Source: Streptomyces sp. ISL-100 (GTDB taxonomy: Bacteria > Actinomycetota > Actinomycetes > Streptomycetales > Streptomycetaceae). Taken from it: a DNA stretch of 64,000 nucleotides. Location: NCBI RefSeq assembly GCF_018614615.1, contig NZ_JAGGOK010000003.1, positions 124,001 through 188,000 of the forward strand, given 5' to 3'. Positions within the stretch are counted from its first letter, which is position 1. Every line of letters begins with the position of its first letter. Positions 1-64,000 of this stretch are shown piece after piece. A program made the translations under genes and the position numbers. The notes under the pieces were generated by a model. That model made no database searches. It worked only from the letters and a program-made list of their open reading frames with translations, and was not told where the DNA came from.

Positions 1-258
1 CGTACGGTCGCCATGCTCATCGACCTGGCCGCCGACGCCGTCGCGCGGGGCGTCGCCTCGCCGCAGGACATCGACACAGCGATGCGCCTGGGCGTGAACT
101 ACCCCCTCGGGCCGGTCGAATGGAGCAGCGCGCTCGGCCAGGACTGGGCGTACGACCTGCTGGAGAACCTGCACGAGTGCTGCCCGACGGGGCGCTACGC
201 CCCGTCCTTGGCGCTTTACCGGCAGGCGTTCGCCGCCAAGGAAGAGGGCGCCTCATGA
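1..258 (+). CDS. 3-hydroxyacyl-CoA dehydrogenase, C-terminal part (5' end outside window)
   Basis: The reading frame is already open at base 1 and ends at 258, giving the last 85 residues. They match the C-terminal 3HCDH dimerisation domain: a helix with the pattern LIDLAADAVARGVAS, then DIDTAMRLGVNYPLGPVEW, the typical DID-AM-G--YP-GP signature. The enzyme family oxidises 3-hydroxyacyl-CoA with NAD in beta-oxidation, butanoate or phenylacetate catabolism; which of these cannot be decided from the tail. The stop overlaps the start of the downstream TetR gene (ATGA at 255-258), so the two are co-transcribed and the regulator may control this catabolic gene. Confidence 0.85.
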   Translation, partial: RTVAMLIDLAADAVARGVASPQDIDTAMRLGVNYPLGPVEWSSALGQDWAYDLLENLHECCPTGRYAPSLALYRQAFAAKEEGAS

Positions 259-857
259 CCACAGCCAAGCGCGACACGTACACCCCCGAGACCCTTCTGA
301 CGGTGGCTGTCCGGGTCTTCAACGAGCGTGGCTACGACGGCACGTCCATGGAGCACCTGTCCAAGGCCGCCGGCATCTCGAAGTCCTCGATCTACCACCA
401 CGTGGCGGGCAAGGAGGAGCTGCTGCGCCGCGCCGTCAGCCGGGCCCTCGACGGGCTCTTCGGGATCCTCGACGAGCCGGGCGCGGTGCGCGGGCGGGCG
501 ATCGAGCGGGTGGAGTACGTCACCCGGCGCACCGTGGAGGTGCTGATGGCCGAGCTGCCGTACGTCACGCTGCTCCTTCGCGTACGCGGCAATACGAAGG
601 CCGAGCGCTGGGCGCTGGAGCGGCGCCGCGAGTTCGACCAGCGGGTGGCCGATCTGATGAAGGCGGCGGCCGCCGACGGTGATCTGCGCACCGACGTGGA
701 CATACGTATGGCGACGCGACTGCTCTTCGGAATGATCAACTCGCTGGTGGAGTGGTACCGGCCCCAGGCGGCCGAGGGCCATGGCGGCGTGGACGGGGAG
801 CAGCTCGCCGAGACCGTGGTGCGGCTGGCGTTCGACGGGCTGCGGACCACCCACTGA
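255..857 (+). CDS. TetR/AcrR family transcriptional regulator
   Basis: A 200-residue protein of normal TetR length. The N-terminal DNA-binding domain occupies about residues 10-57, with the recognition segment ISKSSIYHHVAGKEEL; the rest is the all-helical ligand-binding and dimerisation domain. The start at 255 is chosen because the ATG overlaps the preceding stop (ATGA) and the HTH begins soon after. Coupling to a 3-hydroxyacyl-CoA dehydrogenase suggests the ligand is an acyl-CoA or aromatic catabolite, in the manner of PaaR/FadR-type TetR proteins; that is inference. It ends six bases from the convergent bkdR gene with no room for a large terminator. Confidence 0.88.
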   Translation: MTTAKRDTYTPETLLTVAVRVFNERGYDGTSMEHLSKAAGISKSSIYHHVAGKEELLRRAVSRALDGLFGILDEPGAVRGRAIERVEYVTRRTVEVLMAELPYVTLLLRVRGNTKAERWALERRREFDQRVADLMKAAAADGDLRTDVDIRMATRLLFGMINSLVEWYRPQAAEGHGGVDGEQLAETVVRLAFDGLRTTH

Positions 858-863
858 GGTTGC

Positions 864-1403
864 TCACAGCTCCGGGGGTGACGGGGGTGACTGCAGCGGC
901 TGGGGCGGCTGTGGGGAGGCCGACGAGTCGAGATCCGTCTCCTCGAAGACCAGCAGGGTGCGCGTGCTGAGCACTTCCGGTATCGACTGGATCTTCGTCA
1001 GTACGAGCTCGCGCAGCGCCCTGTTGTCCGCCGTGTGCACGAGCAGCAGTACGTCGAAATCGCCGCTGACCAGCGCGATGTGCGCGGCGCCCGGCAGTTC
1101 CTGAAGCCGTTCGCGGACCGTGCGCCAGGAGTTCTGCACGATCTTGAGCGTGATGTACGCCGATGCTCCCTGCCCCGCGCGTTCGTGGTCCACGCGTGCG
1201 CTGAAGCCGCGGATGACGCCGTCGTCGATGAGGCGGTTGATGCGTGCGTAGGCGTTGGCGCGCGAGACGTGCACGCGCTCGGCCACGGACCGTATCGACG
1301 CGCGGCCGTCCCTCTGGAGCATTCGGAGGATGTCACGGTCGATGGCGTCCAGCGGGCGTGCGGGAGGGCCTGCTCCCGCGTCGGCCATTTGTTCAGCTGC
1401 CAT
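864..1403 (-). CDS. bkdR: Lrp/AsnC family regulator, BkdR
   Basis: A 179-residue Lrp/AsnC protein. The AsnC-type HTH is at about residues 18-66 (DAIDRDILRMLQRDGRAS, then VHVSRANAYARINRLIDDGVI) and the RAM ligand-binding domain at about 80-155; the last 20 residues are a Pro/Gln/Ser tail. The ATG at 1403 follows a purine-rich GGAGG stretch; an upstream in-frame ATG at 1424 is less well placed. It is divergent from the branched-chain dehydrogenase operon, the arrangement described for bkdR in S. coelicolor and S. avermitilis, where BkdR controls bkd expression in response to branched-chain amino acids. The assignment rests on family and position together. Confidence 0.88.
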   Translation of the reverse strand: MAAEQMADAGAGPPARPLDAIDRDILRMLQRDGRASIRSVAERVHVSRANAYARINRLIDDGVIRGFSARVDHERAGQGASAYITLKIVQNSWRTVRERLQELPGAAHIALVSGDFDVLLLVHTADNRALRELVLTKIQSIPEVLSTRTLLVFEETDLDSSASPQPPQPLQSPPSPPEL

Positions 1404-1448
1404 GTCCCCCCGCCTCCCTCTCATGGACGACCTGCCTCTATCCCAGGC

Positions 1449-1470
1449 TGTGGAGAACCGTTTGTCCACA
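1449..1470. promoter_or_regulatory. Inverted pair of DnaA-box-like 9-mers in the bkdR-bkdA intergenic region
   Basis: TGTGGAGAA (1449-1457) and TTGTCCACA (1462-1470) face each other four bases apart. The second is the preferred Streptomyces DnaA box; the first, read on the other strand as TTCTCCACA, fits the looser YYVTCCACA pattern. They lie in the 173-bp gap between the divergent bkdR and bkdA, so they could affect bkd transcription or titrate DnaA. The same dyad could instead be a BkdR operator. Confidence 0.5.
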
Positions 1471-1576
1471 GGCTGGAGGCGCCTGTAGCCAAATTGCGTC
1501 CACGACCGAACAATCGGTAGGTGAGGCACACCACATTGCTGTGCCCTCTCACCGCTCCCACGAGGAGGTGCACGCG

Positions 1577-2743
1577 ATGAAGAAAAGCACGATGACGGTC
1601 CAGCCCGCCCAGCCGGTCCAGGACCTGCCCGGTGCTGCCGCCTACAGGCCCACCCCTCCCCCGGCCTGGAGGCCCCGCACGGACCCCGCACCGCTGCTGC
1701 CCGACAGCGAGCCGTACCGCGTGCTCGGCACCGACGCCGCGGACCGGCTCGACGCCGGGCTGATGCGGCGGCTGTACGCGGAGCTGGTACGCGGCCGCAG
1801 GTACAACGCGCAGGCGACCGCCCTCACCAAGCAGGGCCGCCTCGCCGTCTACCCCTCCAGCACCGGGCAGGAGGCCTGCGAGGTCGCGGCCGCGCTCGTC
1901 CTGGAGGACCGGGACTGGCTCTTCCCGAGCTACCGGGACACGCTGGCCGCCGTGGCGCGCGGGCTGGACCCCGTACAGGCGCTGACGCTGCTGCGGGGCG
2001 ACTGGCACACCGGTTACGACCCGCGTGAGCACCGCATTGCGCCGCTGTGCACCCCGCTCGCGACCCAGCTGCCGCACGCGGTGGGCCTGGCGCACGCCGC
2101 GCGCCTCAAGGGCGACGACGTGGTCGCGCTCGCCATGGTCGGCGACGGCGGCACCAGCGAGGGCGACTTCCACGAGGCGCTGAACTTCGCCGCCGTCTGG
2201 CAGGCACCGGTCGTCTTCCTCGTGCAGAACAACGGCTTCGCGATCTCCGTGCCGCTCGCCAAGCAGACCGCGGCCCCGTCCCTGGCCCACAAGGCCGTCG
2301 GGTACGGAATGCCGGGCCGGCTCGTCGACGGCAACGACGCTGCCGCCGTGCACGAGGTGCTGGCCGAAGCGGTGGAGCGGGCCCGGCGGGGTGGCGGTCC
2401 GACACTGGTCGAGGCCGTCACGTACCGCATCGAGGCCCACACGAACGCCGACGATGCGACCCGTTACCGGGGCGAGGCGGAGGTCGAGGCGTGGCGCGCC
2501 CATGACCCTGTCCAGTTGCTCGAGCGGGAGCTCACGGAGCGCGGAATGCTTGACGAGGACGCGATAAGCGACGCACGTGAGGCCGCCGAGAGGATGGCCG
2601 CGGAACTGCGGGAGCGGATGAACGCGGACGCGGTGCTCGACCCCATGGATCTCTTCGCGCACGTTTACGCGGAGAAGACCGCGCAACTGCGGGAGCAGGA
2701 AGCCCTGTTGCGGGCCGAGCTCGATGCGGAGGACGAGCGATGA
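1577..2743 (+). CDS. bkdA: Branched-chain 2-oxo-acid dehydrogenase E1 component, alpha subunit (copy 1)
   Basis: A 388-residue thiamin-diphosphate-dependent E1 alpha subunit. It decarboxylates branched-chain 2-oxo acids from Val, Leu and Ile and passes the acyl group to E2. The TPP motif is GDGGTSEGDF (from residue 189) ending with QNN about 30 residues later, and the conserved EAVTYRIEAHTNADD segment follows. The ATG at 1577 has a strong GAGGAGGTG site seven bases upstream. The first 50 residues are Pro/Ala-rich. It overlaps bkdB by four bases (ATGA) and heads a bkdABC operon facing bkdR. The products feed iso- and anteiso-fatty acid and polyketide primer synthesis. The choice of branched-chain over pyruvate substrates rests on BkdR linkage and the lack of an E1 of AceE type. 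Confidence 0.9.
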   Translation: MKKSTMTVQPAQPVQDLPGAAAYRPTPPPAWRPRTDPAPLLPDSEPYRVLGTDAADRLDAGLMRRLYAELVRGRRYNAQATALTKQGRLAVYPSSTGQEACEVAAALVLEDRDWLFPSYRDTLAAVARGLDPVQALTLLRGDWHTGYDPREHRIAPLCTPLATQLPHAVGLAHAARLKGDDVVALAMVGDGGTSEGDFHEALNFAAVWQAPVVFLVQNNGFAISVPLAKQTAAPSLAHKAVGYGMPGRLVDGNDAAAVHEVLAEAVERARRGGGPTLVEAVTYRIEAHTNADDATRYRGEAEVEAWRAHDPVQLLERELTERGMLDEDAISDAREAAERMAAELRERMNADAVLDPMDLFAHVYAEKTAQLREQEALLRAELDAEDER

Positions 2744-3768
2744 CGGCGGCAGCGGCGACCGCCGTCAACGCGAAGCCCGCCAAGCCCGCGACGATGGCGC
2801 AGGCCCTCGGGCGTGCGCTGCGCGACGCGATGGCCGAGGACCCGAGTGTCCATGTGATGGGCGAGGACGTCGGCGCGCTCGGCGGGGTTTTCCGGGTCAC
2901 CGACGGGCTCGTGAAGGAGTTCGGCGAGGACCGGGTCACGGACACGCCGCTCGCCGAGGCGGGGATCCTGGGAACGGCCGTGGGCATGGCGATGTACGGG
3001 CTGCGGCCCGTCGTCGAGATGCAGTTCGACGCGTTCGCGTATCCGGCGTTCGAGCAGCTCATCAGCCATGTGGCGCGGATGCGTAACCGCACGCGCGGCG
3101 CGATGCCGATGCCGATGGTGATCCGCGTGCCGTACGGCGGCGGGATCGGCGGGGTCGAGCACCACAGCGACTCGTCCGAGGCGTACTACATGGCGACTCC
3201 GGGGCTCCATGTCGTGACGCCGGCGACGGTCGAGGACGCGTACGGCCTGATGCGGGCGGCGATCGCGTCGGACGATCCGGTGGTCTTCCTGGAGCCCAAG
3301 CGGCTCTACTGGTCGAAGGCGGCCTGGTCGCCGGAGGCGCCCACCGCCGTCGAGCCGATCGGGCGCGCGGTCGTACGCCGCTCCGGGCGCAGCGCGACGC
3401 TGATCACGTACGGGCCGTCCCTGCCGGTGTGTATGGAGGCGGCGGAGGCGGCCGAGGCGGAGGGCTGGGACCTGGAGGTTGTGGACCTGCGCTCGCTCGT
3501 GCCGTTCGACGACGAGACGGTGGCGGCTTCGGTACGGCGTACCGGCCGGGCGGTCGTCGTCCACGAGTCCACCGGCTTCGGCGGTCCCGGCGGGGAGATC
3601 GCCGCCCGGGTGACGGAGCGGTGCTTCCATCATCTGGAGGCGCCGGTGCTGCGGGTCGCCGGGTTCGACATTCCGTATCCGCCGCCGATGCTGGAGCGGC
3701 ACCATCTGCCGGGAGTGGACCGGGTCCTCGACGCGGTCGCGCGGCTCCAGTGGGAGGCGGGCATCTGA
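2740..3768 (+). CDS. bkdB: Branched-chain 2-oxo-acid dehydrogenase E1 component, beta subunit (copy 1)
   Basis: A 342-residue E1 beta subunit, the normal length. The pyrimidine-binding transketolase-like domain starts with MGEDVGALGGVFRVTDGL (from about residue 38) and contains RVPYGGGIGGVEHHSDSSEA; the C-terminal transketolase domain contains VVDLRSLVPFDDETV. It forms the alpha2beta2 E1 with BkdA. The ATG overlaps the bkdA stop and its own stop overlaps bkdC by one base, so the three subunits are translationally coupled. It is clearly homologous to the second E1 beta at 23329, but the residue-level similarity is partial, which points to an old duplication rather than a recent one. Confidence 0.9.
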   Translation: MTAAAATAVNAKPAKPATMAQALGRALRDAMAEDPSVHVMGEDVGALGGVFRVTDGLVKEFGEDRVTDTPLAEAGILGTAVGMAMYGLRPVVEMQFDAFAYPAFEQLISHVARMRNRTRGAMPMPMVIRVPYGGGIGGVEHHSDSSEAYYMATPGLHVVTPATVEDAYGLMRAAIASDDPVVFLEPKRLYWSKAAWSPEAPTAVEPIGRAVVRRSGRSATLITYGPSLPVCMEAAEAAEAEGWDLEVVDLRSLVPFDDETVAASVRRTGRAVVVHESTGFGGPGGEIAARVTERCFHHLEAPVLRVAGFDIPYPPPMLERHHLPGVDRVLDAVARLQWEAGI

Positions 3769-5066
3769 TGCCTCAGGTTCTGGAGTTCAAGCTGCCGGAC
3801 CTCGGTGAGGGGCTGACCGAGGCGGAGATCGTGCGCTGGCTGGTGGAGGTCGGCGACGTGGTCGCTGTCGACCAGCCGGTCGTCGAGGTCGAGACGGCCA
3901 AGGCGATGGTGGAGGTGCCGTGCCCGTACGGGGGCGTGGTGACCGCCCGCTTCGGCGAGGAGGGGACCGAACTGCCGGTCGGGTCACCGCTGCTGACGGT
4001 CGCGGTCGGGGCGGCGGCAGCGCCTCAGGCTGCTCCTGCTGACGCGGAGTCCTCAGGGAATGTGCTGGTGGGGTACGGCACGGGGGCCGCGGTGGCGCGG
4101 CGCAGGCGTATCCGTCCGGACGCGGCTGCCGGGGTTGCCGGTGCTGCCGGGTCTGTGGCGGTGGCTGAGGCAGCTGCTTCGGTGGCGGTCGAGAGTGACG
4201 GGCCCGGGCCGGTGATTTCGCCGCTGGTGCGGCGGCTGGCGCGCGAGAACGGTCTGGATCTGCGGGTGCTGAAGGGCTCTGGGCCCGACGGTCTGATCCT
4301 GCGGTCCGACGTGGAGGGTGCGATTCGTGGGGCGGCGGCGGTGCCGGCGCCGGTGCCTGCGGCCGCTTCCGCCGCTGTGGGCGAACGCGTCCCGTTGCGC
4401 GGGATGCGCGGCGCCGTCGCGGACAAGCTGTCGCGCAGCCGCAACGAGATTCCGGACGCCACCTGCTGGGTGGACGCGGACGCGACCGAGCTCATGGCGG
4501 CTCGTACGTCGATGAATCAGGCGGGCGGGCCACCGGTCTCTGTCATCGCGCTCCTCGCCCGGATCTGTACGGCCGCGCTGGCCCGCTTCCCGGAACTCAA
4601 CTCGACCGTGGACATGGCCTCCCGCGAGATCGTGCGGCTGCCCGGTGTGAACCTCGGGTTCGCGGCGCAGACGGAGCGGGGGCTGGTCGTTCCCGTCGTA
4701 CGGGACGCGCATGCCCGCAACGTGGATGAACTGAGCGCGGAGTTCGCCCGGTTGACGGAGTCGGCCAGGAAGGGGTCGCTGACGCCGGCGGAGCTGACCG
4801 GTGGCACGTTCACGCTGAACAACTACGGGGTGTTTGGGGTCGACGGGTCCACGCCGATCATCAACCACCCGGAGGCGGCGATGCTCGGGGTCGGCCGGAT
4901 CGTGCCGAAGCCTTGGGTGCATGAGGGTGAGCTGGCGGTGCGCAAGGTTGTGCAGTTGTCGCTGACGTTCGACCACCGGGTGTGTGACGGGGGGACTGCG
5001 GGCGGGTTCCTGCGGTACGTGGCGGACTGCGTGGAGCGGCCGACGGTGCTGCTGCGGACTCTTTAG
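3768..5066 (+). CDS. bkdC: Branched-chain 2-oxo-acid dehydrogenase E2, dihydrolipoyl acyltransferase (copy 1)
   Basis: A 432-residue E2 core protein. One lipoyl domain (residues 1-80) has the lipoylation site VETAKAMVEV with Lys45. An Ala-rich linker leads to the peripheral subunit-binding domain (SPLVRRLARENGLDL, about 145-180), then the acyltransferase domain ends with the catalytic FDHRVCDG (His403, Asp407). It transfers the acyl group to CoA and scaffolds E1 and the shared E3. The ATG at 3768 shares its A with the bkdB stop. No E3 (lipoamide dehydrogenase) gene is in the window, so E3 must come from elsewhere. The strong hairpin at 5120-5154 lies just downstream and ends the operon. Confidence 0.9.
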   Translation: MPQVLEFKLPDLGEGLTEAEIVRWLVEVGDVVAVDQPVVEVETAKAMVEVPCPYGGVVTARFGEEGTELPVGSPLLTVAVGAAAAPQAAPADAESSGNVLVGYGTGAAVARRRRIRPDAAAGVAGAAGSVAVAEAAASVAVESDGPGPVISPLVRRLARENGLDLRVLKGSGPDGLILRSDVEGAIRGAAAVPAPVPAAASAAVGERVPLRGMRGAVADKLSRSRNEIPDATCWVDADATELMAARTSMNQAGGPPVSVIALLARICTAALARFPELNSTVDMASREIVRLPGVNLGFAAQTERGLVVPVVRDAHARNVDELSAEFARLTESARKGSLTPAELTGGTFTLNNYGVFGVDGSTPIINHPEAAMLGVGRIVPKPWVHEGELAVRKVVQLSLTFDHRVCDGGTAGGFLRYVADCVERPTVLLRTL

Positions 5067-5119
5067 GGCCGCTGCGCGGGGCTTTCCCCAGGCCCCGACG
5101 CCCTTCGGCGTGTCCTCAA

Positions 5120-5154
5120 TCGCCGGAGGGGCTCCTACGGAGCCCCTCCGGCGA
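5120..5154. terminator. Perfect 16-bp hairpin after bkdC
   Basis: Arms at 5120-5135 and 5139-5154 pair perfectly around a three-base TAC loop. It sits between the bkdC stop and the mobA-like start. There is no U tract, as is usual in Streptomyces. Its left part belongs to the dispersed CCTCAA-CGCCGG repeat family also found near 33950 and 61160. Confidence 0.75.
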
Positions 5155-5187
5155 TGAAAGAAGAAAGCCGCCCCGCATACTCATGGC

Positions 5188-6075
5188 ATGACCGCGACCG
5201 CGTACGACGCCATCGTGTTGGCCGGAGGGGCCGCCAAGCGGCTCGGTGGGGTGGACAAGCCCGGCGTGCGCGTGGGCGGGCGGACACTGCTCGACCGGGT
5301 GCTGGGCGTCTGCCGCGGGGCCGGAACCACCGTCGTCGTCGGCGGGCGGCGGGCCACCGTACGCGCCGTCGAGTGGGCGCGTGAGGAACCGGCCAGGGGC
5401 GGGCCGCTGGCCGCGCTCGACGCCGGGGTGCGGCGTACTTCCGCACATACCTTGCTCGTACTCTCCGCCGATCTGCCCTTCATCCACAACGGGACGGTTC
5501 AGAGGCTCCTCGATGCCCTGGACAGCGGCGGACGCGAGGCGGCGCTGCTCGTGGACGCGGGCGGGCGCGACCAGCCGCTCGTCGCCGCCTACCGCGCCGA
5601 ACCACTGCGCCGCGAACTGGCCCTCCTCGCCGCCGAGCACGGCAGCCTCTCCGGATTGCCGCTCCGGCTGCTGACGCACGAACTCGCGCTGTCGCGCGTC
5701 GCCGCCGGGCCGCTCGACTCCTTCGACTGCGACACCTGGGAAGACATTGCCGCAGCCCGGTCCAGGATCAGGGAGCATGGACACGTGCTGGATGAATGGA
5801 TGACCGCAGTCAAGGACGAACTCGGCATCGAGCTGGATGTCGACATCAACGTCCTGCTCGACCTCGCCCGCGACGCCGCCCACGGTGTCGCCAGGCCCGC
5901 CGCCCCGCTCACCACCTTCCTGGTCGGTTACGCGGCGGCGAAGGCCGGCGGGGACGGGCCGCAGGCCGTTGCCGAAGCGGCTCGCAAAGCAGCGGCTCTG
6001 GCCGCCCGTTGGGCGGAAGAGGAAGAGCCCAAGGGTGAGGCCGCGGGACACGGCACGGAAGACGGCGCGGGGTGA
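5188..6075 (+). CDS. mobA: Molybdenum cofactor guanylyltransferase (MobA-like) fused to a DUF6457 domain
   Basis: A 295-residue protein. Residues 8-25 carry the nucleotidyltransferase signature LAGG-AKRLGG-DKP, followed by EEPARGGPLAAL and the metal-binding LSADLPF. This family attaches GMP to molybdopterin to make the guanine-dinucleotide cofactor. After about residue 195 the sequence changes to a short helical domain (LDEWMTAVKDELGIELDVDINVLLDLARD) seen in actinobacterial MobA fusions and annotated DUF6457. The stop overlaps the GTG start of moeA by four bases, so the two cofactor genes are coupled. The tail is very acidic and probably disordered. Confidence 0.85.
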   Translation: MTATAYDAIVLAGGAAKRLGGVDKPGVRVGGRTLLDRVLGVCRGAGTTVVVGGRRATVRAVEWAREEPARGGPLAALDAGVRRTSAHTLLVLSADLPFIHNGTVQRLLDALDSGGREAALLVDAGGRDQPLVAAYRAEPLRRELALLAAEHGSLSGLPLRLLTHELALSRVAAGPLDSFDCDTWEDIAAARSRIREHGHVLDEWMTAVKDELGIELDVDINVLLDLARDAAHGVARPAAPLTTFLVGYAAAKAGGDGPQAVAEAARKAAALAARWAEEEEPKGEAAGHGTEDGAG

Positions 6076-7451
6076 GCCAGGAGGACCGCGATGTGGACGA
6101 GGCGCTCGCTCTCGTCAGCCGGGCGGCGCGGGCGCAGACATCACCGGATCCGGGTGCGGGGTCGGAGTCCGAAACGGAGCCGCAGTCGGAGCAGGCGGGA
6201 CAGGAGACCGGTCCCGCCGCCCTGCCCGCGTCCCCGGCGCGCCACCGCGCCACGCCGTGGAGCGAGGCCCGCGCCGTGGCCGCCCGGGCGGGCGGGGCCG
6301 GCGCGTCCCGTGCGCGGCGGGTGTCGCTGGGGCAGGCCCTCGGGCAGGTCCTCGCCGAGCCTCTGGACGCCCTCACCGACCTGCCCTCCTTCGATACGTC
6401 GGCCATGGACGGCTGGGCCGTCGCTGGTCCGGGGCCGTGGTGGAGCGTCGAAGAGGGCGGCCAGGTCCTTGCCGGGCATGCAGCGCCCGCAGCGCTCGCC
6501 GACGGTGCCGCCGTACGCATCGCCACCGGCGCCCGTATCCCGCCCGACGCCACCGCCGTGATCCGCAGCGAACACGCCCGGCTGGACGAGTCCAAGGGGC
6601 GGCTGTACGCGCGCCGTGAGGTCGTCCAGGGGCAGGACATCCGGCCGCGCGGCCAGGAGTGCCGTACCGGCGACCGGTTGCTGCCCGTCGGCGCCCTGGT
6701 GACCCCCGCCGTCCTCGGGCTGGCCGCTGCCGCCGGTTATGACGGGCTGTCCGTCGTGCCCCGGCCGCGCGTCGAAGTGTTCGTACTGGGTGACGAGTTG
6801 CTGAGCGAGGGGCTGCCGCACGACGGGATGGTGCGCGACGCCCTAGGCCCCCTCCTCGACCCGTGGCTGCGCGCCCTCGGCGCCGACGTGATCGGCACCC
6901 GGCATCTCGGTGATGACGCCGACGCGCTCCACGGGGCCGTCACCGACTCCGAGGCCGACCTCGTCATCACCACGGGCGGTACGGCGGCCGGTCCCGTCGA
7001 CCACGTCCACCCCATCCTGCGCAAGGCGGGCGCCGAGCTGCTGGTGGACGGTGTCGCGGTCCGGCCGGGGCACCCGATGCTGCTGGCGCGTCTCAGCGGG
7101 GGCGCTGAGGGCCGGTACCTCGTCGGCCTGCCCGGTAATCCGCTGGCCGCAGTGTCCGGGCTGCTCACCCTCGCCGAGCCGCTGCTGCGCGCCCGGGCCC
7201 AGCGGCCACCGCTCGCGCCGTACCTCTCGCCCGTACGGGACGAGGTGAACGGTCATCCGCACGACACCCGGCTCGTCCCCGTCGTCCACCGTGCGGAGCA
7301 GGCCGTGCCGCTGCACTACAACGGTCCGGCAATGCTCCGCGGAATCGCCGCCGCCGACGGCCTGGCCGTCGTCCCGCCCGGGGGCGCACGAGCCGGCCAG
7401 GAACTCGAAATCCTCGATCTGCCCTGGACCACAGAAGGACGTTTCACGTGA
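6072..7451 (+). CDS. moeA: Molybdopterin molybdotransferase MoeA
   Basis: A 459-residue MoeA, about 50 residues longer than usual because of a charged, low-complexity N-terminus. MoeA inserts molybdate into adenylylated molybdopterin. Recognisable parts are SFDTSAMDGWAV (about residues 107-118), the IATGARIPPDATAVIRSEH segment, the MoCF_biosynth domain with TTGGTAAGPVDHVHP, and the VGLPGNPLAAV substrate loop. The GTG start is set by overlap with the mobA stop. The stop overlaps the next gene's GTG start, and the whole junction is a perfect parS palindrome. Confidence 0.92.
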   Translation: MSQEDRDVDEALALVSRAARAQTSPDPGAGSESETEPQSEQAGQETGPAALPASPARHRATPWSEARAVAARAGGAGASRARRVSLGQALGQVLAEPLDALTDLPSFDTSAMDGWAVAGPGPWWSVEEGGQVLAGHAAPAALADGAAVRIATGARIPPDATAVIRSEHARLDESKGRLYARREVVQGQDIRPRGQECRTGDRLLPVGALVTPAVLGLAAAAGYDGLSVVPRPRVEVFVLGDELLSEGLPHDGMVRDALGPLLDPWLRALGADVIGTRHLGDDADALHGAVTDSEADLVITTGGTAAGPVDHVHPILRKAGAELLVDGVAVRPGHPMLLARLSGGAEGRYLVGLPGNPLAAVSGLLTLAEPLLRARAQRPPLAPYLSPVRDEVNGHPHDTRLVPVVHRAEQAVPLHYNGPAMLRGIAAADGLAVVPPGGARAGQELEILDLPWTTEGRFT

Positions 7452-7454
7452 AAC
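7441..7454. promoter_or_regulatory. parS: parS site (ParB binding), perfect 14-mer
   Basis: GTTTCACGTGAAAC is the consensus parS core bound by ParB in Streptomyces and most bacteria. The palindrome lies across the moeA-channel junction: the channel's GTG start is the first three bases of the right half and the moeA stop TGA is inside it. Most parS sites in Streptomyces are clustered near oriC, which matches the gene content here. Confidence 0.88.
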
Positions 7455-8545
7455 TTCCCGGCCAAGATGCGATGGCCAGGCACGCCGACGAGCACCTCGT
7501 TACCGCTCGGATCAGGCTGCCGCGCCGTATCGTCGACCGCCCGCTGCGGCAGGTCGGCAAGCGGCTGCTGATGGCGATGTCGGTCCTGGCACTGACGGTG
7601 TTCATCGTCTACGTCGACCGCGCCGGCTACCACGACAACGCCGACGAGAGCCTCGACTTCCTCGACGCCGTCTACTACTCCACCGTGACCCTCTCCACGA
7701 CGGGTTACGGCGACATCGTGCCGCACAGCGACAGCGCCAGGCTCACCAATGTGCTGCTCGTGACGCCGCTGCGCGTGCTCTTTCTGATCATCCTGGTCGG
7801 CACCACTCTCGAAGTCCTCACCGAGAGGACGCGGGAGGAGTGGCGGCTGAACCGCTGGAGGACCCAGTTGCGCGACCACACCGTCATCGTCGGGTTCGGC
7901 ACCAAGGGCCGTTCCGCGGTCCAGACTCTGGCGGCCACGGGGCTCAGGAAAGAGCAGATCGTGGTCGTCGACCCGAGCGCGAAGGTCATCGAAGCGGCGA
8001 ACGCCGACGGGTTCACGGGCGTCCTGGGCGACGCGACCCGCAGCGACGTACTGCTGCGCGCCGAGGTCCAGAGGGCCCGCCAGATCGTCATCTCGACCCA
8101 GCGTGACGACACGGCGGTCCTGGTCACCCTCACCGCGCGCCAGCTCAACCGGGGGGCGAAGATCGTTGCCGCGGTCCGCGAGGAAGAGAACGCGCCACTG
8201 CTGCGTCAGTCGGGCGCCGACGCCGTCATCACCAGCGCGAGCGCGGCCGGCCGCCTGCTGGGTCTGTCCGTACTCAGCCCCAGCGCGGGCACGGTGATGG
8301 AGGACCTGATCCAGCAGGGCAGCGGCCTCGATCTCATCGAGCGGCCGGTAATAAAGGCCGAGGTGGGACGGAACGTGCGGGAGACCGAGGACCTGGTGGT
8401 CAGCGTCCTGCGCGGGCACCGGCTGCTCGGTTACGACGATCCGCTGGCCAGTCCGCTCCAGCTGACGGACCGGGTGATCACCATCGTGCGTGCCTCGCCC
8501 GGTGTCACGAGTGCGGGGGACATGCGGCTGACGTCGCCGGAGTAG
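7448..8545 (+). CDS. Two-TM potassium channel family protein with TrkA-N (RCK) domain
   Basis: A 365-residue membrane protein. A first TM helix (about residues 37-57, LLMAMSVLALTVFIVYV) is followed by a pore loop with the K+ selectivity filter TTGYGDIVP (about residues 82-92) and a second TM helix with LLVTPLRVLFLIILVG. From about residue 130 the cytoplasmic RCK/TrkA-N domain begins with VIVGFGTKGRSAVQTLA, a Rossmann nucleotide-binding turn, and a TrkA-C-like region follows. It most likely conducts K+ under control of a bound nucleotide or ion. The GTG start lies inside a parS palindrome and overlaps the moeA stop; no separate promoter is evident. Confidence 0.88.
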   Translation: MKLPGQDAMARHADEHLVTARIRLPRRIVDRPLRQVGKRLLMAMSVLALTVFIVYVDRAGYHDNADESLDFLDAVYYSTVTLSTTGYGDIVPHSDSARLTNVLLVTPLRVLFLIILVGTTLEVLTERTREEWRLNRWRTQLRDHTVIVGFGTKGRSAVQTLAATGLRKEQIVVVDPSAKVIEAANADGFTGVLGDATRSDVLLRAEVQRARQIVISTQRDDTAVLVTLTARQLNRGAKIVAAVREEENAPLLRQSGADAVITSASAAGRLLGLSVLSPSAGTVMEDLIQQGSGLDLIERPVIKAEVGRNVRETEDLVVSVLRGHRLLGYDDPLASPLQLTDRVITIVRASPGVTSAGDMRLTSPE

Positions 8546-8636
8546 CCGCGAAGGCGGGGTGGCCGTGAAGCAGGAGTGGCCGCGAGGTGAGGCTGAAGGT
8601 AACCGGGTAGCCGGAGTGGTTCGTACCGGTGCGGAG

Positions 8637-8642
8637 TAGCCT
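8637..8642 (+). promoter_or_regulatory. Possible leaderless -10 element of the quinone oxidoreductase gene
   Basis: TAGCCT ends seven bases before the ATG at 8650, so transcription would begin at or next to the start codon. There is no Shine-Dalgarno sequence upstream of this ATG. No good -35 is visible. Confidence 0.35.
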
Positions 8643-8649
8643 CGCGGCC

Positions 8650-9633
8650 ATGTATGCGATCACGATCCCTGAACCCGGTGGCCCCGAGGCGCTCGTATGG
8701 GCGGAGGTCCCCGATCCCGTACCCGGCGAGGGCGAGGTCCTCGTCGAGGTCGCCGCGAGCGCCGTCAACCGCGCCGACCTGCTGCAACGCCAGGGCTTCT
8801 ACGACCCGCCGGCCGGGTCGTCGGCGTATCCCGGTCTCGAATGCTCAGGCCGGATCGCCGCCCTGGGGCCCGGTGTCTCGGGCTGGTCGGTCGGCGACGA
8901 GGTGTGCGCGCTGCTGACCGGCGGCGGGTACGCCGAGAAGGTCGTCGTACCGGCGGGGCAGCTGCTGCCCGTGCCCGGCGGCGTGGACCTGGTCACGGCG
9001 GCTTCCCTGCCCGAGTCGACCTCGACGGTCTGGTCGAACGTCTTCATGATCGCCCACCTGCGGCCGGGCGAGACGCTGCTGCTGCACGGCGGCGCGAGCG
9101 GCATCGGCACGATGGCGATCCAGCTCGCCAAGGCGGTCGGGGCACGCGTCGCGGTCACCGCGGGCAGTCCGCAGAAGCTGGCGCGCTGCGCGGAGCTGGG
9201 CGCCGACATCCTCATCGACTACAACGAGCAGGACTTCGTACAGGAGCTCCGCAAGGCCACCGACGGGACCGGCGCCGACGTCATCCTCGACATCATCGGC
9301 GCGAAGTACCTGGACCGGAATGTGAAGGCGCTCGCCGTCAACGGCCGCCTCGCGATCATCGGCATGCAGGGCGGTGTGAAGGGCGAGCTCAACCTGAGTG
9401 CGCTGATGCGCAAGCGCGCCGCGATCACGGCGACGACGCTGCGGGCGCGCCCGCTCGGCGAGAAGGCGGCGATCGTCGCGGCCGTACGGGAGCATGTGTG
9501 GCCGCTGATCAGCACCGGCCGCGTACGCCCGGTCGTGGACCGGGTTGTGCCGATGGCGCAGGCGGCGGAGGCCCACCGGGCCCTGGACGCGGGCGATCAT
9601 GTCGGCAAGATCCTGCTGACGACGACTGCCTGA
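8650..9633 (+). CDS. NAD(P)H-quinone oxidoreductase, zinc-independent MDR family
   Basis: A 327-residue medium-chain reductase of the quinone oxidoreductase (QOR/PIG3) type. The N-terminal GroES-like domain has VAASAVNRADLLQRQGFY; the cofactor domain has LLLHGGASGIGTMAIQLAKAVGARVAVTAGS, a glycine-rich NADPH-binding turn, and ADVILDIIGAKY. The zinc ligands of alcohol dehydrogenases are absent. It probably reduces quinones or enones with NADPH. The ATG at 8650 begins the conserved sequence; an in-frame GTG at 8629 would add seven residues. The gene ends at a convergent hairpin shared with bpa. Confidence 0.88.
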   Translation: MYAITIPEPGGPEALVWAEVPDPVPGEGEVLVEVAASAVNRADLLQRQGFYDPPAGSSAYPGLECSGRIAALGPGVSGWSVGDEVCALLTGGGYAEKVVVPAGQLLPVPGGVDLVTAASLPESTSTVWSNVFMIAHLRPGETLLLHGGASGIGTMAIQLAKAVGARVAVTAGSPQKLARCAELGADILIDYNEQDFVQELRKATDGTGADVILDIIGAKYLDRNVKALAVNGRLAIIGMQGGVKGELNLSALMRKRAAITATTLRARPLGEKAAIVAAVREHVWPLISTGRVRPVVDRVVPMAQAAEAHRALDAGDHVGKILLTTTA

Positions 9634-9645
9634 GCAGACACGTGC

Positions 9646-9684
9646 GAGAGGCCCGTACCGCCGTCGTGGCGGTGCGGGCCTCTC
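9646..9684. terminator. Bidirectional hairpin between convergent quinone oxidoreductase and bpa genes
   Basis: Seventeen-base arms (9646-9662, 9668-9684) pair with one G-U or G-T mismatch around a five-base loop. It lies between two convergent genes and can serve both. An AT-richer 9-bp tandem array follows directly on the right. Confidence 0.8.
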
Positions 9685-9687
9685 GGC

Positions 9688-9759
9688 GCTCGTAAAGCTC
9701 GTAAAGCTCGTAAAGCTCGTAAAGCTCGTAAATTCGTAGAACTCGTCAGGCTCGTAAAA
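9688..9759. repeat. 9-bp tandem repeat, five perfect plus three degenerate units
   Basis: GCTCGTAAA occurs five times in perfect tandem (9688-9732), followed by three decayed units (TTCGTAGAA, CTCGTCAGG, CTCGTAAAA) to about 9759. It is non-coding and lies between the convergent hairpin and the bpa stop codon. Copy number of such arrays often varies between strains. Confidence 0.85.
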
Positions 9760-9769
9760 GGGCCGGCGG

Positions 9770-10309
9770 CTAGAGGTACGGGCCCGAGCGCACCGGGCCG
9801 TGGCCGTCGTCCTGGCCGTCGTCCTCGTGGCCCGCGCCCGGCGGAAGCGCCCGCCGCATCTGCTCCAACTGCGCCCGCGCCGCCATCTGCTGGGCGAAAA
9901 GCGCCGTCTGGATGCCGTGGAAGAGGCCTTCGAGCCACCCGACCAACTGGGCCTGCGCGATGCGCAGTTCCGCCTCGGAGGGGATCGCCTCGTCCGTGAA
10001 CGGCAGGGAGAGCCGCTCCAACTCCTCGACGAGCTCGGGCGCGAGGCCGTCTTCGAGCTCCTTCACCGAGCTGGCGTGAATGTCCTTCAGCCGTACCCGG
10101 CTCGCCTCGTCAAGAGGAGCCGCCCGTACTTCCTCCAGGAGTTGCTTGATCATGCTGCCGATGCGCATGACCTTTGCGGGCTGTTCGACCATCTCCGTCA
10201 CTGGCACCTCGCGCGACTCGTCGTCCGCGCCGCCGAGAGCCATTCCGTCCTGTCCTACGACCAGGACATGGGGGCTCTCCTGCGACCGTTCACTCCTCGG
10301 CATCTCCAT
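9770..10309 (-). CDS. bpa: Bacterial proteasome activator Bpa
   Basis: A 179-residue protein of the Bpa/PafE family (Rv3780-like). The central helical part has MVEQPAKVMRIGSMIKQLLEEVRAAPLDEASR and the family segment ELRIAQAQLVGWLEGLFHGIQTALFAQQMAARAQLEQMRRALPPG. The protein ends in GPYL, equivalent to the C-terminal G-Q-Y-L tail with which Mycobacterium Bpa docks into the 20S proteasome alpha-ring pockets. Bpa forms ATP-independent dodecameric rings that open the gate for unfolded or Pup-independent substrates. Start codons at 10309 and 10303 are both possible. The proteasome genes are not in this window. Confidence 0.9.
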   Translation of the reverse strand: MEMPRSERSQESPHVLVVGQDGMALGGADDESREVPVTEMVEQPAKVMRIGSMIKQLLEEVRAAPLDEASRVRLKDIHASSVKELEDGLAPELVEELERLSLPFTDEAIPSEAELRIAQAQLVGWLEGLFHGIQTALFAQQMAARAQLEQMRRALPPGAGHEDDGQDDGHGPVRSGPYL

Positions 10310-10346
10310 GCAGCCATTCTCTCGTACACCTGCGTCACAACACGGT

Positions 10347-10386
10347 GTGCCCCCGCACAGAGGTGATCCACCCTGTACGGGGGCAC
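10347..10386. terminator. Hairpin after the ABC permease gene
   Basis: GTGCCCCCG at 10347-10355 pairs with CGGGGGCAC at 10378-10386; ACAG, GGTG and their complements extend the stem inside. It lies downstream of the leftward permease gene and upstream of bpa. Confidence 0.7.
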
Positions 10387-10405
10387 GGGAAACAACCGCC
10401 GTGTC

Positions 10406-13242
10406 TCAGCCCGCCGCGCGCCGCGCCACCGCGGTACGGGACCTGGTGACCAGTGCGGCCAGGAGGGCCGCGCCCACGGGTACGGCGACGAGCAGTGCCG
10501 CGAGGGTCTCCCAGGGGATGACGATCGGGATGTACGGCGGGTCGCTCAGGCCGCCCATGCCGGAATCCAGCGCCTCCTGGTACCACTTCATTTCCTGGCG
10601 TTCCTCGGTCAGCCGCAGCCCGATCGCGGGCAGTACGCCCGCCGCCGAGCCGAGCACCACGCCCATCGCGGCGACCACCCCGCACTGGAATCCGCTCAGC
10701 GTCCTGCGTACCCGCGGGGGTGCGCCGACCGCTGCGAGGGTCTTCAGGTCGGGTTCGGCGTCAGTCTGGGCGAGGCCCGTGGCGATGCCTGCCGCGCCGA
10801 TGGTGACGAGTCCGGCGAATACGGTCAGGGCCAGCAGGACGATGCTGTTGTCGCTGGTGTAGCCCTTTTCGACGTACAGGCCGCCGTCGACTCCCAGCGC
10901 GTCGAGTGCCGCGTCGAGCTTCTGCTGCTGCGTGCTGTCGGGCAGCTTGTCGGTCGAGAAGTACGCGCCGACGGGGGCGGTGATGAGCCCGGCGGCCTTC
11001 GCGGCCTGCTCGGGCAGGATGATCTGCACTCCGTAGGCCGTGGCCGACTTGGGGGCCTGGTGGACGGGGAAGGACTTGATCTCGCCGGGGGCGTCCTTGC
11101 CCTTGGCCTGCATCAGCTCGGCCTTGTCGGTGTCGGTGATCAGCTTGATGCCGACCTGGCCCTTTTCGACGTTGCGGCTGTCGAAGGAGATGGCCTTACC
11201 GCTCTTGAGCGCGTTGACGACGCCCGGGTTGTCGATCGCGAGGACCGACAGCAGCTTCTCGTCGGCGACGAGGACGTCGTACTCGGAGTAGGAACGGGGT
11301 TCCTTGCAGCGCCAGTCCTCCGCCAGCTTGCGGCGCTCGTCCGCCGTGAACTGCTTCGAGCCCGGGACGTCCTCGAACCACAGGGCGCACCGGTTGTCCT
11401 TGGGCGTGAAGATCTCGTACCGCCCGCAGCCCTTCACTTCGCTGTACGGCGCGCAGTTGGCGTTGCCGACGGCGATCCGGCTGACATCGGCGCGTACGTC
11501 GACGGGGAAGTGCTTCTGTACGGCCGCGCGCAGGGCCGGCACATCGCGTCCGCCGCCCTCGGAGTTCAGCACGGTCACCGCGCCGTGCGGCAGTTGTGCC
11601 TGGTAAGCGGCGCGCTGCTGTACGTCGTCACTGGCGGCGTACGTCGCCACGGCGACCGTGCCCGCGACGGCGGCCAGCACGGCGGCCACGGCGGGAGCCG
11701 TACGGCCCCGGTTGCGTACGGCGTCGCGCAGGGCGAGGCGCGGCGACAGCGGCAGCCACCGGCCGGTCTTGCCGAAGAGGCCGACCAGGGCGGGGGTGAG
11801 CGCGACGATGCCCAGCTCGGCGAGGGCGCTGCCGCCCGCGACGATGACGACGCTGTCGGTGGCGGCGGCCCCGTACAGGGTGATCGTGATGCCCAGGCCG
11901 GCCGCGATCAGGCCGATGACGGGCAGGACGCGGCTGGAGCGGCGTACCCCGCGGCGGCCGGTGAGCGAGGCCAGTACGGTCTGCCGGGACGCGGTGATGG
12001 CCGGGACGACAGCGGCGAGCAGGCCGGTGAGGACGGCGACCAGGCCGATACCGAGCAGTTCCAGCGGGCGGACGTCGAAGCTGCCGAACCGCTTGCCGAT
12101 GTAGTCCTCCAGCACCGGCCGCAGCGCGAAGGTGAGCAGCAGGCCGAGCGCGGTGCCGAGGACGGCCGCGGCGAAGCCGATGACCAGACCGCCGGAGAGC
12201 ACGATGGCACGGATGTGGCGGCGGTCGCCGCCGTTGGCGCCGACCAGGCCGAGCTGGCGGGCGGAGCGCCGGGCGCCGACCGCGAACGCGGGTCCGGCCA
12301 GCAGACAGATCTCCAGGATGGCGAGACCGACGACGGTGCCGACGACGGCGAGCGCCGCGGCTTCGGACGCCGCGCTCTGCTCGTAGTTCGACCAGCCCTC
12401 GTGCTGGAACAGCGGAACCTCGGAGTCGGCGGGCGGGGCGAGGGCGACGGCCCGCGAAATCGCCATGACGCCTCGGGTGTTGACCTCCTTGACCATGTTC
12501 CACGTGAAACCGTCGCCGCCGACGGACCCCAGGTAGGTACTGCTGGTCTCCGTGCCGGGCAGGCCGTCGGCCTTCAGCGCCTTGTCGAGCGGCGCCAGGA
12601 ACGTGCCGGGCGGTGCCAGGACCTCGTCGGACTTCAGGGCGTCGGGGAGCTCGTACGAGCCGACGATCCGGTACTCGGTGGCGAGCCCGCGGGCGGTGAC
12701 GATCGAGCCCACCTTCAGGCCGCCGGTCTCCAGGAAGTGCGTGCTCGCCGCGACCTCGCCGGCCTTGTCGGGGAACCGTCCCTGGTCGAGGGTCATGATG
12801 CCCCTGGCCATGGGGTCGGTCGTGTCCAGCTCGTGGATCACGGTGTTGAGCAGGCCGTGCGCGGTCCGCAGCTTGCCGCTGCCGTTCGAGTCCTTGAGCG
12901 TCTTGGCGCCCTCGGGGATGGCGGCCCGGATGTCACCGTGGCCCGAGGGCCACTCTCCGTCCTTGTATTCCTTCACCGGTGTGTTGTTGAGGCCGTCGGG
13001 GGACTGGTGGATCGGCACGCCGCCCATGCCCGGATCGGACATCCGGGCGTCGGCGGCGCCCAGTTCGCGTTCCATCTTCTGGCCGGCGGAGAGCTCGGCG
13101 CTGCGCACGGTCAGATCGGCGGCGCTCACGCCCAGGATCGGCAGGGCGATCATGGCGAGTACGAGAGAGCTGCGGCCCTTGAAGCGCCAGGCGTCGCGGC
13201 GGGCTATGCGCACCGCGGCCACCCATGAGTGGTACCAGCGGT

Positions 13243-13246
<4 letters not shown>
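10406..13246 (-). CDS. FtsX-like ABC transporter permease (MacB type, 946 aa)
   Basis: A large permease with an N-terminal TM helix (LVLAMIALPILGVSAADL), a long extracytoplasmic region (about residues 40-270), an FtsX core of four TM segments (about 285-480), a second periplasmic region containing five Cys (GNANCAPYSEVKGCGRYEIFT, DNRCALWF, DWRCKEP) and a final FtsX core near the C-terminus (VLLALTVFAGLVTIGAAGIATG onward). The GTG at 13246 overlaps the ATPase stop by four bases, so both are made as one complex. The family exports peptides, lipids or antibiotics, or works mechanically at the envelope; no substrate can be read from sequence. A parS-like 14-mer lies inside the gene at 12497. Confidence 0.88.
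12497..12510. promoter_or_regulatory. parS: parS-like site with one mismatch, inside the ABC permease gene
   Basis: GTTCCACGTGAAAC differs from the parS core only at position 4. Streptomyces parS sites with one mismatch are known to bind ParB. It lies about 5 kb from the perfect site at 7441. Being inside coding sequence (residues GFTWN), chance cannot be excluded. Confidence 0.6.
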
Positions 13247-14061
<815 letters not shown>

Positions 14062-14122
14062 GAAGGAGGTCCCCCCTGGGACGCGATACGGATGTGCGGG
14101 TTACTGATGCGGCCGCGCGGCT

Positions 14123-14788
14123 CTAGCGCCGTGCGTTGCCAGACGTCGAAGCGGTACGAGCGGTTGCGGCGGCCGGGGCGGGCGAAGCGGCCGCAGGAGT
14201 GTTCTCGGCCCTGCGCGCGGCCGTCGCGGAGAGCCGGGCGAGCCGGGACTCGGAGTGGTCGAGCCAGCGCGCCTCGGCCTCGGTCTGGAAGATCAGCTGT
14301 TCCAGTACGAGCAACCAGGCCACGTCGTCGCGCGCCTGCTCGCCGCCTGCGCTGTCGACGTGCTCGACGTGCTCGACGGCCGCGAGCGCCTGGGCCTTGA
14401 GGCGCGTGTAGTCCTGCATGGCCCTGAGCGTGGCGTGACGCTGAGCCTGGATGACGGCCCTGATGTCGACGCCGGGGGCGCCGACGGCCATGGCGAGCTT
14501 GATGGCCAGCTCGTCACGGGGTGGGCTGGCACGGTCGACGGGCCGCCCGAACCAGCTCCGGAGCTCGCCCCGCCCCGCGTCCGTGATCACGTAGAGCGCG
14601 TGGCCGGCCCCGTCCTCGCCGTCCTGGGTGACCATGCCGTCGCGTTCGAGGCGGCCCAGGGTCGTATAGACCTGGCCGACGTTGAGAGGCCAGGTCGCGC
14701 CGGTGCGCGACTCGAATTCGGTACGCAGCTGAGAGCCGTAACGGGGCCCGTGCTCAAGGAGGGCAAGCAGCCCGTGACGGATCGACAT
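14123..14788 (-). CDS. PadR family transcriptional regulator
   Basis: A 221-residue PadR protein. The N-terminal winged helix begins almost at residue 1 (MSIRHGLLALLEHGPRYGSQLRTEFE, with LNVGQVYTTLGRLERDGMV), and a Vir_C-like helical region with WFGRPVDRASPPRDELAIKLA follows; the last 30 residues are Ala-rich. The start codon is the last part of a repeated ATAC-N3-GTAT element, so the message is probably leaderless and self-repressed. It heads the operon with the downstream ABC transporter and is the likely switch for that exporter. Confidence 0.88.
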   Translation of the reverse strand: MSIRHGLLALLEHGPRYGSQLRTEFESRTGATWPLNVGQVYTTLGRLERDGMVTQDGEDGAGHALYVITDAGRGELRSWFGRPVDRASPPRDELAIKLAMAVGAPGVDIRAVIQAQRHATLRAMQDYTRLKAQALAAVEHVEHVDSAGGEQARDDVAWLLVLEQLIFQTEAEARWLDHSESRLARLSATAARRAENTPAAASPAPAAATARTASTSGNARR

Positions 14789-14810
14789 ACCGAGTATGTA
14801 TACCGAGTAT
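14787..14810. promoter_or_regulatory. PadR operator/promoter: two 11-bp ATAC-N3-GTAT-type repeats
   Basis: ATACCGAGTAT occurs at 14787-14797 and again at 14800-14810. On the gene strand each reads ATACTCGGTAT, a small ATAC/GTAT dyad. The first copy includes two bases of the padR start codon. Local A+T content is far above the surroundings. Position and symmetry fit autoregulation by the PadR protein. Confidence 0.65.
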
Positions 14811-14883
14811 GCCGCTCCAGGCCAACCCTCTTGAGGAGGACGTCGTCAGTAGGTCTTGAGGGGGACGGCTCCCGGAGGGCCGG

Positions 14884-15585
14884 TCAGCTGCGCCGCAGCC
14901 GCAGCCCCAGGAACCCCAGCCCCAGCCCGACCAGCGTGAGCCCTGCCCCCAGGGGCAGCACATGGACACCCAGCGGGTCGGACTGCGCCACGACCTGCCC
15001 GGAGCCCTCGTGCGCGGCTCCCGGCGGGGCGGCAATCGAGGGGGAGGCGGCGGGCTCGTGGCCGGGTTCCTCCAACGCCTCCTCGTGTACGTCCGAGGGC
15101 TCGGGAGCGTACGACTTGAGGGGGGTGGCCGACGAGCTCGCCGACGCGGCAGCGGAGCCGGACGCGGAGGGGCTGGGCGTGACACCGGGGCTGCCGGACG
15201 GACTCCCCCTGCCGCTCGGGGACGCCTGTCCGCCCTCCTCCTCGCGCCCCTCGGCCGCGCCCTTGTCCGGCGCCCGGCCCGGCCGCGTACGCCCCTCCCC
15301 GGCCTGCCGCCCCGCGAGGCTCTTGGCGGGCGAGGCGGCGGAGGCGGAGGGCCGTTCGGGCCAGTCCGGCGCCCCTACGCCCGGCACCAGCTCGCGGTCC
15401 TCACCGTCGAGCGGGGAAGTCGTCGAGATGGAGCCGGATTCGGATGTGGATGCCGACATGGACGTGGGCGTGGATGCGGGCGTCGGCTCCGACGCGTGCT
15501 CCTCGGCGTTCGCCCCCGAGGCCGCCCCCGAGACCGCCAGCACCAGCACTGCAGTGACCCCCACCGCCCTGAACCGGACAGCCAT
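14884..15585 (-). CDS. Secreted, C-terminally membrane-anchored Pro/Ser-rich protein, unknown function
   Basis: A 233-residue protein I do not recognise. It has a signal peptide (residues 1-27, MAVRFRAVGVTAVLVLAVSGAASGANA), a 170-residue Ser/Pro/Glu/Ala-rich region without any visible fold, and a hydrophobic C-terminal helix LGAGLTLVGLGLGFLGLRLRR with basic residues after it. That is the layout of a cell-surface stalk held by a C-terminal TM segment; there is no LPXTG or LAXTG sorting signal. The ATG at 15585 has a good GGAGG site. It stands alone between padR and the kinase gene. Confidence 0.7.
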   Translation of the reverse strand: MAVRFRAVGVTAVLVLAVSGAASGANAEEHASEPTPASTPTSMSASTSESGSISTTSPLDGEDRELVPGVGAPDWPERPSASAASPAKSLAGRQAGEGRTRPGRAPDKGAAEGREEEGGQASPSGRGSPSGSPGVTPSPSASGSAAASASSSATPLKSYAPEPSDVHEEALEEPGHEPAASPSIAAPPGAAHEGSGQVVAQSDPLGVHVLPLGAGLTLVGLGLGFLGLRLRRS

Positions 15586-15713
15586 GGGACTCCGCCTCCT
15601 GACCGAAACGCGCCGGACCACCGTGTGAGCCGGACCACGGTGTGAGCCGGACCACTGAGACAACAGACTCAGCGTCACATGCCGCAACATTTCCGGCACG
15701 CCAGGTCACACGA

Positions 15714-15750
15714 AAGGGGCCCGGCGCGCGCAGCGCGCACCGGGCCCCTT
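15714..15750. terminator. Long GC-rich hairpin downstream of the PASTA kinase gene
   Basis: Eleven-base arms AAGGGGCCCGG / CCGGGCCCCTT (15714-15724, 15740-15750) enclose a further GCGCGC/GCGCGC stem. It is 35 bases after the kinase stop on the leftward strand. Confidence 0.75.
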
Positions 15751-15784
15751 CACAGGTCCGAACCGGACCCCGCGTCTGTTCGGC

Positions 15785-17473
15785 CTAATCCGACGCCGGG
15801 TTGCCGGTGGAGATCTCAAGCTCGATCGTGGCGTCCTCGGGGTCAATGTCGGAGCCGGTCTTGGGGAACTGGTTGACCACAAGATCCTCGCCCCAGAGCG
15901 GGTTGTCGACCCTGGTCTCCTTGATCTTCCACCCGCCGGCATTGAGGCAGAGCTTCACCGAGCGGAGGTCCTTGTAGAGGAAGCTCGGCACCTCGACCTT
16001 TTCCGGGTCGGTCGCCGATTCCCTGCCGGGCGAGCATTCGGTGGTCTTCATGGTGCGGGAGCGGTCCGGGCCCTTGTAGCCGGGCTTGGCCGCCACGTCG
16101 CTCTGGGTGGGGTCGTCGGTGGGCGGGTCCTCGCCCCCCGAGTCGTCCTTGAGCGAAATCGCGGTGATCAGGCCGCCGATCGCCAGCAGCACGACCGCGA
16201 TCGCCCCCACGATCACCGGCATGTTCCGGTCGCTGCCGCCACCGCCGCCACTCCCGCCGCCCGAATTCGGCGCCGTCTGAGGCGACATCGTGTACGGCGG
16301 CGGAGTCTGCCCGCCCTGCTGCTGCATGCCGTTGTGCTGGGCGTACGGCGAAGGGGCGGGCGTGTGCATCGGCGCCGGCGTCGGGTATCCGTAAGCCGGC
16401 TGTGCGGGGCCAGGGGCAGGCGTGTGCGGCGCGTACGGCCCCGGCCCCGGCGTCGGCGGCTGGTAAGGCGTCTGTACGTTGCCGCTCTGCGGGTATCCGG
16501 TCTGCCCGCCGACCGGCGGGAAGACCGCAGACCCGACCCCGGACCCGCTCTGCGACGGGCCACCGGCGACGATCACCGGCGCGGCGCCGGTCTGGCCCGA
16601 CCCCGAAACCCGCGCGCACTCGTCGCGCATCGCGGCGGCGCTCGGGAAACGCTCGTTCGGGTTCTTCTTCAGCGCCCGTGCGACCAGGGCGTCGACCGCC
16701 GGCGGAATCGACCGGTTGATCGACGAAGGAGCCACCGGCTCCTCCTGGACGTGCGCGTACGCGATCGCGAGCGGCGAGTCCGCGTCGAACGGCAGCCGCC
16801 CCGTCACCAGCTGGAACAGCATGATGCCGACCGAGTACAGGTCGGAGCGCGCGTCGACCCCGCGCCCCAGCGCCTGCTCGGGCGACAGGTACTGCGGCGT
16901 ACCGACGACCATGCCGGTCTGCGTCATCGACGTGACGCCCGACTGCATGGCGCGCGCGATGCCGAAGTCCATGACCTTGACCACATTGCGCTTGTTCATC
17001 ATCACGTTGCCGGGCTTGATGTCGCGGTGGACCAGGCCCATCTCGTGACTGGTCTCCAGCGCGGCCAGCACATCCGCCGTGATCTTCAGCGCCTTGTCGG
17101 CCGGCATGGCGCCGTACTGCTCGATGTCGGCCTGGAGTACGGAGCCGAGCGGCTGCCCCTCGACGTACTCCATGACGATGTACGGCATCAGCGCGCCGTC
17201 CAGCTCGTCCTCGCCGGTGTCGAAGACCGAGACGATGTTGGTGTGGGAAAGCTTGGCGACCGCCTGTGCCTCGCGCCGGAACCGTTCGCGGAAGGATTGT
17301 TCCCGGCCCAGTTCCGTGTGCAGTGTCTTAATGGCAACCTGGCGGTCGAGCGCGGAGTCGTACGCGAGGTACACCGACGCCATTCCGCCTTCTCCGAGCA
17401 GGTCGCGCAGCTGGTACCGCCCGCCCGCGACCGAGCCGCCCGCGTAGCGGCCCTGTCGGCCGTCCTGGCTCAT
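15785..17473 (-). CDS. Transmembrane Ser/Thr protein kinase with one PASTA domain
   Basis: A 562-residue PknB-type kinase. The kinase domain (about 20-285) has the glycine loop GEGGMASV (27-34), VAIK with Lys49, HRDIKPGN, DFGIARA and the activation segment with TSMTQTGMVVGTPQYLSPE. A 130-residue Pro/Gln/Tyr-rich linker leads to one TM helix (MPVIVGAIAVVLLAIGGLITAI), and the extracellular tail has a single C-terminal PASTA-like domain (VEVPSFLYKDLRSVKLCLNAGGWKIKE). PASTA domains sense peptidoglycan fragments or lipid II. It is divergent from a second kinase at 17870. The Thr residues in the activation loop are the expected autophosphorylation sites. Confidence 0.92.
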   Translation of the reverse strand: MSQDGRQGRYAGGSVAGGRYQLRDLLGEGGMASVYLAYDSALDRQVAIKTLHTELGREQSFRERFRREAQAVAKLSHTNIVSVFDTGEDELDGALMPYIVMEYVEGQPLGSVLQADIEQYGAMPADKALKITADVLAALETSHEMGLVHRDIKPGNVMMNKRNVVKVMDFGIARAMQSGVTSMTQTGMVVGTPQYLSPEQALGRGVDARSDLYSVGIMLFQLVTGRLPFDADSPLAIAYAHVQEEPVAPSSINRSIPPAVDALVARALKKNPNERFPSAAAMRDECARVSGSGQTGAAPVIVAGGPSQSGSGVGSAVFPPVGGQTGYPQSGNVQTPYQPPTPGPGPYAPHTPAPGPAQPAYGYPTPAPMHTPAPSPYAQHNGMQQQGGQTPPPYTMSPQTAPNSGGGSGGGGGSDRNMPVIVGAIAVVLLAIGGLITAISLKDDSGGEDPPTDDPTQSDVAAKPGYKGPDRSRTMKTTECSPGRESATDPEKVEVPSFLYKDLRSVKLCLNAGGWKIKETRVDNPLWGEDLVVNQFPKTGSDIDPEDATIELEISTGNPASD

Positions 17474-17869
17474 GACTGTGCTTCCCCCTCAGCGCAAGAT
17501 TTACGGGCCAAGTCTGCCCCAGGGCACGGACACGTCAAGCGCGGTGCCCGTTCCGTGACCGTACGCGCAAGAAGCGTCGCGGAAGCGTTACAGCGCGGCC
17601 GTCCCACGCGCACCGCACGTGCACGGGAGGGCTGGTGGCACGTGTCTGTCAGGGGTCCGCTTATGGTCCGCCTGTGGTCCGCCTGCCGTCCGCGACGGGT
17701 CCGGAATTTGCACGGGTACATCGGCAACGGGTTTGATGGCCGGTCCATCTCGAACCGGAGCGTCGCGCGGAGGCTGTAGCGTGACGTGGCGGAGCACCTT
17801 GAGCCCATACCTTGAGGCCCATGAGGATCACCGCGGACGCGACGCGGACAGAAACGACGGCGAGGACTG
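17474..17869. promoter_or_regulatory. Divergent intergenic region between the two kinase genes (396 bp)
   Basis: No gene is supported here. The region must hold both kinase promoters. It contains the 11-bp repeat array at 17654-17704, a short direct repeat CCTTGAG-CCCAT near 17801-17823 just before the rightward gene, and a TAGCGT hexamer at 17777-17782 that could be a -10 element. A short rightward frame covering 17619-17870 has no ribosome site and no recognisable sequence. Confidence 0.5.
17654..17704. repeat. Array of 11-bp direct repeats, core GGTCCGC
   Basis: Units start at 17654, 17665, 17676, 17687 and 17698: GGTCCGCTTAT, GGTCCGCCTGT, GGTCCGCCTGC, CGTCCGCGACG and a partial GGTCCGG. 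Spacing of one helical turn places all cores on one DNA face, as for operators of OmpR/PhoP-type or other multimeric regulators. The units resemble but do not match the PHO box. Confidence 0.65.
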
Positions 17870-19525
17870 ATGGCACCCGAACCCGAGGGAAGCGGCGGCG
17901 GAGTGTCGGATGCCCCGGAAGCATGGGGTAAGGACGGATTGGTCGGCGATGGCCGATACCGGCTGACGCACCGCCTCGGCCGCGGCGGCATGGCGGAAGT
18001 ATTCGCCGCCGAGGACGTACGGCTCGGCCGTACCGTCGCAGTGAAGCTGCTGCGCTCCGACCTTGCGGAGGACCCGACATCCAAGGCCCGGTTCACCCGT
18101 GAAGCACAGTCGGTCGCCGGCCTGAACCACCACGCGGTGGTCGCCGTGTACGACTCCGGCGAGGACCAGGTCGGCCCGAGCGTCGTCCCCTACATCGTGA
18201 TGGAGCTCGTCGAGGGCCGCACGATCCGCGAGCTGCTGCAGAACGCCGAGGCGCCAGGGCCCGAGCAGGCCCTGATCATCGTCTCCGGCGTACTCGAAGC
18301 GCTCGCGTACAGCCACCAGCACGGCATCGTGCACCGCGACATCAAGCCCGCGAACGTGATCATCACGCACGGCGGCGCCGTCAAGGTGATGGACTTCGGC
18401 ATCGCCCGTGCCCTGCACGGCGTGCAGTCGACGATGACGCAGACCGGCATGGTCATGGGTACGCCCCAGTACCTCTCCCCGGAGCAGGCGCTGGGCAAGG
18501 CCGTCGACCACCGCAGTGACCTGTACGCGACGGGCTGTCTGCTGTACGAACTGCTCGCGCTGCGGCCGCCCTTCACCGGCGAGACCCCTCTGTCGGTGGT
18601 CTACCAGCACGTGCAGGACATCCCCGTACCGCCGTCCGAGATGTCGGACGTGGCGCCGCCCGAGCTCGACGGGCTCGTCATGCGTTCCCTCGCGAAGGAC
18701 CCGGACGACCGGTTCCAGAGCGCCGAGGAGATGCGCGGTCTCGTCCAGTACGGCCTGTCCATGCTCCAGGAGCAGGGCAGCCACACCGGGATGTGGAACA
18801 CCGGCCCCGTCGAAATGCACGAGGGCGGCCACACCCCGGCCGGCGGCACCTACGCGACGACCGCGATGGGCCACCCGAACCACGGCGACACGTCGCAGAT
18901 GAAGGCGGGCGGCGCGATACTGCCGCCGATGAACCCGCACGACGGTGCGTACGACGGCGGGCACCAAGGCGGCAGGAGCGGCCGCGGCAAGATGTGGATC
19001 TTCGCTGTACTCGCGATCATCGCGATCGCGGCGGGTGTCGCCTTCGCGATGGAACGCGCGGGCAGCGACGGCACCAAGGAGAAGAAGGACCCGCCGAAGA
19101 TCTCCGAGACCAGCCCGAGCCAGTCGGAGAAGGAGCCCTCGAAGGAGCCCTCGCACGACGAGGAGACCTCCCCCGAGACGGACCCGGGCACGTCCTCGAC
19201 CGGCGGCCAGCAGCCGGGCTATACCCCGACGTACATTCCGTCGACGCCCCCGAGCAACACGCCGTCGAACACGCCCAGCAACACCCCGTCGAGCCCGACG
19301 GACACCGCTCCGGGCACGACGACGGACGGCGGGACGACCGAGGGCGGAGACAACGGAGACCCCGGTACGGACGACGGCGGTACCACCGAGGGCGGCACCG
19401 ACGACGGCGGTACGACCGAGGGCACGGACGCCGGCGGTACGACCGAGGGCACGGACGCCGGCGGTACGACGGACGCCGGCACGACCGAGGGTGGCACGAC
19501 CGACGCGGGTACCACCGGAGGCTGA
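17870..19525 (+). CDS. Transmembrane Ser/Thr protein kinase with Thr/Gly/Asp-repeat extracellular tail
   Basis: A 551-residue PknB-like kinase. Kinase motifs are GRGGMAEV (38-45), VAVKLLR, HRDIKPAN, DFGIARA and MTQTGMVMGTPQYLSPEQA. After a His/Gly-rich linker there is one TM helix (MWIFAVLAIIAIAAGVAFAM, about residues 375-394). The outside part has no PASTA domain: it is a Lys/Glu/Ser stretch, then a Pro/Ser/Asn stretch, then repeats of (D)GGTTEG(T)DA to the C-terminus. The tail looks like a wall-spanning, possibly glycosylated stalk. The TM segment and cytoplasmic kinase match the neighbour at 15785 in the same loops, so the pair may be an old duplication with diverged sensors. Confidence 0.9.
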   Translation: MAPEPEGSGGGVSDAPEAWGKDGLVGDGRYRLTHRLGRGGMAEVFAAEDVRLGRTVAVKLLRSDLAEDPTSKARFTREAQSVAGLNHHAVVAVYDSGEDQVGPSVVPYIVMELVEGRTIRELLQNAEAPGPEQALIIVSGVLEALAYSHQHGIVHRDIKPANVIITHGGAVKVMDFGIARALHGVQSTMTQTGMVMGTPQYLSPEQALGKAVDHRSDLYATGCLLYELLALRPPFTGETPLSVVYQHVQDIPVPPSEMSDVAPPELDGLVMRSLAKDPDDRFQSAEEMRGLVQYGLSMLQEQGSHTGMWNTGPVEMHEGGHTPAGGTYATTAMGHPNHGDTSQMKAGGAILPPMNPHDGAYDGGHQGGRSGRGKMWIFAVLAIIAIAAGVAFAMERAGSDGTKEKKDPPKISETSPSQSEKEPSKEPSHDEETSPETDPGTSSTGGQQPGYTPTYIPSTPPSNTPSNTPSNTPSSPTDTAPGTTTDGGTTEGGDNGDPGTDDGGTTEGGTDDGGTTEGTDAGGTTEGTDAGGTTDAGTTEGGTTDAGTTGG

Positions 19526-19544
19526 CCCGGCGAGGCGAGGCCGC

Positions 19545-20603
19545 TCACCCCGAGAACGCCTCGCACACCGCCTCGTACTCCTTCGTCCACCACACCGCCA
19601 GGGCCGACGCCGCAGGAAACTGCGGGTCGGCCCTTCGGTCGTGCCGCTGGTAGCGCCAGCGCAGTATCCAGAAGTCGTTGAGCCGCTCCCACCACACCCG
19701 GTGCACCGCCGCGGCCAGCTCCTCCGTCCCGGCCCCGGCCGCCCGCCGGTACGCCGCCGCGTACGCCCGTACCTTTGCCAGCTCCAGCTCCCCGTCCGGC
19801 CGTACGAAGAAGATCGCGGCGGCCCGTACCGCCTCCTCCGCGCGCGGCTGCACCGCGAGCCGGTCCCAGTCGACGATCGCGGCGGGCTCGGCGCCCCGGT
19901 AGAGCAGATTCAGCGGATGGAAGTCGCCGTGCACCCACCCGGTGGCGGTCGCGGCGACCGGTGGGGGCCGCCGGTGGGCGTGCCGCTCAAGGAGCGTCCG
20001 CCGCTCCAGGAGGCGGTGTTCCGCCAGTACGTCGAAGGTGTCCCGGGGCCTCCGCCCGCGCGCCAGCGTCAGCAGCTCGTCGATGAGGGCGAAGGTGTCG
20101 GCGGGGTCGGCGCAGTCGTGGGGACGGTCGTGCGCATGGTCGTCGTGAGTACGCCGGGAGGCCTCCTCCATCACCCCGTCGGGCATCACCCGGTCGAGGC
20201 AGGTGTGCACGAGCCCCAGGAGTGACCCGAGCCGCCGCGACTCCACCGTCGTCAGCTGGGCGCCGTTCCGGTGCCGGCCCTCGATCCACGGGTGCAGCGC
20301 GTAGCAGCGGCCGGCGATCACGGTGACGGTGCCGCCCTGGGTGTCCTCGACGGGCGGGGCGACGGGGACGCCGAAGGCCTGGAGGTGGCGGGTGGCGCGG
20401 TGCTGGCGCCTGATCGTGTCGCGGTCGCCGTCGAGGTGGTGCTTGAGGAAGTAGTCGCCGCGGGTCGTGACGAGGCGGTAGCCGTGGTTGAGCAGGCCTT
20501 GGGCCACGGGCTCGCAGGAGAGCGGGTCGCCCGGGTCGCGGTAGCGGCGCAGCAGGTCGCCGACGGGCGGTGGAGGGGCGGCGAGTGCAGATGAGCGTGG
20601 CAC
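19545..20603 (-). CDS. Aminoglycoside phosphotransferase (APH/HSK2) family protein
   Basis: A 352-residue small-molecule-kinase-fold protein. The Brenner-type catalytic motif is VHGDFHPLNLLY and the metal-binding segment is AIVDWDRLAV; the N-lobe has GDYFLKHHLDGD with the ATP-binding Lys. Families with this fold phosphorylate antibiotics, choline, homoserine or sugars, and the substrate is not evident. An insert rich in His/Asp (RRTHDDHAHDRPHDCADPAD) lies between the lobes. It stands alone, convergent with the kinase at 17870. Confidence 0.8.
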   Translation of the reverse strand: MPRSSALAAPPPPVGDLLRRYRDPGDPLSCEPVAQGLLNHGYRLVTTRGDYFLKHHLDGDRDTIRRQHRATRHLQAFGVPVAPPVEDTQGGTVTVIAGRCYALHPWIEGRHRNGAQLTTVESRRLGSLLGLVHTCLDRVMPDGVMEEASRRTHDDHAHDRPHDCADPADTFALIDELLTLARGRRPRDTFDVLAEHRLLERRTLLERHAHRRPPPVAATATGWVHGDFHPLNLLYRGAEPAAIVDWDRLAVQPRAEEAVRAAAIFFVRPDGELELAKVRAYAAAYRRAAGAGTEELAAAVHRVWWERLNDFWILRWRYQRHDRRADPQFPAASALAVWWTKEYEAVCEAFSG

Positions 20604-20626
20604 CCGCCAGATGTTAGATCACCGAT

Positions 20627-21094
20627 TCACAGAGCGTGCTCGAACCGTCGCTCAGGGGCGCTGTTCAGGGTGTGCGCGGTGACGAACTGCGGCTCGATGC
20701 GCATGTAGACGGGGTCGAAGGGCTGGCCGTCGACGTAATGAGGGCCGCGGCCGAAGAGCTCCAGTTCGGCGTTGTCCGGGTCGAAAATCTCGGCGGTGCC
20801 GGTGCACTGGACGGACCACATGGTGCCGTGGCGGGAGCCGAAGTTGTCCGCGCCGTAGGCGATCACGCTGCCGTGGCAGGCCTGATGGTGGTTGAAACCC
20901 GCGTGCATGCGCAGCAGGACTCGCCCGTGTACGACGATGTGGCGGGCGACGGCGAGGAAGGGCAGTGCCCGCATGCTCGTGGCGACTCGGCCGTAGGGGA
21001 CGCGGCGGAGGAGCTCGATGGCGCGCAGGTCGATGGCGCGGGGCTCGATGGCGCGGAGCTCGATGGCGCGCGGATCCTGGTCCTCAGTGGGCAT
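20627..21094 (-). CDS. Pyridoxamine 5'-phosphate oxidase-like flavin-binding protein
   Basis: A 155-residue split-barrel protein. Recognisable family features are VPYGRVATSMRALPFLAVARHIV near the N-terminus, a central VIAYGADNF, and MWSVQCTGTAEI followed by PVYMRIEPQFVTAH. Members bind FMN, F420 or heme; the exact cofactor is not clear. Residues 8-28 are a fourfold RAIEL-type repeat encoded by 15-bp tandem DNA units at 21011-21070, so the true start may lie after the repeat. It ends 30 bases from the phosphotransferase gene. Confidence 0.75.
   Translation of the reverse strand: MPTEDQDPRAIELRAIEPRAIDLRAIELLRRVPYGRVATSMRALPFLAVARHIVVHGRVLLRMHAGFNHHQACHGSVIAYGADNFGSRHGTMWSVQCTGTAEIFDPDNAELELFGRGPHYVDGQPFDPVYMRIEPQFVTAHTLNSAPERRFEHAL
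21011..21070. repeat. Four 15-bp tandem units in the N-terminus of the flavin-binding protein gene
   Basis: Units of consensus gagCTCGATGGCGCG start at 21011, 21026, 21041 and 21056. They encode RAIEL, RAIEP, RAIDL and RAIEL. Expansion or contraction would keep the reading frame. Confidence 0.8.
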
Positions 21095-21157
21095 GCTTCT
21101 TACCTTCGGCCACCGGGGGTGCCCGTAAAAGGGACGGAAGTCCCGAATGGCGCGTGG

Positions 21158-21841
21158 CTAGCGCCTCTCCTCCGCCTGCTTGCGCGCCACGTACGCGGCG
21201 GCCTGCGAGCGGCGCTCCATGCCCAGCTTGGAGAGCAGGCTGGAGACGTAATTCTTGATGGTCTTCTCCGCGAGATGCAGCCGTTCACCGATGACGCGGT
21301 TGGTCAGGCCTTCGCCGATCAGGTCGAGGATCTTGTGTTCCTGCTCGGTGAGGTTCGAGAGCCGGCTGTCGTTCCTGCTGGTGGTGCTGTTGCTGCTGTT
21401 GTTGTTGTCCGAGCGCAGCCGCTCCAGGACGCGGGCGGTCGCCACCGGGTCGAGCAGCGACTTGCCGGCCGCCACGTCCCGTACGGCCGTCAGCAGCTCA
21501 TTGCCGCGGATCGCCTTGAGAACGTAACCGGACGCACCGGCCATGATCGCGTCGAAAAGTGCCTCGTCGTCGGCAAATGAGGTCAGCATCAGGCATTTGA
21601 TGTCCTCATTCTGGGAACGGACTTCGCGGCACACCTCCACACCGCTTCCGTCGGGCAGCCGTACGTCGAGAACAGCGACGTCGGGACGGGTCGCAGGGAT
21701 TCTGACCAGGGATTCTGCGGCTGTACCGGCCTCACCGACGACCTCGATGTCGTCCTCTACGGAGAGCAGCTCGTGGACGCCGCGACGGACCACTTCGTGG
21801 TCGTCAACGAGAAATACGGTGATTTTTCGGTCTTCGGGCAC
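21158..21841 (-). CDS. Orphan NarL/FixJ-type response regulator
   Basis: A 227-residue response regulator. The receiver domain (5-122) has the acidic pair DD at 13-14, phosphoacceptor Asp59 in AVLDVRLPDGSG, and the conserved Lys in GYVLKAIRG. A Ser/Asn-rich linker (SDNNNSSNSTTSRNDS) leads to a LuxR-type HTH (about 160-220, LTEQEHKILDLIGEGLTNRVIGERLHLAEKTIKNYVSSLL) of DevR/DosR style. The GTG at 21841 starts right before the receiver; longer starts add a sequence with no family match. No histidine kinase is adjacent, so it is an orphan. It is divergent from bkdABC copy 2, as is SCO3818 in S. coelicolor from memory. Confidence 0.88.
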   Translation of the reverse strand: MPEDRKITVFLVDDHEVVRRGVHELLSVEDDIEVVGEAGTAAESLVRIPATRPDVAVLDVRLPDGSGVEVCREVRSQNEDIKCLMLTSFADDEALFDAIMAGASGYVLKAIRGNELLTAVRDVAAGKSLLDPVATARVLERLRSDNNNSSNSTTSRNDSRLSNLTEQEHKILDLIGEGLTNRVIGERLHLAEKTIKNYVSSLLSKLGMERRSQAAAYVARKQAEERR

Positions 21842-22167
21842 GCCGTCATCCTCACACGGAAAGTCTTCCCGTGCCGTGGGTCGCCGGGATAACGTGCCGT
21901 TGTTCCGGCGGCCCGCAAGGCTGTGACCAGTGGTTGTTCCCGAATTCTTCGATTTACTTGGATTTCCAAGCAAAATCGCAGGTCAAATGGGGTTTCGCAG
22001 TTATGCGAAGCACTGGGTAACGTTCCTTTGGCAGGGCGTTTCGCCGGGGCACCTGTCACACCTGTTCCCGGCCGAGTCGCACCCACCCCGTGCACGAGGA
22101 CGCAAGCAGGTGAGCCGCACTGGTCACCGGCAGACCCCGGGGGCCGGACAGACGGAGGAGCACGCAC
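21842..22167. promoter_or_regulatory. Intergenic region between response regulator and bkdABC copy 2 (326 bp), with two dyads
   Basis: No gene is supported. The middle is distinctly A/T-richer than its surroundings and contains CTTGGATTTCCAAG (21957-21970, a 6-2-6 dyad) and TTCGCAGTTATGCGAA (21994-22009, a 6-4-6 dyad). They are candidate operators for the response regulator or for an Lrp-type protein such as BkdR. The bkdA start is at 22168 after GGAGGAG. Confidence 0.55.
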
Positions 22168-23325
22168 GTGACCGTGGAGAGCACTGCCGCGCGTAAGCCG
22201 CGACGCAGCAGCACCAAGCGCGTCAGCGCCAAGAAAGCCCAGCAGTCCGACCCGGCCGAGCCGGAGCTCGTACAGCTGCTCACCCCCGAGGGCGAGCGTG
22301 TCGAGCACCCGGACTACTCGATCGATCTCACCCCGGACGAACTGCTCGGCCTGTACCGGGACATGGTCCTGACCCGACGCTTCGACGCCGAAGCCACCTC
22401 GCTCCAGCGTCAGGGCGAGCTGGGCCTGTGGGCCTCGCTGCTCGGCCAGGAGGCGGCGCAGATCGGCTCCGCACGCGCTCTCCGTGACGACGACTACGTC
22501 TTTCCGACGTACCGCGAGCACGGTGTCGCCTGGTGCCGTGGCGTCGACCCGACCAATTTGCTGGGAATGTTCCGTGGCGTGAACCACGGTGGCTGGGACC
22601 CCAACACCAACAATTTCCATCTGTACACGATCGTGATCGGCTCGCAGACGCTGCACGCGACCGGTTACGCGATGGGTGTGGCCAAGGACGGCGCGGATTC
22701 GGCAGTCATCGCGTACTTCGGTGACGGCGCCTCCAGCCAGGGCGATGTCGCTGAATCGTTCACCTTCTCCGCGGTCTACAACGCCCCGGTCGTCTTCTTC
22801 TGCCAGAACAACCAGTGGGCCATCTCCGAGCCCACCGAGCGCCAGACCCGCGTCCCGCTCTACCAGCGCGCGCAGGGCTTCGGCTTCCCGGGCGTCCGGG
22901 TCGACGGCAATGACGTACTGGCCTGCCTGGCCGTGACGCGCGACGCGCTGGAGCGCGCGCGCCGGGGTGAGGGGCCGACGCTGGTCGAGGCCTTCACGTA
23001 CCGGATGGGCGCGCACACCACCTCCGACGACCCGACGAAGTACCGGGCCGACGAGGAGCGCGAGGCGTGGGAGGCGAAGGACCCGATCCTGCGCCTGCGT
23101 ACGTACCTGGAGAGGGAAGGCTTCGCGGACGCGGCCTTCTTCGCGGAGCTGGAGACGGAGTCGGAGTCGCTGGGCAAGCGGGTCCGCGAGGCGGTGCGGG
23201 CGATGCCCGACCCGGACCAGATGGCGATCTTCGAGAACGTCTACGCGGACGGACACGCCCTCGTCGACGAGGAGCGCGCGCAGTTCGCGGCGTACCAGGC
23301 GTCCTTCGCCGAGGAGGGTAAGTAA
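22168..23325 (+). CDS. bkdA: 2-oxo-acid dehydrogenase E1 component, alpha subunit (bkd copy 2)
   Basis: A 385-residue E1 alpha subunit. It has a Lys/Arg-rich N-terminus of about 40 residues, then the TPP motif GDGASSQGDV (from residue 185) to QNNQWAIS, and the EAFTYRMGAHTTSDDPTKYR segment. The GTG start follows GGAGGAG by seven bases. It heads a three-gene operon with E1 beta and E2. Substrate is probably branched-chain 2-oxo acids, as for the second bkd cluster of S. coelicolor; a pyruvate dehydrogenase is the main alternative. Compared with copy 1 its C-terminal third is longer and it lacks an adjacent Lrp gene. Confidence 0.88.
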   Translation: MTVESTAARKPRRSSTKRVSAKKAQQSDPAEPELVQLLTPEGERVEHPDYSIDLTPDELLGLYRDMVLTRRFDAEATSLQRQGELGLWASLLGQEAAQIGSARALRDDDYVFPTYREHGVAWCRGVDPTNLLGMFRGVNHGGWDPNTNNFHLYTIVIGSQTLHATGYAMGVAKDGADSAVIAYFGDGASSQGDVAESFTFSAVYNAPVVFFCQNNQWAISEPTERQTRVPLYQRAQGFGFPGVRVDGNDVLACLAVTRDALERARRGEGPTLVEAFTYRMGAHTTSDDPTKYRADEEREAWEAKDPILRLRTYLEREGFADAAFFAELETESESLGKRVREAVRAMPDPDQMAIFENVYADGHALVDEERAQFAAYQASFAEEGK

Positions 23326-23328
23326 GCC

Positions 23329-24318
23329 ATGACCGTGAAGTCTGTACAGAAACTCCCTCTCGCGAAGGCGATCAACGAGTCGCTGCGCAAGGCCCTCGAA
23401 ACCGACCCCAAGGTCCTGATCATGGGCGAGGACGTCGGAAAGCTCGGCGGAGTCTTCCGGGTCACGGACGGACTCCAGAAGGACTTCGGCGAGGAGCGGG
23501 TCATCGACACCCCGCTGGCCGAGTCAGGCATCGTGGGTACGGCGATCGGGCTGGCTCTGCGGGGCTACCGCCCGGTGGTGGAGATCCAGTTCGACGGCTT
23601 CGTCTTCCCGGCGTACGACCAGATCGTCACGCAGCTCGCGAAGATGCACGCTCGCTCGCTCGGCAAGATCAAGATGCCAGTCGTCATCCGCATCCCGTAC
23701 GGCGGCGGCATCGGCGCGGTGGAGCACCACAGCGAGTCCCCCGAAGCGCTGTTCGCGCACGTGGCGGGGCTGAAGATCGTTTCGCCGTCGAACTCGTCGG
23801 ACGCGTACTGGATGATGCAGCAGGCCATCCAGAGCGACGACCCGGTGATCTTCTTCGAGCCGAAGCGGCGCTACTGGGACAAGAGCGAGGTCGACGTCGA
23901 GGCCATCCCCGGCCCGCTCCACAAGGCGCGGGTTGTGGGGGAGGGGACGGATCTGACGCTGGCGGCTTACGGCCCGATGGTGAAGGTCTGCGTCGAGGCG
24001 GCAGCGGCGGCGGCCGAGGAAGGAAAGTCGATCGAGGTCGTCGACCTGCGGTCGATGTCCCCGATCGACTTCGACACGATCCAGACGTCGGTGGAGAAGA
24101 CCGGCCGACTGGTCGTGGTCCACGAGGCCCCGGTCTTCTACGGCTCGGGCGCGGAGATCGCCGCTCGCATGACGGAGCGGTGCTTCTACCACCTGGAGGC
24201 GCCGGTGCTGAGGGTGGGCGGCTTCCATGCGCCGTACCCGCCGGCGCGCCTGGAGGAGGAGTACCTGCCAGGGCTTGACCGGGTACTCGACGCCGTCGAC
24301 CGCTCGCTTGCGTACTGA
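23329..24318 (+). CDS. bkdB: 2-oxo-acid dehydrogenase E1 component, beta subunit (bkd copy 2)
   Basis: A 329-residue E1 beta subunit. Conserved parts are IMGEDVGKLGGVFRVTDGLQ, IRIPYGGGIGAVEHHSESPEA, and the C-terminal transketolase domain with VVDLRSMSPIDFDTI. It starts three bases after the E1 alpha stop. It pairs with the upstream alpha subunit to give the decarboxylating heterotetramer. The residues forming the thiamin pyrimidine site (GEDVG) are intact. Confidence 0.9.
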   Translation: MTVKSVQKLPLAKAINESLRKALETDPKVLIMGEDVGKLGGVFRVTDGLQKDFGEERVIDTPLAESGIVGTAIGLALRGYRPVVEIQFDGFVFPAYDQIVTQLAKMHARSLGKIKMPVVIRIPYGGGIGAVEHHSESPEALFAHVAGLKIVSPSNSSDAYWMMQQAIQSDDPVIFFEPKRRYWDKSEVDVEAIPGPLHKARVVGEGTDLTLAAYGPMVKVCVEAAAAAAEEGKSIEVVDLRSMSPIDFDTIQTSVEKTGRLVVVHEAPVFYGSGAEIAARMTERCFYHLEAPVLRVGGFHAPYPPARLEEEYLPGLDRVLDAVDRSLAY

Positions 24319-24326
24319 GGAGAGCC

Positions 24327-25763
24327 GTGACGATGACTGAGACTTCCCAGCGGTTCCGTGAGTTCAAGATGCCCGACGTGGGCGAGGGACTGACCGAGGC
24401 CGAGATCCTCAAGTGGTACGTCCAGCCGGGCGACACCGTCACCGACGGCCAGGTGGTGTGCGAGGTCGAGACGGCGAAGGCCGCTGTCGAGCTGCCCATC
24501 CCGTTCGACGGTGTGGTGCACGAGCTTCGCTTCGGCGAGGGCGTGACGGTCGATGTCGGCCAGGTGATCATTACGGTGGATGTGGCGCCGGGGACACCTG
24601 ATGTGGCGCAGGCGCCTGTGGCGGAGCCGGAACGTGTTCCGGAGCCCGCGCCGGAGGAGGAAGCCAAGCCTGCGGCCCGCCAGCCGGTGCTGGTCGGGTA
24701 CGGCGTGTCCGAAGCCTCGACGAAGCGCCGCGCCCGCAAGGGCGTGGCGGCCCCGGAGGCCGGGGTTGCGGCCGCGGCCGCGGTCCAGGCGGAGCTCAAC
24801 GGCCACGGCGGCGGCGCGGCCACCGTGGTGCCCGAATCCCGCCCGCTGGCCAAGCCTCCGGTCCGTAAGCTCGCCAAGGACCTGGGCATCGACCTGGCCA
24901 CGGTCACGCCGACCGGCCCCGACGGGGTCATCACCCGCGAGGACGTCCACGCGGCGGCCGCGAGCGCGCTGCGCCCGGAGCCGGTCGCGGTGCCGTCCGA
25001 GCCGGAGGCGGCTGGGGCTCCGGTTCAGACACCGGCAGCGGTATCGGCCTCCGAGGCTGCGGCTCGGGAGACCCGTACGCCCATCAAGGGCGTACGGAAG
25101 GCGATCGCGTCGGCGATGGTGAACAGTGCGTTCACCGCGCCGCACGTCACGGAATTCATCACCTTCGACATCACGCGCACGATGAAGCTCGTCGAAGAGC
25201 TGAAGTCCGACAAGGACATGGCGGGCCTGCGCGTCAACCCGCTCCTCCTGATCGCCAAGGCGCTCCTGGTCGCGATCAAGCGCAACCCGGCCGTCAACGC
25301 GTCCTGGGACGAGGAGAACCAGGAGATCGTGCACAAGGAGTACGTGAACCTGGGCATCGCGGCGGCCACGCCGCGTGGCCTGATCGTCCCGAACATCAAG
25401 GACGCGGGAGCGAAGACACTGCCGGAACTGGCGGCGGCGCTGGGCGAGCTGGTGGCGACGGCCCGTGAGGGCAAGACGTCGCCGGCGGCGATGCAGGGCG
25501 GCACGGTGACCATCACCAACGTCGGCGTCTTCGGCGTCGACACCGGTACGCCGATCCTCAACCCGGGCGAGTCCGCGATCCTCGCGGTCGGTGCGATCAA
25601 GCTCCAGCCGTGGGTCCACAAGGGCAAGGTGAAGCCGCGCCAGGTCACCACCCTGGCGCTCTCCTTCGACCACCGCTTGGTCGACGGCGAACTGGGCTCC
25701 CGCGTCCTGGCGGACGTGGCGGCGATCCTGGAACAGCCGAAGCGCCTGATTACGTGGGCTTAG
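24327..25763 (+). CDS. bkdC: 2-oxo-acid dehydrogenase E2, dihydrolipoyl acyltransferase (bkd copy 2)
   Basis: A 478-residue E2 with one lipoyl domain (EVETAKAAVEL, Lys51), a linker, a peripheral subunit-binding domain (PPVRKLAKDLGIDLATV, about 173-210), a second Ala/Pro linker and the acyltransferase domain ending in FDHRLVDG (His449, Asp453). It starts with GTG at 24327 after GAGGAGAG; an ATG six bases later is an alternative. It lies eight bases after the E1 beta stop. As with copy 1 there is no local E3 gene. Two strong hairpins follow. Confidence 0.9.
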   Translation: MTMTETSQRFREFKMPDVGEGLTEAEILKWYVQPGDTVTDGQVVCEVETAKAAVELPIPFDGVVHELRFGEGVTVDVGQVIITVDVAPGTPDVAQAPVAEPERVPEPAPEEEAKPAARQPVLVGYGVSEASTKRRARKGVAAPEAGVAAAAAVQAELNGHGGGAATVVPESRPLAKPPVRKLAKDLGIDLATVTPTGPDGVITREDVHAAAASALRPEPVAVPSEPEAAGAPVQTPAAVSASEAAARETRTPIKGVRKAIASAMVNSAFTAPHVTEFITFDITRTMKLVEELKSDKDMAGLRVNPLLLIAKALLVAIKRNPAVNASWDEENQEIVHKEYVNLGIAAATPRGLIVPNIKDAGAKTLPELAAALGELVATAREGKTSPAAMQGGTVTITNVGVFGVDTGTPILNPGESAILAVGAIKLQPWVHKGKVKPRQVTTLALSFDHRLVDGELGSRVLADVAAILEQPKRLITWA

Positions 25764-25773
25764 GCATGGGCAG

Positions 25774-25804
25774 AACCGGGCCTCGCCATGGGCGAGGCCC
25801 GGTT
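25774..25804. terminator. Perfect 14-bp hairpin after bkdC copy 2
   Basis: AACCGGGCCTCGCC (25774-25787) pairs perfectly with 25791-25804 around a three-base loop, 10 bases after the stop codon. It ends the bkd copy 2 operon. Confidence 0.85.
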
Positions 25805-25876
25805 CACGGCCTTCCTCTTCCCCCAGTTGACGCAGAATTCGTTACCCCCAGCGCATCGCTCCAGCCAGGCGCATGC

Positions 25877-25917
25877 GTAAGAGTGCCCCGCCGGGAATCC
25901 CGGCGGGGCACTCTTAC
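25877..25917. terminator. Perfect 19-bp hairpin serving the convergent carboxypeptidase gene
   Basis: Arms at 25877-25895 and 25899-25917 pair perfectly around AAT. It lies 31 bases from the stop of the leftward carboxypeptidase gene and also backs up the bkd terminator. The sequence between it and that stop is a short CTGTGCGTG repeat. Confidence 0.85.
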
Positions 25918-25948
25918 GTGCTGTGCGTGCTGTGCGTGCTGTACGTGA

Positions 25949-26893
25949 TTAGTCCTGCTGTGCGCCCGAGGGCAGGGTGCGCAGCTTCATGGGCGACGAC
26001 GTGGTGCTGGTGCCGAAGCCGTAGTTCAGCATCTTGCCGGCGTCGTTGTAGCGCTCCGTGACAGTGGTGCTGTTCAGGACGACGCCGATGAGGGTCTTCG
26101 TACCGCGGGTGGCGGCGAAGACCAGGCACGGACCGGCAGTCGAGCCGGTGCCGGTCTTGACGCCGATGGCGCCGCTGTAGGAGCCCAGCAGCTTGTTCGT
26201 GTTGTACCAGGTGTACGTGCGCGTGCCGCCGGTGCTCGTCGTCGCGGTGCTCTTGTACGACGGCGCCTTGACGACGGCGCGGAAGTTGGTGTTCTTCATG
26301 GCGTAGCGGGCGAGCTTCGCGAGGTCGCGCGGGGTCGTGTAGTTGTTGCCGGTCGTCGTGATGCCGTCGAAAGAGTCGAACTTGGTGTTCGTCAGGCCGA
26401 GCGAGCTCGCCTTCGCGTTCATCTTCGAGATGAAGTTCGTCTTGCGCGCCGCGACGGTGGTGCCGGTGCCGAAGGCGTCGGCCAGGGCGTACGCCGCGTC
26501 GCAGCCGGAGGGCAGCATCGTCCCGTACAGCAGCTGACGGACGGTCACCTTGTCGCCGGTCTTCAGGTCGGCGGTGCTCGCGCCCTGCGCGGTGACGTAG
26601 TCGCGGTAGGCCTGCTTGACGGTCACCTTGCGGTTGAGGTCGAGGTTGGTCGTGCTGAGCACCACGGCAGCCGTCATGATCTTCGTCGTGCTGGCCATCT
26701 GGCGCTTGGTGTCCGCGCCCTTGCTGTAAACCGTGGCACCGGTCGCGTTGTTCAGCATGAACGCGCCCTTGGCCGTGACGGAGGGCGCGGTGGCCGCCTG
26801 CGCGGGCGCGGCCAGGGGCGAGACAGTCAGCAGTGCGCCCGTGGTGACGAGGACCGCGGCGGCTCTGCGGACGGCCGGGAGGCTGGTGATCAA
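25949..26893 (-). CDS. D-alanyl-D-alanine carboxypeptidase, PBP5-like serine hydrolase
   Basis: A 314-residue exported peptidase S11 protein. A signal peptide with AVLVTTGALLTVSPLAAPAQA ends near residue 33. The active-site motif SxxK is STTK (Ser68, Lys71), the second motif is SGCDAAYA (SGC in place of SxN) and the third is KTGTG. It trims the terminal D-Ala from peptidoglycan stem peptides. The start chosen is a TTG at 26893 with GGAG six bases upstream, which gives a normal signal peptide; a GTG at 26971 would add 26 residues before it. It is transcribed towards the bkd copy 2 operon and is flanked by a hairpin at its 3' end. Confidence 0.87.
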   Translation of the reverse strand: MITSLPAVRRAAAVLVTTGALLTVSPLAAPAQAATAPSVTAKGAFMLNNATGATVYSKGADTKRQMASTTKIMTAAVVLSTTNLDLNRKVTVKQAYRDYVTAQGASTADLKTGDKVTVRQLLYGTMLPSGCDAAYALADAFGTGTTVAARKTNFISKMNAKASSLGLTNTKFDSFDGITTTGNNYTTPRDLAKLARYAMKNTNFRAVVKAPSYKSTATTSTGGTRTYTWYNTNKLLGSYSGAIGVKTGTGSTAGPCLVFAATRGTKTLIGVVLNSTTVTERYNDAGKMLNYGFGTSTTSSPMKLRTLPSGAQQD

Positions 26894-27168
26894 AGAACGC
26901 TCCGAAGTTCGCGAATGCGTTGAAAGTGGACCACCTCGGATCGAGGGTCCCGACAAGAGACTCGCGGGCACGCCGAAAGGATGTACGCCCCTGGGTGTGA
27001 TTTCCGTCCTGTGCGCGACGTCACCGTCCCGACCCGTTGGCGGGTTGTGGCGGTTGGGGTGTGATGCGTCGGTGCGCGAACTTCCTGGACACGGCCGCCT
27101 TGCCCTCGTGCTGGCCGGCGCCCGTTCCGGGATGCGGACGCGGCTATCTGTTGCACCTCTGTTGTATC

Positions 27169-27174
27169 TATGCT
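27169..27174 (+). promoter_or_regulatory. Likely leaderless -10 element of the GntR gene
   Basis: TATGCT ends six bases before the ATG at 27181, in an A/T-richer stretch; no Shine-Dalgarno sequence is present. Transcription would start at the ATG. TTGCAC at 27151 is too close to be its -35. Confidence 0.45.
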
Positions 27175-27180
27175 GTGCGC

Positions 27181-27840
27181 ATGCCCACCGCGCCCCCGCT
27201 CCCCAAGCAGCCCGCCGCCGCCGAGCGCGTCTACGCCCACATCAAGAAGGGCGTACTCGACCGCCACTACGAAGGCGGCACCCTCCTCACCGAGGGCGAC
27301 CTCGCCGACGCCGTCGGCGTGTCCAGGACGCCCGTACGGGAGGCACTGCTGCGGCTGGAGGTCGAGGGGCTCATCAAGCTGTATCCGAAGAAGGGCGCCC
27401 TCGTCCTCGCCGTCTCCGCCCAGGAGATCTCCGACGTCGTCGAAACCCGGCTGCTGGTGGAGGAGTTCGCGGTCCGTCGCGCAGTGCCCGCGTCCGCCGC
27501 TCTCGTCGCGCGGCTCGAAGAGCTGCTGGAGGAGCAGAAGCAGCGCGCCCTCGAAGGCGACCTCGCCGAAGTCGCCGTCAGCGACCGGTGCTTCCACGCC
27601 GAGATCGTCCGTAACGCCGGGAATCAGATCCTCTCCCGGCTGTACGACCAGCTGCGCGACCGTCAGCTGCGCATGGGCGTCACCATCATGGAGGCGCACC
27701 CCGACCGCATCGCCAAGAACATCACCGAGCACGCCGAAATGCTCGAAGCCATCAGGGCGGGGGACGTCGAAGCCGCCGCCCAGTGCGTACGCCGCCACGT
27801 CAGCCGGGTGAAGGTGCTGGTCCGGGGTGAGGAGCGGTGA
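27181..27840 (+). CDS. GntR family regulator, FCD type
   Basis: A 219-residue FadR-subfamily regulator. The winged helix is at about residues 12-78 (ERVYAHIKKGVLDRHYEGG, LADAVGVSRTPVREALLRLEVEGLI) and the all-helical FCD domain fills the rest, with conserved metal or ligand residues in FHAEIVRNAGNQ and EHAEMLEAIRAGD. FCD ligands are usually organic acids, amino acids or sugars. It overlaps the following MFS gene (GTGA), so it most likely controls that transporter. Confidence 0.9.
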   Translation: MPTAPPLPKQPAAAERVYAHIKKGVLDRHYEGGTLLTEGDLADAVGVSRTPVREALLRLEVEGLIKLYPKKGALVLAVSAQEISDVVETRLLVEEFAVRRAVPASAALVARLEELLEEQKQRALEGDLAEVAVSDRCFHAEIVRNAGNQILSRLYDQLRDRQLRMGVTIMEAHPDRIAKNITEHAEMLEAIRAGDVEAAAQCVRRHVSRVKVLVRGEER

Positions 27841-29147
27841 GGAGCCCCATCGCTCCGGTTGCCTCCCTGCCCGGCGATCCGCCCGGCGGCCGGCGCGCCG
27901 CCGCCGTCTGGGGCATCGGCGTCGGCGTCTACTTCGTCGCCGTCATCTTCCGTACGAGCCTGGGCGTGGCCGGGCTCGACGCCGCCGACCGGTTCGACGT
28001 CAACGCGTCCGCGCTGTCGACGTTCTCGATACTGCAATTGCTGGTGTACGCGGGTATGCAGATACCCGTGGGGCTCTTGGTCGACCGGCTCGGGACGAAG
28101 AGAGTCCTGACACTCGGGGTTGTCCTCTTCACCCTCGGACAGCTCGGTTTCGCCCTCTCCCCCTCGTACGGCATGGCCCTCGCAGCCCGCGCCCTGCTGG
28201 GATGCGGCGACGCGATGACGTTCATCGCTGTGCTGCGGCTCGGCGCGCGCTGGTTCCCCGTCCGTCGCGGGCCGCTGATCGCACAGCTCGCCGGGCTGTG
28301 CGGGATGGCGGGCAACCTCGTCTCGACCCTCGTCATCGCGCGCATGCTGCACGGCATGGGCTGGACCGCCACCTTCGCGGGCAGCTCGCTCGCCGGGGTG
28401 CTCGTGCTCGTACTGCTGCTGCTGTTCCTGAAGGACCACCCCGAGGGGTACGAGCCGGCGCCGGCCCAGCACGCGGGTGCGGCGTACGTCCGCAAGCAGA
28501 TCGCCGCCGCGTGGCGCGAGCCCGGGACGCGGCTCGGGATGTGGGTGCACTTCACGACGCAGTTCCCGGCGATGGTGTTCCTGCTGCTGTGGGGGATGCC
28601 GTTCCTGGTCGAGGCGCAGGGCCTCTCGCGCGGCACGGCGGGCGAGCTGCTGACGCTCGTCGTGCTGTCGAACATGGCGTTGGGGCTGGTGTACGGGCAG
28701 CTCATCGCACGCCACGGCGCCGCCCGCGCGCCGCTCGCCCTCGGCACCGTCGGAGCCACCGCCCTGCTGTGGGCGGCGACCATCGCGTACCCGGGTGACC
28801 ATGCCCCGGTGTGGCTGCTGGTGACCTTGTGCGCGGTGCTCGGCGGGTGCGGGCCGGCGTCGATGATCGGCTTCGACTTCGCGCGGCCGGCCAACCCGCC
28901 GGAGCGTCAGGGCACCGCCTCCGGCATCGTCAACATGGGCGGCTTCGTCGCCTCCATGACGACCTTGCTCGCGGTGGGCGTGCTGCTCGACGCGACCGGC
29001 GACAACTACCGGGTCGCGTTCGCGTCGGTCTTCGTGCTGGAGGCGTTCGGCGTCGTACAGATCCTGCGCCTGCGCAAGCGGACCGCCCGCCGGGAGCGGG
29101 ACCACCTGGTCGCCAGCCGCGTCGAGGCGGTGCACGTCCCGGCGTAA
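27837..29147 (+). CDS. MFS transporter
   Basis: A 436-residue permease with twelve predicted TM segments. Typical MFS features are the loop-2/3 motif LLVDRLGTKRVLTLGVVLF after TM2 and the central cytoplasmic loop after TM6 (LKDHPEGYEPAP). The GTG start overlaps the stop of the upstream GntR gene. The overall pattern resembles anion/organic-acid type MFS proteins (YYY-like with conserved LGCGDAMTFIAVLRLGARWFP), so a carboxylate substrate is possible; this is inference. Confidence 0.88.
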   Translation: MRSPIAPVASLPGDPPGGRRAAAVWGIGVGVYFVAVIFRTSLGVAGLDAADRFDVNASALSTFSILQLLVYAGMQIPVGLLVDRLGTKRVLTLGVVLFTLGQLGFALSPSYGMALAARALLGCGDAMTFIAVLRLGARWFPVRRGPLIAQLAGLCGMAGNLVSTLVIARMLHGMGWTATFAGSSLAGVLVLVLLLLFLKDHPEGYEPAPAQHAGAAYVRKQIAAAWREPGTRLGMWVHFTTQFPAMVFLLLWGMPFLVEAQGLSRGTAGELLTLVVLSNMALGLVYGQLIARHGAARAPLALGTVGATALLWAATIAYPGDHAPVWLLVTLCAVLGGCGPASMIGFDFARPANPPERQGTASGIVNMGGFVASMTTLLAVGVLLDATGDNYRVAFASVFVLEAFGVVQILRLRKRTARRERDHLVASRVEAVHVPA

Positions 29148-29162
29148 GACGATGTTCTTGCG

Positions 29163-29987
29163 TTACGGCGTGACCGCGAAGTTGCGCAGGATCGCGTCCG
29201 CCAGCGCCTGGTCGCCCTCGACCTTGACGCGGTCGGCGACCGCGTCGTAGCGAACCCGGCCGCAGGCCAGGCGTACGTACGTCTCCCAGTCCAGGGCGAT
29301 CGTCGCGAGCGGGCCGAGCGACGGCGTGCCGTCCACCGTGCCGCGGCCGTCGGCGTCCACGCGGACCGTGCGCATGAATTCGACCGGGCCGTGTACGTCG
29401 AAGACGACCGCGGAGTTGGCGGGCGCGCCCGCGTGCTTCGCGACGACCTTCGGCAGGCCGTGGACGAGGATGTCGCGGGCGACGAGCGCGCCGGGCGAGT
29501 CGAGGTTGCCGGGCCGGCCGAAGGTCGTACGCAAGTCCTGCTCGTGCACCCAGGTGTCGAACGCCCGCATCCGCAGAGCGAGTTCAAGGGTCTGCTCGGC
29601 GCCGAGCGGGGCGCGGACCATGGTGTCGGGGGCGCGGGTCTCGTTGCGGAGCTGACGCTGGCGGCGGATGATCGTGTACTCGAGCTCCGAGGTCATCTCC
29701 GGCGCGGTGTGGTGGCGCCGTACGTCGACCTGCATCTCCATGTACCGAGCGAACTCCGAGGTCACGTGGTACAGATCGCGCGGCAGTGAGTGGATCGGCC
29801 GGGGGTCGCCGAGCATCTCGCACTCCATGCCGATGATGTGCGAGACGATGTCGCGCACCGACCAGCCGGGGCATGGCGTGCGCCGGTTCCACTCCCCTTC
29901 GACGAGCGGTGTCACCAGCTCGGATATCGCTTCGATGGAGTGGGTCCAGGCTTCGGCGTATGTCTGGAGGCTGGGATGGACGGTCAC
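29163..29987 (-). CDS. Mycothiol-dependent maleylpyruvate isomerase family protein
   Basis: A 274-residue DinB-fold protein of the MDMPI family. The N-terminal helical domain has TPCPGWSVRDIVSHIIGMECEML, with the metal-binding His, and a later MRAFDTWVHEQDLR supplies the other two likely ligands; the C-terminal domain is SCP2-like (VRVDADGRGTVDG onward). Family members use mycothiol to isomerise or detoxify thiol-reactive compounds. Substrate unknown. It converges on the MFS gene with only 15 bases between. Confidence 0.82.
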   Translation of the reverse strand: MTVHPSLQTYAEAWTHSIEAISELVTPLVEGEWNRRTPCPGWSVRDIVSHIIGMECEMLGDPRPIHSLPRDLYHVTSEFARYMEMQVDVRRHHTAPEMTSELEYTIIRRQRQLRNETRAPDTMVRAPLGAEQTLELALRMRAFDTWVHEQDLRTTFGRPGNLDSPGALVARDILVHGLPKVVAKHAGAPANSAVVFDVHGPVEFMRTVRVDADGRGTVDGTPSLGPLATIALDWETYVRLACGRVRYDAVADRVKVEGDQALADAILRNFAVTP

Positions 29988-30175
29988 GGGACCCCTCGTG
30001 CGGTTCAGTGGCGGTGGCGCGGGCTGGCTGGACTGGCGGGTTGGGCTGGACGTACGTGCCGGACTGCGTGGGAGGCTCGCACGCTAAGTTACGCTGCCCC
30101 GTGGCACCCTGGCAGTGCTTTGGTGTGACGATCGTAGGCCCGTGTTGACGGCTCGAATGCCAGGACGGTGGTAGT

Positions 30176-30961
30176 GTGCGCGCCTCCCTCATCCAGATCG
30201 CAGTAGACCCGGACGAATCAGTTAATTCCCGTCGGCAGCGCGTCGCTTCACTCGTGCGCGAGCAGCGTGAACAGTGCGGCGCGGATCTCGTGGTCCTGCC
30301 CGAGCTGTGGCCGACCGGGGCCTTCGCGTACGAGTCCTTCGTCGAGGAGGCGGAGCCGCTGGAGGGCCCGACGTACGACGTGATGTCGAAGGCGGCGGCC
30401 GACGCCGGGGTGTGGCTGCACGCCGGGTCGATCGTCGAGCGCGACCCCGACGGCCCCCTCTACAACACCTCGCTGGTCTTCTCCCCCGGCGGCGAACTCG
30501 TCCGTACGTACCGGAAGATCCACCGCTTCGGCTTCGACAAGGGCGAGGCCGTGATGATGGGCGCGGGCGAGGAGGTGGTGACGGTGTCGGCCATGGGGCT
30601 CACCTTCGGCCTCGGCACCTGTTACGACCTGCGCTTCCCCGAACTCTTCCGCGGCCTCGTGGACGCGGGCGCGCAGGCCTTCGTCGTCCCGGCCGGCTGG
30701 CCCGCCAGGCGCCGCGAGCACTGGACGCTGCTGGCCCGCGCCCGCGCGGTCGAGAACCAGGCGTACGTCCTGGCCTGCGGCACCGCCGGCACGCACGCGG
30801 GGGTGGAGCAGGCGGGGCACAGCATCGTCGTGGACCCGTGGGGTGAGGTGCTGGCGGAGGCGGGTGCGGCGGAGGAGGTGCTGGTGGTGGACCTCGATCC
30901 GGCGAAGGTGGCGTCTACGCGCGAGCAGTTCCCGGCCCTGAAGGACCGTCGGCTGCGGTAG
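30176..30961 (+). CDS. Carbon-nitrogen hydrolase (nitrilase superfamily)
   Basis: A 261-residue nitrilase-fold amidase with the catalytic triad in place: Glu43 (LPELW), Lys114 (YRKIH) and Cys149 (GTCYDLRFPELF). This motif set is that of omega-amidase/Nit2-like and carbamoylputrescine-amidase-like branches. It hydrolyses small amides to acids and ammonia; alpha-ketoglutaramate is one candidate. The GTG at 30176 is preceded by TAGTGT and no clear ribosome site, so it may be leaderless. The gene stands alone, divergent from the isomerase. Confidence 0.87.
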   Translation: MRASLIQIAVDPDESVNSRRQRVASLVREQREQCGADLVVLPELWPTGAFAYESFVEEAEPLEGPTYDVMSKAAADAGVWLHAGSIVERDPDGPLYNTSLVFSPGGELVRTYRKIHRFGFDKGEAVMMGAGEEVVTVSAMGLTFGLGTCYDLRFPELFRGLVDAGAQAFVVPAGWPARRREHWTLLARARAVENQAYVLACGTAGTHAGVEQAGHSIVVDPWGEVLAEAGAAEEVLVVDLDPAKVASTREQFPALKDRRLR

Positions 30962-30983
30962 CCGCCTGCGGTAGTGCCCCGGC

Positions 30984-31450
30984 TCAGAGGTCGCTGGTGT
31001 CGAGGTCGAGGTCGAGGTCGAACGGGGCCGGGAGGTGCAGGGGTGTGCCGAAGGGGCGGGGGCCTTCGACGCGGGTGTATCCCAGGCGGCCGGGCTCCGA
31101 GAACAGGGTGACGCTCTGCTCGACCCGGTCGACGAGGAGGTAGAGGGGCGCGCCATATTCGGCGTACCGCTTCCGCTTGACGACACGGTCGGTCTCGGCG
31201 TTGGACTCCGAGGTCACCTCGACGACGAGGAGCGTCTGGTCCGGCAGGAGCGCGCCCCCGCCCTTCGCGAGAGCCTCGGGGACTACGGCGATGTCCGGTA
31301 CGTACCAATTGGGCGACCTGGGCAGGTCCAGGTCCCCCGATCCTTCGATGCAGCCCAATTCGTCAGCACGGTTGCCCCGGATCCTCTGAACGGCGTACTT
31401 CAAGGCGCGCCCGGGTCGATGCCTTCGGTGTACTCGGGCGCGCTGGCCAT
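30984..31450 (-). pseudogene. Uma2 family endonuclease-like gene, reading frame broken
   Basis: An ATG at 31450 opens MASAPEYTEGIDPGAP and stops after 16 codons. The neighbouring frame then continues as ALKYAVQRIRGNRADELGC, WYVPDIAVVPEALA, TLLVVEVTSES and KRKRYAEYGAPLYLLVD, the Uma2/DUF820 nuclease-like core with its D-E-K pattern. Adding one base in the GCGCGCC run at 31404-31411 joins the two. Even so the product would be about 155 residues, shorter than the usual 185-190, with most of the N-terminal beta region missing. So there is either a larger out-of-frame deletion or a sequencing indel. The tail DLDLDLD is encoded by a short GAGGTC repeat. Confidence 0.75.
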
Positions 31451-31566
31451 CTGGCGTGCTCCTTCCTGCCGTCACGTCCACGGTCCCACTACGGGGCCTG
31501 CCGCGTCTTCGCCGCGGCCCACCGTCACTCGTCAGTGCGTACGACGGGGATGGCACCCTGGTCTGC

Positions 31567-33372
31567 ATGAACGCTTCCTCGCCCTCGCCCTCGCCCCGCC
31601 GCGCCCGTGTCCGTGCCCCCGAGCTCATCGGCAAAGGGGGCTGGCTGAACACCGGCGGAGAGGATCTCACCCTTTCCGCCCTGCGAGGGAAGATCGTTCT
31701 GGTCGATTTTTGGACCTTTTGTTGCGTTAACTGCCTGCATGTTCTGGACGAGCTGCGGGAGCTGGAGGAGAAGCACCGCGACACGGTGGTGATCATCGGC
31801 GTCCACTCGCCGAAGTTCGTGCACGAGGCCGAGCACCAGGCCGTCGTCGACGCGGTCGAGCGGTACGGCGTGCACCACCCCGTCCTCGACGACCCCGAGC
31901 TCGCGACGTGGAAGCAGTACGCCGTACGGGCCTGGCCGACGCTCGTCGTCATCGACCCCGAAGGTTACGTCGTCGCGCAGCACGCCGGCGAGGGGCACGC
32001 GCACGCCATCGAAAAGCTCGTCGAGGAGCTGGAAGCCGCTCACGGAGCCAAGGGGACGCTGCGGCGCGGGGACGGACCGTACGTCGCGCCCGAGCCCGTC
32101 GCGACCGACCTGCGCTTCCCCGGCAAGGCGCTGCTGCTGTCCGGCACCGGGAATTTCCTGGTCTCGGACACCACCCGGCATCAGCTCGTCGAGCTGGAGG
32201 CGGATGCCGAGACGGTTGTACGGCGCATCGGCGGGGACGGCGAGTTCAAGGAGCCGCAGGGGCTCGCGCTGCTGCCGGACGGGCGGGTCGTCGTAGCCGA
32301 CACGGTCAACCATCGGCTGCGTACGTACGACCCGGCGACCGGCGCCGTCGAGACCGTCGCCGGTACCGGAAAGCAGTGGTGGCAGGGCTCGCCCACCTCC
32401 GGGCCCGCCCGTGAGGTCGATCTGTCCTCGCCGTGGGACGTGGCGTGGTGGCAGGGCAAGGTGTGGATCGCCATGGCCGGCGTACACCAACTGTGGACGT
32501 ACGACCCCGAGGCGGGGACCGTGCAGGTCGCGGCCGGGACGACGAACGAGGGGCTGGTGGACGGACCCGCCCCCGAGGCGTGGTTCGCGCAGCCCTCGGG
32601 CCTGGCGGTCGCGCCGGACGGCGACCGGCTGTGGGTCGCGGACTCGGAGACGAGTGCGCTGCGGTACGTCGACAGTGAGCTGGTGGTTCACACCGCCGTC
32701 GGGACCGGGCTCTTCGACTTCGGGCACCGGGACGGCGCGGCGGGGCAGGCGCTGCTCCAGCATCCGCTCGGGGTGACCGCGCTGCCCGACGGGTCGGTCG
32801 CGATCAGCGACACGTACAACCAGGCGCTGCGGCGCTACGACCCGGCCAGTGGTGAAGTGACCACTGTGGCCACCGACTTGAGGGAGCCGAGCGACGCGGT
32901 GCTCGTCGGTGACGACATCGTCGTCGTCGAGTCCGCCCGCCACCGGCTCACGCGGCTGCGGCTGCCCGACGAGGCGGTACGGGTGGAGGCCGTCGCGCAC
33001 CGCACGCAGCGGGCGGCGACCGAAGTGGCGCCCGGGAAGCTCCGGTTGGACATCGTCTTCCAGGCGCCGAGCGGGCAGAAGCTGGACACGCGGTACGGGC
33101 CTTCGACGCGGCTGCTGGTGTCCTCCACGCCGCCGGAGCTGCTGGCTGAGGGCGAGGGTTCGGGAACGGATCTCAGCCGCGAGCTGGAGCTGAACCCGGA
33201 GGTTGTGGAGGGTGTGCTGCACGTGTCGGCGACGGCCGCTTCGTGCGACGACGACCCGGAGAACGAGTACCCGGCGTGCCATGTCCACCAGCAGGACTGG
33301 GGTGTGCCGGTCCGCGTGACCGCGGGGGGAGCGCCGCGGCTGCCGCTGGTGTTGGCGGGGATGGATTCCTGA
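31567..33372 (+). CDS. Thioredoxin-like and NHL-repeat protein
   Basis: A 601-residue protein. Residues 30-180 form a TlpA/AhpC-like thioredoxin domain with the redox pair in FWTFCCVNC (Cys53, Cys56). The rest is an NHL beta-propeller with repeated blades of the type GLALLPDGRVVVADTVNHRLRTYD and HPLGVTALPDGSVAISDTYNQALRRYD. The combination matches the NHLRC2 family found in bacteria and animals, whose molecular role is unclear. There is no signal peptide. The ATG at 31567 begins the Ser/Pro-rich start; longer starts lack support. Confidence 0.87.
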   Translation: MNASSPSPSPRRARVRAPELIGKGGWLNTGGEDLTLSALRGKIVLVDFWTFCCVNCLHVLDELRELEEKHRDTVVIIGVHSPKFVHEAEHQAVVDAVERYGVHHPVLDDPELATWKQYAVRAWPTLVVIDPEGYVVAQHAGEGHAHAIEKLVEELEAAHGAKGTLRRGDGPYVAPEPVATDLRFPGKALLLSGTGNFLVSDTTRHQLVELEADAETVVRRIGGDGEFKEPQGLALLPDGRVVVADTVNHRLRTYDPATGAVETVAGTGKQWWQGSPTSGPAREVDLSSPWDVAWWQGKVWIAMAGVHQLWTYDPEAGTVQVAAGTTNEGLVDGPAPEAWFAQPSGLAVAPDGDRLWVADSETSALRYVDSELVVHTAVGTGLFDFGHRDGAAGQALLQHPLGVTALPDGSVAISDTYNQALRRYDPASGEVTTVATDLREPSDAVLVGDDIVVVESARHRLTRLRLPDEAVRVEAVAHRTQRAATEVAPGKLRLDIVFQAPSGQKLDTRYGPSTRLLVSSTPPELLAEGEGSGTDLSRELELNPEVVEGVLHVSATAASCDDDPENEYPACHVHQQDWGVPVRVTAGGAPRLPLVLAGMDS

Positions 33373-34064
33373 GCCGGGCGCCTGCTCGGGACCGGGGGCC
33401 TCCCGGACTCTGTCCGTCGGGGTCGTGGTGGCTGTCTTTTTCGGGGGCTGCGGGGTCGGTGCCGCGCCGGGGCGGCTGTTTCGGGATGCCGCACTCGCGC
33501 CGCTCGGCCCCAGGGGCCTCCCGGGCTTCGTGTGGCTGCGCCGGACTCCGTCCGTCGGGGTCGCGGTGGCTGTCTTTTGCGGGGGCTGCGGGGTCGGCGC
33601 CGCGCCGGGGCGGCTGTTTGGGACGCCGCACTCGCGCCGCTCGGCCCCAGGGGCCTCCCGGGCTTCGTGCCGCTGCGCCGGACTTCGTCCGTCGGGTGGC
33701 GCCGGTGCGGTGGCCGTCTTTTGGGGGCTCCGGGGGTCGGCGCCGCGCCGTGGCGTCTCCTCGGGCGTCGAACGTTCGGGTACTCGTTTTTGTATTCGGG
33801 CTTGTTGCGTTCGGCGCCCTGCGGGGAGCGCCCCGGCACGTCCCCTCCTGGCACCGTGCGTGCGAGACCGGCGCCGGGCGGGCGAAGTCCAGCCCGTCCG
33901 GCGGGTCCCCTTCGGGCCGGGCGGCACTTGCAATGTGCGACCCCGCGAAATCAAGCCCGCCCGGCGTTTGAGGACACGCCCGTAGGGCGTCCGGGGGCTT
34001 GCCCCCACCGCGCGGCCGAGCCGCAAAAGGTCACAGCGGGAAGGGGCGAGGTGAGCCGGTCGGC
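33373..34064. repeat. Non-coding repeat-rich stretch of about 690 bp, with three units of about 137 bp
   Basis: No convincing gene is here. Units begin at 33406, 33544 and 33681 (138 and 137 bp apart); the first two are nearly identical apart from a few substitutions, the third decays after about 90 bases. Each contains a GTCCGTCGG--GCGGTGG core, GCCGCGCCGGGGCGGCTGTTTGGGA-type and CGGCCCCAGGGGCCTCCCGG parts. From 33885 to 34015 the stretch continues with copies of the dispersed CGCCGG repeat, including a GGACACGCCC-GTA-GGGCGTCC hairpin at 33971-33991. Confidence 0.8.
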
Positions 34065-34292
34065 TCAGGGGGTGTGGTGGTGCCGGTCGTCGTCGGTGAC
34101 CACGGTGGTGGCCGGGGGCACGACCATGCGGCGGCGCCTGGCGACGCTGGCGTAGACCGCCACCCCGATGATGCCGACGAGCATCATGATGACCCCGACG
34201 AGGTCGAGGTTGACGCTTTCCATCTCCCAGTCGGTGGCGAAGGCGAGTATCGCCCCGCCCGCGATGAGGAGTATGAATCCTCCCAGTCCCAT
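34065..34292 (-). CDS. Small two-TM membrane protein, DUF6458 family
   Basis: A 75-residue protein, MGLGGFILLIAGGAILAFA as the first TM helix, a short DWEMESVNLDLVG loop, and a second TM helix VIMMLVGIIGVAVYASV followed by RRRR and a short His/Asp tail. This pattern and length match the actinobacterial DUF6458 family of unknown function. The ATG at 34292 has a GGAGG nine bases upstream. It stands alone between the repeat region and the aminopeptidase gene. Confidence 0.75.
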   Translation of the reverse strand: MGLGGFILLIAGGAILAFATDWEMESVNLDLVGVIMMLVGIIGVAVYASVARRRRMVVPPATTVVTDDDRHHHTP

Positions 34293-34383
34293 GACTTCCG
34301 CCTCCCTGTCGGCCCGGCTGGTCCGGGCCGGTGTACGCACTTCGCGTACCCGGCCCTTCAACAGACAAGCCTGCGAGTGGGGT

Positions 34384-35691
34384 TCAGCCTTCCAGGAATG
34401 CCGTCATCGCGTTCGCGAGGAGGTACGGGTCGTCCGCTCCGCACAGCTCACGCGCACTGTGCATGGAGAGGATCGCTACGCCGATGTCGACGGTCTGGAT
34501 GCCGTGCCGGGCGGAGGTGATCGGGCCGATCGTCGTGCCGCACGGCATCGAGTTGTTCGACACGAAGACCTGCCACGGCACACCCGCCTTCTCGCACGCC
34601 GCCGCGAACACCGCCTGGCCGCTGCCGTCCGTCGCGTACCGCATATTGACGTTGACCTTGAGGATCGGTCCGCCGTTGGCGCGCGGGTGGTGCGTCGGGT
34701 CGTGACGCTCGGAGTAGTTGGGGTGCACCGCGTGGCCGGTGTCGGACGAGAGGCAGATCGTGCCGGCGAAGGCGCGCGCCTTGTCGTCGTAACTGCCGCC
34801 GCGCGCGAAGACCGAGCGCTCCAGTACGTTGCCGAGGAGAGGGCCGTCGGCGCCGGTGTCGGACTGTGAACCGTTCTCCTCGTGGTCGAAGCCGGCGAGG
34901 ACGGGGATGTACGGGAGAGGGCCGTCCGCAGTGCTGACGGCCGTCAGCGCGGCGACTCCCGCGTGTACGGAGATCAGGTTGTCCATGCGGGGACCGGCGA
35001 CCAGCTCGCGGTCGCGGCCGAGGTAGGCCGGTTCGTCGATGCTGTGAGCCATCAGGTCCCAGCCCGCGACCTCGCCCTCGGTGAGGCCTTCCTCTTCCTC
35101 CAGGAAGCGGATCAGGTCGCCCTCGTGTACGTCGCCGAGGCCCCAGATCGGCTGCATGTGCCGCTGCTTGTCGAGCTTGAGGCCTTCGGTGTTCGCCGAC
35201 CGGTCCAGGTGCACGGCCAGCTGCGGCACGCGCAGCAGTGCCCGGTCGATGTTGACGAGGCGGTGCGAGCCGTCGCGCAGTGTGAGGCGGCCCGCGATGC
35301 CCAGGTCGCGGTCGAGCCAGGTGTTGAGGAGCGTCCCGCCGTAGATCTCGATGGCGATCTGCCGCCAGCCCTCCGAGCCCATGTCGGGCAGCGGCTTCAC
35401 GTGCAGGTGGGGGGAGTCGGTGTGGCCGCCGATGATCCGGAACGGCGTGCTCGCCTCCGCGCCCTCCGGTACGTACCAGGCGATGATCGCCCCGCCGCGC
35501 AGCACGTACTTGCCGCCCGTTGTCCCGTCCCAGGCCTCGGTCTCCGCGACCTGCCGGAACCCGGCCTTGTCCAGCCGCTCGGCGGCGTTGGCCACCGCGT
35601 GGTACGGCGTCGGGCTGGCCGCCAGGAAGGACATCAGGTCGTCGGTGTGGCCGCGGTCGAAGCGGGCGGGTGCGCTCATGGGGTTCACCAT
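34384..35691 (-). CDS. M18 family aminopeptidase
   Basis: A 435-residue dinuclear-zinc peptidase of the DAP/DNPEP family. Metal and catalytic segments are GGHTDSPHLHVKP (about 89-101), PRMDNLISVHAGV, FDHEENGSQSDTGADG and the C-terminal MHSARELCGADD. The family removes N-terminal Asp/Glu or other residues from peptides in the cytoplasm. Starts at 35691 and 35679 (MSAPARFD) are possible. An A/T-rich stretch with TTAACCCTGGTTATGGTGAA lies over the start and may hold the promoter. Confidence 0.9.
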   Translation of the reverse strand: MVNPMSAPARFDRGHTDDLMSFLAASPTPYHAVANAAERLDKAGFRQVAETEAWDGTTGGKYVLRGGAIIAWYVPEGAEASTPFRIIGGHTDSPHLHVKPLPDMGSEGWRQIAIEIYGGTLLNTWLDRDLGIAGRLTLRDGSHRLVNIDRALLRVPQLAVHLDRSANTEGLKLDKQRHMQPIWGLGDVHEGDLIRFLEEEEGLTEGEVAGWDLMAHSIDEPAYLGRDRELVAGPRMDNLISVHAGVAALTAVSTADGPLPYIPVLAGFDHEENGSQSDTGADGPLLGNVLERSVFARGGSYDDKARAFAGTICLSSDTGHAVHPNYSERHDPTHHPRANGGPILKVNVNMRYATDGSGQAVFAAACEKAGVPWQVFVSNNSMPCGTTIGPITSARHGIQTVDIGVAILSMHSARELCGADDPYLLANAMTAFLEG

Positions 35692-35738
35692 AACCAGGGT
35701 TAACTACGGGCCGTGCAGCCTGTCTCGGAGCCGGTTCG

Positions 35739-36452
35739 TCAGAGGCCCGGAGGTCGCTCGAAGCGCCGCTGTATCGTCCGGCGCTCGCCGCGGCGCACCT
35801 GCGGCAGCATCTGCGGGGCGCCGGGCGGACGCTGCTGCTGACGGCGGCGTCCCACGCAGAACAGGCAGCCCTCGCCGGGCGGCGCGGTCGGGTCGATGGG
35901 CGAGCCGGGGTGCTCGGAGCAGCCCGACGCGTTGCGCGGCCGGGAGAGCTCGCGGGCCACGATGAAGGCGCGGTGCAGGGTGTCCGCGAGCTCCACGAAC
36001 TCCTCGCCGGGGGAAGAGACGGTGACGGCGAAGGCGCGGTCGTTGACCCTCTGGACGTACCCCTTGAGCGCGTCCAGCGTGTACGGCGGATCCGGCACGG
36101 GGTAGCCGAGGCGGCGCTGCTCGGCCGGGGCGGGGACGCTGCGCTCGCCGCGGCGGCGGCGGTCGTTGCAGAGCAGGCAGCGGCCCCAGCCGCCGGGGGC
36201 CTCGGGGTCGATGGCGCCGTTGGGGTGCAGCTCGCAGCCGGTGTAGCTCTTGACGGGGGCGAGGTCGGCGGCCGTCTTGAAGGCGACGTACAGGGTGTCG
36301 GCGATGGGTTCGTACTCAAGCGGATGGGAGCCGTCGTACAGGTCGCCGATCTGGTCGCCCACAGAGCCGAGCTTTCCGCGCAGCTCACTGAGCGCGTACG
36401 GCCGGCCGGCCGGGACGGAATAGCCACCCCTGCGGGGTTCCATGGAACTCAT
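35739..36452 (-). CDS. Unknown protein with two tandem Cys-His...Cys-Cys modules
   Basis: A 237-residue protein I do not recognise. It is an internal duplication: each half has a helical part (TLYVAFKTAADLAP / TLHRAFIVARELSR) followed by GC-HP--IDP-AP-G--CL-C: GCELHPNGAIDPEAPGGWGRCLLC and GCSEHPGSPIDPTAPPGEGCLFC, each then ending in RRRR-like basic runs. The four spaced Cys/His per module suggest a structural zinc site. There is no TM segment or signal. The ATG at 36452 (MSSMEPRRGG) is the preferred start. A strong hairpin separates it from the acyl-CoA dehydrogenase gene upstream. Confidence 0.65.
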   Translation of the reverse strand: MSSMEPRRGGYSVPAGRPYALSELRGKLGSVGDQIGDLYDGSHPLEYEPIADTLYVAFKTAADLAPVKSYTGCELHPNGAIDPEAPGGWGRCLLCNDRRRRGERSVPAPAEQRRLGYPVPDPPYTLDALKGYVQRVNDRAFAVTVSSPGEEFVELADTLHRAFIVARELSRPRNASGCSEHPGSPIDPTAPPGEGCLFCVGRRRQQQRPPGAPQMLPQVRRGERRTIQRRFERPPGL

Positions 36453-36481
36453 GTCGACAAGAGTCGCACGGGCCACTGACA

Positions 36482-36510
36482 ACGGGCCGGGCACAAAGTG
36501 CCCGGCCCGT
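36482..36510. terminator. Perfect 13-bp hairpin after the acyl-CoA dehydrogenase gene
   Basis: ACGGGCCGGGCAC (36482-36494) pairs perfectly with 36498-36510 around AAA, 22 bases after the leftward stop codon. Confidence 0.85.
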
Positions 36511-36532
36511 CGCCAGAGGGTTTCGCAGTGGA

Positions 36533-38359
36533 CTAGAAGGCCGCCTCGTCCAGCTCCATCAGGGACTGGTCCACGGACTCGGCCAGGGCGCGCTCGACAC
36601 CGACGCCCGGCAGGACGTTCGCGGCGAAGAACTTCGCCGCCGCGATCTTGCCCGTGTAGAAGGGCACGTCCTTCGGGGACGCGGTCGGCAGCTTCTCGGC
36701 CGCGACGGCCGCGCCCTTGAGCAGCAGGTAGCCGACGACGACGTCACCGGAGGCCATCAGCAGGCGGGTGGTGTTCAGGCCCACCTTGTAGATGGACTTG
36801 ACGTCCTTCTCGGTGCCCGCGAGGTCCGTCAGCATGGCGCCGACGATGGCCTCCAGGTCCACGGCCGCCTTGGCGAGCTGGTCGCGGGCCGCGGCGAACT
36901 CGTCGCCGCCGGTGCCGACCGCGATGAACTTCTTGATGTCCTCCGCCAGCGAGTTCAGCGCCGCGCCCTGGTTGCGGACGATCTTCCGGAAGAAGAAGTC
37001 CTGCCCCTGGATCGCGGTCGTGCCCTCGTACAGGGTGTCGATCTTCGCGTCGCGGATGTACTGCTCGATCGGGTACTCCTGGAGGTACCCGGAGCCGCCG
37101 AACGTCTGGAGCGACTGCGCCAGCTGCTCGTACGACTTCTCGGAGCCGTAGCCCTTCACGATCGGCAGCAGCAGGTCGTTCATGGCGACGAGCGCGGAGG
37201 CGTCCTCGCCCGCGGCCTCCTTGGCCGCGATCTCGTCCTGGACGGACGCGGTGTGCAGGACCAGGGCGCGCATGCCCTCGGCGTACGCCTTCTGCGTCAT
37301 GAGCGCGCGGCGGACGTCGGGGTGGTGCGTGATGGTGACCTTGGGCGCGGTCTTGTCCATGAAGTTGGCGAGGTCCGGGCCCTGGACGCGCTCCTTGGCG
37401 TACTCAAGAGCGTTGAGGTAACCGGTCGAGAGCGTCGCGATCGCCTTCGTGCCGACCATCATCCGGGCGAACTCGATGATCATGAACATTTGGCGGATGC
37501 CGTCGTGCTTGTCGCCGATCAGCCAGCCCTTGGCGGGGTGCTGGTCGCCGAAGGTCATCTCGCACGTGTTGGACGCCTTGAGGCCCATCTTGTGCTCGAC
37601 GTTCGTGGCGTAGGCGCCGTTGCGCGCGCCCAGCTCGCCGGTCTCCCAGTCGAACTCGTACTTCGGGACGAGGAAGAGGGACAGGCCCTTGGTGCCCGGT
37701 CCCGCGCCCTCGGGGCGCGCCAGCACGTAGTGAAGGATGTTGGCCGACATGTCGTGCTCACCGGACGTGATGAAGCGCTTCACGCCCTCGATGTGCCAGG
37801 AGCCGTCAGCCTGCTGGATCGCCTTCGTGCGGCCCGCGCCGACGTCCGAACCGGCGTCCGGCTCGGTCAGGACCATCGTCGAGCCCCACTGCTTGTCGAC
37901 GGCGATCTTCGCGATCTTCTTCTGGGCCTCGTTGCCCTCCTCGAAGAGCACGCCGGCGAACGCCGGACCCGAGGAGTACATCCAGACCGCCGGGTTCGCG
38001 CCGAGCAGCAGCTCCGCGTACGCCCAGATCAGCGAGCGGGGCGAGGTGGTGCCGCCGATCTCCTCGGGGAGGCCGAGACGCCAGTACTCGCTGTCCATGA
38101 AGGCCTGGTAGCTCTTCTTGAAGGACGCCGGTACGGGAGCGGTGTTGGTGGCCGGGTCGAAGACCGGGGGGTTGCGGTCGGCGTCCTCGAAGGAGGCGGC
38201 GAGGTCGTTCTCCGCGAGGCGGGCGATCTCGTCAAGGATGCTCTTGGCGGTCTCGACGTCCATCTCCGCGAACGGGCCGGTGCCGTACAGCTTGTCGCGG
38301 CCGAGTACCTCGAAGAGGTTGAACTCGATGTCGCGGAGATTCGACTTGTAGTGCCCCAT
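36533..38359 (-). CDS. Acyl-CoA dehydrogenase, large (608 aa) FadE type
   Basis: A 608-residue flavoprotein of the long actinobacterial FadE group. After an N-terminal helix region starting [17 protein letters not shown], the FAD/substrate segment [17 protein letters not shown] lies near residue 163, the helical FAD domain contains [28 protein letters not shown] and [31 protein letters not shown], and a C-terminal 130-residue extension follows. It introduces the 2,3-double bond in acyl-CoA. Chain-length preference cannot be read off. Two TACC-N4-RGTA elements lie just upstream of the start and suggest TetR-type control. Confidence 0.9.
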
Positions 38360-38381
38360 GGCGACGGCCCTCTCGTACACA

Positions 38382-38418
38382 TACCAGCAAGTAACTACGA
38401 TGATGCTACCCGTCGGTA
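38382..38418. promoter_or_regulatory. Two TACC-N4-RGTA dyads upstream of the acyl-CoA dehydrogenase gene
   Basis: TACCAGCAAGTA (38382-38393) and TACCCGTCGGTA (38407-38418) start 25 bases apart in a local A/T-richer stretch within 60 bases of the start codon. The half sites resemble operators of TetR-type regulators of fatty acid oxidation. The regulator is not identified. Confidence 0.45.
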
Positions 38419-38573
38419 ATAAGGGCAACCCCAATCCATCCTTTTGTGAAGCGTCTCTAGCGCGGGTGACGGTGGGTGGTGGTCGAGGTGCGGAGGGTAG
38501 GGGACGCGGGTCCCCCCCCAGACGCAATCAGTGGTTTCGCGGCATCCCCGGCGTTGCCCTGCGTTGCGCAGCC

Positions 38574-38939
38574 CTACAGCTCGCACCAGACCGTCTTGCT
38601 GCCGGGCCCCTGGTTCACGCCCCAGCGCAGCGATACGGCGGCGAGCAGCGCGAGGCCGCGACCGGACTCGTCGTCACAGATGGCCTGGCGCAGTACGGGC
38701 CACACGCGCGGATCGGGGTCGGTGACCTCGACGCGGGTGCGGGCGTTGTCGGCGGTTCGGGTGATGTGGACGGTGACGGGGGTGCCCTCGCCGAGGTGCG
38801 TGATCACGTTGCTGAGCAGCTCACTGACGCAGAGCTGCAGGTCGGGGCACGCTTGCCCGCCGAGGTGCTCGCGCACGGCGTGGCGGAGCATCGGCACCGC
38901 CTTCGGGGTGGCGAGGAGGCCGGCGGTGAACGGCGTCAC
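38574..38939 (-). CDS. HATPase-domain (RsbW-like) ATP-binding protein
   Basis: A 121-residue GHKL ATPase. The N box is CVSELLSNVITHLGEG, the G1 region VEVTDPDPRVWPV, and the G2 region SGRGLALLAAVSLRWGV. Such short Streptomyces proteins resemble anti-sigma kinases and often sit in WhiJ-type clusters. The GTG start overlaps the stop of the 61-residue gene upstream (GTGA). Its partner could be an anti-anti-sigma factor elsewhere. Confidence 0.82.
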   Translation of the reverse strand: MTPFTAGLLATPKAVPMLRHAVREHLGGQACPDLQLCVSELLSNVITHLGEGTPVTVHITRTADNARTRVEVTDPDPRVWPVLRQAICDDESGRGLALLAAVSLRWGVNQGPGSKTVWCEL

Positions 38940-39121
38940 CGGTCCGCCGCCTTGCGGAGGACGGCGGTCAGCGCGCGGGCGGTGGCGAGGTTGCAGTTGC
39001 CGAGGATCACGAGCGGCGGCGTGCCGAAGTCCCGGCCGAGGGACGGCAGCGTGATGCCGTGCTCGGTGAGCGCGGCGCGGAGTTCTTCGATGGTGGTCTG
39101 CGCTTCGAGGTCCAGGTTCAT
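38936..39121 (-). CDS. Small 61-residue protein of a WhiJ-type cluster, function unknown
   Basis: The protein reads MNLDLEAQTTIEELRAALTE, then HGITLPSLGRDFGTPPLVILGNCNLATARALTAVLRKAADR. It has no TM segment or known motif. Comparable small proteins with G-LGNCN-ATA-AL in the same place occur in WhiJ/DUF397 loci by my recollection. It is translationally coupled to the ATP-binding protein gene and divergent from the HTH gene, so it probably belongs to the same regulatory unit. The ATG at 39121 was chosen because the conserved part starts there. Confidence 0.6.
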   Translation of the reverse strand: MNLDLEAQTTIEELRAALTEHGITLPSLGRDFGTPPLVILGNCNLATARALTAVLRKAADR

Positions 39122-39233
39122 GGGGGGCACCCTTCCGTTGCGTGCTGTGACGAAGTAGTCACACGCTGACGTGTCGCGGCGTACCGTGGAAGGGTTTCGG
39201 CGCCACAGGGCGCGGTGTGGAAGGCGGTCAACC

Positions 39234-40085
39234 GTGGCGGCACGCAAGGACATCGACGGCTCGGAGAGCGTTCCTGCCTTTTACGGCAAGGAGTTGCGCT
39301 GGAGGCGGGAGGAGGCGGGCCGCACGCTTCAGCAGACCGTCGAGGGCAGCTTCTACGCGGCGAGTTATCTGAGCGAGATCGAGCGCGGTACGCGGCGGAT
39401 GCCGCTGGATCTGGCGCGGCACGTAGACCGCGCGCTGGTGACGGACGGGTTCTTTGAGCGCCGCTGCGAGGACGTCCGGAAGGCGAGGCGTGGCGCGCAC
39501 GCGGAGTACTTCGCGCCGATCGCGGAGGCGGAGTCGCGGGCGCGGACTATCGAGCGGTGGAGCAACGCGCTCATTCCGGGGCTGCTCCAGACTGGGGCGT
39601 ACGCACGCGCGGTCATCCGCGCCACGCACCCGCTGGACCTCCCGGAGGAGGTCGACGCGAGGATCTGCGCCCGGCTGCGGCGGGCCGGTCTCTTCGACGA
39701 CCCGAAGAAGCCCGAGTACTGGGTCATCCTGCACGAGTCACTGCTGCGGAACTCACTGCTGCCGCCTGCGGAGATGGCCGAACAGCTCGACCAGATCGCG
39801 GCCTTGGCGGGACGCGGCCGCATCGTTCCACAGATCGTGCAGTGGAACGCGCCGACCCAGCCCTTCATGGAGCTGTCGCTCATGTTCATGGAGTTCGACG
39901 ACGAACCGCCGCTCATGTACACGGAGGGGCCGTATCACGGCCAGACCGTCGACGATCCGGCCCTCGTGAAGCAGTACCGCAAGGCATACGATCGGCTCAG
40001 GGCCGCCGCACTGCCGCCGGAGGCGTCCCTCGCCTTGATCGAAGATGCGGCCGAGGAGTACCGAAATGGCAAGCAGCGACTTTGA
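39234..40085 (+). CDS. XRE-type helix-turn-helix regulator with DUF5753 (WhiJ/Scr1 family)
   Basis: A 283-residue protein. The N-terminal XRE HTH (about 18-75: YGKELRWRREEAGRTLQQ, ASYLSEIERGTRRMP) is followed by the DUF5753 domain, with IPGLLQTGAYARAVIRAT and FMELSLMFMEFDDEPPLMYTEG. The family includes WhiJ and AbaA-type regulators that act with DUF397 partners in development and antibiotic production. The GTG at 39234 has GGAAGG upstream. Its last 20 bases overlap the DUF397 gene start, so the pair is coupled. Confidence 0.9.
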   Translation: MAARKDIDGSESVPAFYGKELRWRREEAGRTLQQTVEGSFYAASYLSEIERGTRRMPLDLARHVDRALVTDGFFERRCEDVRKARRGAHAEYFAPIAEAESRARTIERWSNALIPGLLQTGAYARAVIRATHPLDLPEEVDARICARLRRAGLFDDPKKPEYWVILHESLLRNSLLPPAEMAEQLDQIAALAGRGRIVPQIVQWNAPTQPFMELSLMFMEFDDEPPLMYTEGPYHGQTVDDPALVKQYRKAYDRLRAAALPPEASLALIEDAAEEYRNGKQRL

Positions 40086-40359
40086 CTTGAGCGCCGCCGT
40101 CTGGCGCAAGAGCAGCTACAGCAACGGCGACGGCGGCGAGTGCGTCGAGGTCGCCGAAGCGTTCCCGGGCGCCGCCCGCTGGCGTAAGAGCAGCTACAGC
40201 AACGGCTCCGGAGGGCTCTGCCTCGAAGTCGCTGACAACATCCCCGGCGTCGTACCCGTCCGCGACTCCAAGATCCCCCACGGCCCCGCCCTCGTCCTCC
40301 CCGCCACCGCATGGGTCCCCTTCGTCGCCGCGCTCAAGGCCGGTCGGCTGGACGGCTGA
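40066..40359 (+). CDS. DUF397 protein with duplicated N-terminal motif
   Basis: A 97-residue DUF397 protein, the small partner typical of WhiJ-type regulators. The usual WRKSSYS-N--GG-CVEVA motif is present twice: WRKSSYSNGDGGECVEVAE near residue 12 and WRKSSYSNGSGGLCLEVAD near residue 37, then VPVRDSKIPHGPALVLPATAW once. The duplication is visible in the DNA (AAGAGCAGCTACAGCAACGG in both). Normal members are 60-70 residues. The ATG lies inside the last codons of the HTH gene. Normally a DUF397 protein binds and controls its HTH partner. Confidence 0.87.
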   Translation: MASSDFDLSAAVWRKSSYSNGDGGECVEVAEAFPGAARWRKSSYSNGSGGLCLEVADNIPGVVPVRDSKIPHGPALVLPATAWVPFVAALKAGRLDG

Positions 40360-40393
40360 GCGCGGGGGCTCCTTACTCAGTACTCTTACGCGC

Positions 40394-40855
40394 ATGTACG
40401 GCTACGACCAGAACCAGGGTGGACAGCAGCAGTACGCGCCGCCGCAGCCCCCGCCCCAGGGCGGCTACGGCGAGCAGCCGCTCTACCCGGAGCCGTCGCC
40501 GCCCTCGCTCGCCGACGGGGTGCGCGCCTTCACCACCGGGACGCTGTCCGTCGAGGACTTCCAGCAGATCTTCGCCACGTCGAAGGTCTACTGCCCGCGC
40601 GGTGACAACCCGGGCTTCCTCGCGCTGCACAACACCCAGCAGCCGGTGATCCCGATGTTCACCTCGCTCAAGGAGCTGCGGAAGTACGCCGGCAAGGAGT
40701 CGAAGTACTTCGTGATCACCGGTGCGGAGGTCATCGACCTGCTGCCGACCGGGTACGGCTTCGTACTCGACATGGAGGGCGAGCACCGCATGGTCTTCGA
40801 CGCGAAGGCCGTGGAGCAGATGGTCGACTTCGCGATGCGCCGGATGTACGGCTGA
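40394..40855 (+). CDS. SseB family protein
   Basis: A 153-residue protein. The first 35 residues are Gln/Pro/Tyr-rich (MYGYDQNQGGQQQYAPPQPP), then an SseB-like domain: VYCPRGDNPGFLALHNTQQPVIPMFTSLKELRKYAGKESKYFVITGAEVIDLLPTGYGFVLD. Actinobacterial SseB-type proteins are short and have no known enzyme activity. It lies just downstream of the DUF397 gene with about 35 bases between, so it may be co-transcribed. Confidence 0.72.
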   Translation: MYGYDQNQGGQQQYAPPQPPPQGGYGEQPLYPEPSPPSLADGVRAFTTGTLSVEDFQQIFATSKVYCPRGDNPGFLALHNTQQPVIPMFTSLKELRKYAGKESKYFVITGAEVIDLLPTGYGFVLDMEGEHRMVFDAKAVEQMVDFAMRRMYG

Positions 40856-40959
40856 GCGAGACCGCAATTCCCGTACGCAGGGCCCCGTTGGGGGGATGTC
40901 GGCGGCATGTCATAGCGTGCTCACGTCAATAGGACGTAACACTCACGGGGGACTCCCGC

Positions 40960-41505
40960 ATGACCTATCCGCCGCAGCAAGGCCCCGGCCCGTATGGGCA
41001 GCCCTACCCGCACGGGCAGCAGCAGTCGCCGCAGGGATACCCGCAGCAGCAGCCGCCGCAGGGATACCCGCCCCAGCAGGGATACGGGTACCCGCAGCAA
41101 CAGCAGCAGCCGTACGCGCCCCAGCAGCAGTGGGCCGCGCCGCCGCCGGCGCCCACCGGGCCGTCCAGGGGTGGTGGCCTGGGCGCAAAGACGATCCTGA
41201 AGATCATCGCCGGCGTGATCGTCGCCATCATGTGCGTGGTCGGCTACATCGCGAGCAAGGACGACGCCGACAAGGCGGAGGCCGGCGACTGCCTCAAGAA
41301 CAACGGCTCCACGGTGACCCCTGACCTTCAGGTGGTGGAGTGCGGAGGAGCCGACGCCAAGTTCAAGGTGGTCGAGGTGATCCCCGACACGCTGGAGACC
41401 TCCAGGTGCGAGGGCAAGTCGGACATCGGCTACCAGGAGCAGACCGGCGGTCGGCGCAGCTCGGGCAAGCAGTTCGTGCTCTGCATCAACGAGATCAAGA
41501 AGTAG
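40960..41505 (+). CDS. LppU/SCO3897-like membrane-anchored protein
   Basis: A 181-residue protein. Residues 1-65 are a Gln/Pro/Gly/Tyr repeat region (PQGYPQQQPPQGYPPQQGYGYPQQQQQ), then one TM helix (TILKIIAGVIVAIMCVVGYIA) and an extracytoplasmic domain of 95 residues with four Cys (GDCLKN, VVECGG, SRCEGK, VLCINEIKK), the pattern of the LppU/SCO3897 family of unknown function. The ATG at 40960 follows GGGGGAC. Two hairpins follow the gene. Confidence 0.75.
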   Translation: MTYPPQQGPGPYGQPYPHGQQQSPQGYPQQQPPQGYPPQQGYGYPQQQQQPYAPQQQWAAPPPAPTGPSRGGGLGAKTILKIIAGVIVAIMCVVGYIASKDDADKAEAGDCLKNNGSTVTPDLQVVECGGADAKFKVVEVIPDTLETSRCEGKSDIGYQEQTGGRRSSGKQFVLCINEIKK

Positions 41506-41530
41506 AGAAGTAGAGGCAGGCGAAGACGCC

Positions 41531-41609
41531 GCCCCCCGGACCGGGGGGCCATTTGGTCGCCGCACATCGGCCGCGCCACTCGCGCCCGGGGGGAATTCCT
41601 CCCGGGCGC
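41531..41609. terminator. Two successive hairpins after the LppU-like gene
   Basis: GCCCCCCGG (41531-41539) pairs with CCGGGGGGC (41541-41549); GCGCCCGGG (41582-41590) pairs with CCCGGGCGC (41601-41609) around an EcoRI-like GGAATTCC. They separate the LppU-like gene from pirin. Confidence 0.7.
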
Positions 41610-41671
41610 TTCTCCTTGCACTGGCAGGAAGTTCTACGTTCAACTAAAGTGGACGTACAAGGAGGCCCGCC

Positions 41672-42634
41672 ATGCCCGCAGTAACCGTTGAGAACCCGCT
41701 GACCCTGCCGAAGGTCGCCGCACCGACCGACGCCGTAGCGCGTCCCGTGCTGGCCGTCACCACCGCTCCGGGCGGTTTCGAAGGCGAGGGCTTTCCGGTA
41801 CGCCGCGCCTTCGCCGGCATCAACTACAAGTACCTCGACCCGTTCATCATGATGGACCAGATGGGTGAAGTGGACTACGGAGCCGGGGAGCCGAAAGGCA
41901 CGCCCTGGCACCCCCACCGCGGCTTCGAGACGGTCACGTACCTGATCGACGGCACCTTCGTCCACCAGGACAGCAACGGTGGCGGCGGCAACATCCAGAA
42001 CGGCGACACCCAGTGGATGACCGCCGGCTCCGGCATCCTCCACATCGAGGCGCCGCCGGAGGAGCTGGTGGTCTCCGGTGGCCTGTTCCACGGCCTCCAG
42101 CTGTGGGTCAACCTGCCCGCCTCCGACAAGATGATGGCCCCCCGCTACCAGGACATCCGCGGCGGCCAGGTGCAGCTGCTGACGTCGCCCGACGGCGGCG
42201 CGCTGCTCCGCGTCATCGCGGGCGAGCTGGACGGGCACGACGGCCCCGGCATCACCCACACCCCGATCACGATGATCCACGCGACCCTGCGGCCGGGTGC
42301 GCAGATCACGCTGCCCTGGCGTTCGGACTTCAACGCTCTCGCGTACGTCCTGGCCGGGCGCGGCGCCGTCGGTACGGATCGCCGTCCCGTCCACAAGGGC
42401 CAGACCGCGGTCTTCGGCGACGGCGGCTCGCTGACCGTACGCGCGGACGAGCACCAGGACTCCAACACCCCGGACCTGGAGGTCGTCCTCCTCGGCGGGC
42501 AGCCGATCCGGGAGCCGATGGCGCACTACGGGCCGTTCGTGATGAACACGCAGGAAGAGCTGAAGATCGCCTTCGAGGACTTCCAGCGCGGCCGTCTCGG
42601 CACCATCCCGGCCGTCCACGGCATGGGTGAGTAA
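41672..42634 (+). CDS. Pirin family protein
   Basis: A 320-residue cupin of the pirin family. The metal-binding motifs are WHPHRGFETVTYLIDGTFVHQD (with the His-X-His and Glu ligands), GSGILHIEAPPEE, and the C-terminal cupin with NALAYVLAGRGAVG. Bacterial pirins show quercetinase-like oxygenase activity or act as redox-sensitive regulators; YhhW-like quercetinase is one possibility. An AAGGAGG site lies seven bases before the ATG. The upstream region contains TACGTTC---GGACGTA, a possible dyad. Confidence 0.88.
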   Translation: MPAVTVENPLTLPKVAAPTDAVARPVLAVTTAPGGFEGEGFPVRRAFAGINYKYLDPFIMMDQMGEVDYGAGEPKGTPWHPHRGFETVTYLIDGTFVHQDSNGGGGNIQNGDTQWMTAGSGILHIEAPPEELVVSGGLFHGLQLWVNLPASDKMMAPRYQDIRGGQVQLLTSPDGGALLRVIAGELDGHDGPGITHTPITMIHATLRPGAQITLPWRSDFNALAYVLAGRGAVGTDRRPVHKGQTAVFGDGGSLTVRADEHQDSNTPDLEVVLLGGQPIREPMAHYGPFVMNTQEELKIAFEDFQRGRLGTIPAVHGMGE

Positions 42635-42724
42635 AGACCGCTCCGGACCACCCGGTTGACGACCAGTCACCCGGGCGGTCCTCTCCGACGGGCCGCCCCG
42701 CGCCGTCCGTGATCCGCTGGGTCG

Positions 42725-43774
42725 GTGCAGACGACGCAGCCGCTCCTTCCCGAGCTCGCACGCCGGGTCGCCGCCTGGTGTGTCGTCGCCCTGCTGGTCA
42801 CCGGGGTCGCCGCGGTGGGGATCTGGCTGTGCGTCACCTTCGCGACCGCCGTGACGCCCGTCCTGCTCGCCATCCTCGGGACCGCGCTGCTCGGGCCCCT
42901 GCACCGGCGGCTCATCAAGATGAAGCTGAACCGGTCGCTCGCCGCCGGGCTGACCTGCGTCGCGGTCGTCGCCGTCGTCGGCGGCGCCGCGTACATCGTC
43001 GTCAGCGCGCTCGTCGAGACCGGCGACCAGATCCTCGACTCGCTGCGGCAGGCCGCCAAGGACCTGGCCAAGCACCTCGGCGCGGCCGGTACCTCCTTGG
43101 ACGACATGGCCAAGAACGCCAGGGAGCTCCTCGGCAAGTTCGGCGGGACCGCTGCCACCGGGCTGATCACCGGGCTCAGCGTCGTCGGCGAGGTGATCGC
43201 GATGGCCGTCCTGGCCCTGCTGCTGATCTTCTTCTTCCTCCGGGACTCGGACAAGGCCGCCGACACCCTGAAGTCGCTCGCACCCGGCTCGACCGGCGAC
43301 ACCGTCGAAGCGATGGGCCGCCGCGCTTTCGAGGCCGTCGAGGGCTTCATGCGCGGTACGACGTTCATCGCGCTGATCGACGCCATCCTCATTACCGTCG
43401 GGCTGCTGGTCCTGCAAGTGCCCGGCGCGGTCGGCCTGGGCGCGCTGGTGTTCGTCGGCGCGTACATCCCGTACCTCGGCGCCTTCATCTCCGGCGCGGT
43501 CGCGGTGCTCGTCGCCCTCGCCGACCGGGGGTTCGCGATCGCGCTGTGGGCTTTCGGGGTCGTACTCGCCGTACAGGTGATTGAGGGGCACGTCCTCCAG
43601 CCCGTGATCCAGAGCCGGACCGTGCAGATGCACCCGGCCGTGGTGATGCTCGCGATCACCGCCGGGGCGTCCGTCGCGGGCATCCTCGGGATGCTGCTCG
43701 CCGTGCCGCTGACGGCGGCCGTGTTCGGGGTGATCGGAGAGCTGCGGCAGGCATTACGAGCAGGGGGCCCCTGA
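42725..43774 (+). CDS. AI-2E family transporter (TTA codon present)
   Basis: A 349-residue membrane protein with about eight TM segments and the family's EGHVLQPVIQSRTVQMHPAVVMLAITAGASVAGILGMLLAVPLTA C-terminal core (part shown). The family includes the AI-2 exporter TqsA, Na+/H+ antiporter-like proteins and many unassigned members. The GTG at 42725 begins just before the first TM; no clear ribosome site. Codon 344 (43754-43756) is TTA, the only in-frame TTA I found in the window, so translation to the last six residues should depend on the bldA leucyl-tRNA. Confidence 0.85.
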   Translation: MQTTQPLLPELARRVAAWCVVALLVTGVAAVGIWLCVTFATAVTPVLLAILGTALLGPLHRRLIKMKLNRSLAAGLTCVAVVAVVGGAAYIVVSALVETGDQILDSLRQAAKDLAKHLGAAGTSLDDMAKNARELLGKFGGTAATGLITGLSVVGEVIAMAVLALLLIFFFLRDSDKAADTLKSLAPGSTGDTVEAMGRRAFEAVEGFMRGTTFIALIDAILITVGLLVLQVPGAVGLGALVFVGAYIPYLGAFISGAVAVLVALADRGFAIALWAFGVVLAVQVIEGHVLQPVIQSRTVQMHPAVVMLAITAGASVAGILGMLLAVPLTAAVFGVIGELRQALRAGGP

Positions 43775-43806
43775 GGGGCGGGAGGGCTACCCCACCGTCG
43801 CAGGAT

Positions 43807-45930
43807 CTAAAGGCTCCGGGACTCCCCGTCCTCGTACAGCTCGAACCAGATCGACTTGCCCTCGCCCCTCGGGTCCACACCCCACGCGTCCGCGAGCATC
43901 TCCATCAGGATCAGCCCGCGCCCGCTGGACGCCATCTCCCCCGGGCGCCGCTTGTGCGGCAGTTCGTCGCTGGAGTCCGTCACCTCGACCCTCAGCCGCC
44001 GTACGCCCGGGTCACCCGTCGCCTCGGCGACCAGCATCGCGTCGCCGTCCGTGTGCACCAGGACGTTGGTGACCATCTCCGAGACCATCAGCACGGCCGC
44101 GTCGAGTTGTTCCCCGTTCGCCCAGTCGTGCAGCAGGTCCCGCAGCTGCTGCCGGGCGGTGGCGATACGTTCCGGTTCGGCCTGGGCCACGGACATCGCC
44201 GTACGCCGCGCCGGGGCCATCGTCACCGTCGAGCCGGGGCCGCAGTCGCACCCGGCGCCCTCGCGGCACAGCAGCAGCACGGCGATGTCGTCCTCGCGGC
44301 GGTCCACGAGCGGGCCCGTGGTGTGGTGCGAGGAGGGGCCGTGCACGCCCGATACGAGGGCGTCGGCGAGCTTCTCCAGGCTGTCGCCGGTGTGCTCTTC
44401 CATGATCCTGCGGAGCCTGGCCCAGCCGGTGTCCAGGTCGTGGCCGCCGGTCTCGATGAGGCCGTCCGTACAGATCATGATCGTCTCGCCCGGTTCGAGG
44501 ACGAGCCGCGTCGTCGGATAGTCCGTGTCCGGCACGATGCCCAGCGGCAGGCCGCCCGCCGTCGGCCGGACGAGCACCGTCCCGTCGCTGAGGCGCACCG
44601 CCGGTTCGGGGTGGCCCGCGCGGGCGATGTCGAGGAGCCCGGTGGCGGGGTCCGCCTCGATGTAGAGGCAGGTCGCGAAGCGCGGGCTGGAGTAGTCGCC
44701 GGGGTCGTAGGTGTCCGCCCCTGGAAAATCATGCAGCCCGTGCAGGAAGCGGGAGGCGCGGGAGAGGACCGCGTCCGGCCGGTGGCCCTCGGAGGCGTAC
44801 GCGCGCAGGGCGATCCGCAGCTGGCCCATCAGGCCGGCCGCCCGTACGTCATGCCCCTGTACGTCCCCGATGACCAGGGCTATTCGTCCGCTGGGCAGCG
44901 GGATCATGTCGTACCAGTCGCCGCCGACCTGGAGTCCGCCGCCGGTCGGCACGTAGCGCGCGGCCACCGTCATGCCGGGGATCTCCGGCCCCAGCGTCGG
45001 CATCATCGACCGCTGGAGGCCCAGCGACAGCTCGCGTTCGTTCTCGGCCACCGAGGCCCGCTCCAGCGCCTGCGCGAGCATCCTGGCGACCGTCGCCAGC
45101 ACGGAGCGCTCGTCGGGGGTGAACGCCACGGGGTGCGCGAAGCCCGCCATCCAGGCGCCCATGGTGCGGCCGGCCACTGTCAGCGGCACGAAGGCCCAGG
45201 AGCGGCGCTCGGCGTTGCGGGCGAGGGGGCGGCCGGCGGGGTAGCGGCGGCTGTACTCCTCGGGGGACGTCAGATAGATGGCCCGCCCGGTCCGTACGAC
45301 CTCCGGGGCGGGATGGTCCGTGTCCAGCAGCATGTCGGTGAACGGGAGGTCGTCACCGGGGCCGTACCCGTGGTGGCCCAGGACCTTGATCCGCCCGCCC
45401 GACGAACCGAAGACGGCGAGACTGTCCGGCGAGAACCCCGGCATGGACAGCGACGCGGCGACCCCCAGCACCTCCGCCGTGGACCGCGCCTCCGCGAGCG
45501 CTCGTCCCGCGTCCAGCAGGAACGCCTCGCGGGAGCGGCGCCAGTCGCCGGTGACGGGGGTGTGCGCGGCGTCGCCCGGCCGGGGCTCGGCGACCTCCTG
45601 GAGGGTGCCGAAGAGCTGGTAGTCGTTGCCTTCGATGACCGGCTTGGAGCGGCTGCGTACGGTCCTGAGCAGCCGTCCTTCCGTATCCATGATCCGCAGC
45701 CGGGCCTCGGCGAGGGTGCCTTCGGCGACCGCGAGGTTCACGACGCCGTTGATCTCGTTCCAGTCGACCGGATGAAAACGCGAGCGTACGGCGGCCTCGG
45801 GCAGCGCCACGGGCTCGGCGGGCAGCCCTAGGAGCCGGGCGGCCTCCGCGTCGAGCGTGACGACCCCGGACGCGTTGTCCCAGCGCCACATGCCGGTTGC
45901 GATGGCGGCCAGGATGTCCTCGGTACGCAT
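43807..45930 (-). CDS. PAS-GAF-SpoIIE phosphatase with C-terminal HATPase domain
   Basis: A 707-residue signalling protein. A PAS-like domain (about 5-115, RWDNASGVVTLDAEAARLLGLP) is followed by a GAF domain (about 135-290, EARSTAEVLGVAASLSMPGFS, FVPLTVAGRTMGAWMAGF), a PP2C/SpoIIE phosphatase (about 305-540, VGGDWYDMIPLPSGRIALVIGDVQGHDV, ARAGHPEPAV, CTDGLIE, REDDIAVLLL) and an RsbW-like HATPase (about 570-700, SEMVTNVLVHTDGDAMLV, SSGRGLILMEMLADAWGV). It can both dephosphorylate an anti-sigma antagonist and act as anti-sigma kinase. No sigma factor or STAS gene is beside it. Confidence 0.9.
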   Translation of the reverse strand: MRTEDILAAIATGMWRWDNASGVVTLDAEAARLLGLPAEPVALPEAAVRSRFHPVDWNEINGVVNLAVAEGTLAEARLRIMDTEGRLLRTVRSRSKPVIEGNDYQLFGTLQEVAEPRPGDAAHTPVTGDWRRSREAFLLDAGRALAEARSTAEVLGVAASLSMPGFSPDSLAVFGSSGGRIKVLGHHGYGPGDDLPFTDMLLDTDHPAPEVVRTGRAIYLTSPEEYSRRYPAGRPLARNAERRSWAFVPLTVAGRTMGAWMAGFAHPVAFTPDERSVLATVARMLAQALERASVAENERELSLGLQRSMMPTLGPEIPGMTVAARYVPTGGGLQVGGDWYDMIPLPSGRIALVIGDVQGHDVRAAGLMGQLRIALRAYASEGHRPDAVLSRASRFLHGLHDFPGADTYDPGDYSSPRFATCLYIEADPATGLLDIARAGHPEPAVRLSDGTVLVRPTAGGLPLGIVPDTDYPTTRLVLEPGETIMICTDGLIETGGHDLDTGWARLRRIMEEHTGDSLEKLADALVSGVHGPSSHHTTGPLVDRREDDIAVLLLCREGAGCDCGPGSTVTMAPARRTAMSVAQAEPERIATARQQLRDLLHDWANGEQLDAAVLMVSEMVTNVLVHTDGDAMLVAEATGDPGVRRLRVEVTDSSDELPHKRRPGEMASSGRGLILMEMLADAWGVDPRGEGKSIWFELYEDGESRSL

Positions 45931-46096
45931 TGCTTCATCTTTACAGGTCGCGGCCCGACCGGCTGGCCGAGTGCCCCTGCGACCTCTCCTGACCTCTCCC
46001 GTACGGCAAAGAGAAACGGCAAATTAAAGGGGATGCGCCGGGCGGTAACCTTGAGTGCTCCGACAACCCCGAATCCCGAAGGCTGGATGAACGACG

Positions 46097-47872
46097 ATGC
46101 ATCGGTACAGGTCCCACACCTGCGGCGAGCTCCGCGCCTCTGACGTCGACACCGACGTCCGGCTGAGCGGCTGGCTGCACAATCGTCGAGACCTGGGCGG
46201 CATCCTCTTCATCGATCTGCGTGATCACTACGGCATCACGCAGCTCGTCGCCCGCCCCGGCACTCCCGCGTACGACGCGCTCGACAAGCTCAACAAGGAG
46301 TCGGTCGTCCGCGTCGACGGCCGGGTCGTCTCGCGCGGCGCCGACAACATCAACCCGGAGCTGCCGACCGGCGAGATCGAGGTCGAGGTCGCGGAGGTCG
46401 AGCTGCTGGGCGCGTCGCAGCAGCTGCCGTTCCAGATCAACACGGACGACGGGGTGGGCGAGGAGCGACGCCTCGAGTACCGCTTCCTCGACCTGCGCCG
46501 CGAGCGCATGCACCGCAACATCATGCTGCGTACGGCGGTCATCTCGGCCATCCGTCACAAGATGACGGCGCTCGGCTTCAACGAGATGGCGACGCCGATC
46601 CTGACGGCGACCTCCCCGGAGGGCGCCCGCGACTTCGTCGTCCCGTCCCGCCTCAACCCCGGCAAGTTCTACGCGCTCCCCCAGGCTCCGCAGCAGTTCA
46701 AGCAGCTGCTGATGATCTCGGGCTTCGACCGCTATTTCCAGATCGCGCCGTGCTTCCGCGACGAGGACGCCCGCGCGGACCGCTCGCCGGGCGAGTTCTA
46801 CCAGCTCGACGTGGAGATGAGCTTCGTCGAGCAGGAGGACGTCTTCCAGCCGATCGAGAAGCTGATGACCGAGCTCTTCGAGGAGTTCGGCAACGGCCGT
46901 CACGTCACGTCGCCCTTCCCGCGGATCCCGTTCCGTGAGGCGATGCTGAAGTACGGCAACGACAAGCCCGACCTGCGCGCCCAGCTGGAACTCGTCGACA
47001 TCTCGGACGTCTTCGCGGGCTCGGAGTTCAAGGCCTTCGCCGGAAAGCACGTCCGCGCGCTGCCGGTGCCGGACACGGCGGGCCAGTCCCGGAAGTTCTT
47101 CGACGGCCTCGGCGACTACGCAGTCGAGCACGGCGCGAAGGGCCTGGCTTGGGTGCGCGTCGCCGAGGACGGTTCCCTCACCGGCCCGATCGCCAAGTTC
47201 CTGACCGAGGAGAACATCAAGGTCCTCACCGAGCGCCTGTCGCTGGCCCCCGGCCACGCGGTCTTCTTCGGCGCGGGCGAGTTCGACGAGGTCTCCAAGA
47301 TCATGTCGGCGGTCCGGGTCGAGGCCGCGAAGCGCGCCGGCCACTTCGAGGAGGGCGTCTTCCGGTTCTGCTGGATCGTCGACTTCCCGATGTACGAGAA
47401 GGACGAGCTCACCGGGAAGATCGACTTCTCGCACAACCCCTTCTCGATGCCGCAGGGCGGTCTTGAGGCCCTGGAGACCCAGGACCCGCTGGACATCCTG
47501 GGCTGGCAGTACGACATCGTCTGCAACGGCGTCGAGCTGTCCTCCGGCGCGATCCGGAACCACGAGCCCGAGATCATGTTCAAGGCGTTCGAGATCGCGG
47601 GTTACGACAAGGAGACCGTCGAGCGCGAGTTCGCCGGCATGCTCCGCGCCTTCGAGTTCGGCGCCCCCCCGCACGGCGGCATCGCCCCGGGCATCGACCG
47701 CATCGTGATGCTGCTGGCCGACGAGCCGAACATCCGCGAGACGATCGCCTTCCCGCTCAACGGCAACGCGCAGGACCTGATGATGGGCGCGCCGACGACG
47801 CTGGACGAGGCCCGCCTGCGGGAGCTCAACATCCAGCTGCGGAAGCCCCCGGTCACCAAGTCCGGCGAGTAA
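46097..47872 (+). CDS. aspS: Aspartyl-tRNA synthetase
   Basis: A 591-residue bacterial-type AspRS. The anticodon-binding OB fold is at residues 1-105 ([27 protein letters not shown]), class II motif 2 is [18 protein letters not shown], the GAD insertion runs about 290-420, and motif 3 is [12 protein letters not shown]. It charges tRNA-Asp and, in organisms without AsnRS, also tRNA-Asn for GatCAB; whether this one is non-discriminating I cannot judge. The ATG at 46097 follows GGCTGGATGAACGACG with a weak ribosome site. An 23-bp perfect hairpin follows. Confidence 0.95.
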
Positions 47873-47886
47873 ACAGCAGCGAGTGA

Positions 47887-47934
47887 CCGGCAAGAAGGCC
47901 CCGGAACCGAACGGTTCCGGGGCCTTCTTGCCGG
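47887..47934. terminator. Perfect 23-bp hairpin after aspS
   Basis: Arms at 47887-47909 and 47912-47934 pair without mismatch around AA, 14 bases after the aspS stop. No U tract follows. Confidence 0.9.
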
Positions 47935-48006
47935 TCGACGTGTCGAGGAGGTTCGCGGGGTACCGGGTTCCCTTACGTTCGGCGGTAAGAAGACGAAGGG
48001 GACAAA

Positions 48007-48819
48007 ATGAAGCGCCGGAACCGACCCAGGGCTCCGTTGACCGCGCTGCTGACGGCCGCCGCACTCCTGGCGACGGGCTGCGGGACCACTTCCCACCACG
48101 CCTCGCGGGCCTTCGCCGTTCCCGGCGCTCCCGCGCACGAGGCGTCCGGCGGCAAGGGGGGCGGCAAGGCGGGAGGCAAGGCAGGCAAGGCCGCACCGGA
48201 ACCACGCAGGCTGACCCGCCCCCTCCTCAGCCTCCTCCCGGGCCTGGGCCCCAAGACCCTCGGCCTGGTCCCGGACGACACCCGGCAGGCGCTCGTCGTC
48301 ACCGGCGAGGGCCGCGACAAGAACCGGGGTACGGCGGTCCTCTACGAACGCGAACGCCCCGGCGCCGCCTGGCTGCCGGGCCACCGGTGGCCGGCCGACA
48401 ACGCCGTGCGCGGCTGGACGGACAAGCACGTCCAAGGGGACCTGCGCTCTCCCATCGGCCTCTTCACCCTCACCGACGCGGGCGGCCTCCTGCCCGACCC
48501 GGGCACGAAGCTGACGTACGACGCGGGCCCCGCCTTCACCGCGACCGGCACGGGCAGCCTGGGCGAACCGCTGGCGGGGTCGTTCGACTACGTCATCGCC
48601 GTCAACTACAACCGCAGGCCCGGCGCCACGCCCCTGGACTGGACGCGCCCGCTGGGCGCGTCCCGGGGCGGCGGGATCTGGCTGCACGTGGACCACGAAG
48701 GGCCGACGCAGGGGTGCCTCTCGTTCAGCCGGCCGGTGATGAAGCACCTGCTGCGCACGCTGGACCCGGCGAAGAATCCGGTGGTGGTGATGGGCGACAA
48801 GGCCTCTCTGAGAAGGTGA
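48007..48819 (+). CDS. L,D-transpeptidase-like (YkuD-related) lipoprotein
   Basis: A 270-residue protein. A lipobox LLATGC puts the lipidated cysteine at residue 25. A Gly/Lys-rich stretch (GGKGGGKAGGKAGKA) leads to a domain with VTGEGRDKNRGTAVLYER, SPIGLFTLTDAGG and the active-site-like HVDHEGPTQGCLSFS, the H-x(n)-G-x-x-G-C-(L/V) pattern of YkuD L,D-transpeptidases. These form or edit 3-3 peptidoglycan cross-links. The layout HVDHEGPTQGC is unusual for YkuD (often HGT---GxxxSHGC), so activity may differ. The ATG follows GAAGGGGAC. Confidence 0.8.
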   Translation: MKRRNRPRAPLTALLTAAALLATGCGTTSHHASRAFAVPGAPAHEASGGKGGGKAGGKAGKAAPEPRRLTRPLLSLLPGLGPKTLGLVPDDTRQALVVTGEGRDKNRGTAVLYERERPGAAWLPGHRWPADNAVRGWTDKHVQGDLRSPIGLFTLTDAGGLLPDPGTKLTYDAGPAFTATGTGSLGEPLAGSFDYVIAVNYNRRPGATPLDWTRPLGASRGGGIWLHVDHEGPTQGCLSFSRPVMKHLLRTLDPAKNPVVVMGDKASLRR

Positions 48820-48865
48820 TCACGGCCTTGCCGCCGACCGCCCCCCACCACCGAATCCCGCCGTC

Positions 48866-50962
48866 CTAGGCGGTGACCGGCTCCTGGGAGCCGTTCGGCC
48901 CGGACTCCCGATCCTCGAAGCTGCCCGTCTCGCGGGATCCGGGACCGCGCTGGCTCGGAATGCCCGGCACGAGGTGGGCGGTCATGAGCGCGCGGCGTTC
49001 GTCGGCCTCCGCGCACAGGGCGACGGCGGCCGCGTTGAAACGGACCAGGGAGGGCGGGTCGGAGGGGCCCAGGAGGTGAGCCTTCAGTTCCGCGCGGGCC
49101 TCCTTCCAGAGGTCCTTCTCCGGATGGCGTACGGACTCCAGGAGCTCCGGGACGCCGGACGCGTCCGGCGTGAGAACGGCGGCGGCGCGCACGGTCGGGA
49201 AGCTCGCCCGGAAGTCCTCCTCCGTCATGCCGCTGGTGTTGGCCACGGCGTACGGCTTCTCGCTGTGCAGGTAGTCCGAGACGACGCTCGACACATCACT
49301 GATCAGCAGGTCGGACTGGTTGAAGCAGCTGTAGATGCCCAGCCGCGGCGTGACGACGATCTGGTGCTCCCACGCGGGGAACGAGGCCCAGTAGGCCTCC
49401 TCCCAGGCCTCTGTGGCCGCCGCGACGAGCGCCGCGCGGTCGTCCTCGGGCGTGCCCTGGAGCATCATCCGTTCCAGCTCGTCCGCGCCGGTCCGGAAGT
49501 CGCTGCTGGTGAGCCGGTCGAGCTCGGCCTTGCGGCGGGCGAGCTCGGCGACGGTCTCCAGGTCGGGGCGCGGGCCGGACCGCCCGGCGGCGGCCTCGCG
49601 GATCATCGCGCGGATGCGCCTGTCCGCCGCACCGGCCTCCGGGTCGACGGAGCCGGTCATGGGATGCGGCTTGTAGAGAAGCCGTACGCCCTCGTCGTCC
49701 AGGAGCGCGCGGACGAGGTTCTCGCCGGCCAGGACGACTGACGTGTTGCCGGGGTTGCCGTCCCAGCCCTCCCAGGTGGGGGCGTACAGCACAGTCGTGT
49801 ACGTGCCTTCGGGCGCTGCTCCCGTCCAGGGCCGGAGCGGGGCCAGCTGCGGGCGGCCCACCTCCACGACGTCCTTGTCGTCGACGCCTATCGCGGCCTG
49901 CCGGTACCGCTCCCTGGCCGCCGGCCCCGCCACCCACACCTCGTCGTACGCCTTGGCGTACGGGTTGCAGCTGGACAGCTTGTCGCTCTCGCCGTGGTTG
50001 GTGAAGGCGTGCTTGATGGAGGGGATGCGCAGGACCTGCGAGGTCTTACCGGAGTTCGCGGGGTGCAGCATCATCTTCAGCGTCGATCCCTCCAGGGCGA
50101 ACATGTGCGCGACCCGGGGGATGCAGATGATGGGCACGTCCGTGGCTTGAATCTTCTGCACCATGAAGCGCTCGCGCAGCACGATCAGCGGCTTGCCGTC
50201 CAGCGCGGAGAGCGTGGAGAGCCACATGTTCGCCTGGTACGCCGACGATGTGCCGCCGGAGAAGTACATCGCCACGGTCGGCTGGTAGTCCGCCAGCCAG
50301 GCGTCCAGCCACTCCAGGGTCTGCTCCTTGTTCGCGGGGCGCTTCCCCGGCAGCAGCCATGTGGCGAGGTGGACGGTGCCGGCCGCCATCAGCGCGAGGG
50401 AGACGCCGAGGCCGGCGGCGCCGGCAGACACATCCCCGGTCACGGCGGTGACGAGCATTCCCGTGGTGGCGGGTACCGAGAAGGTCAGCAGCCGGTGGCC
50501 GGGGCGGCGGGCCAGGATGCGCGGGGGAGCGGCGCAGAGCCGCAGCGCCGAGGCGTCGATGTTGCGGGTGACGACGGGCAGCGTGCGGCTGCGCCGGACC
50601 ATCACCGCGATTCCCTGGCAGAGGAAGTGCAGCGCGTAGAGGAAGAGCAGCGCGACGGTCAGCGGGGCCTGCTCGTGCAGTGGCTGGATCTCGTCTATGT
50701 GCAGCAGGCCGAGAAGGATCAGCATGTCGCGCAGCAGCTGCCGGACGGTGACGTCGAAGCGGACTCTGCTCAGCATCGAGAGCAGTACGGGCTGCCTGTG
50801 CCGCAGGTACAGATCGAGGGCGAGGCCCGCGGCCGCAGCGGCGACGAACAGCGGCACATGGGCCAGCAGAGCGCCGACGAGCTGAGCGGTGAACGCGGCG
50901 AACATCGCGAGCAGCGCGGAGAGCTGCTTTACGCGGTGGGGGATGGGTCCGGCGAAGGGCAC
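48866..50962 (-). CDS. CDP-glycerol:polyglycerophosphate transferase-like membrane protein (TagF-like)
   Basis: A 698-residue protein. Up to about residue 225 there are five or six TM segments (for example LLAMFAAFTAQLVGALLAHV, LTVALLFLYALHFLCQGIAV). From about 230 a TagB/TagF-like GT-B domain follows, with IPSIKHAFTNHGESDKLSSCNPYAKAYDEVWVAGPAARERY, VLYAPTWEGW, LLYKPHPMTG and NQSDLLISDVSSVVSDYLHSEKPYAV. It should add poly(glycerol- or ribitol-phosphate) to a wall glycopolymer. The GTG at 50962 has AGGAG ten bases upstream; a start 46 codons upstream lacks a ribosome site. No other teichoic genes are adjacent. Confidence 0.8.
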   Translation of the reverse strand: MPFAGPIPHRVKQLSALLAMFAAFTAQLVGALLAHVPLFVAAAAAGLALDLYLRHRQPVLLSMLSRVRFDVTVRQLLRDMLILLGLLHIDEIQPLHEQAPLTVALLFLYALHFLCQGIAVMVRRSRTLPVVTRNIDASALRLCAAPPRILARRPGHRLLTFSVPATTGMLVTAVTGDVSAGAAGLGVSLALMAAGTVHLATWLLPGKRPANKEQTLEWLDAWLADYQPTVAMYFSGGTSSAYQANMWLSTLSALDGKPLIVLRERFMVQKIQATDVPIICIPRVAHMFALEGSTLKMMLHPANSGKTSQVLRIPSIKHAFTNHGESDKLSSCNPYAKAYDEVWVAGPAARERYRQAAIGVDDKDVVEVGRPQLAPLRPWTGAAPEGTYTTVLYAPTWEGWDGNPGNTSVVLAGENLVRALLDDEGVRLLYKPHPMTGSVDPEAGAADRRIRAMIREAAAGRSGPRPDLETVAELARRKAELDRLTSSDFRTGADELERMMLQGTPEDDRAALVAAATEAWEEAYWASFPAWEHQIVVTPRLGIYSCFNQSDLLISDVSSVVSDYLHSEKPYAVANTSGMTEEDFRASFPTVRAAAVLTPDASGVPELLESVRHPEKDLWKEARAELKAHLLGPSDPPSLVRFNAAAVALCAEADERRALMTAHLVPGIPSQRGPGSRETGSFEDRESGPNGSQEPVTA

Positions 50963-51268
50963 AGCGACTGAACTCCTGGCGGGGAGGGCGATCGGCCGGG
51001 GAAGCCGTCTGGGGGTGCCGGTCTTCGCGCGCGCGTGGGGGTGAGCGGCGGCGCGGAGGGTCGGCGGCTGACCGTATGTCGTGCACGGCCTTCGTCGCAA
51101 TGCGCCGTGACGACCATCACCGCAGATGTGGCATATGTCAGCGGCAATGGATCAGCATCGGAGCACCCTGCCCGCTGGGGTGCGCGGACAATGCGGCGGG
51201 GCCGGTCCGGGAGAGTGTCCCAGACCGGCCCCGTCGAGTGGTAGCTCGGGTTCCGCTTATGTTTCCGC
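50963..51268. other. Gap of 306 bp between metG and the TagF-like gene
   Basis: No gene is supported. It holds the metG hairpin at 51194-51236 and the promoter region of the leftward TagF-like gene; CATATGTCAGCGGCA near 51133 is the only A/T-richer part. Reading frames across it are short and unsupported. Confidence 0.5.
51194..51236. terminator. Hairpin after metG
   Basis: Fourteen-base arms (51194-51207, 51223-51236) pair with one mismatch, and GGGA/TCCC extend the stem inside the loop. It lies 33 bases after the leftward metG stop. Confidence 0.8.
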
Positions 51269-52888
51269 TTACGCCTTCTTCGGGTCCTCCAGGCGCGGGA
51301 ACAGCACCGCGCCCTTCGTCACCGTCGCGCCCGCCGGGAGCTGGCCCCATCGCCCCGCGTCCTGGAGCGGCTGGCCGGCCAGGGCGCCCAGCGGCGCTTC
51401 CGCACCCAGGGAGTCCCACAGCTTCTGCGAGGTCTCCGGCATGACCGGGTTGAGCAGGACGGCCATCGCGCGCAGCGACTCGGCGGCCGTGTAGAGGATC
51501 GTCGCGAGACGGGCCTGGCCCTCCGGCGACTCGTCCTTCGCGACCTTCCACGGTTCCTGCTCCGTGATGTAGCCGTTGACCTGCTTCACGAAGTCGAACA
51601 CCGCCAGGATGCCGCCCTGGAAGTCCAGCTCCTCGCCGATCTTCCGGTCGGCCTCCGCGACCGCCTTCGCCAGGCCCGCCTGGACCGCGCTCTCCGCGTC
51701 ACCGGCCGCCGTCGCCTCCGGCAGCGTTCCGCCGAAGTACTTGCCGACCATCGCGGCCACGCGCGACGCGAGGTTGCCGAAGTCGTTCGCGAGCTCGCTG
51801 GTGTAGCGGGCGCTGAAGTCCTCCCACGAGAACGAGCCGTCCTGGCCGAAGGCGATCGCCCGCAGGAAGTACCAGCGGTAGGCGTCCACGCCGAAGTGGG
51901 ACGTCAGGTCCTGCGGCTTGATGCCGGTCAGGTTCGACTTCGACATCTTCTCGCCGCCGACCATCAGCCAGCCGTTCGCCGCCACGCGTCCCGGTACCGG
52001 CAGGCCCTGCGCCATCAGCATCGCGGGCCAGATGATCGCGTGGAAGCGCAGGATGTCCTTGCCGACCAGGTGGACATTGGCCGGGAACGTCGTGTCGAAC
52101 TTCGCCTGGTCCGAGCCGTAGCCGACGGCCGTCGCGTAGTTGAGCAGCGCGTCCACCCACACGTAGATGACGTGCTTGTCGTCCCACGGGACCGGGATGC
52201 CCCAGTCGAACGTCGAGCGCGAGATGGACAGGTCCTGGAGGCCCTGTCGCGTGAAGTTCAAGACCTCGTTACGGGCCGACTCCGGCTGGATGAAGCCCGG
52301 GTTCGCCTCGTAGAACTCCAGCAGCTTCGGGCCGTACTCGCTCAGCTTGAAGAAGTAGTTCTCCTCCTTGAGGATCTCCACCGGCTTCTTGTGGACGGGG
52401 CACAGCTTGGTGCCGTCCTCGGTCTCGATGAGATCACCGGGGAGCTTGTACTCCTCACAGCCCACGCAGTACGGGCCTTCGTACCCGCCCTTGTAGATCT
52501 CGCCCTTGTCGTACAGGTCCTGCACGAACTCCTGCACACGGTCCGTGTGCCGCTTCTCCGTCGTACGGATGAAGTCGTCGTGTCCGATGTTCAGGTGCTC
52601 CCAGAGAGGCTTCCACGCCTCTTCCACGAGCTTGTCGCACCACTCCTGGGGCGAGACCCCGTTCGCCTCGGCAGTGCGCATGATCTTCTGACCGTGCTCG
52701 TCCGTGCCGGTGAGGTACCACACCTTCTCGCCGCGCTGACGGTGCCAGCGCGTGAGCACGTCACCTGCAACGGTCGTGTAGGCGTGGCCCAGGTGAGGAG
52801 CGTCGTTGACGTAGTAAATGGGGGTCGATACGTAAAAGGCCTTCACGCCTTCGCTCGTCCCCTGCTTCTCGGATCCAGTGGCCGCCAT
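51269..52888 (-). CDS. metG: Methionyl-tRNA synthetase
   Basis: A 539-residue MetRS without the C-terminal dimerisation domain. The Rossmann domain has the HIGH-type motif HLGH (PIYYVNDAPHLGHAYTT), one zinc knuckle (CVGCEEYKLPGD with CPVH later), and KMSKSN (GGEKMSKSNLTG), followed by the helical anticodon-binding domain. It charges methionine on initiator and elongator tRNA. The ATG at 52888 has no Shine-Dalgarno; TAGGAT on the gene strand ends seven bases before it, so the mRNA may be leaderless. A hairpin follows the stop. Confidence 0.95.
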   Translation of the reverse strand: MAATGSEKQGTSEGVKAFYVSTPIYYVNDAPHLGHAYTTVAGDVLTRWHRQRGEKVWYLTGTDEHGQKIMRTAEANGVSPQEWCDKLVEEAWKPLWEHLNIGHDDFIRTTEKRHTDRVQEFVQDLYDKGEIYKGGYEGPYCVGCEEYKLPGDLIETEDGTKLCPVHKKPVEILKEENYFFKLSEYGPKLLEFYEANPGFIQPESARNEVLNFTRQGLQDLSISRSTFDWGIPVPWDDKHVIYVWVDALLNYATAVGYGSDQAKFDTTFPANVHLVGKDILRFHAIIWPAMLMAQGLPVPGRVAANGWLMVGGEKMSKSNLTGIKPQDLTSHFGVDAYRWYFLRAIAFGQDGSFSWEDFSARYTSELANDFGNLASRVAAMVGKYFGGTLPEATAAGDAESAVQAGLAKAVAEADRKIGEELDFQGGILAVFDFVKQVNGYITEQEPWKVAKDESPEGQARLATILYTAAESLRAMAVLLNPVMPETSQKLWDSLGAEAPLGALAGQPLQDAGRWGQLPAGATVTKGAVLFPRLEDPKKA

Positions 52889-52895
52889 GGTCGAA

Positions 52896-52901
52896 ATCCT
52901 A
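52896..52901 (-). promoter_or_regulatory. Likely leaderless -10 element of metG
   Basis: TAGGAT on the minus strand ends seven bases before the metG ATG, the same spacing as in the quinone oxidoreductase and S4 genes. No -35 is convincing. Confidence 0.45.
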
Positions 52902-52972
52902 ACGGCCCACAGGTGATCCACTCACACGCATAAATCTCGGCCGGGCCTGGGCGGGCGGCTCCCGGTGAAACG

Positions 52973-53016
52973 ACGACGGCGGTGCCCGGCCGCTGGGGGC
53001 CGGGCACCGCCGTCGT
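52973..53016. terminator. Perfect 19-bp hairpin after the VWA protein gene
   Basis: Arms 52973-52991 and 52998-53016 pair perfectly around six bases. It lies 15 bases after the leftward VWA gene stop and insulates metG. Confidence 0.88.
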
Positions 53017-53031
53017 GGTGAAGCTGCCAGG

Positions 53032-54969
53032 TCAGGCCTTCAGGCCCTTGAGTCCGGTGACCAGCTCTGCGTACAGCGCGTCGTCCGCGACCTCGCGCGG
53101 GGCGGGGCCCGCGTGGAAGAACGCGGCGTTGGGAACGTCGAGCTTCCGGAGGAAGTCGAAGCCCTTGGCGTCGTGCTCACCGAACGCGACGAACTGCCAG
53201 AACAGCGGCTTGTCGGCGGCGTCGGCCAGGGCCTGCTTGGCCGGGCCCTTGGCGTCCGGCGGGCCGTCCGTCTGGAATACGACCAGAGCGGGGCGGTCGC
53301 TGCCGGACTTCTCGTGGTGCGCGACGACTTCTTCGACGGCGCGGTGGTAGCTCGTACGCCCCATGTGCCCGATGGCGGCGTGCGCCTTGTCCACGAGTCC
53401 CTCGTAGGCGTCGAGCCCGACGTCGACGGTGCCGTCGATGTCGGTCGAGAAGAACACGACGTGTACGCCGGCGTTCTCGTCGAGGTGGGCGGCGAGGGCG
53501 AGCGTCTGGTCGGCGAGGTGCTGGGCACTGCCGTCCTTGTAGAACCCGCGCATGGACCCCGACCGGTCAAGAACCAGGTAGACGTCCGCCCGCACCCCGG
53601 TCAGCTGCTCGGCGCCGAGTGCGGCGCCGGCGGCCTGGTAGTGCGAGACGAGCCCGGGCGCATGCGACTCGACATGCGCGAGGGGGAGCGCGGCCCCCCC
53701 GTTCCCACCTGCGGAGACGGGCTCGGGCTGAGCTTCCACCGCTACCGGCTGGGGCGGGGTGTCAGCCTGCGGCTGGGCTTCCACCGCTACCGGCTCGGGC
53801 TCGGGCTCGGTGTCGGCTTCCGGCGTCTCCTCGCCCGCGGCGGCCGTGGCGGGTACGGGGGCGTCCGCCTCGCTGGCGGTGCTGGTGCTGGTGCTGGTGC
53901 CGGTGCCGGTGCTGGTGCCGGTGCCGGTGCCGGTGACCGGGGCGCGGGTGGCCTCGGGCTCGGCGTCGGCCGCGACCTCGGCCTTCGGCTCGGCGACCGG
54001 GTCGGCCTTGGCGGCGGGGATGGCCTCGGTGGTGGTGGCGTCGGCCGTGACCGGGGCGTGGGTGGCCTCGGGCTCGGCTTCGGCCGCGACCTCGGCCGTC
54101 GGCTGGGCCTCCGGCTCGGTGGCCGTCTCCGGCGCGGTGACGGTGGCGGCGGTGAGCTCGGGCTCAGGCTTGGCGGCCGGGCCGGCCTTGGCGGCCGGGG
54201 TGGCCTCGGTGGTGGTGGCCGTGACCGGGGCCTGCGTGGCCTCGGGCTCGGCTTCGGCCGCGACCTCGGCCGTCGGCTGGGCCTCCGGCTCGGTGGCCGC
54301 CTCCGGCGCGGTGACGGTGGCGGCGGTGAGCTCGGGCTCAGGCTTGGCGGCCGGCTCGGTCTCGGCGACCGGGTCGGCCTTGGCGGCCGGCGTGGCCTCC
54401 GTGGCGGATTCGGTCTCCCGGGTCGCGTCAGCCGTGGCTGCGGGCTCCGTGACCGGGTCGGCCTTGGCCTGAGGCTCGGTCGCGGCGGGGGCCGGGGCCG
54501 GGGCAGCCGCCGGCTTGGGCTGGGTGGACTCCGCGGTGGGCTGGGACGGGACCGGGGCCGAGGGCTTCGGGGTGGCCGGGTTGGCCGGGGTGGACTGGGC
54601 CGGGACGTTCGGTCCGGGGGAGGGGGTCTTCGTACGCGACGAGGAAGCGGACGGGGACGGGGACGGCTTGTCGAAAGCCGCCGCGACCAGGTCCGATGCG
54701 ATACCCGGCGTCGACTTCCTGGCCGGCTTCTCCGTCGCCGCCGTGTCGTCCTCGTTGGCCGGGGCCTGGGCCGGGGCCGGTACAGAGGCCACCGACTCCC
54801 TGGCCTCGGCGGACGCGGATTCCGGTTCCGGCGCGGTGGCCGGCTCCGGCTTACGTTCGGCCTGGGACGGAACAGAAGCTGCCGCCGAGGTCTCCCGTGC
54901 CGGCGGCTGCTCGTTGCTCTCCGCTCGATCGCGTCCGAACACCTTGCGCAGCAAGCTCCGAATGCCCAT
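53032..54969 (-). CDS. VWA domain protein with long Ala/Pro/Glu repeat region
   Basis: A 645-residue protein. After a basic N-terminus ([15 protein letters not shown]), about 400 residues are Ala/Pro/Glu/Thr low complexity, including a 58-residue unit ([21 protein letters not shown]...) repeated nearly perfectly and partial copies of it. The C-terminal 200 residues are a von Willebrand A domain: MIDAS motif DRSGS ([18 protein letters not shown]), TDGPPDAK and VVFQTDG. The VWA part resembles TerF/VWA proteins of tellurium-resistance-like loci, but no Ter genes are present. No signal peptide is visible. The ATG at 54969 (GAAAGG upstream) was chosen over one at 54987. Confidence 0.8.
53933..54398. 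repeat. 174-bp coding repeats in the VWA protein gene
   Basis: GTGACCGGGGC-type units start near 54047 and 54221 (174 bp, 58 codons apart) and stay close to identical for about 140 bases; a third partial copy starts near 53933. Beside them, GTGCCGGTGCTG-type hexamers (53881-53935) encode [11 protein letters not shown]. Repeats of this kind are prone to length change. Confidence 0.8.
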
Positions 54970-55082
54970 GGGCGAGGCCTTTCGCATGAGTTGGGTGCGA
55001 TGCACGCCCGCACCCGGCGGATGATCCCTGGCCAGGGCGGACACGTAAGGTTAGCGGCCCTTCCCGCTGATCTTCGGGAGGG

Positions 55083-55448
55083 TCAGCCGTGCCGTTCCAC
55101 TTCCAGGCGCGCGCGGCTCGCGTCGGCGAATACCGATGCCAAACGCGCCCCCTCCGGCCGCCCCGGCGCGAACAGTCCGGCCGCGTCGGCCCGTACCACC
55201 AAAGTGCCATGCGCGTCGATCACTTCCGAGATGCCACGCGACTCGATGGCGTCCCACCACGCGTCCAGATTCCGGCCGAACCACTCCGGCAGCCCGCACG
55301 GCCCGGCCACCGCGTCCCAGAAGTCGTCGAGTGAGCCGAGCGGAATACCTCGCAGGTCCACGGTGAGGTCCGAGGCCGTGGCCGGCGTGAGGTCCGGCGT
55401 CAAGTCGTCCGTCGGGGCGTGCGGTTCTTCCGGGACGTCGTCGCGCAT
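55083..55448 (-). CDS. Barstar family protein
   Basis: A 121-residue barstar-type protein. The first 25 residues are Asp/Thr/Pro-rich; then VDLRGIPLGSLDDFWDAVAGPCGLPEWFGRNLDAWWDAIE has the barstar-fold pattern with the conserved GRNLDAWWDA helix. Barstar inhibits the RNase barnase. No barnase or other RNase gene is adjacent, so it may guard against an external toxin or serve another role. The ATG at 55448 is the first in frame before the fold. Confidence 0.82.
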   Translation of the reverse strand: MRDDVPEEPHAPTDDLTPDLTPATASDLTVDLRGIPLGSLDDFWDAVAGPCGLPEWFGRNLDAWWDAIESRGISEVIDAHGTLVVRADAAGLFAPGRPEGARLASVFADASRARLEVERHG

Positions 55449-55495
55449 GAGGCCAGAGCCTAGCCGTCAAGTCAACTTCCGCCCGGCCGTCGCGC

Positions 55496-55517
55496 ATTCA
55501 CCTCACGTTCACCCCAT
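55496..55517 (+). promoter_or_regulatory. PHO box upstream of phoX
   Basis: Two 11-bp direct repeats, ATTCACCTCAC and GTTCACCCCAT, follow the PhoP-binding pattern G(G/T)TCA-YYY of Streptomyces. They lie 119 bases before the phoX GTG; TAACGT at 55545-55550 is a candidate -10. PhoP control fits an extracellular phosphatase. Confidence 0.7.
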
Positions 55518-55635
55518 GGCCGCCGTAACGCGGGCGTACGCACCTAACGTCACGGCCGGAGACATTCCGACATGTTGTCGGCGCAGGGCGCGCCGAACCA
55601 CAGCCCGTACAGCCACAGCCCATATGGAGGGGTCC

Positions 55636-57693
55636 GTGCGCAATCTGCTGCCGCTGCTCAACTCGCCGCACTCGGGTGGGCGCTCTGCGCTGACCTGTCG
55701 CTACCGCTGCGGAGACGCCTGCTTCCAGGACGTCCCGAACACCAGCGACAACGAGTATGCCGGTGATGTCATAGCCGGTGCTCTGTCGAGACGATCGATG
55801 ATGCGCGCCGCCGCCGTGGTGACCGTCGCCGCCGCCGCCGGAACCTCGGCCCTAGCCGGCCCCGGCGCCCCGCAGGCCGTGGCCGCCGAGAGCACGCGCA
55901 AGCCTCAGGCAGGCAAGGCGGCGGACGGCGCCCGCGGACTCCGCTTCGCGGCCGTCGCGCCCAACACCACCGACGCCGTGACCGTCCCCGACGGTTACGC
56001 CCAGAACGTCGTCATCCGCTGGGGCGAGCCCATCCTTCGAGGCGCTCCCGCCTTCGACGCGGACAAGCAGTCCGCCAAGGCGCAGGCCGGCCAGTTCGGC
56101 TACAACAACGACTTCCTCTCCCTGCTCCCGCTGCCCGGTGAGCACGGCCGCCAGGTACTCGTCGCCAACCACGAGTACACGGACGAAATCCTGATGTTCA
56201 AGGGTTACGACCCGGCCAACCCCACCCGCGAGCAGGTCGAGACCGCCTGGGCCGCGCACGGCCTGTCCATCGTCGTCGTCCAGGAGGAGCGCAAGTCAGG
56301 CAAGCTCACGCCGGTCACCCGCCACCACCTGAACCGCCGCCTCCACACGACCTCCGTCTTCCAGCTCACCGGCCCCGCCGCCGGCAGCGACCTCCTGAAG
56401 ACGTCCGCCGACCCGACCGGCGCGTTGGTCCTCGGTACGCTCAACAACTGCGCCGGCGGCACCACCCCTTGGGGCACGACCCTCCACGGCGAGGAGAACT
56501 TCAACCAGTACTTCGCCAACGGCTCCAGCGCCACCGACAAGCGGTACGGCATCACCACCGGCGCCACCGAGCGCAAGTGGGAGCTCTTCGACAAGCGCTT
56601 CGACGCGAAGCAGGAGCCGAACGAGTCCCACCGTCAGGGCTGGGTCGTCGAGCTCGACCCGTACGACCCCGACTCGACGCCCCGCAAGCACACCGCGCTC
56701 GGCCGCTTCAAGCACGAGGCCGCGCAGCCCCGCCTGACGGCCGACGGCCGGCCCGTCGTCTACATGGGCGACGACGAGCGCTTCGACTACTTCTACAAGT
56801 TCGTCTCGTCGAAGCGGATGAAGAAGGGCACCTCGCGGGCCGCCCGCGAGCACAACCTCACCCTCCTCGACGAAGGCACGCTGTACGTCGCCAAGCTGAC
56901 CGGCGACAGCCCGGCCGCCGAGATCGACGGCACGGGCAAGCTCCCGAACGACGGCGAGTTCGACGGCAGCGGCGTCTGGATCCCGCTCGCCACCGGCACC
57001 ACCTCGCACGTCCCCGGCATGACAGCCGAGGAGGTGTACGTCTTCACGCGCCTGGCCGGTGACAAGGTGGGCGCCACGAAGATGGACCGGCCCGAGGACG
57101 TCGAGCCGAGCCCGCGCACCGGGCGTGTGTACGTCGCGCTGACGAACAACACCGACCGGGGCAAGACCGGCAAGGCGGGCGCGGACGAGGCGAACCCGCG
57201 CAACCTCAACAAACACGGCCAGGTGCTGGAGCTCGCGGAGCACTGGGACGACCCGGCGTCGGACGGCTTCGCCTGGCGGCTCTTCCTGGTCGCGGGCGAC
57301 CCGAACGACTCGGCGACGTACTTCGCGGGCTTCCCGAAGGACAAGGTCAGCCCCATCTCCTGCCCGGACAACATCGCCTTCGACCCGCACGGCAACCTGT
57401 GGCTCTCCACGGACGGCAACCAGCTCGGCTCCCACGACGGCCTGTTCGGCGTGGCGACGCGCGGTGAGCGGCGCGGCGAGCTGAAGCAGTTCCTGACGGT
57501 CCCGAAGGGCGCGGAGACCTGCGGCCCGATCATCCAGGACCGCCGCGTGCTCGTCGCCGTCCAGCACCCGGGCGAGATCGACGGCGCGAGCGTCGAGAAA
57601 CCGGCGTCGGTGTGGCCGGACGGCCCCGGCAAGCTTGTCCGCCCGTCGGTGGTTGCGGTCTACCGCAAGGACGGGCGCGCCATCGGCGTGTAG
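55636..57693 (+). CDS. phoX: PhoX-type alkaline phosphatase, Tat-exported
   Basis: A 685-residue protein of the PhoX/DUF839 family. A twin-arginine motif SRRSMMR (51-57) precedes the hydrophobic AAAVVTVAAAAGTSALAG; the leader of 50 residues before it (VRNLLPLLNSPHSGGRSALTC...) is longer than usual and Cys-rich. The mature part has NNDFLSLLPLPGEHGRQVLVANHEYT, NNCAGGTTPWGTTLHGEENFNQYF and CPDNIAFDPHGNLWLSTDGNQ, the metal-binding segments of PhoX. PhoX binds Fe and Ca and releases phosphate from organic esters outside the cell. A GTG at 55636 with GGAGG five bases before is preferred over ATG 55624. A PHO box lies upstream. Confidence 0.9.
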   Translation: MRNLLPLLNSPHSGGRSALTCRYRCGDACFQDVPNTSDNEYAGDVIAGALSRRSMMRAAAVVTVAAAAGTSALAGPGAPQAVAAESTRKPQAGKAADGARGLRFAAVAPNTTDAVTVPDGYAQNVVIRWGEPILRGAPAFDADKQSAKAQAGQFGYNNDFLSLLPLPGEHGRQVLVANHEYTDEILMFKGYDPANPTREQVETAWAAHGLSIVVVQEERKSGKLTPVTRHHLNRRLHTTSVFQLTGPAAGSDLLKTSADPTGALVLGTLNNCAGGTTPWGTTLHGEENFNQYFANGSSATDKRYGITTGATERKWELFDKRFDAKQEPNESHRQGWVVELDPYDPDSTPRKHTALGRFKHEAAQPRLTADGRPVVYMGDDERFDYFYKFVSSKRMKKGTSRAAREHNLTLLDEGTLYVAKLTGDSPAAEIDGTGKLPNDGEFDGSGVWIPLATGTTSHVPGMTAEEVYVFTRLAGDKVGATKMDRPEDVEPSPRTGRVYVALTNNTDRGKTGKAGADEANPRNLNKHGQVLELAEHWDDPASDGFAWRLFLVAGDPNDSATYFAGFPKDKVSPISCPDNIAFDPHGNLWLSTDGNQLGSHDGLFGVATRGERRGELKQFLTVPKGAETCGPIIQDRRVLVAVQHPGEIDGASVEKPASVWPDGPGKLVRPSVVAVYRKDGRAIGV

Positions 57694-57730
57694 CCGGGCG
57701 GGCGGGGGCGGGCGGCGCAGCGGCACGCCC

Positions 57731-58723
57731 CTACCCCGCCTGCCCCCGCCACCTCACGTACTGCTCATACGCATCCCCCGTATACGACCACGGCACCCGC
57801 GCCGCCCGCCCGCCCAGCAGGGCAAAAGCCTCCCGGGCAACCTCGGGGAGACCCGCGTAACAGGCCGCATGCGCAAGGAAGTTGAGCTCGCCGACCTCCT
57901 CCGGCGCCACCGGACCCGGCGTCCGGCCGCCCAGCCACCGCTCCCGCGTCCGGCGTACCTCCGTCACCGCCAGCTCGTGGTGCCAGTGCTGGTCGAAGCC
58001 GCGCACCGGCCGGCCCTTCGCCGCAGCCGCCACGTACCGGTACTCCTCCACCCGCGCGATCTGCACCAGCACCGGCAGCGGCGACCCCTCGGGCGCCGCG
58101 CCCGCCGCGTCGCGGGCGAAGTCGTACATGCGGCCGTGCGTGCCGTGCCAGCGTGCCGAGTGGTAGCGCAGTAGCTGCACATGCCCCTCGATGTTGTACG
58201 GGTCGCGGCGCCGCAGCTCCTCCCACCACTCGCGCAGCTCCGCCCGGCCGACCCCGTCGCCGTACAGCCGCGCCACTGTCAGCAGCGACACCCACGGCAT
58301 CGGGTCGGCGGGCCGTGCGTCGGCCGCGCTCAGGCAGGTCATGACGGCGACGTCGATGCGCGTACGGTCGACCTCGGTGCCGCGCCCCGCCTCGATGGCC
58401 TGGTTGAAGACCCGTACGACCTCGGTCGCGGCCCGCAGCACCGCCGCGTCCGGGCTGTCCGGTTCGGCCGCCCGCCACGCTTCGACGACCGAGCTGCTCG
58501 CGGCCGCGTGCGAGAGCAGGCGCAGCCGGTGCGTGCGCAGGGGCCAGTTGTCGCCGGTCGCGCGCAGCAGATCGCGTACGCCCTGCCAGCGGCCGATCAC
58601 GATGTCCTGGCGGGCAGCAGTCAGCGGCCGGTCCCCGAAGTCCGGGTCGAAGTCCGGGGCGGCGGGTCCGGAACGGGGACCGGAGCTGGAGTCGGAAGAG
58701 AAGCGGCGGCGGATTGCGGCCAT
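57731..58723 (-). CDS. Conserved actinobacterial protein, TPR-like helical, unknown function
   Basis: A 330-residue protein with no TM segment. It is Ala/Arg/Glu-rich and predicted to be mostly helical, with paired helices resembling TPRs (LTAARQDIVIGRWQGVRDLLRATGDNW, ELREWWEELRRRDPYNIEGHVQLLRYHSARWHGTH). I do not recognise a named domain or catalytic motif. It lies 38 bases from the phoX stop and 19 bases after the permease gene, and may be co-transcribed with the latter. Confidence 0.6.
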   Translation of the reverse strand: MAAIRRRFSSDSSSGPRSGPAAPDFDPDFGDRPLTAARQDIVIGRWQGVRDLLRATGDNWPLRTHRLRLLSHAAASSSVVEAWRAAEPDSPDAAVLRAATEVVRVFNQAIEAGRGTEVDRTRIDVAVMTCLSAADARPADPMPWVSLLTVARLYGDGVGRAELREWWEELRRRDPYNIEGHVQLLRYHSARWHGTHGRMYDFARDAAGAAPEGSPLPVLVQIARVEEYRYVAAAAKGRPVRGFDQHWHHELAVTEVRRTRERWLGGRTPGPVAPEEVGELNFLAHAACYAGLPEVAREAFALLGGRAARVPWSYTGDAYEQYVRWRGQAG

Positions 58724-58742
58724 CGGGGCTCGTACCTCCTGC

Positions 58743-60218
58743 TCAGAAGTCGGTGGGGAATCCGGCGTCGGCGTGTTCCCTGCGCTCCGAGCCGGAGTTG
58801 ACGTGCGCCGCCTCGATCTCGATGGCGTGGGTGGCGTCGAGCTGCGCGGGGCTGTAGTACGCGCTGCCCTGCCGCCAGTACCAGAGCATCGGGACCACGC
58901 CGACGGCCAGGCCGCCGAGGCCGATCGCGATCGCCGCCGCGCTGAGCTCGGTGAGCGACGCCGCGAAGACGGCGAACATGAACAGCGCGCCGAGCAGCGG
59001 CCAGGCCCCGCCGAGGAGGAAGTCCTTCGGGGAGGCGAGCAGGGTCTTGCGGTAGGCGACGACGGCCGCGAGGCCCGCCAGGCCGTAGTAGAGGGTGGTC
59101 TGGAGCCCGATCGCGGCGAGCGAGTCGGACATGATCTCCTCGGTCGAGCCGAGCGCGTTCGAGGCGACGAAGAGGACGAGCGCGACCGTACCGACGACGG
59201 CGACCGCTACCCACGGGGTGTTCCAGCGGCGGTGTACGAGGCCGAGCGCGGCCGGCATCGTACGGTCGCGCCCCATCGCGAAGAGCGAGCGCGTGACCTG
59301 GATCAGCGTGGTTTCGAGGGTGGCGATGGTGGAGAGCACCACGGCCAGGACCATGAGCTTGCCGCCGATGCCCGGCCAGATCGCGTCGCCGAGGACCGCG
59401 AGCACGTTCGTGTCGTGTGCCGAGATCTGCTCAGTCGTCAGAATGATGTTGACGGCGATGGTGAAGACGACGAAGAGAAGGAAGACGACGCCCACCCCGA
59501 CGAGCGAGGCGAGTCCGGCGGTGCGGCGGCTGTTGCGGGTCTCCTCACTGAGGTTGCTGGTGACGTCCCAGCCCCAGTAGTAGAAGGCGGCGATCAGGGT
59601 GCCTGCGGCGAAGCCGGTGAAGCCGTCGAAGTGACCGAAGCCGAGCCAGGACCACTCGAAGGCGGCAGCCGAACCCCGGTGGAAGAGGGCGCCGACCGCG
59701 AAGACGACGAGGATCGCGAGCTCGACGCCGGAGACGAGGAGCTGGGCGCGGGCGGACAGACGGGCGCCGCCGAGTACGACGGCGAGCATCAGCAGGAACC
59801 AGCCGGCGCCGGCAGTGGTGGCGAGCGCGGTGTTGGACGCGAGGTCCGGGTCGAAGAGGGAAAGGGTCATCTGACCTGCGGGAAGCGATCCGGCGACCAT
59901 GAAGATCGTGGCGGCGACGACGAGCGCCCAGCCGCTGATGAAGCCGAGGAACGGGTGCAGGGTGCGGCCTACCCAGGAGTAGGTGGCTCCCGCGTTCACG
60001 TCGATGCGGCCGAGGCGGCCGAAGGCCAGGACGATGCCGAGCATCGGTATCGCGCAGTAGAGCAGCGCGGCCGGACTGGCGAGCCCGACGGCGCCGACGA
60101 GCACGGCTGTGGTGGCGGCGAGGGAATAGGCGGGGGCGCTGCCCGCGACGGCCATCACGATCGTTTCGAAGGTGCCGAGGGCGTTGGGCTGGAGCCCTCG
60201 GCCGGGGCTGCGGTTCAT
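58743..60218 (-). CDS. APC family amino acid permease
   Basis: A 491-residue transporter with 12 TM segments. The APC N-terminal signature is GTFETIVMAVAGSAPAYSLAATTAVLVGAVGLASPAALLY, and TM6 has FYYWGWDVTSNLSEETRNSRRTAG. Substrate is unknown; the family carries amino acids or polyamines, often by H+ symport. The ATG at 60218 lacks a good ribosome site; GAGA lies six bases upstream. A direct TTCTCAACTG repeat (60223-60242) precedes it. The gene is divergent from the S4 gene. Confidence 0.87.
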   Translation of the reverse strand: MNRSPGRGLQPNALGTFETIVMAVAGSAPAYSLAATTAVLVGAVGLASPAALLYCAIPMLGIVLAFGRLGRIDVNAGATYSWVGRTLHPFLGFISGWALVVAATIFMVAGSLPAGQMTLSLFDPDLASNTALATTAGAGWFLLMLAVVLGGARLSARAQLLVSGVELAILVVFAVGALFHRGSAAAFEWSWLGFGHFDGFTGFAAGTLIAAFYYWGWDVTSNLSEETRNSRRTAGLASLVGVGVVFLLFVVFTIAVNIILTTEQISAHDTNVLAVLGDAIWPGIGGKLMVLAVVLSTIATLETTLIQVTRSLFAMGRDRTMPAALGLVHRRWNTPWVAVAVVGTVALVLFVASNALGSTEEIMSDSLAAIGLQTTLYYGLAGLAAVVAYRKTLLASPKDFLLGGAWPLLGALFMFAVFAASLTELSAAAIAIGLGGLAVGVVPMLWYWRQGSAYYSPAQLDATHAIEIEAAHVNSGSERREHADAGFPTDF

Positions 60219-60415
60219 GCGGTTCTCAACTGTTCTCAACTGCTTCCGGAGGTGTGCCGGACACAATTGGAATCCTCTATTCCCCTTGTGTGGCACGACA
60301 TGTGGCGACAAGTCAGAGATGTGGTCCCGGTGCGGAGGTGTCCCCTCCGGACGGGAGATCGTGCGCATAGTAGTGCGGTCGGCGGGGTACGGGAGCACGG
60401 AGCCGGCGGCGGCCG

Positions 60416-60421
60416 TACCCT
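60416..60421 (+). promoter_or_regulatory. Possible leaderless -10 element of the S4 gene
   Basis: TACCCT ends seven bases before the ATG at 60429; the GGAGG immediately before the ATG is too close to act as a ribosome site. Confidence 0.35.
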
Positions 60422-60428
60422 CGGAGGC

Positions 60429-60830
60429 ATGGCTTCGGACGAGGTGACCAGCGGGGCGGGCGGGACGGTACGGATCGACGTCTGGATCTGGTCCGTACGG
60501 CTCACCAAGACCCGCGCCCAGGCCGCGGCGGCCTGCAAGGCGGGCCATGTCCGCGTCGGCGGCGAGCGGGTCAAGCCGGCGCACGCGCTGAAGCAGGGCG
60601 ACGAGGTGCGGCTGTTCCATGCCGGGCGGGAGCGGATCGTGGTCGTCTCGCGGATCATCCGCAAGCGGGTGGGTCCTCCGGTGGCGGCCGAGTGCTACGT
60701 CGACAACAGCCCGCCGCCCCCGCCGCGGGAGTTCGTCGCGCCGGTCGCGGTGCGGGAGCGGGGGGCGGGGCGTCCGACGAAGCGGGACCGGCGTGAGATG
60801 GAGCGGCTTCAGGGGCCGAAGCCGTCATGA
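60429..60830 (+). CDS. S4 domain RNA-binding protein, Hsp15/RqcP-like
   Basis: A 133-residue protein. The S4 domain (about 16-75) reads VRIDVWIWSVRLTKTRAQAAAACKAGHVRVGGERVKPAHALKQGDEVRL, the Hsp15 (HslR) pattern; in Firmicutes the related RqcP/YabO acts with RqcH in tailing of stalled nascent chains on 50S subunits. The C-terminal third is Arg/Lys-rich and Pro-rich (RPTKRDRREMERLQGPKPS), suited to RNA contact. The stop overlaps the start of a small zinc-ribbon gene (ATGA), which suggests a shared job. No RqcH gene is adjacent. Confidence 0.85.
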   Translation: MASDEVTSGAGGTVRIDVWIWSVRLTKTRAQAAAACKAGHVRVGGERVKPAHALKQGDEVRLFHAGRERIVVVSRIIRKRVGPPVAAECYVDNSPPPPPREFVAPVAVRERGAGRPTKRDRREMERLQGPKPS

Positions 60831-61066
60831 GGGCGGGGTCGGGGTCGTCGGCTTCGCCGCGTCGTCCGTGCCCGTTCTGTGGGCGTGAGGTCGCCGTTGT
60901 AGCGGGCAGGTTCGTACGCCACGACCCGCGCACGCGGGTTGCTTCCGCCGGCGAGCTGACCCTGTGCGCCGGCTCGAAGCGCGGGGCGCCGCCCGTTGCG
61001 GCGGCGCAGCGGACTCTCGACGGCTACGAGGTGCCGCCGTCTCCCGGGCAGCTGCCGCTGTTTTAG
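60827..61066 (+). CDS. Small zinc-ribbon-like protein ending in a clamp-binding-like QLPLF motif
   Basis: A 79-residue protein. Cys15-x2-Cys18, His32 and Cys47 (CPFCGREVAVVAG, RHDPRT, LTLCAGS) make a plausible zinc ribbon. The C-terminus is GQLPLF with the last five residues QLPLF, which fits the bacterial beta sliding-clamp binding consensus QL(S/D/P)LF. It is translationally coupled to the S4 gene. No known family name can be given. It could be a coincidental tail, or a small protein that joins zinc-ribbon binding to the replication clamp. Confidence 0.7.
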   Translation: MRAGSGSSASPRRPCPFCGREVAVVAGRFVRHDPRTRVASAGELTLCAGSKRGAPPVAAAQRTLDGYEVPPSPGQLPLF

Positions 61067-61158
61067 GCGGGCGGTGGTGGTGCGGGTGCGGGACGCGGGT
61101 GCCTGCGGCGCTTTCCCCGACCCGCCCCTTCCCGAACTGGGGCTCCGCCCCAGACCCC

Positions 61159-61215
61159 GCTCCTCAAACGCCGGAGGGGCTGAAGGGGTGCGGCAGCATT
61201 TTCAGCCCGTCCGGG
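61159..61215. repeat. Copy of the dispersed intergenic CCTCAAACGCCGG repeat
   Basis: CTCCTCAAACGCCGGAGGGGCTGAA and, across it, TTTTCAGCCCGTCCGGGGTC form an imperfect hairpin in the 166-bp gap between the convergent zinc-ribbon and FUSC genes. The same family occurs at 5113-5154 and 33885-34014. Confidence 0.7.
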
Positions 61216-61232
61216 GTCTGGGGCTTGCCACG

Positions 61233-62421
61233 TCACCCCGCCGGCGTCACCGGCGAAGCCACCGACCTGGCCGCCGCCACCTCCTGGCGGAGCGGGGCCA
61301 GGACTGATTCGTCGTCGCGGGGGAGGTCCGTCCGTACCTCCACCAGCGTGTCGCTCGCCCGCAGCCCCTCCGCCAGTTCGCGCAGCTCCCGCGCGACCTC
61401 CGCCACTTCCGCCTCGGCCGGCGGCTCCGCCCCGTGGTTGATCCGGACCCGGGCCGCCGTCGTCGCGTCCACGATCCGCTCGGTCGCGACGACCAGCGGC
61501 CACCACGCCGCCGCCCGCGTCCCCATCGGCGGCGGCTCGGTCAGCGCGCGCTGGAATTCGGAGCGTACGACCGACAGGTCCCGGTAGAGGCGGCGGCGAA
61601 GCCGCTGCCGCTGCCGCTCGCCCTGCGGGTCCGGCGGACCGAACGCGCACTCCACGTACCCCGCCGCATCCCGCCACCGTGTCCGCGAGCCGCGCCCCCA
61701 CCCGCGTCCTCCAGCTCTCCGGCCACAGCAGGTACCCGGCCAGCAGCGCGATCGCGCAGCCGATGAGGCTGTCGTACAGGCGGGGCAGGACCAGGCCGAA
61801 ACCCTCCCGGTTGAGCAAGTCGGACAGCAGCAGGATGACCGGTGTGATGGCCGCCGCCCGGTACGTCTGGGCGACCGCGTCCCGCTCCGGCACCCCGCCG
61901 CGCAGCGGCCACGCGATCAGCGTCAGTACGAGGACGAACAGGCCGCCCAGGGCGAGCAGCACGGGCGCCGTCCACCAGGGGTCCGGCATCGGCAGTCCGG
62001 CTCCGACGACGGCCTGGAGCAGGAGCAGCAGGCCGGACACGGAGGCGACCGCGCCGATCGACGAGATCATCCCGGACACGAGCGCGACGCAGGTCAGGAC
62101 CCCTACGGCGAGCCATCCATGCCCGTACACGAGCGTGCCGAGGGTGACGCCGACGGCGCCGAAGAACTGCGGCACGGCGATGTTGAGCAGGCGCATCCGG
62201 TAGGCGTCGGCGGTGTCGCCGATGACGCCGGACAAGGCGCCCATCGACACGAGAGCCCCGTACGTCGGCTCGTCGACGGCGAATCCGACGGCGAGCGGAG
62301 CGGCCATCGCGATCCCGGCCCGGACGACGGCGGCCCACGGCACGGGCGCGGACTGCGGCCGCAGTCCCTGCGTCAGCCACTCGGGCGGCGTCAGCCTGCC
62401 CCCTGCTCTCTGCTCAGCCAT
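61233..62421 (-). pseudogene. FUSC family membrane protein gene with frameshift
   Basis: From the ATG at 62421 the frame encodes a FUSC-type protein: APVPWAAVVRAGIAMAAPLAVGFA, four to six TM helices, and LARLADTVAG near residue 250. There the frame changes: a clear continuation (AAGYVECAFGPPDPQGERQRQRLRRRLYRDLSVVRSEFQRALTEPPPMGTRAAAWWPLVVATERIVDATTAARVRI, partly) lies in another frame and ends at 61233. The net shift is one extra base (or two missing) in the GGG run at 61670-61672. The family exports aromatic acids or other organic compounds. Either the gene is recently inactivated or the read has an indel. Confidence 0.78.
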
Positions 62422-62469
62422 GCACCAAACAGACCGAAACCGAACTCCTTATGCAAGTCACCTACAGAA

Positions 62470-62490
62470 CCGTCCACAGGCTGTGGATAA
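62470..62490. promoter_or_regulatory. Inverted pair of DnaA-box-like 9-mers
   Basis: CCGTCCACA (62470-62478) and TGTGGATAA (62482-62490, reverse of TTATCCACA) face each other three bases apart, in the gap between DUF2630 and the FUSC gene. The second is the classical E. coli-type box. The same arrangement occurs at 1449-1470. Confidence 0.5.
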
Positions 62491-62494
62491 CTTT

Positions 62495-62773
62495 TCAGCT
62501 CTTGTAGTTCTCGACCTCGGCCGCCGGCCGCACCCGCGCTTCGCCCGGGTCCTCGCCGAACTCCGACTTCGCGCGGCGCTGGCGGAGCAGGTCCCAGCAC
62601 TGGTCCAGCTGAACCACCACGGCCTTCAGGCGGGCGCGCTCGGTGTCGTCGAGGCCCAGTTGGCGGGTGGAGCGTTCGCGCAGCTCGCGCTCCTCGGCGA
62701 CCAGGCTGTTGATGTTGTCGAGAATCTTCTGGTTGGCGTCTTCTCGGTCTTCTCGGTCTTCCCTGTCGTCCAT
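62495..62773 (-). CDS. DUF2630 family small protein
   Basis: A 92-residue protein. The family core is QKILDNINSLVAEERELRERSTRQLGLDDTERARLKAVVVQLDQCWDLLRQRRAKSEFGEDP, a short helical protein of unknown role, often near redox genes. The N-terminus MDDREDREDREDAN is an acidic repeat encoded by GTCTTC units. The ATG at 62773 follows AGGGAAGCC; ATG 62800 or GTG 62809 would add 9-12 residues. Confidence 0.78.
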   Translation of the reverse strand: MDDREDREDREDANQKILDNINSLVAEERELRERSTRQLGLDDTERARLKAVVVQLDQCWDLLRQRRAKSEFGEDPGEARVRPAAEVENYKS

Positions 62774-62821
62774 GGCTTCCCTGTCCTCGCTGGGTTCCAT
62801 GAATCCCACCCCAGCACACCT

Positions 62822-63755
62822 CTAGCCGCTGTGCAGCTTCAACTCGACGAGCAGCGCCCTGTGGTCGGTGTGCTTGAGCCTGAGGAAGCGGACCGACCGT
62901 ACGGAGAAGTCGTCGCTCACCAGCACATGATCGATCTGCGTGCCGACCCGCGCCCAGTCCGCCGGCCAGGACGGCGTAAGGAACGCCCCGCCCAGCGCCG
63001 CACTGTCCCGCAGCCCGCCCGCGGCGAGGATCCGCCGGAAGGCGGCGTGGTCCCGGGAGGCCTTGAAGTCGCCGGCGATCAGCGTCGGCCGGTCCTTTCC
63101 CCCGGCGGCGTAGTCGCGGATCGCGCCCAACTCGGCACGCCACCGGGGCACGCTGCCGGGGATGGGCGGCATCGGATGGACGAGCTGGATGCGTACGGGA
63201 CGGTCGTGCACCAGCGCCACCGCGCCCGGCATGGCCAGAACGCCGTCGATCCCGGGCGCGGGCCGCAGCGGGTACTTGCTGAGGATCGCCGAACCGTCCG
63301 GGCCACCCGCCGCTGCGACTTCGCGGTACGGGTACGCCGCGTCCGGGACCTCTGCGTCGAGGGCGCGCGCAGTCGTCGTCGCACTCCTGAATGAAGACGA
63401 GGCCGGGCTTCTCGCGTCCGATGGTGGCGATCAGGGCCGCTGTCGCGTCGCCGAATTCGAGGTTCGAGGTCAGGACGCGGACGGAGGCGACGGGGCGGCC
63501 CGCGGGTTCGGCGTCGTCGCCACCGGGCTCGTACGGCTGGACGAACCACACGGTCACGGCCAGCACGACCGCCGCCCACACCATGCCGCCGCGCCAGCGG
63601 GCGAGAAGCGCGGCGAGGAGCCCCAGGGCGGCCGGTACGAGCAGCCAGGGCAGGAAGGAGAGGAGTTGGGGGACGGGCGTAACGCCGTCGGTGTCGAGAG
63701 CGCGGCAGGCGACGACGATGCTGAGCAGGGCGAGGCCGAGGCCGTCCGCCCACAC
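62822..63755 (-). pseudogene. Membrane endonuclease/exonuclease/phosphatase family gene with frameshift
   Basis: The frame from GTG 63755 (VWADGLGLALLSIVV) has three TM segments and then the EEP-fold start VRVLTSNLEFGDATAALIATIGREKPGLVFIQECDDDC. Just after, at the GGG/CCC run 63361-63363, the frame shifts by one extra base (or two missing). The correct continuation ALDAEVPDAAYPYREVAAAGGPDGSAILSKYPLRPAPGIDG is followed by MPGAVALVHDRPVRIQLVHPMPP, LIAGDFKASRDH, QIDHVLVS and KHTDHRALLVELKLHSG, ending at 62822. The D-H and GDF motifs are in place, so the protein was functional before the break or the indel is a sequencing error. Confidence 0.77.
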
Positions 63756-63879
63756 GAGGAGCCGCCTCCACTCCCGGGCACTACCCAAGGCACCAACCAG
63801 CCTCTCTCGCTCGGCGTTCGACGCCCGACTTCGACGTGCTCCGCATCCTCCCCCAGAGACGGGCCTGTGTCCTCCATGC

Positions 63880-64000
63880 CTAGCGGGCGAGGTGGGCGCG
63901 CAGTGCGGCGTTGAAGACGTCGGGGCGTTCCAGGTTCGGGAGATGGGCCGACGACTCGATGACCGCGAGAGTCGAGCCGGGGATCGCGGCGTGCATCGCC
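63880..64000 (-). CDS. Alpha/beta hydrolase, C-terminal end (5' part outside window)
   Basis: Forty codons read leftward from the window edge to a TAG at 63880: AMHAAIPGSTLAVIESSAHLPNLERPDVFNAALRAHLAR. The pattern G--L--I---H-PNLE-P--FN is the catalytic-His end of 3-oxoadipate enol-lactonase-like (PcaD/PcaL-type) alpha/beta hydrolases. Which enzyme it is cannot be told from the tail alone. It ends about 125 bases from the start of the broken exonuclease gene. Confidence 0.7.
   Translation of the reverse strand, partial: AMHAAIPGSTLAVIESSAHLPNLERPDVFNAALRAHLAR

Follow-up and report, generated by a model that had tools for sequence, protein, structure and literature searches.

The sliding clamp, DnaN, is central to replication and repair and is also targeted by an antibiotic, griselimycin (PMC10421592). 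The consensus for clamp-binding motifs is Q-phi-x-[LM]-[FL] or Q-phi-x-[LM]-x-[FL]; several clamp partners bind via a motif in a C-terminal tail, as Pol II and Pol IV of Escherichia coli illustrate, and the flanks of most of these motifs are acidic (PMC11139829). In the mycobacterial protein ImuB, the motif QLPLWG was tested by mutation and is needed for the formation of ImuB-clamp foci in cells (PMC10421592). The clamp also stimulates NucS from Streptomyces, in which the sequence KLRLF is found (PMC11109965). Finally, initiation in Bacillus subtilis is controlled by YabA, a small protein that binds zinc and interacts with DnaN (PMC4705661).

Here we describe a small protein, ZnR, which is encoded in a 64,000-nucleotide stretch of the genome of Streptomyces sp. 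ISL-100 (contig NZ_JAGGOK010000003.1, positions 124,001 to 188,000; hereafter, the window). ZnR has a putative zinc site and ends with Q75-L76-P77-L78-F79, which is nearly the same as ImuB's motif (PMC10421592). However, ImuB is an inactive Y-family polymerase and its motif is internal. Closer to home, the NucS (EndoMS) of the window genome ends with KLRLF. Like ZnR, it has L-x-L-F at its extreme C terminus, but it is a mismatch nuclease, not a microprotein, and Lys replaces the Gln. We know of no homology between NucS and ZnR. The same genome encodes two Y-family polymerases, one with QLTFD and the other with QEDLF, which presumably act as clamp motifs; QLTFD is close to the internal QLAFD or QLSFE of some relatives of ZnR. 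The tail position of the motif is shared with Pol II and Pol IV, and the pentamer and hexamer forms of the E. coli motif correspond to the two elements of the ZnR family, one terminal and one internal (PMC11139829). The E. coli proteins in this comparison differ from ZnR in kind: Pol II and Pol IV are polymerases, and Hda is an AAA+ protein.

By analogy, YabA would be the nearest functional parallel. As described in PMC4705661, YabA has HCCC ligands at its C terminus and a helical, tetramer-forming N terminus, and it lacks the pentapeptide, whereas ZnR has its ligands in the order CCHC and does have the pentapeptide. On the basis of this description, we rejected the idea that ZnR is a YabA. 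Instead, from the sequence comparisons below, we think it fairly probable that ZnR acts at DnaN and that it belongs to a family of clamp-binding zinc microproteins from phages and their hosts.

The ZnR gene and its putative zinc site

The open reading frame that had been proposed for ZnR was confirmed as given: it encodes 79 amino acids (MRAGSGSSASPRRPCPFCGREVAVVAGRFVRHDPRTRVASAGELTLCAGSKRGAPPVAAAQRTLDGYEVPPSPGQLPLF) and ends with TAG (Table 1). Over the shared part of the gene, dN/dS (NG86) was 0.22, 0.10, 0.11, and 0.28 in comparisons to L057, L058, L059, and L071, respectively.

Table 1. Features of the ZnR locus (window positions)
Feature	Position	Strand	Basis or remark
S4-domain gene, weakly Hsp15-like	60429..60830	+	Pfam S4, E = 2.6e-12; shown as context and considered to lie outside the system
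ZnR gene; encodes a putative zinc microprotein of 79 aa whose tail resembles a clamp-binding motif	60827..61066	+	Open reading frame, homologues, and dN/dS
Codon 6 (GGG), where G137 and G142 have the start ATG	60842..60844	+	Three junctions compared by eye
Cys15-x2-Cys18, first putative zinc ligand pair	60869..60880	+	Invariant in alignment A3
His32, third putative zinc ligand	60920..60922	+	Invariant in alignment A3
Cys47-x-Gly-Ser, fourth putative zinc ligand	60965..60976	+	C47 and S50 invariant in alignment A3
Internal Q-x-x-L element, QRTLDGY (residues 61-67); second stretch resembling a clamp motif, less canonical than the first	61007..61027	+	Conservation relative to shuffled sequences
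QLPLF (residues 75-79), C-terminal clamp-binding-like motif	61049..61063	+	Conservation; fit to the consensus of PMC11139829

The putative ligands of ZnR are C15, C18, H32, and C47. All four are among the eight invariant columns (R12, C15, C18, A23, H32, C47, S50, and F79) of alignment A3, which contains 19 hand-picked members that are 31-75% identical to the window protein. The invariance of F79 is limited to this set, as two representatives were excluded from it: L214, which does not have the terminal LF, and L240, which ends with MLFGV. The conservation of the four ligands in the chosen members supports the zinc site that the initial annotation considered plausible, and we infer that ZnR binds zinc. 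Calling it a zinc ribbon, a fold in which a beta scaffold bears two zinc knuckles, is not secured: just the spacing of the ligands is visible, and both AlphaFold models were poor (mean pLDDT of 48.9 and 50.1), with no usable fold.

The family does not have a curated model in Pfam, NCBIfam, or PADLOC. The window protein fell below all of Pfam's cutoffs, with sub-threshold matches to zinc fingers only; Pfam's Sgf11 was matched by 2 of 19 and 2 of 11 diverse members (best E = 0.002 and 0.0054, respectively). The sole family matched in NCBIfam was Lar (TIGR03655), which was hit by 1 of 11 diverse members (E = 0.0078). The window protein scored just 16.5 bits against a cutoff of 39.6 bits, so we rejected its identification as a Lar restriction alleviation protein. 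PADLOC matched none of the 11 diverse members, and when we compared a profile of the family to the sequences in PDB, the best E value was 0.17. We found no description of the family in the open-access literature that we searched (on QLPLF, clamp motifs, partners of DnaN, and clamp-binding phage proteins).

ZnR might nevertheless be a zinc protein that binds nucleic acids, either as an autoregulator or as a Lar-like anti-restriction protein, with a tail that is incidental. The weak matches to Lar, C2HC, and other zinc fingers, which run through the CxxC region, point in this direction, as do the relatives in phage regions and a strongly conserved element upstream of the gene that could be an operator. 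We consider this explanation very unlikely, as the matches are far below the curated cutoffs and as the sequence of the tail is conserved while the linker drifts. This difference between tail and linker we count in favor of clamp binding. A separate family (L246, L248, L249, L263, and L264) has the same type of core (CPDC...H...C.GSG) with a longer C-terminal part and without the LF tail.

Conservation of the C-terminal tail

The initial annotation proposed that QLPLF fits the consensus for clamp binding and that its conservation in orthologs should be checked. The motif does fit, and it survived the check. All 26 proteins from a whole-protein search end with L[FW], including two whose alignments stop short of the tail: 18 end with QLPLF, two with QMPLF, two with QQQLF, and one each with QQPLF, QMPLW (the ending of family member L022), GATLF, and VTTLF. 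Similarly, all 121 distinct proteins of the Streptomyces type end with L[FW] (95 with QLPLF, 19 with QMPLF, two with QQQLF, and one each with QQPLF, QLTLF, QMPLW, GATLF, and VTTLF), but this tally is biased toward the Streptomyces type, as is the tally of tRNA genes below: the set combines the whole-protein matches with further loci, and 80 of these were the top-ranked ones in a search with a typical query of that type in which one of the patterns was the tail itself. L065 and L088, which represent a single frameshifted gene from genome G142, were dropped from the set. Across the entire family, 117 of 167 distinct members have a terminal Q-phi-x-[LM]-[FLW] (one of them ends with W). The tails of the Streptomyces type are not acidic (median net charge of 0), which counts against clamp binding.

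Five-residue motifs can arise at random in a large proteome, and the initial annotation allowed that QLPLF could be due to chance. This explanation is refuted by the conservation of the motif in orthologs and by comparisons to shuffled tails (see below), and it has a negligible probability. Also, a degenerate pattern for QLxLF followed by a stop codon has just one true match across the 8.7 Mb of the genome (a second match ends with TGG, which is not a stop codon); the reversed control gave 3 + 9 matches.

Distribution and divergent relatives

Our whole-protein search covered 61 genomes and found ZnR in 26 of them: the window genome, 25 of the 36 other Streptomyces, and none of the 24 genomes from outside the genus. 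Across a broader collection of 392 Streptomyces genomes, 251 contain homologues, with one per genome in nearly all of the matches listed. In the other 141, ZnR is absent or was missed, so Streptomyces as a genus does not depend on it. A single match was on a plasmid, from Streptomyces clavuligerus (NZ_CP065243.1, 278 kb, positions 273868-274062; 58.5% identity over residues 15-79).

More broadly, profile A1 had matches in 85 of 200 genomes from the taxonomic family, representing 7 of 17 genera, and it had one marginal match outside of Streptomyces (E = 4.8e-4) among 296 genomes from the phylum. Across 345 genomes from the class, profile A3 matched Streptomyces only (1 of 126 genera). Two members, from G351 and G811, were detected by profile A3 after going unreported by profile A1 (L261, which ends with RLF, and L262, which ends with TLFEG; both are outside our tallies), so our counts of absences are upper limits.

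To describe the distant relatives, we began with the 50 matches of profile A1 outside of Streptomyces. Three of these (L246, L248, and L249) were dropped as they are another CPGS-type protein of about 140 amino acids without the tail, which left 47 proteins and 46 distinct sequences. One of the 46, L202, is of the Streptomyces type. The C terminus is [LIMV][FW] in 34 of the 46, a pair [LIMV]F lies within the last 14 residues of another eight, and four have neither. Many of the distant members end with PTLF and do not have the Gln.

We compared these endings to shuffled tails, using 19 representatives at below 60% identity (L214 and L240 were included). Thirteen of the 19 end with [LIMV][FW], versus 0.25 expected; six fit the strict published consensus, versus 0.77 expected; and 11 fit a relaxed consensus, versus 1.56 expected. 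These expectations, and those given below, are guides only, as related sequences are not independent. When broken down by group, the relaxed consensus was found in 118 of 121 proteins of the Streptomyces type, 13 of 46 distant proteins, and 9 of 18 viral ones, against expectations of 9.7, 3.9, and 1.2, respectively. Given these fits, the Streptomyces type makes a firm case for clamp binding, and the other groups make a weaker one.

An internal Q-x-x-L element

An internal Q-x-x-[LIMF] is present in 18 of the 19 representatives, versus 6.2 expected from shuffled tails. Among distinct proteins, it is found in 116 of the 121 that are of the Streptomyces type and in 43 of the 46 distant ones. In most members, it lies 9-16 residues past Cys-x-[GAE]-Ser, so the internal motif may belong to the fold. 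The gap between the internal and terminal motifs is eight residues in most proteins of the Streptomyces type, which, given how far apart the two pockets of a clamp dimer are, probably does not let one protein span them. In distant members, the gap ranges from 4 to 44 residues. Such a variable linker fits a short linear motif better than it fits a tail that packs on the zinc core. L213 and L242 have a textbook internal motif, QLDLL. These two belong to a group (L213-L216, L226, and L242) that keeps a textbook motif like QLDLL or QLALL internally and in which the C-terminal LF has been lost or extended, as if the two motifs were able to trade roles.

Phage and prophage relatives

Relatives of ZnR are also found on viral contigs: we identified 22 loci on 20 contigs, with 18 distinct proteins. 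In IMG/VR, there were three loci for the L200 type, one for the L026 type, and 19 for alignment A5 (some of which repeat earlier contigs), while no relative was found with either the common Streptomyces type or the L025 type as the query. Similarly, there was no match among INPHARED phages for the window protein or for two divergent members. Two of the viral proteins (L268 and L274) are identical to members from bacterial genomes. The distant relatives, whether from other genera of Streptomycetaceae or from viral contigs, mostly keep the zinc ligands, the internal Q-x-x-[LIMF], and the terminal [LIM]F. Specifically, 17 of the 18 distinct viral proteins end with [LIMV]F, versus 0.21 expected for [LIMV][FW] (the remaining protein ends with LFVI), and 17 of 18 have an internal Q[LMT]x[LIMF], versus 1.1 expected. 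The viral tails are acidic (net charge of -3 to -10), like the flanks of most clamp motifs (PMC11139829), which we count as evidence for clamp binding.

Judging from these sequences, the family is common to the chromosomes and the prophages of Streptomycetaceae, and it probably entered the chromosomes from phage. Two phage families of unknown function, phrog_9420 and phrog_17208, are weakly similar to the zinc core of the window protein (E = 0.0019 and 0.031, respectively), and phrog_17208 is also weakly similar to the L026 type (E = 4.9e-4), but both profiles are longer and there was no firm match to ZnR.

On 16 of the 20 viral contigs, homologues of terminase and/or portal proteins are near the gene (within the stretch that we fetched), so most of the viral members are in a packaging region, not a replication module. 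At three of the distant loci (L199, L200, and L247), the gene is preceded by a homologue of terminase and followed by a homologue of a portal protein (phrog_776 at L199, E = 9.5e-143). At L268, the relative of ZnR is the third gene after an AAA_24/Sak4-like gene (PF13479, E = 1.3e-30; phrog_1366, E = 5.3e-92; phrog_124, E = 2e-12), a setting that we count in favor of clamp binding.

The packaging setting suggests another explanation, in which the likeness to clamp motifs is convergent: the conserved LF would either pack against the zinc core or bind another partner, such as RNA polymerase, a protease or chaperone, or a protein of phage packaging. Besides the neighboring terminase and portal genes, this would explain why most distant and viral members keep LF, IF, or MF while lacking the terminal Gln, and it would suit the fairly constant spacing of the internal Q motif from the last Cys. 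However, the tail of the Streptomyces type is a full consensus clamp motif with a free carboxyl end and is placed like the KLRLF of NucS; some members have the textbook internal QLDLL; and the length of the linker varies widely among distant members. We give this explanation a modest probability, clearly below that of clamp binding.

A possible role at the sliding clamp

If ZnR does bind DnaN, then a small putative zinc core (C-x2-C...H...C-x-G-S) would bear a short tail, most likely flexible, whose QLPLF carboxy terminus would dock in the clamp's peptide pocket. The internal Q-x-x-L may provide a second and weaker contact with the clamp. ZnR would then compete with or modulate the other users of this pocket, which are polymerases and repair enzymes, or else tether its zinc core there; our best guess is that it modulates access to the clamp. 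A bolder and rather tentative proposal is that these are phage-born zinc microproteins that were domesticated by their hosts, and that they use two clamp motifs each to cap or cross-link the clamp, thereby regulating how polymerases, repair enzymes, or incoming phages gain access to it. If so, the two-motif ZnR would be the counterpart in Streptomycetaceae of control by YabA or Hda, or else a prophage's barrier to superinfection. Also, with 70-80 residues and a presence in most Streptomyces, ZnR would be a very small natural ligand of the clamp if it binds it, and the relatives in prophage regions would add a phage route to act on actinobacterial replication.

The upstream element

The region upstream of ZnR is strongly conserved. 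Across 184 distinct upstream stretches from 222 loci, the majority bases from -15 to -6 are GGGCACACTG. The hexamer xAnnnT ends at -7 in 140 of these stretches and at -8 in 24; between -2 and -24, no other offset has more than 11. The conserved arrangement is GGCANACTG-N6-ATG, and its spacing would suit a leaderless transcript with this element as the -10 box. Apart from L268, the viral members that we inspected by eye carry a similar box. We also considered SOS control: a search of the sequence before the ZnR loci, reaching back 300 bp at most, gave no match to a LexA-type box or to TTGTCAGTG.

The S4 gene and other neighbors

The initial annotation described the gene just upstream of ZnR as Hsp15/RqcP-like and suggested that the pair could link ribosome rescue to the replication clamp. 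The S4 domain stands (Table 1), but the likeness to Hsp15 is weak: the protein scores 40.5 bits against NCBIfam's Hsp15, whose curated cutoff is 148 bits. A functional operon of the two genes would explain why, in the window, they are on the same strand and the start of ZnR overlaps the stop of the S4 gene as ATGA, and why the two genes are also adjacent in genomes G137 and G142. However, among 154 ZnR loci, the adjacency is found in these three genomes only. In the 61 genomes of the whole-protein search, the S4 gene is present in 50 and ZnR in 26, and the flanks of the 25 other ZnR loci (up to 1.5 kb, with some cut by contig ends) have no match to S4 better than E = 1.1. At L070, there is a single weak match, which involves the end of the S4 protein and not its domain (E = 4.7e-5, or 3.8e-4 in a second search). 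Elsewhere, the ZnR gene is beside tRNA genes or a snapalysin-like gene, or it is in phage regions.

The junctions argue against an operon as well. In G137 and G142, ZnR starts 26 and 20 bp past the stop of the S4 gene, respectively, and it has its own -10-like box (GGCAGAGTG) before the ATG. The ATGA overlap is found in the window strain alone among the three. When compared by eye to G142, the window's junction is missing about 20 bp, including the S4 stop and the GGCAGAGTG box, and the start of ZnR has moved five codons upstream of its position in G137 and G142, into the overlap; other seemingly broken genes adjoin this junction, which is a caveat on its sequence. Based on both the synteny and the junctions, we rejected a functional coupling to the S4 gene, which seems to be a neighbor by accident in these few strains, and we consider an operon that joins ribosome rescue to the clamp to be very improbable. 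In most genomes, a leaderless-type promoter of its own probably drives ZnR; in the window strain, the gene has probably come under the transcript of the S4 gene.

There are several minor observations around these genes. The ZnR gene of G142 (L065/L088), which is one of the three copies beside an S4 gene, has a frameshift near residue 50. In the window, TACCCT at 60416-60421 is seven bases before the start of the S4 gene, so this gene may be leaderless as well. On the other side of ZnR, a gene for a FUSC-like membrane protein seems to be broken: there are open reading frames of 452 amino acids (61063-62421, - strand) and 140 amino acids (61233-61655, - strand), versus a single one of 652-661 amino acids in relatives. 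An internal part seems to be missing and the frame changes, due to either decay or an assembly error. Also, a gene that we named endonuclease/exonuclease/phosphatase-like from reading its sequence seems to be split over two frames (62822-63771, - strand). At L086 and L087, the ZnR gene is between snapalysin-like and FUSC-like genes (also named from reading the sequences).

The common type is found by tRNA genes. Among the 36 named loci that we examined (out of 80), 35 have tRNA-Thr and tRNA-Met downstream of ZnR, and 19 have tRNA-Tyr upstream of it within the locus. Elements of Streptomyces integrate at tRNA-Tyr, which fits with a mobile past for the ZnR gene. The distance from tRNA-Tyr to ZnR varies between less than 100 bp and more than 4 kb (L104, L107, L110, L119, L127, L136, L138, L090, L096, L097, and others), as if elements insert between the two.
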